A stretch of DNA of 35,729 bases from Flavobacteriales bacterium (GTDB lineage Bacteria; Bacteroidota; Bacteroidia; Flavobacteriales_E; Vicingaceae): positions 1 through 35,729 of the forward strand of contig JAJCYO010000101.1 of NCBI GenBank assembly GCA_029262875.1. Reading direction: 5' to 3'. This document shows, piece by piece, positions 1-35,729 of this stretch. The notes beneath the pieces are model-generated. The model saw nothing but the letters and a program-made list of their open reading frames with translations, did not search any database and had not been told where the DNA came from. The translations under genes were made by a program, and so were the position numbers. Each line of letters opens with the position of its first letter. Positions within the stretch are counted from its first letter, which is position 1.

Positions 1-1
1 C

Positions 2-340
2 ATTCATAAAAATGAACAAATACGTTATGTCATTTGTTTAAAGGATACCAAACAAACCATTGGAACCATTGATTTATTTGAATTTGATGCCCAAAACAAA
101 CAGGTTGGAGTAGGTGTGTTAATTGCTGAAACTACTAAAAGAAACAAAGGTTATGCATCTGATGCGTTAGGGCTTATCATTGATTATTGTAGAAATGAAC
201 TTAACGTTGTTAATCTTTTTTGCAACATCATAAAAGATAATGCAGGTAGTATTCGTTTATTTGAAAAATGCGGTTTTCAGTTTGTAGAGGAACGTGTATT
301 GTTTGAAAATGAAGTGAATTATTACGAATTAAGGCTTTAG
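2..340 (+). CDS. GNAT family N-acetyltransferase, 5'-truncated
   Basis: The frame is open from base 2, so the N-terminus lies outside the window and about 112 C-terminal residues are visible. They read as the second half of a GNAT fold of the RimJ/RimL or SpeG type. A beta strand (GVGVLIAE) leads into an acetyl-CoA pyrophosphate loop with the sequence KRNKGYASDAL, a variant of the Q/RxxGxG/A motif. The later segment NAGSIRLFEKCGF is the typical C-terminal helix-strand of the family. The enzyme would acetylate an amine on a protein, amino acid or polyamine, but the substrate cannot be read from this fragment. The stop codon sits one base before the TTG start of the downstream mltG-like gene, so the two are probably co-transcribed. 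Confidence 0.85.
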   Translation: MHKNEQIRYVICLKDTKQTIGTIDLFEFDAQNKQVGVGVLIAETTKRNKGYASDALGLIIDYCRNELNVVNLFCNIIKDNAGSIRLFEKCGFQFVEERVLFENEVNYYELRL

Positions 341-341
341 G

Positions 342-1382
342 TTGTTGAAGAAAATTATCATATCATTTATATTAATAGGTTTGCTTGTAGGTGCTTACAT
401 AGCTTATGATATGTACCAGCAAGTGTATCAACCTAACGTAACGCTTAACAATACCACAGATAAATACTTTTACATATATTCAGATTATCAATTTGATGAT
501 GTGATTCATGACCTCTATGAGAAAGGGTATGTCATTGACCGAGAATCGTTTGAATTTGTAGCAGAGAAAAAGGCAAATTTTAAAAACAACATTCATCCAG
601 GAAGGTATTTATTGGAAGATGGGATGAGTAATAATGAACTGATTGATCTATTGCGTTCAGGAGAATCTGTTCCGGTTAAGGTGACGTTTAACAATGTTAG
701 AACTAAAACCGATTTAGCTGGGAAGATTTCCAAGAACCTGGAATGTGACAGTTTAGAAATCTTAGATTTATTAAATAATAAAGACTTTGTAAGTCAATAC
801 GGTTTTAACCGAATTACCATATTGACTTTATTTCTTCCTAATACTTATCAGTTTAATTGGAGTACAACGGCAGAAGAAGCCATAGAAAGAATGGCAGAAG
901 AATACAAAAAGTTTTGGACGGATGAGCGGAAAGCTAAAGCCAATAAGTTAAACCTCTCACAATCTGAAGTAGCCATATTGGCCTCCATTGTTCAAGCGGA
1001 ACAGTCAGTACACAGTGATGAGCGGCCAAGAGTTGCTGGATTATACATCAACAGGATACGACAAGGAATGTTGTTGCAATCCGATCCAACGATAATCTAT
1101 GGAATAGGAGACTTCAGCATTAGAAGAGTACTCAATAGGCATAAAGATATAGATACGCCATACAATACCTATAAACATACTGGTTTACCACCAGGGCCAA
1201 TAAACTTACCAAGCATAAAATCATTGGATGCGGTGCTGAACTATGAAAGCCATGGTTACATCTACATGTGTGCTAAGGAAGATTTTTCTGGTTACCACAA
1301 TTTTGCTAAAACCTATAGCCAACACTTAGTGTATGCTCGTAAATACCAACGAGAATTGAATAAAAGGAAGATTTATAACTAA
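342..1382 (+). CDS. mltG: Endolytic murein transglycosylase MltG (YceG-like)
   Basis: The 346-residue product is a single-pass inner-membrane protein with a hydrophobic helix at about residues 4-22 and the YceG/MltG domain after it. The family cleaves nascent glycan strands near the inner membrane and so helps set glycan length. The catalytic segment ASIVQAEQ is present, with E220 in the position of the conserved Glu. It is followed by ERPRVAGLYINRIRQGM, LQSDPTIIYG and the late motif YNTYKHTGLPPGPI, all hallmarks of the family. The start is TTG, directly after the acetyltransferase stop. A second TTG follows at once and no ATG fits the signal-anchor. The length matches the usual 330-350 residues. 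Confidence 0.95.
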   Translation: MLKKIIISFILIGLLVGAYIAYDMYQQVYQPNVTLNNTTDKYFYIYSDYQFDDVIHDLYEKGYVIDRESFEFVAEKKANFKNNIHPGRYLLEDGMSNNELIDLLRSGESVPVKVTFNNVRTKTDLAGKISKNLECDSLEILDLLNNKDFVSQYGFNRITILTLFLPNTYQFNWSTTAEEAIERMAEEYKKFWTDERKAKANKLNLSQSEVAILASIVQAEQSVHSDERPRVAGLYINRIRQGMLLQSDPTIIYGIGDFSIRRVLNRHKDIDTPYNTYKHTGLPPGPINLPSIKSLDAVLNYESHGYIYMCAKEDFSGYHNFAKTYSQHLVYARKYQRELNKRKIYN

Positions 1383-1444
1383 CATTTTCACAACCTTTAT
1401 TCGTGTAATACGTATTGTATTTCAATAGTCTAAATCAATACGAT

Positions 1445-2569
1445 ATGAAAAAGATTTCTACCGCTTTATTTTTACTTTTATTTTTAGTCACTACCTACCA
1501 AGCAACAGTTAAAACATCTATAATTGATGGCGATTGGAGTAATCCAGCAACTTGGAACCCAAGCGGAATTCCGTTTGCAGAAGATACCGTTATTATTAAT
1601 TCTCATGTTTTTGCTGACATAAATGTAGATGTTGGCATCAACTGGTTAATTATAAATGCCAATGATTCTTTAACGGGTGATTCTATTTTTGGATTACATG
1701 GTAATTTAAAAGTAGATGGAATTGTTAACCTGAGAGTATTCGTTGTTGGTGATGGTGTAACAACCATTAATAATGGATTGATTAAAGGAGAGATTTATGC
1801 TACAGGAAATATAACCTATGATAATATGGGGGTCATTGAGTCAGATTCATTAAATACGAGTGAAACCCCTTTTGACAATAACGGATTGATTGATAACAAC
1901 ATGCTAACAACGAGTGGTGATTTCAATAACAACAATAACATTTTGGTGGCAGGAAATTTTATACAATCAGGAACATTTGTGAATACTACAGGTTCATTTA
2001 TTAATGCAATACAACAATTGATTGTTTCAGGAAATTTCACCAACCAAATAGGAGGAGTGATGTTAACGGCTAATCTAACAACAAGTAATATGTTAATCAA
2101 TGATGGCGATATTACTTGTGACAATTGGACGAATGGGGGAGGAACAGCTACAGGAACAACCGGTAAGTTCTGTGTTGCACAATGTTTTATAAATAATGCT
2201 TCCATTACTGGGACAGTTGATGTTTGTGATGCAACACCCGTTTTTTTATGCGACTTTAATTTAGGGACAATTGCCGGAACAGTTACGTTTTGTACGGTTT
2301 CTCCTTGCGCTACAACAGTTGGTCTTGCTGAAAATCAGTCGGATGATGATTTTGTTTCAGTTTACCCTAACCCTTCATCGGGGATATTTAATATAGACGT
2401 TAAGAACAATACGTTCAGTGTTCAAGTGATGGATGTAGCTGGGAAAGTAGTGTTAAAGAAAAATAATGCGCATGTAATCGATCTTACACATCAAAATGAG
2501 GGTATTTATTTCTTAACAATAATTTCAGGTGAGAAAGTGGTAAACCAGAAAGTTTTGGTTTCTAGATAA
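1445..2569 (+). CDS. Secreted protein with T9SS type A C-terminal sorting domain
   Basis: The product is about 374 residues. The frame extends upstream to a TTG at 1415, but the ATG at 1445 begins a normal signal peptide (MKKISTALFLLLFLVTTYQA), so I place the start there. The N-terminal part contains GDWSNPATWNPSGIP, a pattern often seen at the head of beta-rich surface proteins of Bacteroidota. The middle is an Asn/Thr-rich, repetitive beta-type region with N-G-G-like turns. Residues from about 306 (VYPNPSSGIFNIDV through GIYFLTI to KVLVSR) form a type A sorting domain, which directs export across the outer membrane by the type IX secretion system and is then usually removed. No catalytic motif is visible, so adhesion or a structural role is only a guess. 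Confidence 0.85.
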   Translation: MKKISTALFLLLFLVTTYQATVKTSIIDGDWSNPATWNPSGIPFAEDTVIINSHVFADINVDVGINWLIINANDSLTGDSIFGLHGNLKVDGIVNLRVFVVGDGVTTINNGLIKGEIYATGNITYDNMGVIESDSLNTSETPFDNNGLIDNNMLTTSGDFNNNNNILVAGNFIQSGTFVNTTGSFINAIQQLIVSGNFTNQIGGVMLTANLTTSNMLINDGDITCDNWTNGGGTATGTTGKFCVAQCFINNASITGTVDVCDATPVFLCDFNLGTIAGTVTFCTVSPCATTVGLAENQSDDDFVSVYPNPSSGIFNIDVKNNTFSVQVMDVAGKVVLKKNNAHVIDLTHQNEGIYFLTIISGEKVVNQKVLVSR

Positions 2570-2570
2570 G

Positions 2571-3089
2571 CTAATTCAAATACTTCTGATCCAACACATT
2601 GATATGATGTATTTCGTGTCCAGCAATAATAAAACCAATAGCCAGTACCGTTAGCTTATTGTTATTAGCGGTTCCTTCTCGCTCTAACATTTCAGGCGTA
2701 AAGCTGTTAAAAAGAGCGATGGTCCCTTGTCTTACTAAGTTGTACTCTTTGCATATGTCACACAATTTACGACCATTTGCTGCAGAATTTTCTACGTAGC
2801 TGTCATGATCATACCCTGGTAAATCTGTTATGTCATTTCTTGCTATTCGTAATGCTCGGTTGCAAAAAATACGTTCCATGTCTATCAAGTGAACCAATAG
2901 TTCTTTAATTGACCATTTCCCAGCATCATAAGCATAATTACCTTGTTCCTCGGTTATTAAATCTAAAAATTCGTTGGTTCTTTTGTGTGTGTGTTCAAGA
3001 GCGCCTATCACATCTTCATGATCTTCGACCATACCGATGTAGTATTGAAAGTAATCTGCAAAGTTGTGTGTGGCAAGTGCTTCTTTCAT
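2571..3089 (-). CDS. DinB family protein
   Basis: The 172-residue protein has the DinB/YfiT four-helix fold. The three expected metal-binding histidines are visible: H67 in LLVHLIDMER, and H158 and H162 in AGHEIHHIN. The family includes metal-dependent thiol transferases such as bacillithiol or mycothiol S-transferases and many members of unknown role, so the substrate is open. The frame runs back to 3185, but the extra 32 residues are Leu/Ile/Lys-rich, AT-driven sequence. They would overlap the start of the divergent phosphomutase gene, so I choose the ATG at 3089 (MKEALATHNF). It converges on the T9SS type A gene with a one-base gap. Confidence 0.85.
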   Translation of the reverse strand: MKEALATHNFADYFQYYIGMVEDHEDVIGALEHTHKRTNEFLDLITEEQGNYAYDAGKWSIKELLVHLIDMERIFCNRALRIARNDITDLPGYDHDSYVENSAANGRKLCDICKEYNLVRQGTIALFNSFTPEMLEREGTANNNKLTVLAIGFIIAGHEIHHINVLDQKYLN

Positions 3090-3165
3090 AACAAGTAGAT
3101 GTTTGATTTCTCTCAAAATTATTAAATAATTAAATAGATAAAGCTTAATTTTATCATCTTTCAAA

Positions 3166-3173
3166 CAAAGATA
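3166..3173 (-). promoter_or_regulatory. Possible TAnnTTTG promoter element for the DinB gene
   Basis: Read on the minus strand this is TATCTTTG, a match to the Bacteroidota -7 consensus TAnnTTTG. It lies about 77 bases upstream of the DinB ATG and touches the start codon of the divergent phosphomutase gene. No TTG is seen at the expected -33 distance, so support is weak. Confidence 0.35.
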
Positions 3174-4588
3174 TGAACATGACAAAAATAAAATTTGGTA
3201 CTGACGGATGGAGAGCCATTATAGCTAAAGAATTTACGGTAGACAATGTAGCAAGAGTTACATCTGGAGCAACTGAATGGTTGAAACAAAATTTTGACAA
3301 CCCATCTGTAGTGGTTGGTCACGATTGCAGGTATGCAGGAGAGTTGTTTGCAGAAACAACTGCTAAGGTATTTGCCAATGCCGGTATTAAAGTATTGTTA
3401 GCAAAAGGACCCGTTTCAACACCAATGGTTTCATTGGGAACGTTAAAGAGTAATGCTTCTTTAGGAATAGTCTTGACTGCCTCACACAATCCACCAAGCT
3501 ACAATGGTTATAAATTAAAGGGACATTTCGGAGGGCCATTATTGCCAAAAGAAATTCAGGAAGTAGAAGATTTAATTCCAGATGAAAATACTGTGGATAT
3601 AGATAGTTTAGAGCTGGAAGACTTAATTGCTAAAGGACTGGTTGAATATATAGATTTGGAAACAATGTACGTGGATCATGTTGAAGCAAACTTTGACATG
3701 GAGTCCATTAGAAATTCAAAAATGAATTTTGCATATGATGCCATGTTCGGTTCAGGGCAAGATGTTATGAGAAGGTTGCTACCAGAAATTGATTTCTTGC
3801 ATTGTGAGCACAATCCTGGATTTAATGGAACAGCACCAGAACCAATTCACCGGAACTTGGGAGCGTTTTCCGAGATGATAAAAATGGCTGAAGGTCAAAT
3901 TGATTGTGGGCTGGCAACAGATGGAGATGCAGACAGAATTGGATTATACGATAGCAGTGGTGAATTTGTAGATTCTCATCATATTATTTTATTGTTGATT
4001 AAGTACTTGGTAGAAGAAAAGAAATACTCAGGAAAAGTGGTTAATGCTTTTTCAGTAACACCAAAGGTTAAGAAAATGTGCGACCATTATGGGTTAGAAT
4101 ATCAAGTAACCCAAATAGGTTTTAAACATATAGCAGGAATTATGTTGTCAGATGACGTGTTGTTAGGGGGAGAGGAGTCTGGTGGTATTGCAACTAAAGG
4201 GCATATCCCTGAACGCGATGGAATATGGATGGGGTTGATTATTTGGGAGTACATGGTTAAATCTGGTAAAACTTTGGAGGATTTGATCGAGGGTGTTTAT
4301 GAGATTGTTGGAGCATTCAAATTCGAAAGAATAGACATGCATTTAAAAGAAGAAGAAAAGCTAAGCATTGTAGCCAATTGTGAGGCTGATAATTATAAGA
4401 ATTTTGGCGATTTAGAAGTTAGAAGGCTGGAAACAGTTGATGGATTCAAATACTTTTTTGACAATGATGAATGGGTAATGATTCGAGCTTCAGGTACTGA
4501 ACCAGTTTTAAGAACTTACGCAGAGTCTGCTACAACAGAAGGAGCATTTAAAGTGCTTGAAAAAACTCACGCAGAGTTCAAAAAGTAA
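3173..4588 (+). CDS. Phosphoglucomutase/phosphomannomutase family protein
   Basis: This 471-residue enzyme belongs to the alpha-D-phosphohexomutase superfamily, which interconverts sugar 6-phosphates and 1-phosphates through a phosphoserine. The phosphoserine loop TASHNP places the active Ser at residue 104. The Mg-binding loop DGDADR has Asp at 250, 252 and 254. The sugar-specificity loop GGEESGG has E334, E335 and S336, and the C-terminal phosphate-binding loop is RASGTEP. The GEESGG form suits glucose or mannose phosphate more than glucosamine phosphate. An in-frame ATG at 3179 is an equally good start. The next gene begins 4 bases after the stop. In this context it would plausibly feed hexose-1-phosphate into NDP-sugar synthesis, but it could equally be the general cellular enzyme. 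Confidence 0.93.
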   Translation: MNMTKIKFGTDGWRAIIAKEFTVDNVARVTSGATEWLKQNFDNPSVVVGHDCRYAGELFAETTAKVFANAGIKVLLAKGPVSTPMVSLGTLKSNASLGIVLTASHNPPSYNGYKLKGHFGGPLLPKEIQEVEDLIPDENTVDIDSLELEDLIAKGLVEYIDLETMYVDHVEANFDMESIRNSKMNFAYDAMFGSGQDVMRRLLPEIDFLHCEHNPGFNGTAPEPIHRNLGAFSEMIKMAEGQIDCGLATDGDADRIGLYDSSGEFVDSHHIILLLIKYLVEEKKYSGKVVNAFSVTPKVKKMCDHYGLEYQVTQIGFKHIAGIMLSDDVLLGGEESGGIATKGHIPERDGIWMGLIIWEYMVKSGKTLEDLIEGVYEIVGAFKFERIDMHLKEEEKLSIVANCEADNYKNFGDLEVRRLETVDGFKYFFDNDEWVMIRASGTEPVLRTYAESATTEGAFKVLEKTHAEFKK

Positions 4589-4592
4589 TACA

Positions 4593-6014
4593 ATGAGCAA
4601 GGGCGCTGTAGAGCATAGTTTTTTAAAATCAGCGTTAACGCTGGAAAACCCATTCCTTTCTACGGAAGGTTTTATGGAGTGGTTGGCAGCAAAAAAGGCT
4701 AACGTCAACCATAAGGTTACCCCAATTAAGTTTTCTGAAATGAACCATTGGGGGTTCAATGAAACGACTGGAAATTTAGAACATGACTCAGGCAAATTCT
4801 TTTCTATAGAAGGAGTTAAAGTGAAAACCAACTGGGGAAATGTTTCCGAATGGTCACAGCCAATTATCAATCAACCGGAAATAGGTTTTTTAGGAATCAT
4901 TACGAAGAAGATTGATGGGGTTTTATACTTCTTAATGCAGGCTAAAATTGAACCAGGAAACATTAATGCAGTTCAACTTTCACCAACCCTGCAGGCTACA
5001 AAGAGTAATTATACTCAAGTTCATCAAGGAACTGCACCGCTTTACTTAGAATATTTTATAAATGATAGAGCAGATGTTACCGTGTTGTTAGATCAATTGC
5101 AGTCAGAACAAGGAGCTCGATTCTTAAAGAAAAGAAATAGAAACATCATTATAGAAGTAAGTAGTAATGTTGAAGTAAAAGAAGATTTTTGTTGGCTAAC
5201 CTTAGGGCAAATTAAACAACTACTAACACATGATAATGTGATTAATATGGATACCCGGACTGTTATTTCTGGTATTCCTTTTGGAGATTTAGATACGCTA
5301 AGTGCTATAAACGATGTAACCCAGTCTGACCATGAACAAGCATTGTTGAAATCAGAGTTAGATGATAGCAACGCGTTACACAGTATAGAAGCGATTATTT
5401 CATGGATTACGAAGCATAAATCTTTTGCTGAATTGGATGTTCAAAATATCCCATTGAACAGTATTTCCGATTGGCACAAAGATGATACTTCACTTTATCA
5501 CCAAGACCATAAGTATTTTTCTGTAATTGCCGTAAAAGCAGAAATAGGAAACCGTGAAGTACACAATTGGACACAACCTTTAGTAAAGTCTGCTCAAGAA
5601 GGTGTTATTGCTTTTATCATTAAAAAAATTAATGGAACGATCCACTTTTTGGTACAAGCCAAATTGGAAAGTGGAAATTTTGATATTATAGAATTGGCAC
5701 CAACAGTTCAGTGCTTAACCGGAAATTACCGTAAAGGAGAAAACGAGTATGAAGTCGATTTTATTGATTACGTGTTAAACCCCGAATCAAAAAATGCAAC
5801 TGTTCGTTATGCTACTTTTCAGTCGGAAGAAGGCGGACGATTCTTTAAGGAACAGAACAAAAATATGATTATTGAAGTAGGAGATGAGTTTGATGTAACC
5901 GTTCCTGATAAGTATATTTGGATGACTTTAAATCAAATTAAAACATTTATTAAGTTTAATAATTACCTTAACATCCAGTCGAGAAGTTTATTGTCAGCTG
6001 TAAAGTTTGTTTAA
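4593..6014 (+). CDS. NDP-hexose 2,3-dehydratase family protein (EvaA/TylX3-like)
   Basis: The 473-residue product matches the NDP-hexose 2,3-dehydratase family, known from 2,6-dideoxysugar pathways of macrolide and glycopeptide producers. It consists of two homologous halves. The first has WSQPIINQPEIGFLG, YFLMQAKIEPGN and LSPTLQATKSNY. The second has WTQPLVKSAQEGVIAF, HFLVQAKLESGN and LAPTVQCLTGNY. Characterised members remove water from NDP-4-keto-6-deoxyglucose, giving an unstable 3,4-diketo-2,6-dideoxy sugar that a 3-ketoreductase must capture. The start is set at the ATG at 4593; an upstream TTG at 4557 would lie inside the phosphomutase gene. The stop codon abuts the ATG of the following oxidoreductase (TAAATG), consistent with coupled translation. 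Confidence 0.92.
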   Translation: MSKGAVEHSFLKSALTLENPFLSTEGFMEWLAAKKANVNHKVTPIKFSEMNHWGFNETTGNLEHDSGKFFSIEGVKVKTNWGNVSEWSQPIINQPEIGFLGIITKKIDGVLYFLMQAKIEPGNINAVQLSPTLQATKSNYTQVHQGTAPLYLEYFINDRADVTVLLDQLQSEQGARFLKKRNRNIIIEVSSNVEVKEDFCWLTLGQIKQLLTHDNVINMDTRTVISGIPFGDLDTLSAINDVTQSDHEQALLKSELDDSNALHSIEAIISWITKHKSFAELDVQNIPLNSISDWHKDDTSLYHQDHKYFSVIAVKAEIGNREVHNWTQPLVKSAQEGVIAFIIKKINGTIHFLVQAKLESGNFDIIELAPTVQCLTGNYRKGENEYEVDFIDYVLNPESKNATVRYATFQSEEGGRFFKEQNKNMIIEVGDEFDVTVPDKYIWMTLNQIKTFIKFNNYLNIQSRSLLSAVKFV

Positions 6015-6980
6015 ATGAGTAAATTAAGAATAGGAGTTTTAGGTTGTGCCAACATTGCAAAACGCAGTGTAATTCCTGCTATTAAAAGTATAGCTGATTT
6101 TGAATTAGTAGCGATAGCGAGTAGATCCAAAGCAAAAGCAGAAGAATTTGCTACAGCGTTTAATTGTGAGGCGATAGAAGGGTATCAGAACTTAATAGAT
6201 AGAACGGATATTGATGCCATTTATATGCCATTACCAACAGGCTTGCACGAAGAATGGGTAATAAAAGCATTAGAAGCTGGAAAACACATTCACATTGAAA
6301 AATCGTTGGCAATGGATTATGATTCAGCACACAGAATGGTTGATTTGGCACGTCAAAAAGAATTGTTGATTATGGAAAACTTTATGTTCCTATACCACAA
6401 ACAACACCAATTTGTTCAAAATTTAATTGACAAAGGAGAGATAGGAGAAGTTAGGTGTTTTAGAAGTTCTTTTGGTTTTCCTCCGTTAGACTTAGATAAC
6501 TTTAGGTACAACAAAGCATTAGGAGGAGGAGCATTGTTAGATGCTGCAGCCTATACAGTTAGAGCTTCACAGCTATTTTTAGGAAACGACATATGGGTAG
6601 AAGCGGCAACCTTGAATAAGATGAATACTGAAGTAGACCTGTTTGGAGGAGCATATTTAAAAACAGAAAATGGATTGTTTGCAGAAGTCGCTTTTGGATT
6701 TGATAACTTTTACCAATGTAATTATGAAGTATGGGGAAGTAAAGGTAAGATTATTGCCAATAGAGCATTTACGCCTGGAGCTGAATTTAAACCAACCATA
6801 ACAGTAGAACAACAAGGTGAAGTTTTTACACATGAAATTGATGCAGAGAATCATTTCATTAACATTTTAAATGAATTTAAACGTTGTGTAATAGAAAATG
6901 ATGTTGAAACTAAATACGAAGAGATTTTAAATCAAAGTAGATTATTACAAGAACTTAAAGATAAAAGCAAAAATGACTGA
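6015..6980 (+). CDS. Gfo/Idh/MocA family oxidoreductase, candidate NDP-hexose 3-ketoreductase
   Basis: The 321-residue protein has an N-terminal Rossmann domain (IGVLGCANIAK) and the C-terminal alpha/beta domain of the Gfo/Idh/MocA family (GGGALLDAAAYTVRAS). The catalytic Lys is K96, in IEKSLAMDY; the usual EKP motif has Ser for Pro here. Tyr180 in DAAAY matches the second catalytic residue known in sugar 3-ketoreductases such as KijD10. Enzymes of this family act directly after the 2,3-dehydratase in dideoxysugar pathways. Because the two genes abut, I infer 3-keto reduction, most likely with NADPH. The reading frame overlaps the start of the methyltransferase by 8 bases. A different dehydrogenase role on another sugar cannot be excluded. 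Confidence 0.9.
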   Translation: MSKLRIGVLGCANIAKRSVIPAIKSIADFELVAIASRSKAKAEEFATAFNCEAIEGYQNLIDRTDIDAIYMPLPTGLHEEWVIKALEAGKHIHIEKSLAMDYDSAHRMVDLARQKELLIMENFMFLYHKQHQFVQNLIDKGEIGEVRCFRSSFGFPPLDLDNFRYNKALGGGALLDAAAYTVRASQLFLGNDIWVEAATLNKMNTEVDLFGGAYLKTENGLFAEVAFGFDNFYQCNYEVWGSKGKIIANRAFTPGAEFKPTITVEQQGEVFTHEIDAENHFINILNEFKRCVIENDVETKYEEILNQSRLLQELKDKSKND

Positions 6981-7677
6981 GGAAAGGGATTTTGACAATT
7001 TTGATGAACATGCCCAAAACTACCGTGATACGCATAACAAGGTGGTGGAGATGAGTGGTGCTGATAGTGACTACTTTAGCGAATACAAGGTTGTCGAATT
7101 GTTAAAATTTGAAAACCCAAAGCAAACCATGCGTGTATTAGATTTCGGTTGTGGAGATGGCAATAGTTCTATTTATATCAGAAAGCACTTTCCCAATACC
7201 AGTATCTTTGGAATTGATGTTTCTGATGCAAGCGTTAAATTAGCAAATGAAAAAGGCATTACTAATGCTATATTTAAAGCATTTGATGGCGCTAAACTTC
7301 CTTTTGAAGATGAGGAGTTTGATTTGGTATTTACCTCTATGGTATTTCATCATATAGAACATAAATTGCATGATGGAGTCTTAAAAGAAATTTACAGAAC
7401 ATTAAAAAAGGGAGGGAGGTTTTACAATTTTGAACATAACCCTAATAACCCATTAACAAGAAAGGTAGTTAGGGAATGTGAGTTTGATGAAGACGCGGTA
7501 TTACTAAAGCCTTCTTACAATAAAGAAGTAACCAATAAAAGTGGTTTAAAAACAAAGAAGTTAAACTACACCTTGTTTTTTCCTAGGCACAAACTTTTTA
7601 AAATTTTCCTTGGATTAGAAAAAATATTAACTTGGTGTCCAATTGGAGCACAATATTACATTAGGGCCATAAAATAA
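6973..7677 (+). CDS. Class I SAM-dependent methyltransferase
   Basis: The 234-residue enzyme has a standard class I SAM fold. Motif I is LDFGCGDGN, starting near residue 56. The acidic end of strand 2 is GIDVSDAS. A post-motif segment FTSMVFHHIE and the glycine-rich KKGGRFYNFEHNP follow. The fold identifies a small-molecule methyltransferase of the UbiE/Methyltransf_11 type but not its acceptor. It overlaps the oxidoreductase by 8 bases and precedes a lipid-carrier glycosyltransferase, so methylation of the sugar or of the lipid-linked product is a reasonable inference. O-methylation would be chemically similar to the tailoring seen on many dideoxysugars. Confidence 0.88.
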   Translation: MTEERDFDNFDEHAQNYRDTHNKVVEMSGADSDYFSEYKVVELLKFENPKQTMRVLDFGCGDGNSSIYIRKHFPNTSIFGIDVSDASVKLANEKGITNAIFKAFDGAKLPFEDEEFDLVFTSMVFHHIEHKLHDGVLKEIYRTLKKGGRFYNFEHNPNNPLTRKVVRECEFDEDAVLLKPSYNKEVTNKSGLKTKKLNYTLFFPRHKLFKIFLGLEKILTWCPIGAQYYIRAIK

Positions 7678-7693
7678 GCTTGATAATTTAAGT

Positions 7694-8626
7694 ATGAATA
7701 ACGAAGTAGTAGAAATATCAATAGTTAGTCCAGTTTATAGAGCAGAAAGCCTTGTTGATAAGCTAATAGAACGAATAACCAATTCAGTTTCTAAGTTAAC
7801 TGATAGCTATGAAATCATCTTGGTAGAAGATTGTGGACCTGATAATTCTTGGAAAAAAATTCAGGAGAACTGTGCAAAATATACAACTGTAAAAGGCATC
7901 AAGTTAAGCCGTAATTACGGACAACAACATGCGATACAAGCTGGTCTGGATGCCAGTACTGGTAAGTACATCATTACCATGGATTGCGACTTACAAGATC
8001 AACCAGAAGAAATAGAAAAGTTATTGGCCAAATCAAAAGAAGGTTATGAAATTGTTGTTGCTAGCCGTAAAAACAGACAAGATGATTTCTTCAAGAAGAC
8101 TTTCTCAAGAATGTTTTATTCAACCTTAGGTTATTTAACAGAAACCAAACAAGATCGGACAGTGGCTAATTTTGTGGTTTACCATAGAAAGGCAGTAAAC
8201 GCTATGGCAAGTTTAAAAGATCACAACAGGTACTACCCAATGTTGCAGCAAATGGTAGGATTTAATTATGCTAAAGTAGCAATTGAACATGCAGAAAGAG
8301 AGGATGGAAAATCATCCTACTCTTATAAGAAACGTTTGAAATTAGCTATAGACACTATTTTAACGTTCTCAGATAAACCCTTGCGTTTAACAGTTAAATT
8401 TGGTGTTTTCTTGTCATTTTTATCAATATGCGCTGCTATGGCGATGGTTGTTTTGTACGTTTTTAGTGATGTAAAAGCAGATGGATGGGCGAGTTTAGCA
8501 TTGTTGGTTAGTTTTTTCTCTGGGATTATCATTTCCGTTTTAGGAATGGTAGGCTTATATGTTGGTAGAACATTTGAAAGTGTTAAGCATAGACCAACCT
8601 ACATTGTACAAGAGAAGCTAAATTAA
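7694..8626 (+). CDS. GT2 glycosyltransferase, polyprenyl-phosphate type (DPM1/GtrB/ArnC-like)
   Basis: The 310-residue protein starts with a GT2 domain (ISIVSPVYRAES) containing the nucleotide-sugar/metal motif D97-C-D99 in MDCDLQDQPEE. It ends with two transmembrane helices between roughly residues 235 and 293 and the conserved tail FESVKHRPTYIVQEK. This architecture is that of enzymes that transfer a sugar from an NDP donor to polyprenyl phosphate on the cytoplasmic face of the inner membrane. Such carriers then feed GT-C enzymes on the other side. A GT-C-like gene lies two genes downstream in the same unit. Which sugar is loaded cannot be read from sequence; the neighbours suggest a 2-deoxysugar. 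Confidence 0.92.
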   Translation: MNNEVVEISIVSPVYRAESLVDKLIERITNSVSKLTDSYEIILVEDCGPDNSWKKIQENCAKYTTVKGIKLSRNYGQQHAIQAGLDASTGKYIITMDCDLQDQPEEIEKLLAKSKEGYEIVVASRKNRQDDFFKKTFSRMFYSTLGYLTETKQDRTVANFVVYHRKAVNAMASLKDHNRYYPMLQQMVGFNYAKVAIEHAEREDGKSSYSYKKRLKLAIDTILTFSDKPLRLTVKFGVFLSFLSICAAMAMVVLYVFSDVKADGWASLALLVSFFSGIIISVLGMVGLYVGRTFESVKHRPTYIVQEKLN

Positions 8627-8634
8627 TTCAGGCC

Positions 8635-9513
8635 ATGAAAAAAGCGATACTATTTGGAGCTAATGGTTATTTAGGAAGACACATCGCCTACTTTTTAAAA
8701 CAACAACAAATTGAATTTATACCCACCGATATAGCAGAAAACTCTATTGATGATTATGCCAACTATCAAAAAATAGATGTCACTCAAAAAACCGATTTAC
8801 AACAATTAGATTTTGATGTGGATTATGTTTTTTCCTTTGCAGGCCTTACGGGAACAGGTTCCTTATTGGAAGTCGTAGAGCGATTTACAAAGGTAAATGA
8901 ACGAGGATTAGCTAATATTCTTGAATGCTGTGATGGATATGGTTTAAGACTTATATTCCCATCAACGCGATTAGTATATAAAGGAATTGAAAACACCACA
9001 TTAAAGGAAGATTCAGAAAAAGAGGCTAAAACTATTTATGCTAAAAATAAATTAGTTTGTGAGGACATGTTGATGAATTCAAATGTTGAATCTACTGTTT
9101 TTCGAATTTGTGTTCCATATGGTAACCTTATCGATAAAGAATACTCCTACGGGACTATAGGTTTCTTTATTAATAAAGCTTTAAAAGGAGAGAACATTAC
9201 CATCTATGGCGATGGAAGTCTAAAGAGAACTTTTACACACGTTAGTGATATTGCACAAACAATACTTAGTAGCCTTGAAATTAAAACAACAATTAATGAT
9301 GTTTATAATATTGGAAGTAATGATGCTTTAAGTTTGTTAGAAGTTGCTAATTTAGTGGCGCTAAAGTATGGCGTTGATGTCGAATTTGTTGATTGGCCAG
9401 AAGAAGCGTTGAAAATTGAGTCTGGAGACACTATTTTTGATGATGAAAAGCTGTTGAATACTATTGACTATAGATATAAACATTCATTAACAGAATGGAT
9501 TACTGAAATATGA
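8635..9513 (+). CDS. NAD-dependent epimerase/dehydratase family protein (extended SDR)
   Basis: The 292-residue protein is an extended short-chain dehydrogenase. It has the nucleotide-binding motif GANGYLG near the N-terminus, the catalytic Ser/Thr pair S110-T111 in FPSTRLVY, and the YxxxK pair Y135 and K139 in YAKNKL. The later FTHVSDIAQ and YNIGSNDALSLLEVA segments are characteristic of sugar-nucleotide SDRs. Given the upstream 2,3-dehydratase and 3-ketoreductase, a 4-ketoreductase finishing an NDP-2,6-dideoxyhexose is the simplest assignment. A 4-epimerase or 4,6-dehydratase is possible, though the active-site Thr-Asp-Glu pattern of 4,6-dehydratases is absent. Its stop overlaps the ATG of the next gene. 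Confidence 0.88.
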   Translation: MKKAILFGANGYLGRHIAYFLKQQQIEFIPTDIAENSIDDYANYQKIDVTQKTDLQQLDFDVDYVFSFAGLTGTGSLLEVVERFTKVNERGLANILECCDGYGLRLIFPSTRLVYKGIENTTLKEDSEKEAKTIYAKNKLVCEDMLMNSNVESTVFRICVPYGNLIDKEYSYGTIGFFINKALKGENITIYGDGSLKRTFTHVSDIAQTILSSLEIKTTINDVYNIGSNDALSLLEVANLVALKYGVDVEFVDWPEEALKIESGDTIFDDEKLLNTIDYRYKHSLTEWITEI

Positions 9514-11183
9514 GTAAAAAAGGATCACATAAAAAACAAAAAGAGGTACCTGCAGCCGAAGTTGAAAAAACGGTTGAGTCTAAAGAAGTTAGTAACATAA
9601 CTATCCTTATTCTTACGGGTGTATTAGCTGTTGTCTATTTCATTTTTTCGACATTTTCAGATGGGTTTTACCAACATGATGAAGTAGGTAATTTCATGGC
9701 TGCTCAACGCATTTGGTACGATAGCATTATACAAATCCTTGGAGCCAATACTAAGTCTGGGTATAGATTGCTTTATGCATTGCCCGCATTAGGAGGGTTT
9801 ACATTCCTTAAGTTCTTTAATAGTCTTGTGGCCGCATTTACAGTCTATTTTTCTTATAAGCTATTAGCCAAATTGGGTAGCAAGAATAAATTGCTGATAT
9901 TTTTTGTTTTAGGACTACAGCCTTTATGGTTTATGCTTTCCTTTAGGAATTATGCAGAGTTAACAGTTGCCTTTTTATTGGTGTTAGGTGCGCTGCAGTT
10001 CTTTAATAAAAAGTACATTTTTACTGCACTTATCGTTTCTTATATAGCTTTTACCAGACAGGAATATCACCTTATATCTGGCTTGTTGTTTTTAGTGCTA
10101 GCATTTAAAAAGGAATGGATTGCAGCTTTACTTACAGGAACATTTACAGTATTACAAAATGTAATAGGCTATATTATTACTGGGGACATTTTATACCTGC
10201 CGAACTCAGTAATGGAATACTCAAAGAAGATTGAAGGAATATGGCCAAAACAAGGTTTTGACCACTACCTTACAATGTCTAATGTAATATTTGGGTCAAT
10301 TGCCATAACACTGTTTGTAGCTTATATTGGAATTACGATTGTAAAGAAGAAGAAGCCGAATCTTTTCTTATTGATTCCTGTTGTTTTTATTTTCTTTTTA
10401 AATTGTGCATTTCAAGCAGAATCGTTCACGTTAGGACCTGGAAACGGAGGTAACCTTAGGTATTTAATTACAATTTCACCTTTAATAGGTATAATCGGAG
10501 TTATGGCTGTTGATGAGATAATGGACTTTAATAAAAAACATCTTCTGTTAATTTTTCTAATTCCATTAGCAGTCTTAGTTTATGCATTCCAAAGTTATGC
10601 TCATTTAAATTATGGGTTACACTTAAGTGATGGACTACATAACACGGAAGAGATAGAAAACTGGATTCCATTAATTTTCACCATTATTGTTGCTGCGCTC
10701 TTAATAATGCCACTAAAGAAAAAGCACTATCTTATTGGTATTGCTGCTGTCTCCATTATAGTTGGAGTGACATCCATTACAACAAGAAAAATACAACCAG
10801 AAGAGAAAGCTGTAAAGAAAGCGGCTAAGTGGTATACCAACCATGTAAAGTTGGATCAAAATCCACAAACAGCTCAAAATCAATTGTATTCTGATACTAA
10901 CCGTGTAGCTTGTGGACATGCCTTGTTTTATTACTATTTAGGTAAGAATAAATATGATTTCATTAAGCCATCTATTATGACTTACCTTGATCAAGAAACT
11001 ATAGATACCCTTGATAGAGGAGATATTATTATTTGGGATTCTCATTATGGTGATCGGAGGGAAGTTCCTACAAGTCAACCTTACCAGTATTATGAAGATA
11101 GTCCAAATTATCAGAGAATACAATATTATCAATCCACAGATAATAGGTTTACGATTGTCTTCTTTAAAAAAATGATAGATTAA
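9510..11183 (+). CDS. Polytopic membrane protein, GT-C (ArnT/PMT-like) glycosyltransferase candidate
   Basis: The 557-residue protein has a charged cytoplasmic head rich in Lys and Glu, about ten or more hydrophobic helices, and a soluble tail of roughly 130 residues. The first outside loop carries an acidic motif (QHDEVGNFMAAQRIW, H56-D57-E58), the position where GT-C enzymes keep their catalytic Asp or Glu. This suggests a lipid-phosphate-sugar dependent transferase acting on the periplasmic face, as in ArnT, PMT or GtrC-like enzymes. The family is assigned from topology and the acidic loop, not from close identity. The overlapping ATGA with the SDR gene ties it to the deoxysugar unit. The acceptor could be LPS, a surface protein or another glycan. 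Confidence 0.75.
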   Translation: MSKKGSHKKQKEVPAAEVEKTVESKEVSNITILILTGVLAVVYFIFSTFSDGFYQHDEVGNFMAAQRIWYDSIIQILGANTKSGYRLLYALPALGGFTFLKFFNSLVAAFTVYFSYKLLAKLGSKNKLLIFFVLGLQPLWFMLSFRNYAELTVAFLLVLGALQFFNKKYIFTALIVSYIAFTRQEYHLISGLLFLVLAFKKEWIAALLTGTFTVLQNVIGYIITGDILYLPNSVMEYSKKIEGIWPKQGFDHYLTMSNVIFGSIAITLFVAYIGITIVKKKKPNLFLLIPVVFIFFLNCAFQAESFTLGPGNGGNLRYLITISPLIGIIGVMAVDEIMDFNKKHLLLIFLIPLAVLVYAFQSYAHLNYGLHLSDGLHNTEEIENWIPLIFTIIVAALLIMPLKKKHYLIGIAAVSIIVGVTSITTRKIQPEEKAVKKAAKWYTNHVKLDQNPQTAQNQLYSDTNRVACGHALFYYYLGKNKYDFIKPSIMTYLDQETIDTLDRGDIIIWDSHYGDRREVPTSQPYQYYEDSPNYQRIQYYQSTDNRFTIVFFKKMID

Positions 11184-11234
11184 ATAATTAGTAATTTTTA
11201 ACGTTTACTCTATTTAAATAATACAAGTTAATCT

Positions 11235-11242
11235 TATATTTG
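11235..11242 (+). promoter_or_regulatory. TAnnTTTG promoter element for bamD
   Basis: TATATTTG matches the Bacteroidota -7 consensus TAnnTTTG. It ends only 4 bases before the bamD ATG, so transcription would begin at or next to the start codon. The -33 TTG is not evident. Confidence 0.65.
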
Positions 11243-11246
11243 CCGC

Positions 11247-12056
11247 ATGTTAAAAAAGTGGGGATTCCTAATAGTTCTAATTGCAATAATAACAGTTAGT
11301 TGCAGTAGATATCAAAAGTTATTGAAAAGTTCAGATATGGACTTAAAATACGAGGCAGCCATCAAGTACTATGATGATGAAAAGTATGAGAAAGCAATGG
11401 CGTTGTTTGAGGAGTTGATTCCATTATTTAGAGGGACGGAGAGGGCAGAAAAAGTTTATTACTGCTACTGTTATTGTAATTTCCAGTTAAATTTTCTTTA
11501 TTCTGCATCTTATCATTTTAGAAAGTTCTCAACGACCTATCCATTGAGTAAACATGCTGAGGAAACGTTGTTTATGTACGCGTATTCGAACTACTTGCTG
11601 TCACCTATACCAACTCTGGATGCGTCAGATACCAAGAATGGGATAAACGCTTTACAATTGTTCATTAATACCTATCCAGAGCATGAATTGGTAGATTCAA
11701 GTAATGTGTTAATGGATAAGCTGAGAAGTAAATTAGAAAAGAAATCATATTTAAATTCTAAGCAGTATTACAAAATATTTAAATTCAAAGCGGCTATCAT
11801 CTCTATAAACAATACTCTTGCTGACTTTCCTGAGACAAAACACAGAGAAGAATTAACCTTTTTAATACTGAAATCAAACTTTTTATTAGCTGAAAACAGC
11901 ATTAAGAAAAAAAAGTTGCAAAGAATTAACGATACTATTGAAGCTTATTATACCTTTGTGGACGCTTATAAAGAAAGTAAGTACTTGAAAGAGGCTGAAT
12001 CCATCTTTACAAAGGTGAGCGAAATGAGAAATAAGATTAAAATAAAAAATTCATAA
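11247..12056 (+). CDS. bamD: Outer membrane protein assembly factor BamD
   Basis: The 269-residue lipoprotein has an N-terminal signal ending in a lipobox (ITVSC, lipidated Cys at 19). TPR-like helical repeats follow: AAIKYYDDEKYEKAMALFEELIP, then a repeat around SASYHFRKFSTTYP, and later TFVDAYKESKYLKEA. BamD is the essential lipoprotein partner of BamA in inserting beta-barrel proteins in the outer membrane. The assignment is supported by the conserved order with rpoZ, coaBC, a DUF4835 gene and recN. One oddity is three alternating cysteines at residues 73, 75 and 77 (YYCYCYC) within a helix of the second repeat, which is unusual for a periplasmic protein. The next gene begins after 3 bases. 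Confidence 0.92.
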   Translation: MLKKWGFLIVLIAIITVSCSRYQKLLKSSDMDLKYEAAIKYYDDEKYEKAMALFEELIPLFRGTERAEKVYYCYCYCNFQLNFLYSASYHFRKFSTTYPLSKHAEETLFMYAYSNYLLSPIPTLDASDTKNGINALQLFINTYPEHELVDSSNVLMDKLRSKLEKKSYLNSKQYYKIFKFKAAIISINNTLADFPETKHREELTFLILKSNFLLAENSIKKKKLQRINDTIEAYYTFVDAYKESKYLKEAESIFTKVSEMRNKIKIKNS

Positions 12057-12059
12057 ACG

Positions 12060-12398
12060 ATGAACTTTAAAAATACAAATGCTGAAACAACTACTGTTAC
12101 TCGCAACATGAACGAGATTGAAGAAGTAACAGGAAACATCTACGAATCTTGTGTAGTTGTATCAAAAAGATCTGATCAGATAGCAGTGGACTTGAAAGAG
12201 GAGTTGATTGGGAAATTAAATGAGTTCGCTTCAAATACTGACAATTTAGAAGAAATTTTTGAAAACAGAGAGCAGATAGAAATTTCAAGGTTTTATGAAA
12301 GATTACCTAAGACCAATGCAATGGCATTAAAAGAATTTTTAGACGACAAAGTTTATTTCAGACAACCTACAGATTCTTCAGAGGAAGAAGGAGAATAA
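12060..12398 (+). CDS. rpoZ: DNA-directed RNA polymerase omega subunit (Rpb6 family)
   Basis: The 112-residue protein carries the Rpb6/omega core. It begins around NIYESCVVVSKRSDQIAVDLKEEL, where the SKRSDQI segment corresponds to the conserved helix that clamps the C-terminal part of beta-prime. An acidic tail (DSSEEEGE) ends the protein. Omega assists assembly of RNA polymerase. The N-terminal stretch of about 20 residues before the core is longer than in proteobacterial omega, which is usual for this phylum. The position between bamD and coaBC also fits the known conserved cluster. Confidence 0.9.
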   Translation: MNFKNTNAETTTVTRNMNEIEEVTGNIYESCVVVSKRSDQIAVDLKEELIGKLNEFASNTDNLEEIFENREQIEISRFYERLPKTNAMALKEFLDDKVYFRQPTDSSEEEGE

Positions 12399-12409
12399 CT
12401 CTACTTTAA

Positions 12410-13606
12410 ATGTTTAGCGGAAAAAACATCCTTCTTGGTATTACAGGAGGAATCGCAGCTTATAAAACCGCAAATCTTGTAAGATTATTAAAAAAGTCAA
12501 GCGCCAATGTTCAGGTAGTTATGACTCCGTATGCGAAAGAATTTATAACACCTCTAACACTTTCTACTTTATCTGAGAACCCTGTGCATTCTGAATTTTC
12601 TGATGAGGATACCGGAGAGTGGGATAGTCATGTTGAATTAGGTTTATGGGCTGATTTGTTCATCATTGCTCCTGCTACGGCTAATACTATTGGTAAAATG
12701 GCAACAGGATTATGTGATAATCTACTGATGGCTACATATCTTTCTGCTAAATGTCCTGTTTTTATTGCTCCTGCTATGGACTTGGACATGTATAAACATG
12801 AAACGACCAAGAGCAATATAATTAAGCTTAAGGCCAATGGAAATAAAATCATTGAAGCACAGGTGGGTGAATTAGCGAGTGGATTGGTTGGGAAAGGTAG
12901 AATGGAAGAACCTGAAGCAATAGTTAATCAAGTTGAGGAGTATTTAAGAGAAGGGCTTCCTTTAACGGAGAAAAAAGTTTTAATAACAGCAGGCCCCACA
13001 GTTGAACAAATTGATCCTGTTCGATTTATTGGAAACAACTCTACTGGTAAAATGGGATACGCGTTAGCAGAAAAAGCCAATGAGTTAGGAGCGTCTGTTA
13101 CATTGGTTTCTGGGCCAACAACCATAGATGCCACGAAAGCAATTGAAAGAATAGATGTGAAGTCGGCAGAAGAGATGTATAACGCTGTACATGACAACTA
13201 CAAAAATGCAGACATTATAATTATGGCAGCAGCCGTTGCTGATTATACTCCTCAATCACTTCAGGAAAATAAAATTAAAAAGAGCGATGCCGCTTTACAA
13301 ATTGAATTAAAACCAACCAAAGATATTTTAGCTTCAATTGGTGAAGTTAAAAAAGACAATCAATTGTTGGTTGGTTTTGCATTGGAAACAAACAATGAAG
13401 AAACAAATGCAAAAGATAAATTAGCTCGAAAAAAATTAGACTTGATTGTACTAAATTCTTTAAATGATAAAGGTGCTGGATTTGGTTTTGATACGAATAG
13501 GATAACCATTATAGACAAAAACAATAAAATAGAAGAATATGAGTTAAAATCTAAATCGGAAGTAGCTTCTGATATTTTTAATAAAATCATATCTTTACTG
13601 AAGTAG
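12410..13606 (+). CDS. coaBC: Bifunctional phosphopantothenoylcysteine decarboxylase / phosphopantothenate-cysteine ligase CoaBC
   Basis: The 398-residue protein joins two coenzyme A biosynthetic activities: the FMN-dependent CoaC decarboxylase (about residues 1-185) and the CoaB ligase (rest). CoaC features include GITGGIAAYK, catalytic His H74 in SHVELG, PAMDLDMY, and the clamp segment GELASGLVGKGRMEEP. CoaB features include TAGPTVEQIDPVRFIGN, NSTGKMG and the lysine region ENKIKKS. Compared with E. coli Dfp (H75, N125, C158), the sequence has H74, D124 and S157. Two key CoaC residues are therefore replaced, which I believe is a lineage variant, not a defect. It is tightly packed between rpoZ and the DUF4835 gene. 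Confidence 0.95.
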   Translation: MFSGKNILLGITGGIAAYKTANLVRLLKKSSANVQVVMTPYAKEFITPLTLSTLSENPVHSEFSDEDTGEWDSHVELGLWADLFIIAPATANTIGKMATGLCDNLLMATYLSAKCPVFIAPAMDLDMYKHETTKSNIIKLKANGNKIIEAQVGELASGLVGKGRMEEPEAIVNQVEEYLREGLPLTEKKVLITAGPTVEQIDPVRFIGNNSTGKMGYALAEKANELGASVTLVSGPTTIDATKAIERIDVKSAEEMYNAVHDNYKNADIIIMAAAVADYTPQSLQENKIKKSDAALQIELKPTKDILASIGEVKKDNQLLVGFALETNNEETNAKDKLARKKLDLIVLNSLNDKGAGFGFDTNRITIIDKNNKIEEYELKSKSEVASDIFNKIISLLK

Positions 13607-13607
13607 A

Positions 13608-14516
13608 ATGCGTAACCTAATTAAAATACTAATTGTCCTTGTTTTAGCAATTTCATTTGTTAATGTTAATGCGCAAGAACTTAACTGTAACATTCAAATT
13701 AATTCTTCTCAGATTCAGGGATCAGATAAAAGTATTTTTGATGCCATGCAAAAGGCCATTTTCGAATTTATGAATTCACGTAAATGGACCAACAATGTTT
13801 ATAAGAATACTGAGCGAATAGAGTGTACCATATTAATTAACATTACAGAGCAGGTTTCAACCAATGACTTTAAAGCTACCATTCAGGTGCAATCTAGAAG
13901 ACCTGTCTACAATACATCATACTTTACCACTACTTTAAATCATTTAGATAAAGAGTTTGAGTTTAAGTTTAATGAATTTGACCCCTTAGAGTATTCAGAA
14001 ACTACGTTCATGTCAAATTTAACTTCTGTATTGGCTTTTTATGCTAACATTATTATTGCATTGGATTATGATTCGTTCTCATTGAATGGTGGCACTAAGT
14101 ATTTGCAAAAGGCACAAGCAATTGTGGGTAATGCACAAGGGGCAAGAGAAGCAGGGTGGAAGGCTTTTGAAGGAGAGCGAAATAGGTATTGGTTTGCACA
14201 AAATATGCTACACAAAAATTACGCTCCGTTAAGAGAGTGTTTTTACAAATACCATAGGTTAGGTTTTGACGTTATGGCAAAGAATGTTCAAGGAGGTAGA
14301 GCTGTGGTTTTACAATCTCTAAAGTTACTTGATCAGGTGTACCAACGGAAACCTGGTAATTTTCAATTGCAAATTTTCTTTAATGCTAAATCGAATGAAA
14401 TTGTGGAGCTCTTCACAGAAGCAATACCTAAAGAGAAAGCAGAAGCTACCAATCTACTTAATAAGATAGATGCAAACAATCTTAGTAAGTATGAGAAAAT
14501 TACAAAAGGGAAATAA
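13608..14516 (+). CDS. DUF4835 family protein (PorD-like, T9SS-associated)
   Basis: The 302-residue protein has a signal peptide (MRNLIKILIVLVLAISFVNVNA, cleavage before QELNCN) and then a mixed alpha/beta periplasmic domain. It matches the DUF4835 pattern: an N-terminal ELNCNIQIN strand, SKWTN/SRKWTNNVY, EFDPLEYSETTFMSNLTSVLAFYANIIIALDYDSFS, and AREAGWKAFEGERNRYWFAQNM. Members of this family are commonly labelled type IX secretion protein PorD. That name rests on family annotation that I recall, and no biochemical role is evident from the sequence. Location one base after coaBC and directly before recN is the usual one in Bacteroidota. The start codon choice is clear because the signal peptide begins there. 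Confidence 0.85.
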   Translation: MRNLIKILIVLVLAISFVNVNAQELNCNIQINSSQIQGSDKSIFDAMQKAIFEFMNSRKWTNNVYKNTERIECTILINITEQVSTNDFKATIQVQSRRPVYNTSYFTTTLNHLDKEFEFKFNEFDPLEYSETTFMSNLTSVLAFYANIIIALDYDSFSLNGGTKYLQKAQAIVGNAQGAREAGWKAFEGERNRYWFAQNMLHKNYAPLRECFYKYHRLGFDVMAKNVQGGRAVVLQSLKLLDQVYQRKPGNFQLQIFFNAKSNEIVELFTEAIPKEKAEATNLLNKIDANNLSKYEKITKGK

Positions 14517-16172
14517 ATGTTAAAGCATTTATCGATAACCAATTATGCCATCATTAAACAAGTTGAACTTAAATTTAATGCTGGATTTACAGTTATAACA
14601 GGAGAAACGGGGGCAGGAAAATCAATCTTGCTCGGTGCACTATCGCTCATATTAGGAAAAAGAGCGGACACATCTGTTTTAAACGATAAGCAAAAAAAAT
14701 GTATTGTAGAGGGTGAGTTTAATCTTCAAGAAGAAAATTACATTCATTTTTTCAATGAGAATGATTTAGATTATGAGGGGAGCACCATCATCAGGAGAGA
14801 AATAAGTGCAAGTGGTAAAAGTCGGGCTTTTATTAATGACACCCCGGTTAGTCTTGCTGTTTTAAAAGAATTAACATCTCAATTGGTTGATATTCATTCA
14901 CAACATCAAACACTTCAAATTAAAGATAGTAAGTTCCAAATAAACGTTATTGATGCCTTTGCTAATTTAGGAACAATGTATAAAGCTTATGCCAAAACGT
15001 ATGCTGAATACCTTAATAACAGGAATAGACTAAACGAATTGATTAATGTTGCCAATAATGCAAAAACAGATACAGATTACATTACCTTTCAGGTAAAAGA
15101 AATTGAGGCGTTAGATTTAAAGCCCAATGAAAAAGAAAATATTGAGTCTGAACTTGAAATTATAAACAATGCTGAAGAGATTAAATCAGTATTAGAGAAT
15201 ACCGGAAATGGACTTATAAATTCTGAACAAAATTTATTATCAGAATTACGAAATGTATCAAGTCAGTTTTCGAAAATAAATAACTGCTCTACCGAATACA
15301 ATAGCATCTACGAACGATTAAACAGTTTAATCATAGAGTTAGAGGATGTAGCTAAAGAGATAGAAAATGCAAATAATAGTTTAAGCTTTAATCCTGAAAA
15401 CCTTTCTTATTTAAATGATAGAATAGGAAGAATATTTTCAATTGAGCAAAAGCATAACTTGTCAACAACTGAAGAGATATTTCAATTATTAGAAAAATTG
15501 AAGTTGCAATTAAGTGAGTCAAACTCTTACGAAGAAAAAATAATAGAATTAACAAGTACGGTTACTGAGCAGAAGGAAGTCTTACTTGAAGCTGCTAAAA
15601 TATTGTCTCTAAAAAGACGAGAAAGTTTAAAAGGGGTAAGCGATGAAATTGTAAATAATCTAAATTTATTGGGAATGCCTGATGCTTCTTTTGAAGTAAA
15701 GCATCAAATGCTTGATGAACCAAACGAATTTGGGTTGGATAAAATTGACTTTCTATTTACATCGAATAGAGGTTTTGAACTAAAAGAATTAAGTAAAGCA
15801 GCATCTGGTGGAGAATTATCACGACTAATGCTTACTATTAAATCAATTTTAGCAAATAATAAGAATTTATCATCTATTATTTTTGATGAGATAGATTCAG
15901 GTGTTTCAGGAGACATAGCTGATAAGATGGCCAACATTATGAAACAAATGAGCAGCAGCATGCAGGTAATTGCAATTACACATTTGCCTCAAGTTGCTGC
16001 TAAGGGAGAAATGCACTATAAGATTTACAAAGAAAATAAAGAAGGCAAAACGTTGACAACCTTATCTACGTTGGATAACTCAAGTAGAGTGGAGGAGTTG
16101 GCTAAAATGCTTAGTGGGAAAGAGTTAAGTTCTGCAGCAAGAGAAAATGCAAGAACATTATTAAAAGTGTAA
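14517..16172 (+). CDS. recN: DNA repair protein RecN
   Basis: The 551-residue SMC-like ATPase acts in recombinational double-strand break repair, bridging DNA ends. The head domain is split by a long coiled-coil region rich in Glu, Asn and Leu, from about residues 150 to 380. Walker A is GETGAGKS at residues 29-36. The signature is ASGGELSRLML, followed by Walker B in IIFDEIDSGVSGDIADKM and the switch ITHLPQVAAKG. Length and order of motifs are typical. The ATG follows the DUF4835 stop without a gap. It is the last gene of the bamD operon; a new promoter begins soon after the stop. Confidence 0.96.
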   Translation: MLKHLSITNYAIIKQVELKFNAGFTVITGETGAGKSILLGALSLILGKRADTSVLNDKQKKCIVEGEFNLQEENYIHFFNENDLDYEGSTIIRREISASGKSRAFINDTPVSLAVLKELTSQLVDIHSQHQTLQIKDSKFQINVIDAFANLGTMYKAYAKTYAEYLNNRNRLNELINVANNAKTDTDYITFQVKEIEALDLKPNEKENIESELEIINNAEEIKSVLENTGNGLINSEQNLLSELRNVSSQFSKINNCSTEYNSIYERLNSLIIELEDVAKEIENANNSLSFNPENLSYLNDRIGRIFSIEQKHNLSTTEEIFQLLEKLKLQLSESNSYEEKIIELTSTVTEQKEVLLEAAKILSLKRRESLKGVSDEIVNNLNLLGMPDASFEVKHQMLDEPNEFGLDKIDFLFTSNRGFELKELSKAASGGELSRLMLTIKSILANNKNLSSIIFDEIDSGVSGDIADKMANIMKQMSSSMQVIAITHLPQVAAKGEMHYKIYKENKEGKTLTTLSTLDNSSRVEELAKMLSGKELSSAARENARTLLKV

Positions 16173-16183
16173 AAGGAAACTAC

Positions 16184-16214
16184 TTTGTTTTTTTAACTAA
16201 AAAGTGTAAATTTG
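16184..16214 (+). promoter_or_regulatory. Complete Bacteroidota-type promoter (-33 TTTG, -7 TAAATTTG)
   Basis: TTTG at 16184-16187 is separated by exactly 19 bases from TAAATTTG at 16207-16214. Both elements and spacing agree with the sigma-A consensus of Bacteroidota. It would drive the small lipoprotein gene beginning at 16234 with a leader of about 15 bases. Confidence 0.75.
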
Positions 16215-16233
16215 TTTTTTCTTAAAAATTCAA

Positions 16234-16416
16234 ATGCGCAACACAAAGAAATATTCTTACTTACTTTTAATACTTCCTTTAGTATTATTTTTCACCGTTT
16301 CTCTTACCAGCTGTGACCCACATAGATCAGGTTCTGTAATAAAAGGACCTAGCGCAAAAAACCATAGACATTCAAGACCTGCTTCTGCAAAAAGACATAA
16401 AAAAAATAAATATTAA
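16234..16416 (+). CDS. Small, highly basic predicted lipoprotein
   Basis: The 60-residue product starts with a lipoprotein signal: Lys-rich head, hydrophobic core LLLILPLVLFF, and lipobox LTSC with Cys at 27. The mature part is only 34 residues, with ten Lys or Arg and four His, and few hydrophobic residues. I do not recognise a family. The charge would suit binding to LPS phosphate, peptidoglycan or nucleic acid, but that is speculation. An Asp follows the lipidated Cys. It is preceded by the best promoter of the window and lies between recN and fabI, which has its own promoter, so it may be transcribed alone. Confidence 0.7.
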   Translation: MRNTKKYSYLLLILPLVLFFTVSLTSCDPHRSGSVIKGPSAKNHRHSRPASAKRHKKNKY

Positions 16417-16441
16417 ATAAAAAATATTTTTAATATTCTGT

Positions 16442-16449
16442 TATATTTG
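16442..16449 (+). promoter_or_regulatory. TAnnTTTG promoter element for fabI
   Basis: TATATTTG lies 25 bases before the fabI ATG, giving a leader of about 20 bases. The upstream -33 region is A/T-only and has no clear TTG. Confidence 0.65.
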
Positions 16450-16474
16450 TGTACCAAGAAAAATATAAAAATCT

Positions 16475-17284
16475 ATGTCTCATAATCTATTAAAAGGTAA
16501 AAAAGGAATCATCTTTGGAGCACTAAACAAGGACTCTATCGCATGGAAAGTTGCAGAAAGAGCTCATGAAGAAGGAGCTGAGTTTATCTTGACTAATGCT
16601 CCAGTTGCATTAAGGATGGGAGAGTTGGATGAGTTGGCTAAAGCTACAGATTCTGATATCGTTGCTGCAGACGTTACTTCTACAGAAGATTTAGAGAATT
16701 TATTTCAAATAGCAGAAGAAAAATTTGGGAAATTAGATTTTATACTGCATTCAATTGGGATGTCTATTAACGTGAGAAAGAAGATTCATTATACGGAAAG
16801 TAATTATGACTTCTATCATAAGGCTATGGACATTTCAGCCATATCATTTCACAGGGTAATGAAAATAGCTAAAGAAAAGGACATCATGAACGAGTGGAGT
16901 TCAATTTTAGCACTTTCTTTTATTGCTGCTCAAATGGCTATTCCAGGATATAATGACATGTCTGACGCTAAATCGTTATTAGAATCCATAGCTAGAACAT
17001 TTGGTTATTACTATGGAGTAGACAAAAAAGTTAGAATAAATACAATTTCTCAATCACCGACAAAAACTACTGCTGGTGGTGGAATTAAAGGGTTTGATTC
17101 TTTATTTAACTTTGCTGATGCAAACTCTGCGTTAGGGAATGCCCCTGCTGAGGATTGTGCCAATTATTGCATAACATTATTTTCAGACCTAACGAAGTAC
17201 GTTACGATGCAAAACCTATTTCATGATGGTGGATTTTCATCAATAGGAGTTACTGATGAAGTAATGAGACATTTCGAGGGTTAA
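16475..17284 (+). CDS. fabI: Enoyl-[acyl-carrier-protein] reductase (NADH) FabI
   Basis: The 269-residue SDR reduces the enoyl-ACP double bond in the last step of each fatty acid elongation cycle. It has the atypical nucleotide-binding start KGKKGIIFGALNKDSIAW, the HSIGM loop after strand 4, and the FabI catalytic pair Y159-x6-K166 in IPGYNDMSDAK. The segment INTISQSPTKTTAGGGI corresponds to the flexible substrate loop. It carries its own promoter element and ends just before a palindromic terminator shared with clpC. The FabI family is the target of triclosan, but sensitivity cannot be judged here. Confidence 0.95.
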   Translation: MSHNLLKGKKGIIFGALNKDSIAWKVAERAHEEGAEFILTNAPVALRMGELDELAKATDSDIVAADVTSTEDLENLFQIAEEKFGKLDFILHSIGMSINVRKKIHYTESNYDFYHKAMDISAISFHRVMKIAKEKDIMNEWSSILALSFIAAQMAIPGYNDMSDAKSLLESIARTFGYYYGVDKKVRINTISQSPTKTTAGGGIKGFDSLFNFADANSALGNAPAEDCANYCITLFSDLTKYVTMQNLFHDGGFSSIGVTDEVMRHFEG

Positions 17285-17300
17285 TTAAAAAAGAACTTAT

Positions 17301-17332
17301 AAAAAAAGCCTACTCAATGAGTAGGCTTTTTT
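17301..17332. terminator. Bidirectional rho-independent terminator between fabI and clpC
   Basis: Seven A, then GCCTACTCA, a single A, TGAGTAGGC and six T form a near-perfect palindrome. The A-run and T-run make it work in both directions, serving the convergent fabI and clpC genes. Confidence 0.92.
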
Positions 17333-17335
17333 AGT

Positions 17336-19909
17336 TTATTCTTCTTTGCCCTTTTCAACATCAGGACTTTTCTTTTTCTTGGGTTTCGCAATCGAAAACA
17401 AAAGCTCTTGGGTTACAGTATCAAGTTTAACATTAATTGTGCTTCCTTCTACTACCTTTGATTGAATTATTTCTTCTGCTAAAGGATCCTCAAGGTATTT
17501 TTGAATTGCTCGTTTTAATGGACGGGCACCATAAGCAGAATCATATCCTTTATCTGCAATGTGATCTTTTGCTTCTTTAGATAGCTTGATATGATAACCC
17601 AACTCTTCAATTCTTCCGTACAAGCTTTGTAATTCAATGTCAATAATTTGATGAATGTCCTCTTTTTCTAAAGAATTAAAGATAACTACATCATCAATTC
17701 GATTTAAAAATTCTGGAGCAAATGCTTTCTTTAATGCATTATGAATAACCCCTGAGGCATGATCATCGGCTCCCTCTTTCTTAGCAGATGTGGAAAATCC
17801 AACACCTTGTCCGAAATCTTTTAGTTGACGAGCTCCAATATTTGAAGTCATGATAATAATGGTATTCTTGAAATTAATCTTTCTACCAGAACTATCTGTT
17901 AGTTGACCATCGTCAAGAGCTTGTAATAGTAAATTGAAAACATCAGGATGTGCTTTTTCGATTTCATCTAATAATACAATAGAGTAGGGCTTCCTTCTAA
18001 CTTTTTCAGTTAATTGACCGCCTTCTTCATAACCAACATACCCAGGAGGGGCACCAACCAATCGTGATACAGCAAATTTCTCCATGTATTCGCTCATATC
18101 AATTCTAATCAATGCTTCTTCAGTATCAAATAAATATTTGGCCAAGACCTTTGCTAACTGCGTTTTTCCAACACCAGTGGGTCCTAAAAATATAAATGAG
18201 CCAATAGGTTTATTAGGATCTTTCAGTCCAGCTCTATTTCTTTGAATAGCTTTCACCACTTTTTTAACCGCTTCATCTTGACCAATAACCTTGTCATTGA
18301 TTTGGTCATCCATTTTGGCTAAACGATCTCCTTCCGCCTGAGCAACACGTTGTGTAGGGATTCCAGTCATCATAGCAACTACCTCGGCTACATTGTCTTC
18401 ACTTACAACCTCTCTATGGTTTTTAGTTTCATCTTCCCAAGCTTTTTTAGCGGTGTTCAGTTCTTTTAACAATGTTCTTTCGTTGTCTCTTAATTGAGCG
18501 GCCTCCTCATATTTCTGACTTCTGACCACATGATTTTTTTGGTCTTTGATGTCCTCAATCTTCTTCTCGATCTCAATAATGTTTTTTGGTACTTTGATGT
18601 TGGTAATATGAACCCTTGATCCAGCTTCATCCAAAGCATCGATAGCCTTGTCTGGTAAAAACCGATCCGTCATGTACCTGTCTGTTAATTTAACACAAGC
18701 ATCAATAGCTTCATTTGTATAAGTAACATTATGGTGATCTTCATATTTTTCTTTGATGTTATTTAAAATTTCAATTGTCTCATCAACGGATGTTGGTTCA
18801 ACGATTACTTTTTGAAACCTTCTTTCTAATGCACCATCCTTTTCTATGTGCTGTCTGTATTCATCTAATGTTGTTGCACCAATACATTGCAGTTCACCCC
18901 TTGCCAATGCAGGTTTAAACATGTTTGATGCATCCATAGACCCAGAAGCTCCACCGGCACCTATAATGGTATGTATTTCATCAATAAAAAGAATGATGTC
19001 TGGAGATTTTTCCAATTCATTCATTACGGCTTTCATTCGTTCTTCGAATTGACCTCTGTATTTGGTTCCTGCAACTAAAGATGCTAAATCAAGTGTAACA
19101 ATTCTTTTACCGAAAAGAACACGAGAAACTTTTTTCTGAATAATCCTTAATGCTAAGCCTTCAGCAATAGCTGATTTACCCACACCAGGTTCCCCTAATA
19201 ATATGGGGTTATTCTTTTTTCTTCTACTCAATATTTGAGAGACTCTTTCAATTTCTTTTTCTCTACCAACAATCGGGTCTAACTTTCCATCTTCAGCATA
19301 TTTTGTTAGATCTCTACCAAAATTATCTAAAACAGGAGTTTTAGACTTAGAAGATGCCTTAGATCCACCACCACCAGAGCTACCCATAAATCCTTTTCCA
19401 GAATCTCCTTCATCTTCGTCATCCCCATCTGTAGGACTGTTTGGAAAATCAGCCGTAGGTGTATCATCTTCAACCACATTTAATAATTCTACTTCATCCT
19501 TTACAGATTCATAGTTTATGTTTAATGCATTGAGTGCATTCGTTGCGATATTATCTTCTCCTTTCAATATAGATAGTAATAAATGTTCTGTCCCGATGAC
19601 ATTGTTCTTTAAAACTTTAGCTTCCAAATAAGTAATCTTCAACACTTTTTCTGCTTGCTTTACCAACGGAATATTTGATAGTAGAGCGTTTGATCCATTA
19701 CCAACTTTAGTTGAGGACTCAATTTTCTTTCTTAACTCTTTCAAATCAACACCCAAATTAGCAAGGATCTTAACAGCAAGGCCATTACCTTCTCTAATAA
19801 TCCCTAACAACAAGTGTTCAACACCAATATAGTCGTGGCCCAATCTTAAAGCCTCTTCTTTACTGAACGTTATGACATCCTTTACTTTTGCTGAAAAATT
19901 TGCATCCAT
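17336..19909 (-). CDS. clpC: ATP-dependent Clp protease ATP-binding subunit ClpC
   Basis: The 857-residue Hsp100 unfoldase feeds substrates to ClpP. It contains two N-terminal repeats (GHDYIGVEHLLLGI and NVIGTEHLLLSI). A low-complexity linker of Asp, Gly and Ser follows at about residues 150-185. AAA module 1 has Walker A GEPGVGKS with Lys 245. A UVR-type middle segment (YEEAAQLRDNE) separates it from AAA module 2, with GPTGVGKT at Lys 582. The UVR motif marks it as ClpC and not ClpA or ClpB. The acidic/glycine-rich linker after the N-domain is longer than in Bacillus ClpC. The C-terminal tail is Lys-rich (PKKKKSPDVEKGKEE). Confidence 0.94.
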   Translation of the reverse strand: MDANFSAKVKDVITFSKEEALRLGHDYIGVEHLLLGIIREGNGLAVKILANLGVDLKELRKKIESSTKVGNGSNALLSNIPLVKQAEKVLKITYLEAKVLKNNVIGTEHLLLSILKGEDNIATNALNALNINYESVKDEVELLNVVEDDTPTADFPNSPTDGDDEDEGDSGKGFMGSSGGGGSKASSKSKTPVLDNFGRDLTKYAEDGKLDPIVGREKEIERVSQILSRRKKNNPILLGEPGVGKSAIAEGLALRIIQKKVSRVLFGKRIVTLDLASLVAGTKYRGQFEERMKAVMNELEKSPDIILFIDEIHTIIGAGGASGSMDASNMFKPALARGELQCIGATTLDEYRQHIEKDGALERRFQKVIVEPTSVDETIEILNNIKEKYEDHHNVTYTNEAIDACVKLTDRYMTDRFLPDKAIDALDEAGSRVHITNIKVPKNIIEIEKKIEDIKDQKNHVVRSQKYEEAAQLRDNERTLLKELNTAKKAWEDETKNHREVVSEDNVAEVVAMMTGIPTQRVAQAEGDRLAKMDDQINDKVIGQDEAVKKVVKAIQRNRAGLKDPNKPIGSFIFLGPTGVGKTQLAKVLAKYLFDTEEALIRIDMSEYMEKFAVSRLVGAPPGYVGYEEGGQLTEKVRRKPYSIVLLDEIEKAHPDVFNLLLQALDDGQLTDSSGRKINFKNTIIIMTSNIGARQLKDFGQGVGFSTSAKKEGADDHASGVIHNALKKAFAPEFLNRIDDVVIFNSLEKEDIHQIIDIELQSLYGRIEELGYHIKLSKEAKDHIADKGYDSAYGARPLKRAIQKYLEDPLAEEIIQSKVVEGSTINVKLDTVTQELLFSIAKPKKKKSPDVEKGKEE

Positions 19910-19964
19910 TTTTTTTAATTTAAATACTCAACTTCCTTTAAAATTAGGATAAATTGAACTAATT

Positions 19965-19972
19965 CAAAAATA
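19965..19972 (-). promoter_or_regulatory. Possible TAnnTTTG promoter element for clpC
   Basis: On the minus strand this reads TATTTTTG, a match to the -7 consensus, 55 bases before the clpC ATG. No clear -33 TTG is present. The sequence is AT-rich, so chance matches are likely. Confidence 0.45.
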
Positions 19973-20010
19973 ATAATATAACTAAATGTAGTAATGTCTA
20001 AAAAAACACG

Positions 20011-20082
20011 TTTTTCAACAGAATTTTGTTAGTAAGTAAGCACTATTTTGTCCATATTTTGACATTGATTTTGCTTATTTTC
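20011..20082 (+). repeat. Helically phased T-tracts upstream of gyrA
   Basis: T-runs of four or five begin at 20011, 20024, 20046, 20057, 20069 and 20078. Apart from the first, they are spaced 22, 11, 12 and 9 bases, close to multiples of the helix turn. Three of them sit in the repeated heptamer TATTTTG or GATTTTG. Such phasing is expected to bend DNA. The block lies 60-130 bases before the gyrA ATG in the clpC-gyrA divergent region. Confidence 0.5.
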
Positions 20083-20141
20083 GAAGGTCTTTAATAAGGT
20101 AGAATATTTCGATAAAAAATAGAAGAAAAATAACATAAAAT

Positions 20142-22808
20142 ATGGCTGAAGGAGAAAAAATAATACAAATAAATATTGAGGAAGAAATGAAATCTGCATA
20201 CATCGATTATTCGATGTCTGTTATTGTTTCAAGAGCGCTTCCTGATGTAAGAGATGGTCTAAAACCAGTTCACAGAAGAATACTGTATGGAATGTTAGAT
20301 TTGGGAGTACGAGCCAATAGTCCATTTAAAAAGTCTGCAAGAATAGTTGGGGAAGTTTTAGGGAAGTACCACCCACATGGTGATACTGCTGTATATGACT
20401 CGATGGTTCGTATGGCTCAGGAATGGTCTTTAAGATACATGTTAGTAGATGGACAAGGTAACTTTGGTTCTGTAGATGGTGATAGCCCTGCGGCCATGAG
20501 GTATACTGAAGCAAGATTGAGAAAAATTGCTGAAGAAATGTTAGGCGATTTAGATAAAGAAACGGTTGATTTTAGTCTGAACTTTGACGATTCTTTACAA
20601 GAGCCAACAGTTCTTCCAACAAGAATACCTGCTTTATTACTTAATGGTGCATCTGGTATTGCTGTTGGTATGGCAACCAATATGGCCCCACATAATTTAA
20701 CAGAAGTCATTGACGGGACCATTGCATATATTGACAACAGAGATATTGACATAGCTGGTTTGATGCAACATGTAAAAGCTCCAGATTTTCCAACAGGGGG
20801 TATCATTTATGGCTACCAAGGTGTAAAAGATGCTTTTGAAACAGGAAAAGGAAGAATTGTCATGCGTGCAAAAACGGAGTTAGAAGAAACTAAATCTGGC
20901 CGTTTTAGAGTGATTGTTTCGGAAATTCCTTATCAAGTGAATAAAGCAGACATGATTAAGAAAACTGCTGACTTGATCAACGATAGTAAAATAGAAGGTA
21001 TTTCTGACATTAGAGATGAATCAGATCGAACAGGAATGCGTATCGTTTATGAATTAAAAAGAGATGCCATTCCTAATGTTGTTTTAAATAACTTATTTAA
21101 ACAAACAGCACTACAAACTTCCTTTAGTGTAAATAACATTGCATTGGTAAAGGGGAGACCAGTTGTTCTTAACCTAAAAGACATTATAGCTGAATTTGTT
21201 GAATTTAGACACGAAGTTGTAGTAAGAAGGACTAAATATGAATTAAGAAAAGCTGAAGAGAGAGCACATATATTAGAAGGGCTAATTATTGCTTCCGATA
21301 ACATTGATGAAGTTATTAAATTAATTAGAGCCTCTAAAAGCCCAGATGAAGCGAGAGAAAAATTAATGGAACGCTTTAAATTAAGCGACCTTCAGTCTCG
21401 TGCTATAGTTGAGATGCGTTTAAGACAATTAACAGGTTTAGAGCAAGATAAATTAAGATCCGAATATGACGCTTTAATGAAAACGATTGAGGACCTTAAA
21501 GATATCTTAGCAAACGAGTCAAGAAGAATGCAAATCATTAAAGATGAATTAATTGAAGTAAGAGATAAATACGGTGATGAGCGAAGAAGTGAGATTGAGT
21601 ATGCTGGAGGAGACTTTAGTATAGAGGACATGATTCCGGATGAGACGGTAGTAGTTACCATATCTCACTTAGGTTATATGAAACGTACTTCTTTATCAGA
21701 ATACCGTTTACAAAATAGAGGAGGAGTTGGTTCTAAAGGAACAGCTACGAGAGATGAAGATTTCTTAGAACAATTATTTGTTGCCACAACCCATAACTAT
21801 TTATTGGTATTTACTGAAAAAGGTAAATGCTTCTGGATGAGGGTATTTGAAATACCAGAAGGAACAAAACAATCAAAAGGTAGAGCAGTCCAAAACCTAA
21901 TTAACATTGAGCCAGATGATAAAGTATTGGCTTACATTAATGTTAAAGACATTAAGGACGAAGAATATTTAAAACGACCAGCAACACAAGAGGATATAGA
22001 AAATGGATTTGCTGAAGGGTTAGACGAATTAGTGGATCAGTATTACATTATAATGTGTACTAAAAATGGTACTGTTAAGAAAACAGCCTTAGCAGCTTAT
22101 TCAAGACCTAGAGTGAACGGTATTAATGCCATTACCATTAAAGAAGGAGACCAATTATTAGAGGCTAAATTAACAACTGGCTCTGATGAGATACTAATGG
22201 CGCTTAAGTCTGGAAAAGCGATTCGTTTTAACGAAAAGAAAACTAGACCAATGGGTAGGAATGCTTCAGGGGTTAGAGGAATTAGATTAGCAGATGATAA
22301 AGATGCTGTAATTGGAATGATTACTATTCCAGATTCTGATGATGCTAATGTATTGGTTGTTTCTGAAAATGGATATGGAAAACGTTCTGACATTGAGGAT
22401 TATCGTGTAACAAATAGAGGTGGTAAAGGTGTTAAAACATTGAATATTACGGACAAAACAGGACAACTAATAGCCATTAAAAATGTTACAGATAATGATG
22501 ATCTAATGATTATCAATAAATCCGGAATAATTATCCGTTTGGCTGTTGAAGATTTAAGGGTTATGGGAAGAGCGACACAGGGGGTTCGTTTAATTAACTT
22601 AAAAGGAGATGACCAAATAGCTGCCGTTGCTAAAGTGGAAAGGACAGAAGAAGAGGAAGGAGAAATGGTAGAAGGTGAAGAAAATACTGAAGTAACAGCA
22701 ACTACAGAAAGTGATGCTGATATCACCGATACTACTGAAGAATCCAATGATGAAAATGAAGAAACGACCGATTCTGGCAAGGATGTTGATAACAATGATG
22801 AGGATTAG
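20142..22808 (+). CDS. gyrA: DNA gyrase subunit A
   Basis: The 888-residue protein is the DNA-cleaving subunit of gyrase. The catalytic Tyr is Y121 in [10 protein letters not shown], preceded by the [13 protein letters not shown] and [11 protein letters not shown] segments. A C-terminal six-bladed pinwheel of repeated [11 protein letters not shown] / [11 protein letters not shown]-type blades wraps DNA. The Gly-rich TNRGGKG segment stands at the gyrase-specific box, where proteobacterial enzymes have QRRGGRG. Residue T82 occupies the place of E. coli Ser83 in the quinolone region; Thr is natural in some species. The protein ends in an acidic tail of about 55 residues rich in Glu, Asp and Thr. 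Confidence 0.96.
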
Positions 22809-22842
22809 TAATTTTATCACTTTAAAATAAAAAAATAGAAGA

Positions 22843-24111
22843 ATGAAAAAATATATTTTAATATTAGCTGCTGTTGTGACAACATCGGTAGTTTATGGAC
22901 AAAAAAATAAAGTTGTAAGCGCTTATAATTATAACAAGGCATTTTCAAGATCTGGAAAGTGTAAAGAATTAGCAAGTGGGGTTGAGGCCATTAACTTAGC
23001 AATAGAGCATGATCAAACTAAATCATGGGCGAAAACTTGGTATTATAGAGGAAACCTTTATTATAACATTATAGCGAGTAAAGATCAAGAATGTAAAGCC
23101 ATTGATGCTGAAGCATTAGAAAAGTGTACAGATTCTTATCTAAAAGCGCTGGTATTGAACTTTGATGATCCTGAGTTGAAAAAACTTGACTTGCAAAAAG
23201 AAGATGGTTCTGATTTGATGAAATTTTTTACTGCCCTTCAAAGTAACCCAAAAGTAGACGATGAAATGTATACAGGTGATATTATGGGAAGAAAGTTACC
23301 AGGTTTAGCTGGGGAATATGCAAACCAAGGTATTGGGAAATTCGGAAAGAAAGATTATAAAGGTGCTCAAGAAAGCTTTGGTAAATCAATGCTTTTGGCT
23401 CAAATGGGTGGTAAATTAGATACAATGGTGCTATACAATACCGCTTTGGCATCTGAATATGCTGAAGATTATGATATGGCAAAACAATTGTACGATGCGC
23501 TAATCGGATTAAAATACAATGTTGACGGAAATGGACCAGATTTATATCGATCTATGTCTAGAATCTATAAAAATGAAGGAAATAAGGAAAAAGCAGCAGA
23601 GTACATTACGATGGGAAGAAAAGCTTACCCTGACAACAATAACTTGATTGTTGAAGAGTTAGAAGGTTTTTTACAATCGGGGAAGCATGAGGAAGCGTTA
23701 GCCAACTTAAATACAGCTATCACAAATGATGAAAAAAATCAAGTATTGTATTTTGCAAGAGGTACTGTTTATGAAAACTTAAAGCAAGAAGATAAAGCAG
23801 TAGCTGATTACAAAAAAGCCTTAGAGTTAAAACCTGATTATTATGATGCAGCATTTAATTTAGGTGCTTATTATTTTAACATGGGAGCAGACAAGATTAA
23901 TGAGTCTAATAAGTTGTCACTAAGTGAAACTAAAAAATATGACGCATTAAAAGCTGCAGCTAAAAAAGATTTTGAAACAGCAGTTCCTTTTGTAGAGAAG
24001 GCACACCAATTAAACCCTGCTGATGTAGGAACTGGAAACATGTTAATTAAGCTTTATACCCATACAGGGCAATATGATAAGGCAAAAGAAATAAAGGCAA
24101 AATTCCAATAA
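22843..24111 (+). CDS. Secreted tetratricopeptide-repeat protein
   Basis: The 422-residue protein has a signal peptide (MKKYILILAAVVTTSVVYG) and several TPR units. The clearest is at about residues 300-335 (VLYFARGTVYENLKQEDKAVADYKKALELKPDYYDAAFNLG), with further ones around KDYKGAQESFGKSML and the final KLYTHTGQYDKAKEI. TPR arrays bind partner proteins. The location is likely periplasmic because no lipobox or sorting domain is seen. It begins 34 bases after gyrA with no terminator between them, so it may be read from the gyrA promoter. The specific role is unknown. A strong terminator follows. Confidence 0.9.
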   Translation: MKKYILILAAVVTTSVVYGQKNKVVSAYNYNKAFSRSGKCKELASGVEAINLAIEHDQTKSWAKTWYYRGNLYYNIIASKDQECKAIDAEALEKCTDSYLKALVLNFDDPELKKLDLQKEDGSDLMKFFTALQSNPKVDDEMYTGDIMGRKLPGLAGEYANQGIGKFGKKDYKGAQESFGKSMLLAQMGGKLDTMVLYNTALASEYAEDYDMAKQLYDALIGLKYNVDGNGPDLYRSMSRIYKNEGNKEKAAEYITMGRKAYPDNNNLIVEELEGFLQSGKHEEALANLNTAITNDEKNQVLYFARGTVYENLKQEDKAVADYKKALELKPDYYDAAFNLGAYYFNMGADKINESNKLSLSETKKYDALKAAAKKDFETAVPFVEKAHQLNPADVGTGNMLIKLYTHTGQYDKAKEIKAKFQ

Positions 24112-24128
24112 GGAATAGAAGTTGATAT

Positions 24129-24163
24129 AAAAAAAGGAGTTCACTAAGTGAGCTCCTTTTTTT
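24129..24163. terminator. Bidirectional rho-independent terminator
   Basis: An A-run, GGAGTTCAC, TAA, GTGAGCTCC and a T-run form a hairpin with one wobble pair. It separates the TPR gene from the convergent 56-residue membrane protein gene and can terminate both. Confidence 0.9.
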
Positions 24164-24174
24164 ATAGCTAATTT

Positions 24175-24345
24175 TTACCGAAAAGCTAAAAAATAGAGGC
24201 TCACAATACAAACGCAGATCAATCCAACACCTATGTACGCAGGAGGCCTATCTTTAGTTCTGATGGCTCCAATAATGTACATTAAACCAAACATAAATGA
24301 TAGTATGGCAATCACAGTAAGTATTAAAACTACAAATTTCGTCAT
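24175..24345 (-). CDS. Small two-helix membrane protein (56 residues)
   Basis: This short frame reads MTKFVVLILTVIAILSFMFG and on to a final YFLAFR. It has two hydrophobic segments, roughly residues 3-26 and 36-54, joined by a polar hairpin (IRTKDRPPAY). Both ends are compatible with a small inner-membrane hairpin protein. The start is 8 bases downstream of the DUF5686 gene stop, so it should be the last gene of that operon, and the shared terminator lies just after its stop. I do not recognise a family. Support comes from the clean frame, the regular membrane topology and the operon spacing. Confidence 0.7.
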   Translation of the reverse strand: MTKFVVLILTVIAILSFMFGLMYIIGAIRTKDRPPAYIGVGLICVCIVSLYFLAFR

Positions 24346-24353
24346 AGGAAGGG

Positions 24354-26918
24354 TTAAAAATCGACTTTGGCTTTGGCTCTAATTCCCAACCCTTTAACCC
24401 CGAAAAGGACAGGTATGTTAGGGTTGTCTAAGTAAGTAACCCGTTGTAAAAATTCAAGCCTAAAAATCTTAAATAAATTCATAATTCCGGCACTCATTTC
24501 TAAGTAAGGTACTCCTTTATCAAAAGTAAATGTGGATGGATTTCCCTGGCTATCTACAGGGAACCTAAATAATTCTGGATGTTGGGCTGGATTGTTGTCG
24601 CTTGTTAAATTTCCATACATTCCTTTAAGAGAAACTACTTCTCTTAATTTTAATCTTCTGAACAGCGGTATTTTATTAAAGATAAATCCATTAAAGTAAT
24701 GCGTCACTTTGAGACTTGCGTATTCATCACTGAAAAACTCCATAAAATTCATCATATTGAATGAAGGCTCTTGTAAAAAGAAGGATTGATTCGCAGGAGG
24801 TAAGTTGAGTAACGGATAAGGTACATTTCCAAATATTTTCCCACCCTCTAATTCAAAATCAGTAAATCCTATTTGAGCCAAGTAAAAACGTTTCTGAAGA
24901 TTACTTTTTACTCTTGTATATTCATTTTCTCCATTTATAATTCCTTTAACTCCTTGCGTAAATCTTAATTCAAATTTTGGGTATTTATTAGGAATAGGAA
25001 CCCTAAAGTTCTTCCCTTGGTAATACTGCTCATTAGGTGCAAATCTAAAGTTGACACTAACTTCATCAGTTCTTACGTGTCGACTGGCTACAGAATCAAC
25101 ATTAACAAACTCGAGAGATCCTAATGGGCGTTGTTCTTTGTTTTCTAAAATTACATTGTAAGAAAGACCACTATGAAACTCCCTTAGGTAATCTAATTTA
25201 TAAGAATCAAAAAACAGCATCTTATCTGTAACGCCCCTTCTAAAAGACAGCAAGAAGTTATCTTCATTTAAGAATTGTAAGTCTTGCCCTGGGAAATTGG
25301 TCTCATGTTGATATGCAGCCGTTATTCTGTGTTTTGGATTAACTATAAAATCTTTATTAAAAGAGTAGGTTAACGCAACTAAATACTTATACTCTTTATC
25401 CTTAAAACCATAAGCAATATAGTTGTAGTACATAAATTTCTTACTAAACTGAGTAGTAGTTCTAAAACCACCTCTTAGTCTAAATCCTTCAACATCATTA
25501 AAACTGTAAAATGAATTTAGTGGTCCTAACTCTACTTTCCCTAAAGAATGCCATCCAGTAACAAATAAAAACAACACATCCATGGTTCTTTTGAAGGCAG
25601 GTATATTCTGAACACTATCAATCATGGTATAAACTCCTTCCTCTTGCTCTGTTAATGTATCTGGCCTTGTTTCTACCCAAAAAGAATCCGCTTTGTTAGT
25701 CATTCCTTCCTCTTTAATAACCTTTTCTACGCGGTTATAGATTTCTTTACCACGATCTTCATTGAATACAAAATTCGTATAGTTGATGGTTTTTTTACCA
25801 AACATTCCTTTACCCTTTTTTGTTATGTTATAATCAATAATTAACTTGTCTTTGGAAAGCATCCAAACACTGTCATTATACAATGTAAATTCTTGATCCA
25901 ACTTTAAATCTTGTACGAAATTTAAGTTGATTTCATCAGCCACACTCATTTCTACTTTTGTTACCGCATAAGTAGTTGAGTCATTAAGAATGTACATGTT
26001 TCCTTTAAATGCAAAATCTGCTTTATTTCTAGGGGTGAATGCCAGATTAATGCACTCGTTTCCATTTACCATTAAGGTGTCAATTATAAAATATTTATAA
26101 ATGGTTGTTCCCAAGCCAGAAATAGGGCTGGTAAATTGATTGGATAATAAACTAATGTTATTGTCATAGATGTCAATGTCTTGATAAAGCTTATCCATGA
26201 TAAATGACATTCCATCATCATCTAAATACCCGTCAAATCCAGTCATTTTAGTTCCGCTTCTAAATTCTTTGAGTGCCTTAGGTTTTTTACGGTAATACAT
26301 TTTAGAGGCTGTCTCCCTTAGAAAAATAGGGAGATATGGTTTTCCATTGATTTCTGAAGTATCGATATGATCAATTATTATCTGAAACTTCTTTTTCATC
26401 CATTTCTTATCTAAAAAATCTTGAGTAATGTTATTTAAATCAATTTCGATTTTTTCATATTTATCATACTCATAAAAATCTTGTGACTCTTTACGATTAT
26501 CATTTTTATGTTCAATAACCTTTTTTATAAGTTGAACAGCTGGGTTGTCCTTATTTTTATATCTTTTTTTATCTGCTTTAACCGTAAAGGTTTCCATTTC
26601 AATGGCATCATTCTGTAGTAAAAAGTCAATGGTATTGGTTTTTCCTATTTCTACTTTTTTTGTAGATGTTTTATACCCAACAAACGAAGCTTGAATAGTA
26701 GGTTTTGCCCATTGAGTTTCGATGTAGTATTTTCCATCAAAATCTGTAGTTGTACCAATATTAGCTCCTTGAAATGCAACATTTACAAATGGTAAAGGTT
26801 CTTTCGTTTTTGAATCAAGAATAACACCTTTAACCCGAGTAAGCTTTTGTCCATTTACGCTAAAGCACAATAACAATCCCAATAGACTTAAAGTTATACT
26901 CCTATAATGTATTAGCAT
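24354..26918 (-). CDS. DUF5686 and carboxypeptidase-like regulatory domain protein, outer-membrane
   Basis: The product is about 854 residues. After a signal peptide (MLIHYRSITLSLLGLLLCFSVNG) comes a carboxypeptidase-regulatory-like beta-sandwich (VKGVILDSKTKEPLPFVNVAF to FVGYKT, about residues 25-105), then the long DUF5686 region. The C-terminal half has alternating aromatic/polar strands and ends in AKVDF, a terminal aromatic typical of outer-membrane beta-barrels. The fold suggests a surface-exposed or barrel protein with unknown function. An ATG at 26936 would add six residues. I prefer 26918 because it is preceded by GAGAGGAAAG at suitable distance and starts the signal peptide directly. 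It follows the MORN gene closely. Confidence 0.88.
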   Translation of the reverse strand: MLIHYRSITLSLLGLLLCFSVNGQKLTRVKGVILDSKTKEPLPFVNVAFQGANIGTTTDFDGKYYIETQWAKPTIQASFVGYKTSTKKVEIGKTNTIDFLLQNDAIEMETFTVKADKKRYKNKDNPAVQLIKKVIEHKNDNRKESQDFYEYDKYEKIEIDLNNITQDFLDKKWMKKKFQIIIDHIDTSEINGKPYLPIFLRETASKMYYRKKPKALKEFRSGTKMTGFDGYLDDDGMSFIMDKLYQDIDIYDNNISLLSNQFTSPISGLGTTIYKYFIIDTLMVNGNECINLAFTPRNKADFAFKGNMYILNDSTTYAVTKVEMSVADEINLNFVQDLKLDQEFTLYNDSVWMLSKDKLIIDYNITKKGKGMFGKKTINYTNFVFNEDRGKEIYNRVEKVIKEEGMTNKADSFWVETRPDTLTEQEEGVYTMIDSVQNIPAFKRTMDVLFLFVTGWHSLGKVELGPLNSFYSFNDVEGFRLRGGFRTTTQFSKKFMYYNYIAYGFKDKEYKYLVALTYSFNKDFIVNPKHRITAAYQHETNFPGQDLQFLNEDNFLLSFRRGVTDKMLFFDSYKLDYLREFHSGLSYNVILENKEQRPLGSLEFVNVDSVASRHVRTDEVSVNFRFAPNEQYYQGKNFRVPIPNKYPKFELRFTQGVKGIINGENEYTRVKSNLQKRFYLAQIGFTDFELEGGKIFGNVPYPLLNLPPANQSFFLQEPSFNMMNFMEFFSDEYASLKVTHYFNGFIFNKIPLFRRLKLREVVSLKGMYGNLTSDNNPAQHPELFRFPVDSQGNPSTFTFDKGVPYLEMSAGIMNLFKIFRLEFLQRVTYLDNPNIPVLFGVKGLGIRAKAKVDF

Positions 26919-26941
26919 GTGCAACTTTCCTCTCATTAATA

Positions 26942-27394
26942 TTACTTGTCAATTTTATTACCGTCTTCCCATTTCCCCTTCTCTACACGGCCATCTTTAA
27001 AGGTTAACTTCCCTTTTCCATGAAACTTACCTTCTTTGAATTGCCCATAGTATTTACGTCCATCAACAAATATAAATGTACCGCTTCCAGTCATTTCATC
27101 CAGTTTAAATTGGCCCATATAAACATTTCCATTTTTCCATTTCATTGTTCCTTTACCATGGCGCATATTGGTTTTCCATCTCCCTGAATAAGTACTACCA
27201 TCAGGCCACGTCATTTTTCCTTTACCGTCTAACTTTCCATAAAGTATTTCTCCATCATAAACCATACCGCCTTCCAAATTTACTTTCTGCCATCCATCAG
27301 GTAAATTCTTGGCATTAAAAACTTCTTGAGCATTTGCGTAAGAGCTCACAAAAAACACAAGTAAAACGCTTATTTTAACTATATATTTTGTCAT
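26942..27394 (-). CDS. Secreted MORN-repeat protein
   Basis: The product is about 150 residues. It has a signal peptide (MTKYIVKISVLLVFFVSSYANA) followed by about five MORN repeats, for example YDGEILYGKLDGKGKMTWPDG, YSGRWKTNMRHGKGTMKWKNG, YMGQFKLDEMTGSGTFIFVDG and YYGQFKEGKFHGKGKLTFKDG. MORN repeats form elongated beta-sheet solenoids used for protein or lipid contacts. The ATG at 27394 is preferred over a TTG two codons upstream. It is the first gene of a minus-strand operon with the DUF5686 protein and the 56-residue membrane protein, so a role at the envelope is likely. No enzymatic motif is present. Confidence 0.9.
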   Translation of the reverse strand: MTKYIVKISVLLVFFVSSYANAQEVFNAKNLPDGWQKVNLEGGMVYDGEILYGKLDGKGKMTWPDGSTYSGRWKTNMRHGKGTMKWKNGNVYMGQFKLDEMTGSGTFIFVDGRKYYGQFKEGKFHGKGKLTFKDGRVEKGKWEDGNKIDK

Positions 27395-27405
27395 TTTCAA
27401 TGTTA

Positions 27406-27413
27406 CAAAAGTA
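27406..27413 (-). promoter_or_regulatory. TAnnTTTG promoter element for the MORN operon
   Basis: On the minus strand this reads TACTTTTG, matching the -7 consensus and ending 11 bases before the MORN gene ATG. The expected leader is very short. Confidence 0.55.
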
Positions 27414-27515
27414 GTTAATTATTAATTGAGGATTTCACGACAAATAATAATTTTTTCAATCTCATCTTGGCATGATTTTCGTCTTTTTAGCGACAGAAAA
27501 ATAGCATTGATTAAT

Positions 27516-27523
27516 TAACTTTG
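27516..27523 (+). promoter_or_regulatory. TAnnTTTG promoter element for the thioredoxin-fold gene
   Basis: TAACTTTG matches the -7 consensus and lies 15 bases before the ATG at 27539. The -33 element is not evident. Confidence 0.6.
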
Positions 27524-27538
27524 CATAAAAGAATTTGT

Positions 27539-28168
27539 ATGAAAACAATATTCCTCATAATACTGCTAATTCCGTTCCTGTCTTACGGACAGGAGAACGA
27601 TGAAATACTCACTAAAAAGGGTATAGACACTTCTAAATATGTTCCTACTGGTTTGATAGTCGGAGATAAAGCGCCACCCATTGAGGGAGCATCTTTAACG
27701 GGTGCAAAGATTAATTCTATTGATATTTTAAAGAAAAAGAAAATTGTCCTCCTATTTTATAGAGGTAAATGGTGCCCACATTGTAATAGGTTCTTAAGTA
27801 ATTTAAATGATTCATTACAATACATCACCAACACAAATGCAAAAGTACTGGTTGTTGGTCCAGAGTCGATGGATAATACTGAGAAGGCTGCAGATAAGTC
27901 AGGCGCAACATTCACATTAATTGCTGATACAACAATGCAAATACAAAAAGATTATGATGTCTTGTTTAGTGTTACAAAAAAGTACCAAGGAAAAATCAAA
28001 ACATTTTTGAGGACTGATATTGCTGAGAACAACAATCAAGAGGAAGCCGCATTACCAGTCCCAGCAGCTTATATCATTGATACGACAGGAAAAATTACAT
28101 GGAGGTATTTTGAATATGATTATGCTAAAAGACCCTCTATAAAAGAAATTATTGATAACCTCAAATAA
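27539..28168 (+). CDS. Secreted peroxiredoxin-like / thioredoxin-fold protein (AhpC-TSA family)
   Basis: The product is 209 residues. The frame runs back to 27521, but the ATG at 27539 begins the signal peptide MKTIFLIILLIPFLSYG and follows the promoter at proper distance. The mature domain has an AhpC/TSA-type start (VGDKAPPIEGASLTGAKI), a thiol site W-C79-P-H-C82 after strand VLLFYRGKW, and a cis-Pro region LPVPAAYIID. The CxxC suits a periplasmic thiol-disulfide reductase or a peroxiredoxin of the atypical type. The family relation is clear but the direction of electron flow is not. Its 3' end overlaps the convergent glycosylase gene by 8 bases. Confidence 0.87.
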   Translation: MKTIFLIILLIPFLSYGQENDEILTKKGIDTSKYVPTGLIVGDKAPPIEGASLTGAKINSIDILKKKKIVLLFYRGKWCPHCNRFLSNLNDSLQYITNTNAKVLVVGPESMDNTEKAADKSGATFTLIADTTMQIQKDYDVLFSVTKKYQGKIKTFLRTDIAENNNQEEAALPVPAAYIIDTTGKITWRYFEYDYAKRPSIKEIIDNLK

Positions 28169-29351
28169 ATGAGTTCAAGTCTTTCTTAAAACTATTAGGA
28201 GAAACCTTATTTACCTTAATTTTCTCACAACCGCAAAATTTAGAAAATGAATACAATTGCGTTGTAAAGGTTTTATAGAATGTATCATTAGGTTTAAATC
28301 CATTTTCAAACCAAACTCCTTTAATTGTAAACTGTTTTGTTTTTCTGTCCGCCTTAGCATCAAGTCGGCCAACAAATTCATCACCAAATAAAATAGGTAG
28401 AACATAATACCCATATTTTCTTTTCTTCTCAGGGACATAGCATTCTATTTGGTAATCAAAATTGAAAAGCTCTTTCGCACGTTTTCTCTGAATGATTAAA
28501 TTATCAAAAGGGGAGAGGATGTGAACTTTATTTAAATCTGTCCTTAAATCAATGGAAGACAGTAGCTCTTTCGTGGTAAAATAGTCAACCGTTGAAGAAG
28601 CAATACGAACGGGAACTATTTTACCTTCCTCAACAAGTTGTGCTAATAATTTGTTTATAACTGGTTTCACCCCTCTTCGCAAGTAGCTCATCTCTTGAAC
28701 TGAAACCAATCCATGAGATTTTAGTGAATTGATTATTAGATGATTACAATATTCATCTAGTGTTGGTGAACTTATGTCAATATCTGTTGAAATAACACGT
28801 TCAGTTAAATCAAATATCTTTTGGAATCCTTTTCTGTTACTTATCATTAAACTGCCATCCATAAATAGATTGGTCAATGCAATTTTAGCAGGTTTCCATT
28901 CGTACCATCCATTTGTTTTTTGTGGATGATCAAAATCTTTAGATTGTAATGGCCCTTCAGTTTTTATTCTATCCATTACATATTTATCCACTTTTTTGTC
29001 TCGTGGAAACCAATGTTTACCGCCATTTTTATATTGTTCTTTTCGGTATAAGCTATAACGAAAATCTTCGATGGGCAAATAGGCTGCAGCATGGCTCCAA
29101 TATTCAAAAATGGATTTTTCTTCCATTAAATGAGACAATTCATCTTGATTGAAAGAAGGATTTCGAGTATGAATGACATGGTTGTGACACCTTTCTGTTA
29201 CAGATATTGTGTCAATTTGAATGTACGTAAGCTGGCTAATTGCTTCTAAAGAACTATTACTATGATTTAATAATCCTTGTGAATTCAGGGCCAGTATTCT
29301 GGCTTCTTTTTGAGATATAATGTGTGGGGTTGGCACTTCTCGAAAGTACAA
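28161..29351 (-). CDS. YcaQ-type DNA glycosylase (winged-helix, AlkX/HTH_42 family)
   Basis: The 396-residue protein matches the YcaQ/AlkZ-like family of winged-helix DNA glycosylases, which unhook interstrand crosslinks or remove bulky alkyl adducts. The catalytic QxD motif is present as Q45-I-D47 in YIQIDTISVTERCHNHVIHTRNP. The family pattern FEYWSHAAAYLPIEDFRY is also clear, as are the later LLSPFDNLI-type HILSPFDNLIIQRKR and LPILFGDEFVGRLDAKADR. There is no ATG near the family's N-terminus. The start is TTG at 29351, preceded by AAGG, with a GTG at 29336 as an alternative. It lies 8 bases after the SulP transporter gene, so the two are probably co-transcribed. Confidence 0.88.
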   Translation of the reverse strand: MYFREVPTPHIISQKEARILALNSQGLLNHSNSSLEAISQLTYIQIDTISVTERCHNHVIHTRNPSFNQDELSHLMEEKSIFEYWSHAAAYLPIEDFRYSLYRKEQYKNGGKHWFPRDKKVDKYVMDRIKTEGPLQSKDFDHPQKTNGWYEWKPAKIALTNLFMDGSLMISNRKGFQKIFDLTERVISTDIDISSPTLDEYCNHLIINSLKSHGLVSVQEMSYLRRGVKPVINKLLAQLVEEGKIVPVRIASSTVDYFTTKELLSSIDLRTDLNKVHILSPFDNLIIQRKRAKELFNFDYQIECYVPEKKRKYGYYVLPILFGDEFVGRLDAKADRKTKQFTIKGVWFENGFKPNDTFYKTFTTQLYSFSKFCGCEKIKVNKVSPNSFKKDLNSFI

Positions 29352-29359
29352 AAAATACC

Positions 29360-30973
29360 TTATACTTCACTGTCCATCATGTCTGTTACCACATGATATC
29401 TTGGATCATCGATAGAAGTTTCGATTACTTCTTTAAACTTAGGGTTAGCCTTAAGCATAAGAACGATGCAGTCAGGGCTCAAATGAGTCAGTTTTACTTC
29501 TTTGCCTAAATCTAAATATTTATTAGCAACGTTTCTAATGGCTTCAATTCCTGAATGGTCAGTAACTTTAGACTCTATAAAATCTATTTCGATTTTTTGA
29601 GGATCATTTTTGATATCAAATTTAGAACTAAAAGTTTGTGAAGATCCGAAAAAGAGTGGACCCCAAATTTCATAAACCTTAGTGCCATCTTCTTTGACCC
29701 GTTTTCGAGCCCTAATCATTGTAGCACTTTTCCAGGCAAATACCAAAGCAGAGATAATCACTCCAGCAATAACAGCAATGGCTAAATCTTGCCATACAGT
29801 AATTGCAGAAACTGCAATTAGAACGATAGCATCAGAGATAGGTATCTTATTTAAAATTCTAAAACTACTCCAGGCAAAAGTTCCAATAACAACCATAAAC
29901 ATAACACCCACTAAAGCTGCCAATGGAATTTGTTCAATTAATGGAGCTCCAAACAATATAAAGCACAATAAAGCAACAGCAGCAATAATTCCAGATAATC
30001 TCCCTCGGCCTCCTGCATCAACATTTATTAGCGATTGTCCAATCATAGCACATCCTCCCATTCCCCCAAATAATCCATTTAAGATGTTTGCTCCACCTTG
30101 GGCAACACACTCTCTATTTCCACTTCCTCGAGTCTCTGTTAATTCATCAACTAAGTTTAAGGTCATTAGCGATTCTATTAATCCCACAGCTGCTAAAAGA
30201 AATGCAGTAGATATGATTAAACTCCAATGTCCATTAATAGTATCTAATAAGCTAAAAATTTGGAACTGAAATGTAGGTAAGGAACCTTGTAATCCATCAC
30301 CACCACCTTCAGAAATAAAAGAGCCAACAGTACTAACGTCAATTTTTCCAAAAATAGTAATACAAGCCACAATGATAATCGCTGTAAGTGCAGCAGGAAT
30401 TTTCTTTGTAATTTTTGGAAGGCCAAACATAATTCCCATAGTAAGGGCAACTAAACCGATCATAATCCATAAATCGTTTCCTCGCATCCATGCTAAGCCT
30501 GAATCAGTAGTTTCTTTAAAAAGTCCTAATTGAGATAAAAAGATAACAATAGCCAATCCATTTACAAAGCCCATCATAACAGGATGGGGAATAAGCCTGA
30601 CAAATTTTCCCAGCCTAAAAAAGCCAGCTAAAATTTGTATTCCTCCAACGAACAAAAGTGTAATAAACAACCACTGTAAGCCTAAATTTTCTATGGGAAC
30701 TTCTAATGCTAAACCAGTCTCGTTCCCTTGTTGTATCATATGGACCATAACTACAGCCATAGCACCCGTAGCTCCAGATATCATTCCTGGCCTACCACCA
30801 AAAATAGCTGTAACGATTCCCATCATAAAAGCACCATATAAGCCAACCAATGGATCAATTCCAGCAACGAAAGAGAAGGCGACAGCTTCAGGAACCAATG
30901 CTAAAGCAACCGTTAATCCAGATAGAATATCATTCTTAGGATTACTTGTTAATTTTAGAATCAGCTTTTTCAT
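29360..30973 (-). CDS. SulP family inorganic anion transporter
   Basis: The 537-residue protein has the SulP transport core of many membrane helices, starting with DILSGLTVALALVPEAVAFSFVAG, the classical SLC26/SulP helix-1 motif. Further family motifs are GRPGMISGATGA and RECVAQGGANILNGLFGGMGGCAMIGQS. A C-terminal STAS domain follows from about residue 435 (IWGPLFFGSSQTF, then DHSGIEAI, where a phosphorylatable Ser is expected). Family members move sulfate, bicarbonate or other anions, often coupled to Na+ or H+. The substrate is not determined by sequence alone; the form is like the bicarbonate/sulfate transporters of marine bacteria. It is first in a two-gene operon with the YcaQ-type gene. 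Confidence 0.94.
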   Translation of the reverse strand: MKKLILKLTSNPKNDILSGLTVALALVPEAVAFSFVAGIDPLVGLYGAFMMGIVTAIFGGRPGMISGATGAMAVVMVHMIQQGNETGLALEVPIENLGLQWLFITLLFVGGIQILAGFFRLGKFVRLIPHPVMMGFVNGLAIVIFLSQLGLFKETTDSGLAWMRGNDLWIMIGLVALTMGIMFGLPKITKKIPAALTAIIIVACITIFGKIDVSTVGSFISEGGGDGLQGSLPTFQFQIFSLLDTINGHWSLIISTAFLLAAVGLIESLMTLNLVDELTETRGSGNRECVAQGGANILNGLFGGMGGCAMIGQSLINVDAGGRGRLSGIIAAVALLCFILFGAPLIEQIPLAALVGVMFMVVIGTFAWSSFRILNKIPISDAIVLIAVSAITVWQDLAIAVIAGVIISALVFAWKSATMIRARKRVKEDGTKVYEIWGPLFFGSSQTFSSKFDIKNDPQKIEIDFIESKVTDHSGIEAIRNVANKYLDLGKEVKLTHLSPDCIVLMLKANPKFKEVIETSIDDPRYHVVTDMMDSEV

Positions 30974-30997
30974 TGTTACTTCTGGTTAAAAAAGCGG

Positions 30998-31005
30998 CAA
31001 AGATA
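30998..31005 (-). promoter_or_regulatory. TAnnTTTG promoter element for the SulP gene
   Basis: On the minus strand this reads TATCTTTG, matching the -7 consensus, 24 bases before the transporter ATG. In place of a TTG at -33 there is a run of C (positions 31021-31027 as G on the plus strand). Confidence 0.6.
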
Positions 31006-31030
31006 TAACTTTAGTTGGGAGGGGGGGACA

Positions 31031-32452
31031 TTATTTTAACAAAGTAACAAATCCTTTTAAATTAGACTGATTACCATCTTCTTGATAATAATTTATAATC
31101 CAATAATAGGTGCCTTCTGGAACTTCTGATCCAGATGTCGTTCCGCCATTCCATCCCTTTAAGAGATCAAAACTCTTATAAATTTCTTGCCCCCACCTGC
31201 TGTAAATAACTATATCAGCTTTCTCAATACACTCTATTTTAACAGGAAGAAACAATTTATTATAAGCATCTCTATTTGGTGAAAAGACATTAGGCATTTT
31301 AATAACAGCTTCACAAATTTCAGTTGGTTCTGGTGTCGATACAGTACTGTTTCCGGTACTTACAAAAGTAGGGAGGCCGAAAGAGGAAAAAGCACCGTTA
31401 AGTGAAAACCCATTTGCTATGTAGTTGCAGCCAACGCCTACAGTGTTTGGATTGTTGATTGTACCGAGAAAACTATTACCAGTATTAGCATGATATATTT
31501 TGCCGTCTGGAGCAATTTGAAGAGCTCCTCCATAACCAGTGTTAGAACCTATTATAAGTCTGGAAGAATTAATGGCAGAATTGGAACTCAGTGATAAATT
31601 ATATTGATATATGTATGATGGAGAGTCATCATAAGATACATACAATAGTTTACCATCAGGTGAAAATTCAACTCCATAAGGACCATCTCCTGTAAACCCA
31701 CTAAAATTCATAGTATTTGAAAGTACACCAGAGACTTTATTAAAGTCATATATTTCTAAGTTATCCATCGACCATCTAACAGATGCTATTCGGTTGCCAT
31801 TTGGAGAAGCTTTTAAATAACCAATGGAATATGTCCAGTTATTATTTACAACCGCGCCAATATTTGTTATTATAGGCGTCATATTTATGCCTGAAGAGGA
31901 TACAAGGTAACTGTGGTAAGTATTAGATCCAAACAAATGGGTGACAACCCAAAAGTCAATATTGTTCTGATGCTTTATTGCGCAAATTTTTTCACAAGTT
32001 GAATTAACGATAAGAATGTTTTTATTTGAATTGACATCCCCTAAGCCACCCTGAAAACTCATATCGACTTCAGAATAATTTAATCCATTAGGGCCAACCT
32101 CTTCATCAACAGTAAATACATAATAGATAGAATTATTACCAGGTTTTTTTACAATTATTGCGGACTGTGTGCTACTTGCATCACCTAACAGTCCCGTACC
32201 ATTAGGCATAACAGTATGATTCGCATTCCAAATACTGGTTCCGTCAGTATAAAACAACAAATCTCCAGTATTGTCAGATATTGAAGCACAGCCTTCGTAA
32301 GTATTCATTGCTCCATTTAATAAAGCAACTGCACTACCTGAGTTAAAATCGATACCAGCATTTTGCCCGAAATACCAAATATTCTGCTCATTTTGAGCAA
32401 ACAAGAAACCCTGGATAAAGAAAAAGATCGAAAATACTATTCTTTTATACAT
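31031..32452 (-). CDS. Secreted beta-propeller-like protein with T9SS type B (gliding-associated) sorting domain
   Basis: The 473-residue protein has a signal peptide (MYKRIVFSIFFFIQGFLFA). The main domain has repeated strand patterns such as SPDGKLLYVSYD, SPNGNRIASVRW and APDGKIYHANTG, typical of WD40/PQQ-like propellers. The C-terminal 88 residues, from about 386 (PNVFSPNRDAYNKLF, IYSRWGQEIYKS, GWNGG, VPEGTYYWII, KGFVTLLK), are the CHU_C gliding-motility-associated domain, a type B sorting signal for type IX secretion. The protein is therefore expected at the cell surface or outside. The specific function is unknown. No terminator hairpin is seen at its end. Confidence 0.92.
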   Translation of the reverse strand: MYKRIVFSIFFFIQGFLFAQNEQNIWYFGQNAGIDFNSGSAVALLNGAMNTYEGCASISDNTGDLLFYTDGTSIWNANHTVMPNGTGLLGDASSTQSAIIVKKPGNNSIYYVFTVDEEVGPNGLNYSEVDMSFQGGLGDVNSNKNILIVNSTCEKICAIKHQNNIDFWVVTHLFGSNTYHSYLVSSSGINMTPIITNIGAVVNNNWTYSIGYLKASPNGNRIASVRWSMDNLEIYDFNKVSGVLSNTMNFSGFTGDGPYGVEFSPDGKLLYVSYDDSPSYIYQYNLSLSSNSAINSSRLIIGSNTGYGGALQIAPDGKIYHANTGNSFLGTINNPNTVGVGCNYIANGFSLNGAFSSFGLPTFVSTGNSTVSTPEPTEICEAVIKMPNVFSPNRDAYNKLFLPVKIECIEKADIVIYSRWGQEIYKSFDLLKGWNGGTTSGSEVPEGTYYWIINYYQEDGNQSNLKGFVTLLK

Positions 32453-32527
32453 ATATTATTCATAAGTATATATAGAAAATACACTCATAAGATGTTTTTT
32501 TTAATAAAAAGGTTGCATAATTTCTAC

Positions 32528-32535
32528 TACATTTG
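32528..32535 (+). promoter_or_regulatory. TAnnTTTG promoter element for the ABC-F gene
   Basis: TACATTTG matches the -7 consensus and lies 21 bases before the ABC-F ATG. A -33 TTG at the right distance is not seen. Confidence 0.6.
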
Positions 32536-32544
32536 CAGACTTAA

Positions 32545-34161
<1,617 letters not shown>

Positions 34162-34302
34162 ATTCTAATCCGCTTCAAGTGTTTTATAGCTTAAAAAAAA
34201 TAATTCTTAGTAAAAAGCAAGGCATAACACTTAATAGCGCATACCACCTTTGAATATCAGTAAGCTTAGAAGACTAATATTTTTATTTTATTTATTGTAG
34301 CT

Positions 34303-34310
34303 TAATTTTG
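34303..34310 (+). promoter_or_regulatory. Possible TAnnTTTG promoter element for the SprB-repeat gene
   Basis: TAATTTTG matches the -7 consensus 65 bases before the ATG at 34375. The region 34162-34374 otherwise holds AT-rich sequence without a recognisable gene or terminator. Confidence 0.45.
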
Positions 34311-34374
34311 TTTTGATTAAATTTAAGGCAACTATATAGATGTATACACGTCTAATTTTTAAAACAAATTAGAA

Positions 34375-35729
34375 ATGAGACTTTTAGCCACAGTAATTTT
34401 AATCATTTTTGTCAACCTTTTTTCTTTTGGACAGGACGTTCCTTGTGAAAATCCAATTCCAGGTACCTCTTGTAATACCGGAGGAAATTCACCAGAAGAT
34501 GGTAATGGTTCTTTAGGAATGACATATAACAATACGGCATGTGGGCTGAATTATGTGCAGTCTTCAGTTAAGACAACGTTAAGATACGCTACCCCTGCAG
34601 GAACAGGTTTTCCTACAACGTTTAATATTTCTGGTATACCAAATTGTGCCGCTATTGTACAAGCCTATGTTTGGTGGGGTGGGTCAGGTTCAGCCGGATC
34701 AGGTAGTGATCCAAATTTCACATTTAATGGTGGCCCTTTAACTGCGGGTACATTAATAGGAACTGGGCCTGATAAATGTTGGGGCTATGGCGGTACAGTA
34801 AACTATAGGACTGATGTTACTGCATTTGTAACAGGTAATGGGGCATATACATTTAGCTCTAATATGGGGGATCAAATAGACGGTGCTACCTTAATGATTA
34901 TTTATACCGACCCTAACGCAACATATCAAGGTACCATTCAAATTAACGATGGAGATATAACGGATAATGGAGGTAATCCATCTAATGCGACTATGACAGG
35001 CTTAAGTGTATGTGCCAACTCCACCTATGGTGAAGCCTTTTTAATTACAAGTGATAATCAAGATAATCAAGCTCCAGCAACTCATACATCAACATTGAAT
35101 GGTGCTCCAACAGTTTTTCCTAACCTGTTTTATAATTTTGATATGATAAACACCAATTATACAGCTGGTCAAACTACTTCTGCTTTTGGAGTAACTCCTG
35201 CTGCAGGAGATTGTTATGATTGGCTTTTAATGGGCGTCTATTATCAAACGACAACCTGTGCTGTATGTACACCTCCACCTGGCTTAACAGCTTCTTCAAC
35301 CTTTGTGGATGAAAATTGTGGGCTTTGTGATGGAACAGCTACTGTAAATCCTGTTGGAGGAGCGTTACCTTACACTTATAGCTGGAATACCGTTCCAGTT
35401 CAGACTACTCAAACGGCAACGAATTTATGTGCTGGACCTTATATTGTTACAGTTACTGATGCTAGTGGTTGTTTAACAGTTAACGATACAGTTACAGTAG
35501 GTACAAATTGTGTCCCTTGTGTAATGGACAGTATGCCAGTAGCAATGGTAAATTGTTACAGCACTCCATTTTTAGGGTATGATGTATTCGGTACAGTCTA
35601 TTTTACGAACCCACCAACAACAGGAACTTTAACCATTACGCCATGTTCAGGAGCGCCATTGGTATTCAATGCGCCATTTGGGACATCTCAAGCCTTTAAC
35701 TTTAATGGTCTACCACAAACAGGAACGAA
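34375..35729 (+). CDS. Secreted surface protein with SprB-type repeat, 3'-truncated
   Basis: From the ATG at 34375 the frame stays open for 451 codons to the window edge, so the gene continues outside. It begins with a signal peptide (MRLLATVILIIFVNLFSFGQ). Residues of about 50-300 form a Cys-containing beta-rich domain with AYVWWGG, TDVTAFV and GATLMIIYTDP. The last two patterns resemble DUF3344-like surface domains, but this is a weak comparison. Around residues 303-378 is a SprB-type repeat: CDGTATVNPVGG, PYTYSW, CAGPYIVTVTDASGC. Such repeats occur in gliding adhesins and other large T9SS cargo. A sorting domain would be expected at the unseen C-terminus. Confidence 0.85.
   Translation, partial: MRLLATVILIIFVNLFSFGQDVPCENPIPGTSCNTGGNSPEDGNGSLGMTYNNTACGLNYVQSSVKTTLRYATPAGTGFPTTFNISGIPNCAAIVQAYVWWGGSGSAGSGSDPNFTFNGGPLTAGTLIGTGPDKCWGYGGTVNYRTDVTAFVTGNGAYTFSSNMGDQIDGATLMIIYTDPNATYQGTIQINDGDITDNGGNPSNATMTGLSVCANSTYGEAFLITSDNQDNQAPATHTSTLNGAPTVFPNLFYNFDMINTNYTAGQTTSAFGVTPAAGDCYDWLLMGVYYQTTTCAVCTPPPGLTASSTFVDENCGLCDGTATVNPVGGALPYTYSWNTVPVQTTQTATNLCAGPYIVTVTDASGCLTVNDTVTVGTNCVPCVMDSMPVAMVNCYSTPFLGYDVFGTVYFTNPPTTGTLTITPCSGAPLVFNAPFGTSQAFNFNGLPQTGT

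Follow-up and report, generated by a model that had tools for sequence, protein, structure and literature searches.

A conserved gene cassette predicted to make a 2,6-dideoxyhexose and to transfer it by way of a lipid carrier

In the GtrABC system, which glucosylates the O-antigen of Shigella and Salmonella, a GtrB-like GT2 charges polyprenyl phosphate and a GT-C enzyme transfers the sugar in the periplasm; the donor part is constant and the GT-C changes. The locus analysed here, located in a window (the whole stretch of DNA analysed) of 35,729 nt from a Bacteroidota bacterium, resembles GtrABC in both respects. It differs in the donor, which, to judge from sugar genes in the same cassette, would be a dTDP-2,6-dideoxyhexose, and in that a flippase search with PF04138 found no GtrA in the window; the only GtrA of the genome is encoded at C153:18035-18376. 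There is also a likeness to the transfer of Ara4N to lipid A by ArnC and ArnT, since ArnC is near the GT2 of the locus among solved structures and ArnT is near its GT-C model. In contrast to that system, the GT2 missed the ArnC equivalog cut-off and no Ara4N genes were recognised among the seven genes of the locus.

Sugars of the 2,6-dideoxyhexose class are known mainly from antibiotics. The pathways of EvaA (chloroeremomycin) and KijD10 (kijanimicin) deliver their sugars to small molecules. The locus shares with them a 2,3-dehydratase and a Gfo/Idh 3-ketoreductase, but its transferases are of the lipid-carrier kind.

The three-component pentofuranose system of Citrobacter youngae (GT136) is, as far as the available part of its description goes, likewise a rare-sugar version of the lipid-carrier scheme; it starts from PRPP and uses a phosphoribosyl synthase and a MATE flippase, whereas the present cassette combines a dTDP-sugar with a GT2 (PMC11127046). 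The O-glycan of Tannerella forsythia carries digitoxose, a 2,6-dideoxyhexose, as a branch that can be present or absent, and in the accessible portions of the reports its core transferases are described as unknown and the digitoxose genes are not named (PMC4030854, PMC8550257). The feature shared with our locus would be a 2,6-dideoxyhexose in a Bacteroidota surface glycan. Among the papers listed by searches of open-licence literature, no title or opening of an abstract described a polyprenyl-phosphate-linked 2,6-dideoxyhexose.

Genes of the locus and their families

As had been predicted, seven plus-strand ORFs occupy positions 3173-11183, and families could be assigned to them (Pfam; Table 1). 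The last six, from dehydratase to GT-C, form one tight cassette: the dehydratase and ketoreductase (KR) genes are 0 bases apart, those of KR and the methyltransferase (MT) overlap by 8 bases, MT and GT2 are separated by 16 and GT2 and SDR by 8 bases, and SDR and GT-C overlap by 4 bases, which bears out the spacing originally described. The mutase gene ends 4 bases before the dehydratase gene, and 63 bases separate the GT-C gene from the next one, which we take to be BamD-like. A scan for promoters and terminators between 2800 and 12500 gave 37 and 4 matches respectively, no more than in shuffled sequence (means 39.4 and 5.1), and for that reason it was not used to place operon ends. Neither Rfam, at gathering thresholds, nor a tRNA scan gave a match anywhere in the window.

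Table 1. Positions and family assignments of the seven genes
Feature	Position	Strand	Basis
Phosphohexomutase, GlmM/PMM superfamily (neighbour, not judged to be in the route)	3173..4588	+	Pfam PGM_PMM I-IV
NDP-hexose 2,3-dehydratase, EvaA/TylX3 type, two tandem domains	4593..6014	+	PF03559 twice
Gfo/Idh sugar 3-ketoreductase (KR), KijD10 type	6015..6980	+	PDB 3rbv match
Class I SAM-dependent methyltransferase (MT)	6973..7677	+	Methyltransf_25/11
Polyprenyl-phosphate GT2, GtrB/ArnC-like	7694..8626	+	PF00535, PDB and PHROG matches
SDR, RmlD/epimerase type, candidate 4-ketoreductase	8635..9513	+	PF01370, PF04321
Predicted GT-C fold glycosyltransferase, candidate periplasmic transferase	9510..11183	+	AlphaFold2 model

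The dehydratase contains two PF03559 stretches (503.6 bits, curated cut-off 25) and has EvaA as its closest solved relative (PDB 4j7g, E 8.9e-110), a combination that argues for the predicted NDP-hexose 2,3-dehydratase. Its translation probably starts at the ATG at 4593 rather than at the TTG at 4557 given in the ORF list. By sequence comparison the KR is KijD10-like by a wide margin (PDB 3rbv, E 2.1e-76, compared with 1.1e-32 for the best match to any other protein). Both residues that were mutated in KijD10 are kept, K96 aligning with the lysine changed in 3rc9/3rcb and Y180 with the tyrosine changed in 3rc7, in agreement with a putative Gfo/Idh 3-ketoreductase. The SDR scored 78.3 bits with PF04321 (cut-off 27), also matched PF01370 and has the YxxxK motif as YAKNK at residue 135; it reached no NCBIfam cut-off and is not an RmlD equivalog (TIGR01214, 53 bits against 224.05).

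The GT2 has a PF00535 domain, a DxD motif (DCD) at residue 97 and two hydrophobic segments. It is similar over its full length to GtrB and ArnC (phrog_841, GtrB-like, 9.5e-73; ArnC in the PDB, 4.7e-52; sll0501, 8.7e-57), as would be expected of the predicted polyprenyl-phosphate GT2, and stays below the equivalog cut-offs of ArnC (NF007986, 200.2/529 bits) and PgfS (NF047588, 217.5/500 bits).

The product of the last gene gave no sequence match in Pfam, NCBIfam, PHROG or PDB, therefore a structural route was taken. A simple count gave about 8 hydrophobic segments. The AlphaFold2 model (pLDDT 88.5) matched ALG12 with Z 23.8 and ArnT (5f15) with Z 23.5 (rmsd 4.5, 419 aligned residues), and the best 47 structural matches were GT-C enzymes or assemblies that include one (counting PIG-U-type entries among these), with Z falling to 5.6 at match 48. 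The first outer loop of GT-C enzymes carries an acidic motif; this protein has HDE at residues 56-58, and D57 is nearly invariant across 27 aligned sequences. The predicted fold thus supports the GT-C-like transferase assumed before.

The mutase carries PF02878-02880 and PF00408, and its best NCBIfam match, TIGR03990, reached 277 bits, under the cut-off of 439. It had been regarded as the first step of the pathway. This role was rejected because its occurrence is not tied to the cassette: it was found at 62% identity or more in all 29 same-family genomes searched, 14 of which lack the dehydratase, and it lies apart from the cassette in several relatives. With a limit of at least 50% identity it was present in 43 of 47 genomes, counting that of the window, whether or not the cassette was there; the other four, from outside the family, had matches of just 27-31% identity. 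The mutase is a conserved neighbour, outside the conserved unit.

Occurrence of the cassette

Failure of the genes to co-occur in relatives had been set in advance as grounds for discarding the prediction. Dehydratase, KR and GT2 were found together in all 18 relative loci read, and MT in 17 of them, so the grouping is not due to chance. Co-occurrence was only partial for SDR (10 of 18) and GT-C (6 of 18), and in six relative loci with enough room (L040, L044-L047, L049) neither of these two lies beside the cassette. In genus g4 the SDR is not adjacent to it.

Outside the family 64 dehydratase loci were inspected. In 56 of them KR was encoded no more than 6 kb from the dehydratase, and the same held for SDR in 29, GT2 in 14 and all three in 11 loci, with bit thresholds that were fixed after these loci had first been viewed; MT was near the dehydratase in two. 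Of the distant loci with enough flank, 10 of 39 had the GT2. As few of the distant dehydratases have the GT2 nearby, the sugar is often used without it, which speaks against the route proposed below. The eleven loci include Lacihabitans sp. CS3-21 (L118). Dehydratase, KR, GT2 and SDR are also grouped in one MAG of Arenicella and one of Aminicenantes, which makes the earlier designation as a Bacteroidota system too narrow. No match to the dehydratase was found in the phage collection.

RmlA and RmlB, said to be missing locally and encoded elsewhere, were located outside the window, on contigs C55 and C97 of this assembly, with scores that pass their curated cut-offs. Homologues of more than 200 bits were encoded on the stretch retrieved around the dehydratase in 8 (RmlA) and 7 (RmlB) of 80 loci.

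Proposed route and alternative explanations

Taken together, the data make it probable that the cassette makes a dTDP-2,6-dideoxyhexose, loads it onto polyprenyl phosphate and transfers it to a periplasmic acceptor in a GtrABC-like manner. The enzyme families, the predicted GT-C fold and the linkage of the GT2 to sugar genes come from sequence, structure prediction and gene context; the substrates, order of steps, methylation, flippase and acceptor given here are what we infer. RmlA and RmlB would supply dTDP-4-keto-6-deoxyglucose, from which the 2,3-dehydratase would take off the 2-OH. Reduction at C3 by the KijD10-like KR and at C4 by the SDR would then give a dTDP-2,6-dideoxyhexose of the olivose/oliose/digitoxose class. 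The MT probably adds one methyl group to the sugar, at either oxygen or carbon. On the cytoplasmic side the GtrB-like GT2 would pass the sugar to polyprenyl phosphate, a flippase encoded elsewhere (the genome has one GtrA homologue) would turn the lipid-linked sugar over, and the GT-C would link the sugar to an acceptor in the periplasm, where it most likely forms a side branch of a surface glycan or glycoprotein.

The dideoxysugar could instead be used by a cytoplasmic transferase, for O-antigen or exopolysaccharide, with GT2 and GT-C adding glucose or another common sugar. Such a separation agrees with the 50 of 64 distant loci (some on short contigs) that have no such GT2 within 6 kb of the dehydratase, and with the use of UDP-glucose by characterised GtrB enzymes, GtrB being named Und-P-Glc synthase in the available text (PMC11127046). 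We hold it unlikely, because the GT2 gene sits between KR and SDR in eight loci (L080, L096, L097, L118, L135, L137, L075, L089) and the dehydratase-linked GT2s form a clade. In a tree built from 40 of 64 GT2-like ORFs (leaving out family members that are nearly identical, L124, which is partial, and several remote sequences), one clade with support 100/99 took in 18 of the 19 dehydratase-linked GT2s, the GT2 of L092 being the only one outside. Among the candidates scored (at most seven first-look candidates per genome), the nearest unlinked Bacteroidota GT2s came from eight genomes and had 40-49% identity. By sight, a DegT-type ORF adjoined them in all eight cases and a GNAT-type ORF in seven; those tested with HMMs matched WecE, and WecD below its cut-off. 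The WecE-type neighbours suggest that these GT2s serve another dTDP-6-deoxyhexose branch. At the threshold used for dehydratase loci, no GT2 was nearby in any of 20 RmlB control loci, which were best-scoring matches, one per genome and unmatched in lineage, three of them on stretches shorter than 20 kb.

It is still less likely that the end product is some other 2-deoxysugar, e.g. one that is C-methylated or epimerised, as would result if the SDR were an epimerase or if the MT used the ketosugar before its reduction. In keeping with this the SDR is under every NCBIfam cut-off, the MT gene lies between dehydratase and KR in two distant loci (L075, L089), and the relative G012 has a C-methyltransferase of the PF08421/PF08484 type, split over two ORFs. 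On the other hand, in 17 distant loci (e.g. L081, L087, L090, L091, L119) the SDR accompanies dehydratase and KR without GT2, as the predicted 4-ketoreductase would. That the cassette is a secondary-metabolite, antibiotic-like glycosylation set appears highly improbable. It begins like the pathways to actinobacterial antibiotic sugars, and among 85 plasmid records that encode a homologue of the dehydratase (all below 60% identity) 75 are from Streptomyces; but no polyketide or peptide synthase was recognised by eye among the listed ORFs of the window, of which the seven were searched against families, both transferases are membrane, lipid-carrier types, and the flanking genes resemble MltG, BamD, CoaBC and RecN.

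If the preferred lipid-carrier reading of the cassette is true, bacteria also make antibiotic-type sugars to place on their own surface by way of a lipid carrier, the donor module staying constant and the acceptor enzyme being quick to change. The dehydratase/GT2 pairing recurs in distant bacteria and may help to trace where the digitoxose of Bacteroidota glycoproteins comes from; for the making and attachment of this branch in protein O-glycosylation the cassette provides defined candidate genes. A wider claim, that a dTDP-2,6-dideoxyhexose three-component system with conserved donor and fast-changing GT-C is a general bacterial route to digitoxose-type glycoprotein branches, and that the same cassette type explains the T. 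forsythia digitoxose, is doubtful at present. The cassette might also offer a new donor for glycan engineering, if it works as proposed.

Variability of the GT-C component

Where present, the GT-C is far more variable than the donor genes. Whole-genome searches found no GT-C homologue in four of 13 same-genus genomes (G003, G005, G008, G011), nor in G016 and G029; the G005 locus also lacks MT. In other genomes eight loci with a GT-C homologue were read. A GT2 of similar type (about 30% identity) adjoins it in four of these (G269, G141, G221, G273), a weak GT2 match in two and none in two. Eight large polytopic ORFs near distant dehydratases were tested: PMT (L075) and GtrII (L089) were matched over cut-off, PMT_2 weakly (L127), and five gave no transferase family match. 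For the polytopic neighbour in Lacihabitans, a two-sequence model had pLDDT 36, the PDB gave one chance match (E 0.31) and NCBIfam none. Two small ORFs tested near distant dehydratases (L127, L092) both proved to be GtrA.

Probable sugar-making enzymes of the cassette

All seven ORFs of the original prediction were present as described, and the core of its reading, a 2-deoxysugar pathway joined to a lipid-carrier glycosylation module, holds after removal of the phosphohexomutase. The probable start of the dehydratase is the ATG at 4593, four bases past the end of the mutase gene; the listed TTG start at 4557 would overlap the mutase.

Pfam search found two PF03559 stretches in the dehydratase, and EvaA was its sole PDB relative at E 0.001 (match 8.9e-110). 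The Gfo/Idh protein matched KijD10 (2.1e-76; next other protein in the PDB search 1.1e-32) and keeps both the Lys and the Tyr that vary among the four PDB KijD10 sequences (K96 and Y180). It is highly likely that these cassette enzymes perform 2,3-dehydration and C3 reduction. The SDR, with a YxxxK motif and RmlD/epimerase domains, fell below every equivalog cut-off of NCBIfam; C4 reduction is probably its role. The chances that a methyl group is placed on the sugar are even.

The assembly to which the window belongs, as contig C101, has 173 contigs and spans 3.94 Mb. Since the same genome encodes RmlA and RmlB, both over cut-off, dTDP-4-keto-6-deoxyglucose should be available to the cassette. 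A 2,6-dideoxy product would be the natural reading of the sugar genes. Because none of the seven proteins matched a 3,5-epimerase family in Pfam, we infer that the product would be left as a D-sugar.

Coordinates of features in the window, on other contigs of its assembly (C) and in loci of other genomes (L)
Feature	Location	Remark
RmlA	C55:17522-18373	
RmlB	C97:5030-6016	
GtrA	C153:18035-18376	single copy in genome, beside small membrane-protein ORF
ORF upstream of cassette	window 1415-2569	
Divergent PF03559 protein, G205	L193:9744-11015	25% identity
C-methyltransferase, G012	L194:7799-9034	PF08421/PF08484-type, in two separate ORFs
Genes between GT-C and bamD, G006	L195:8756-12749	second GT2, WecD-like gene, WecE gene, ~9-hydrophobic-segment protein
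Split GT-C gene, G013	L034:6277-7948	pieces overlapping, stops within match
TPR + SpoIIE-phosphatase gene	L038:12411-14726	PF07228 confirmed

The proposal that the phosphohexomutase is a step of the route was not borne out, as it occurs independently of the dehydratase. It was matched in all 47 genomes searched, the window's own included, at 50% identity or more in 43 (the other four, outside the family, reach only 27-31%). All 29 family genomes carry it at 62% identity or more, 14 of them without the dehydratase, and it was treated as a neighbour. In the relative loci L034, L035, L038, L041 and L042 the mutase adjoins the dehydratase, whereas in L036, L037 and L051 another gene stands between the two. 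G012 has them on different contigs, and in G016 they are 143 kb apart.

Distribution and co-occurrence of the genes

The dehydratase was found in the window's own genome, in 13/13 same-genus genomes and, in two other genera of the Vicingaceae, in 6/6 (g4) and 2/4 (g5) genomes; genome search detected it in none of 22 genomes of other genera of the family and none of 54 outside it. With the window counted, PF03559 occurred in 9/395 genomes of the class sample (six same-family, three others) and 3/395 of the phylum sample. In G205, no KijD10-like gene adjoins the divergent PF03559 gene; a Gfo/Idh match found 6 kb from it is weak.

A scan of 84,980 species genomes confirmed 369 dehydratase relatives; we retained the 80 best and sorted them into 16 from the family and 64 from outside. 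Within 6 kb of the dehydratase, these 64 loci (from the best 80 of 369) contained the 3-ketoreductase (170 bits or more) in 56, the SDR (200) in 29, the GT2 (240) in 14 and the methyltransferase (150) in two cases; ketoreductase, SDR and GT2 occurred together in 11. Of the 64, 39 have 3 kb of flank ahead of the dehydratase and 5 kb behind it; among these the counts were 38, 21, 10 and 1, with eight bearing all three. The full trio is present, for example, in Lacihabitans sp. CS3-21, a record without MAG label, and in Leadbetterella, Arenicella and Aminicenantes MAGs, whose contigs may be misbinned. None of 20 RmlB-centred control loci had a GT2 at 240 bits (top score 111).

GT2 lineages

The best GT2s in 295 other phylum genomes are at most 49% identical to that of the window; dehydratase-linked GT2s outside the family reach 64%. 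One clade of the tree unites 18 of 19 linked GT2s (support 100/99). The exception, in L092, has a long branch and unsure placement, and an opposite-strand ORF separates it from the ketoreductase. The eight nearest unlinked GT2s and a second GT2 of G006 join the linked ones in a 28-row clade (100/100), where the unlinked proteins form two groups (87/84 and 98/97) that the tree does not unite. By sight, the loci of these eight contained a DegT-type ORF (8/8) and a GNAT-type ORF (7/8). The aminotransferase of G006 passes WecE (550 bits, cut-off 375), and that of L201, itself truncated, scores 369; four acetyltransferases had WecD as best match, below cut-off. Judged from these WecE/WecD-type neighbours, the two GT2 kinds go with two branches from the shared intermediate dTDP-4-keto-6-deoxyglucose. 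It is probable that the cassette GT2 loads the dideoxysugar. G006 carries the dehydratase-type and WecE-type sets in a single stretch before bamD, as if its GT-C-bamD site collected glycosylation genes.

The variable predicted GT-C gene and proposed surface transfer

Dehydratase, 3-ketoreductase and GT2 were each present in 18/18 relative loci, the methyltransferase in 17, the SDR in 10 and the GT-C in six; a seventh GT-C (G012, 26%) was found in a longer stretch. Contig ends are too near to judge neighbours in L035, L039 and L048; SDR and GT-C were both absent beside the cassette in six loci with room (L040, L044-L047, L049). A genome-wide search found GT-C homologues in G030 (g5) and, at E 4.9e-40 or better, in nine of the 13 genomes of the genus; it found none in same-genus G003, G005, G008 and G011 or in G016 and G029 (g4).

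In the seven loci with GT-C its identity to the window protein is 84 (a split ORF, best piece covering 65%), 84, 47, 35, 62, 26 and 52%; in the same order, the dehydratase has 86, 82, 84, 83, 75, 73 and 73% and BamD 89, 88, 85, 84, 72, 69 and 68%. Serotype-converting systems keep the donor constant and change the GT-C, and the cassette is like them in this respect; the GT-C divergence may also be fast drift of a membrane protein. The split gene of G013 reflects either decay or sequencing error.

The GT-C protein had no match in the Pfam, NCBIfam, PHROGs or PDB sequence libraries. Its AlphaFold2 model (27 rows; pLDDT 88.5, pTM 0.89) gave ALG12, ArnT, ALG9 and OST as Foldseek top ranks, and VIA-align matched ALG12 (Z 23.8, rmsd 6.0, 426 aligned), ArnT (23.5, 4.5, 419) and Pmt (22.6, 4.0, 337). 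Homologues occurred in 12/394 other genomes of the phylum sample. A GT2 (~30% identity) adjoins the GT-C in 4/8 homologue loci (G269, G141, G221 and, from search coordinates, G273); the GT2 match was weak in L188 and L190, and none was found in the stretches of L184 and L189. Among eight large polytopic ORFs near distant dehydratases, PMT was over cut-off in L075 and GtrII in L089, L127 matched PMT_2 weakly, and five (L118, L074, L080, L097, L124) matched no transferase family. We think it fairly likely that the GT-C transfers the cassette's sugar.

The three-component glycosylation logic is outlined in part of PMC11127046. Both small ORFs tested near dehydratases (L127 and L092) were GtrA. 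The window contains none; the genome's GtrA on C153, paired with a small membrane-protein ORF, is a candidate flippase for this route, and a similar ORF pair was seen by eye in G016 (L196).

Digitoxose is the dideoxyhexose identified in the T. forsythia S-layer glycan (excerpt of PMC4030854). As excerpted from PMC8550257, glycoforms are distinguished by whether the reducing-end Gal carries Dig and Fuc; the commonest form lacks both, and the core glycosyltransferases are termed unknown. The whole words 'dehydratase', 'ketoreductase' and 'TDP' are absent from the main text of PMC6120980. Since text search of the T. serpentiformis paper PMC11632369 had no hit for 'digitoxose' or 'dideoxy' and that of the marine LPS review PMC3210612 none for 'digitoxose' or 'olivose', this sugar is not known as a general surface component.

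The TPR + SpoIIE-phosphatase gene, not seen in the window's own locus, was also recognized by sight within or beside the cassette in L035, L036, L037, L041, L042, L043, L045, L050 and L051; its position varies (GT2-SDR gap, mutase-dehydratase gap, or after GT2). The ORF upstream of the window's cassette has a C-terminus that resembles a type IX secretion sorting domain.
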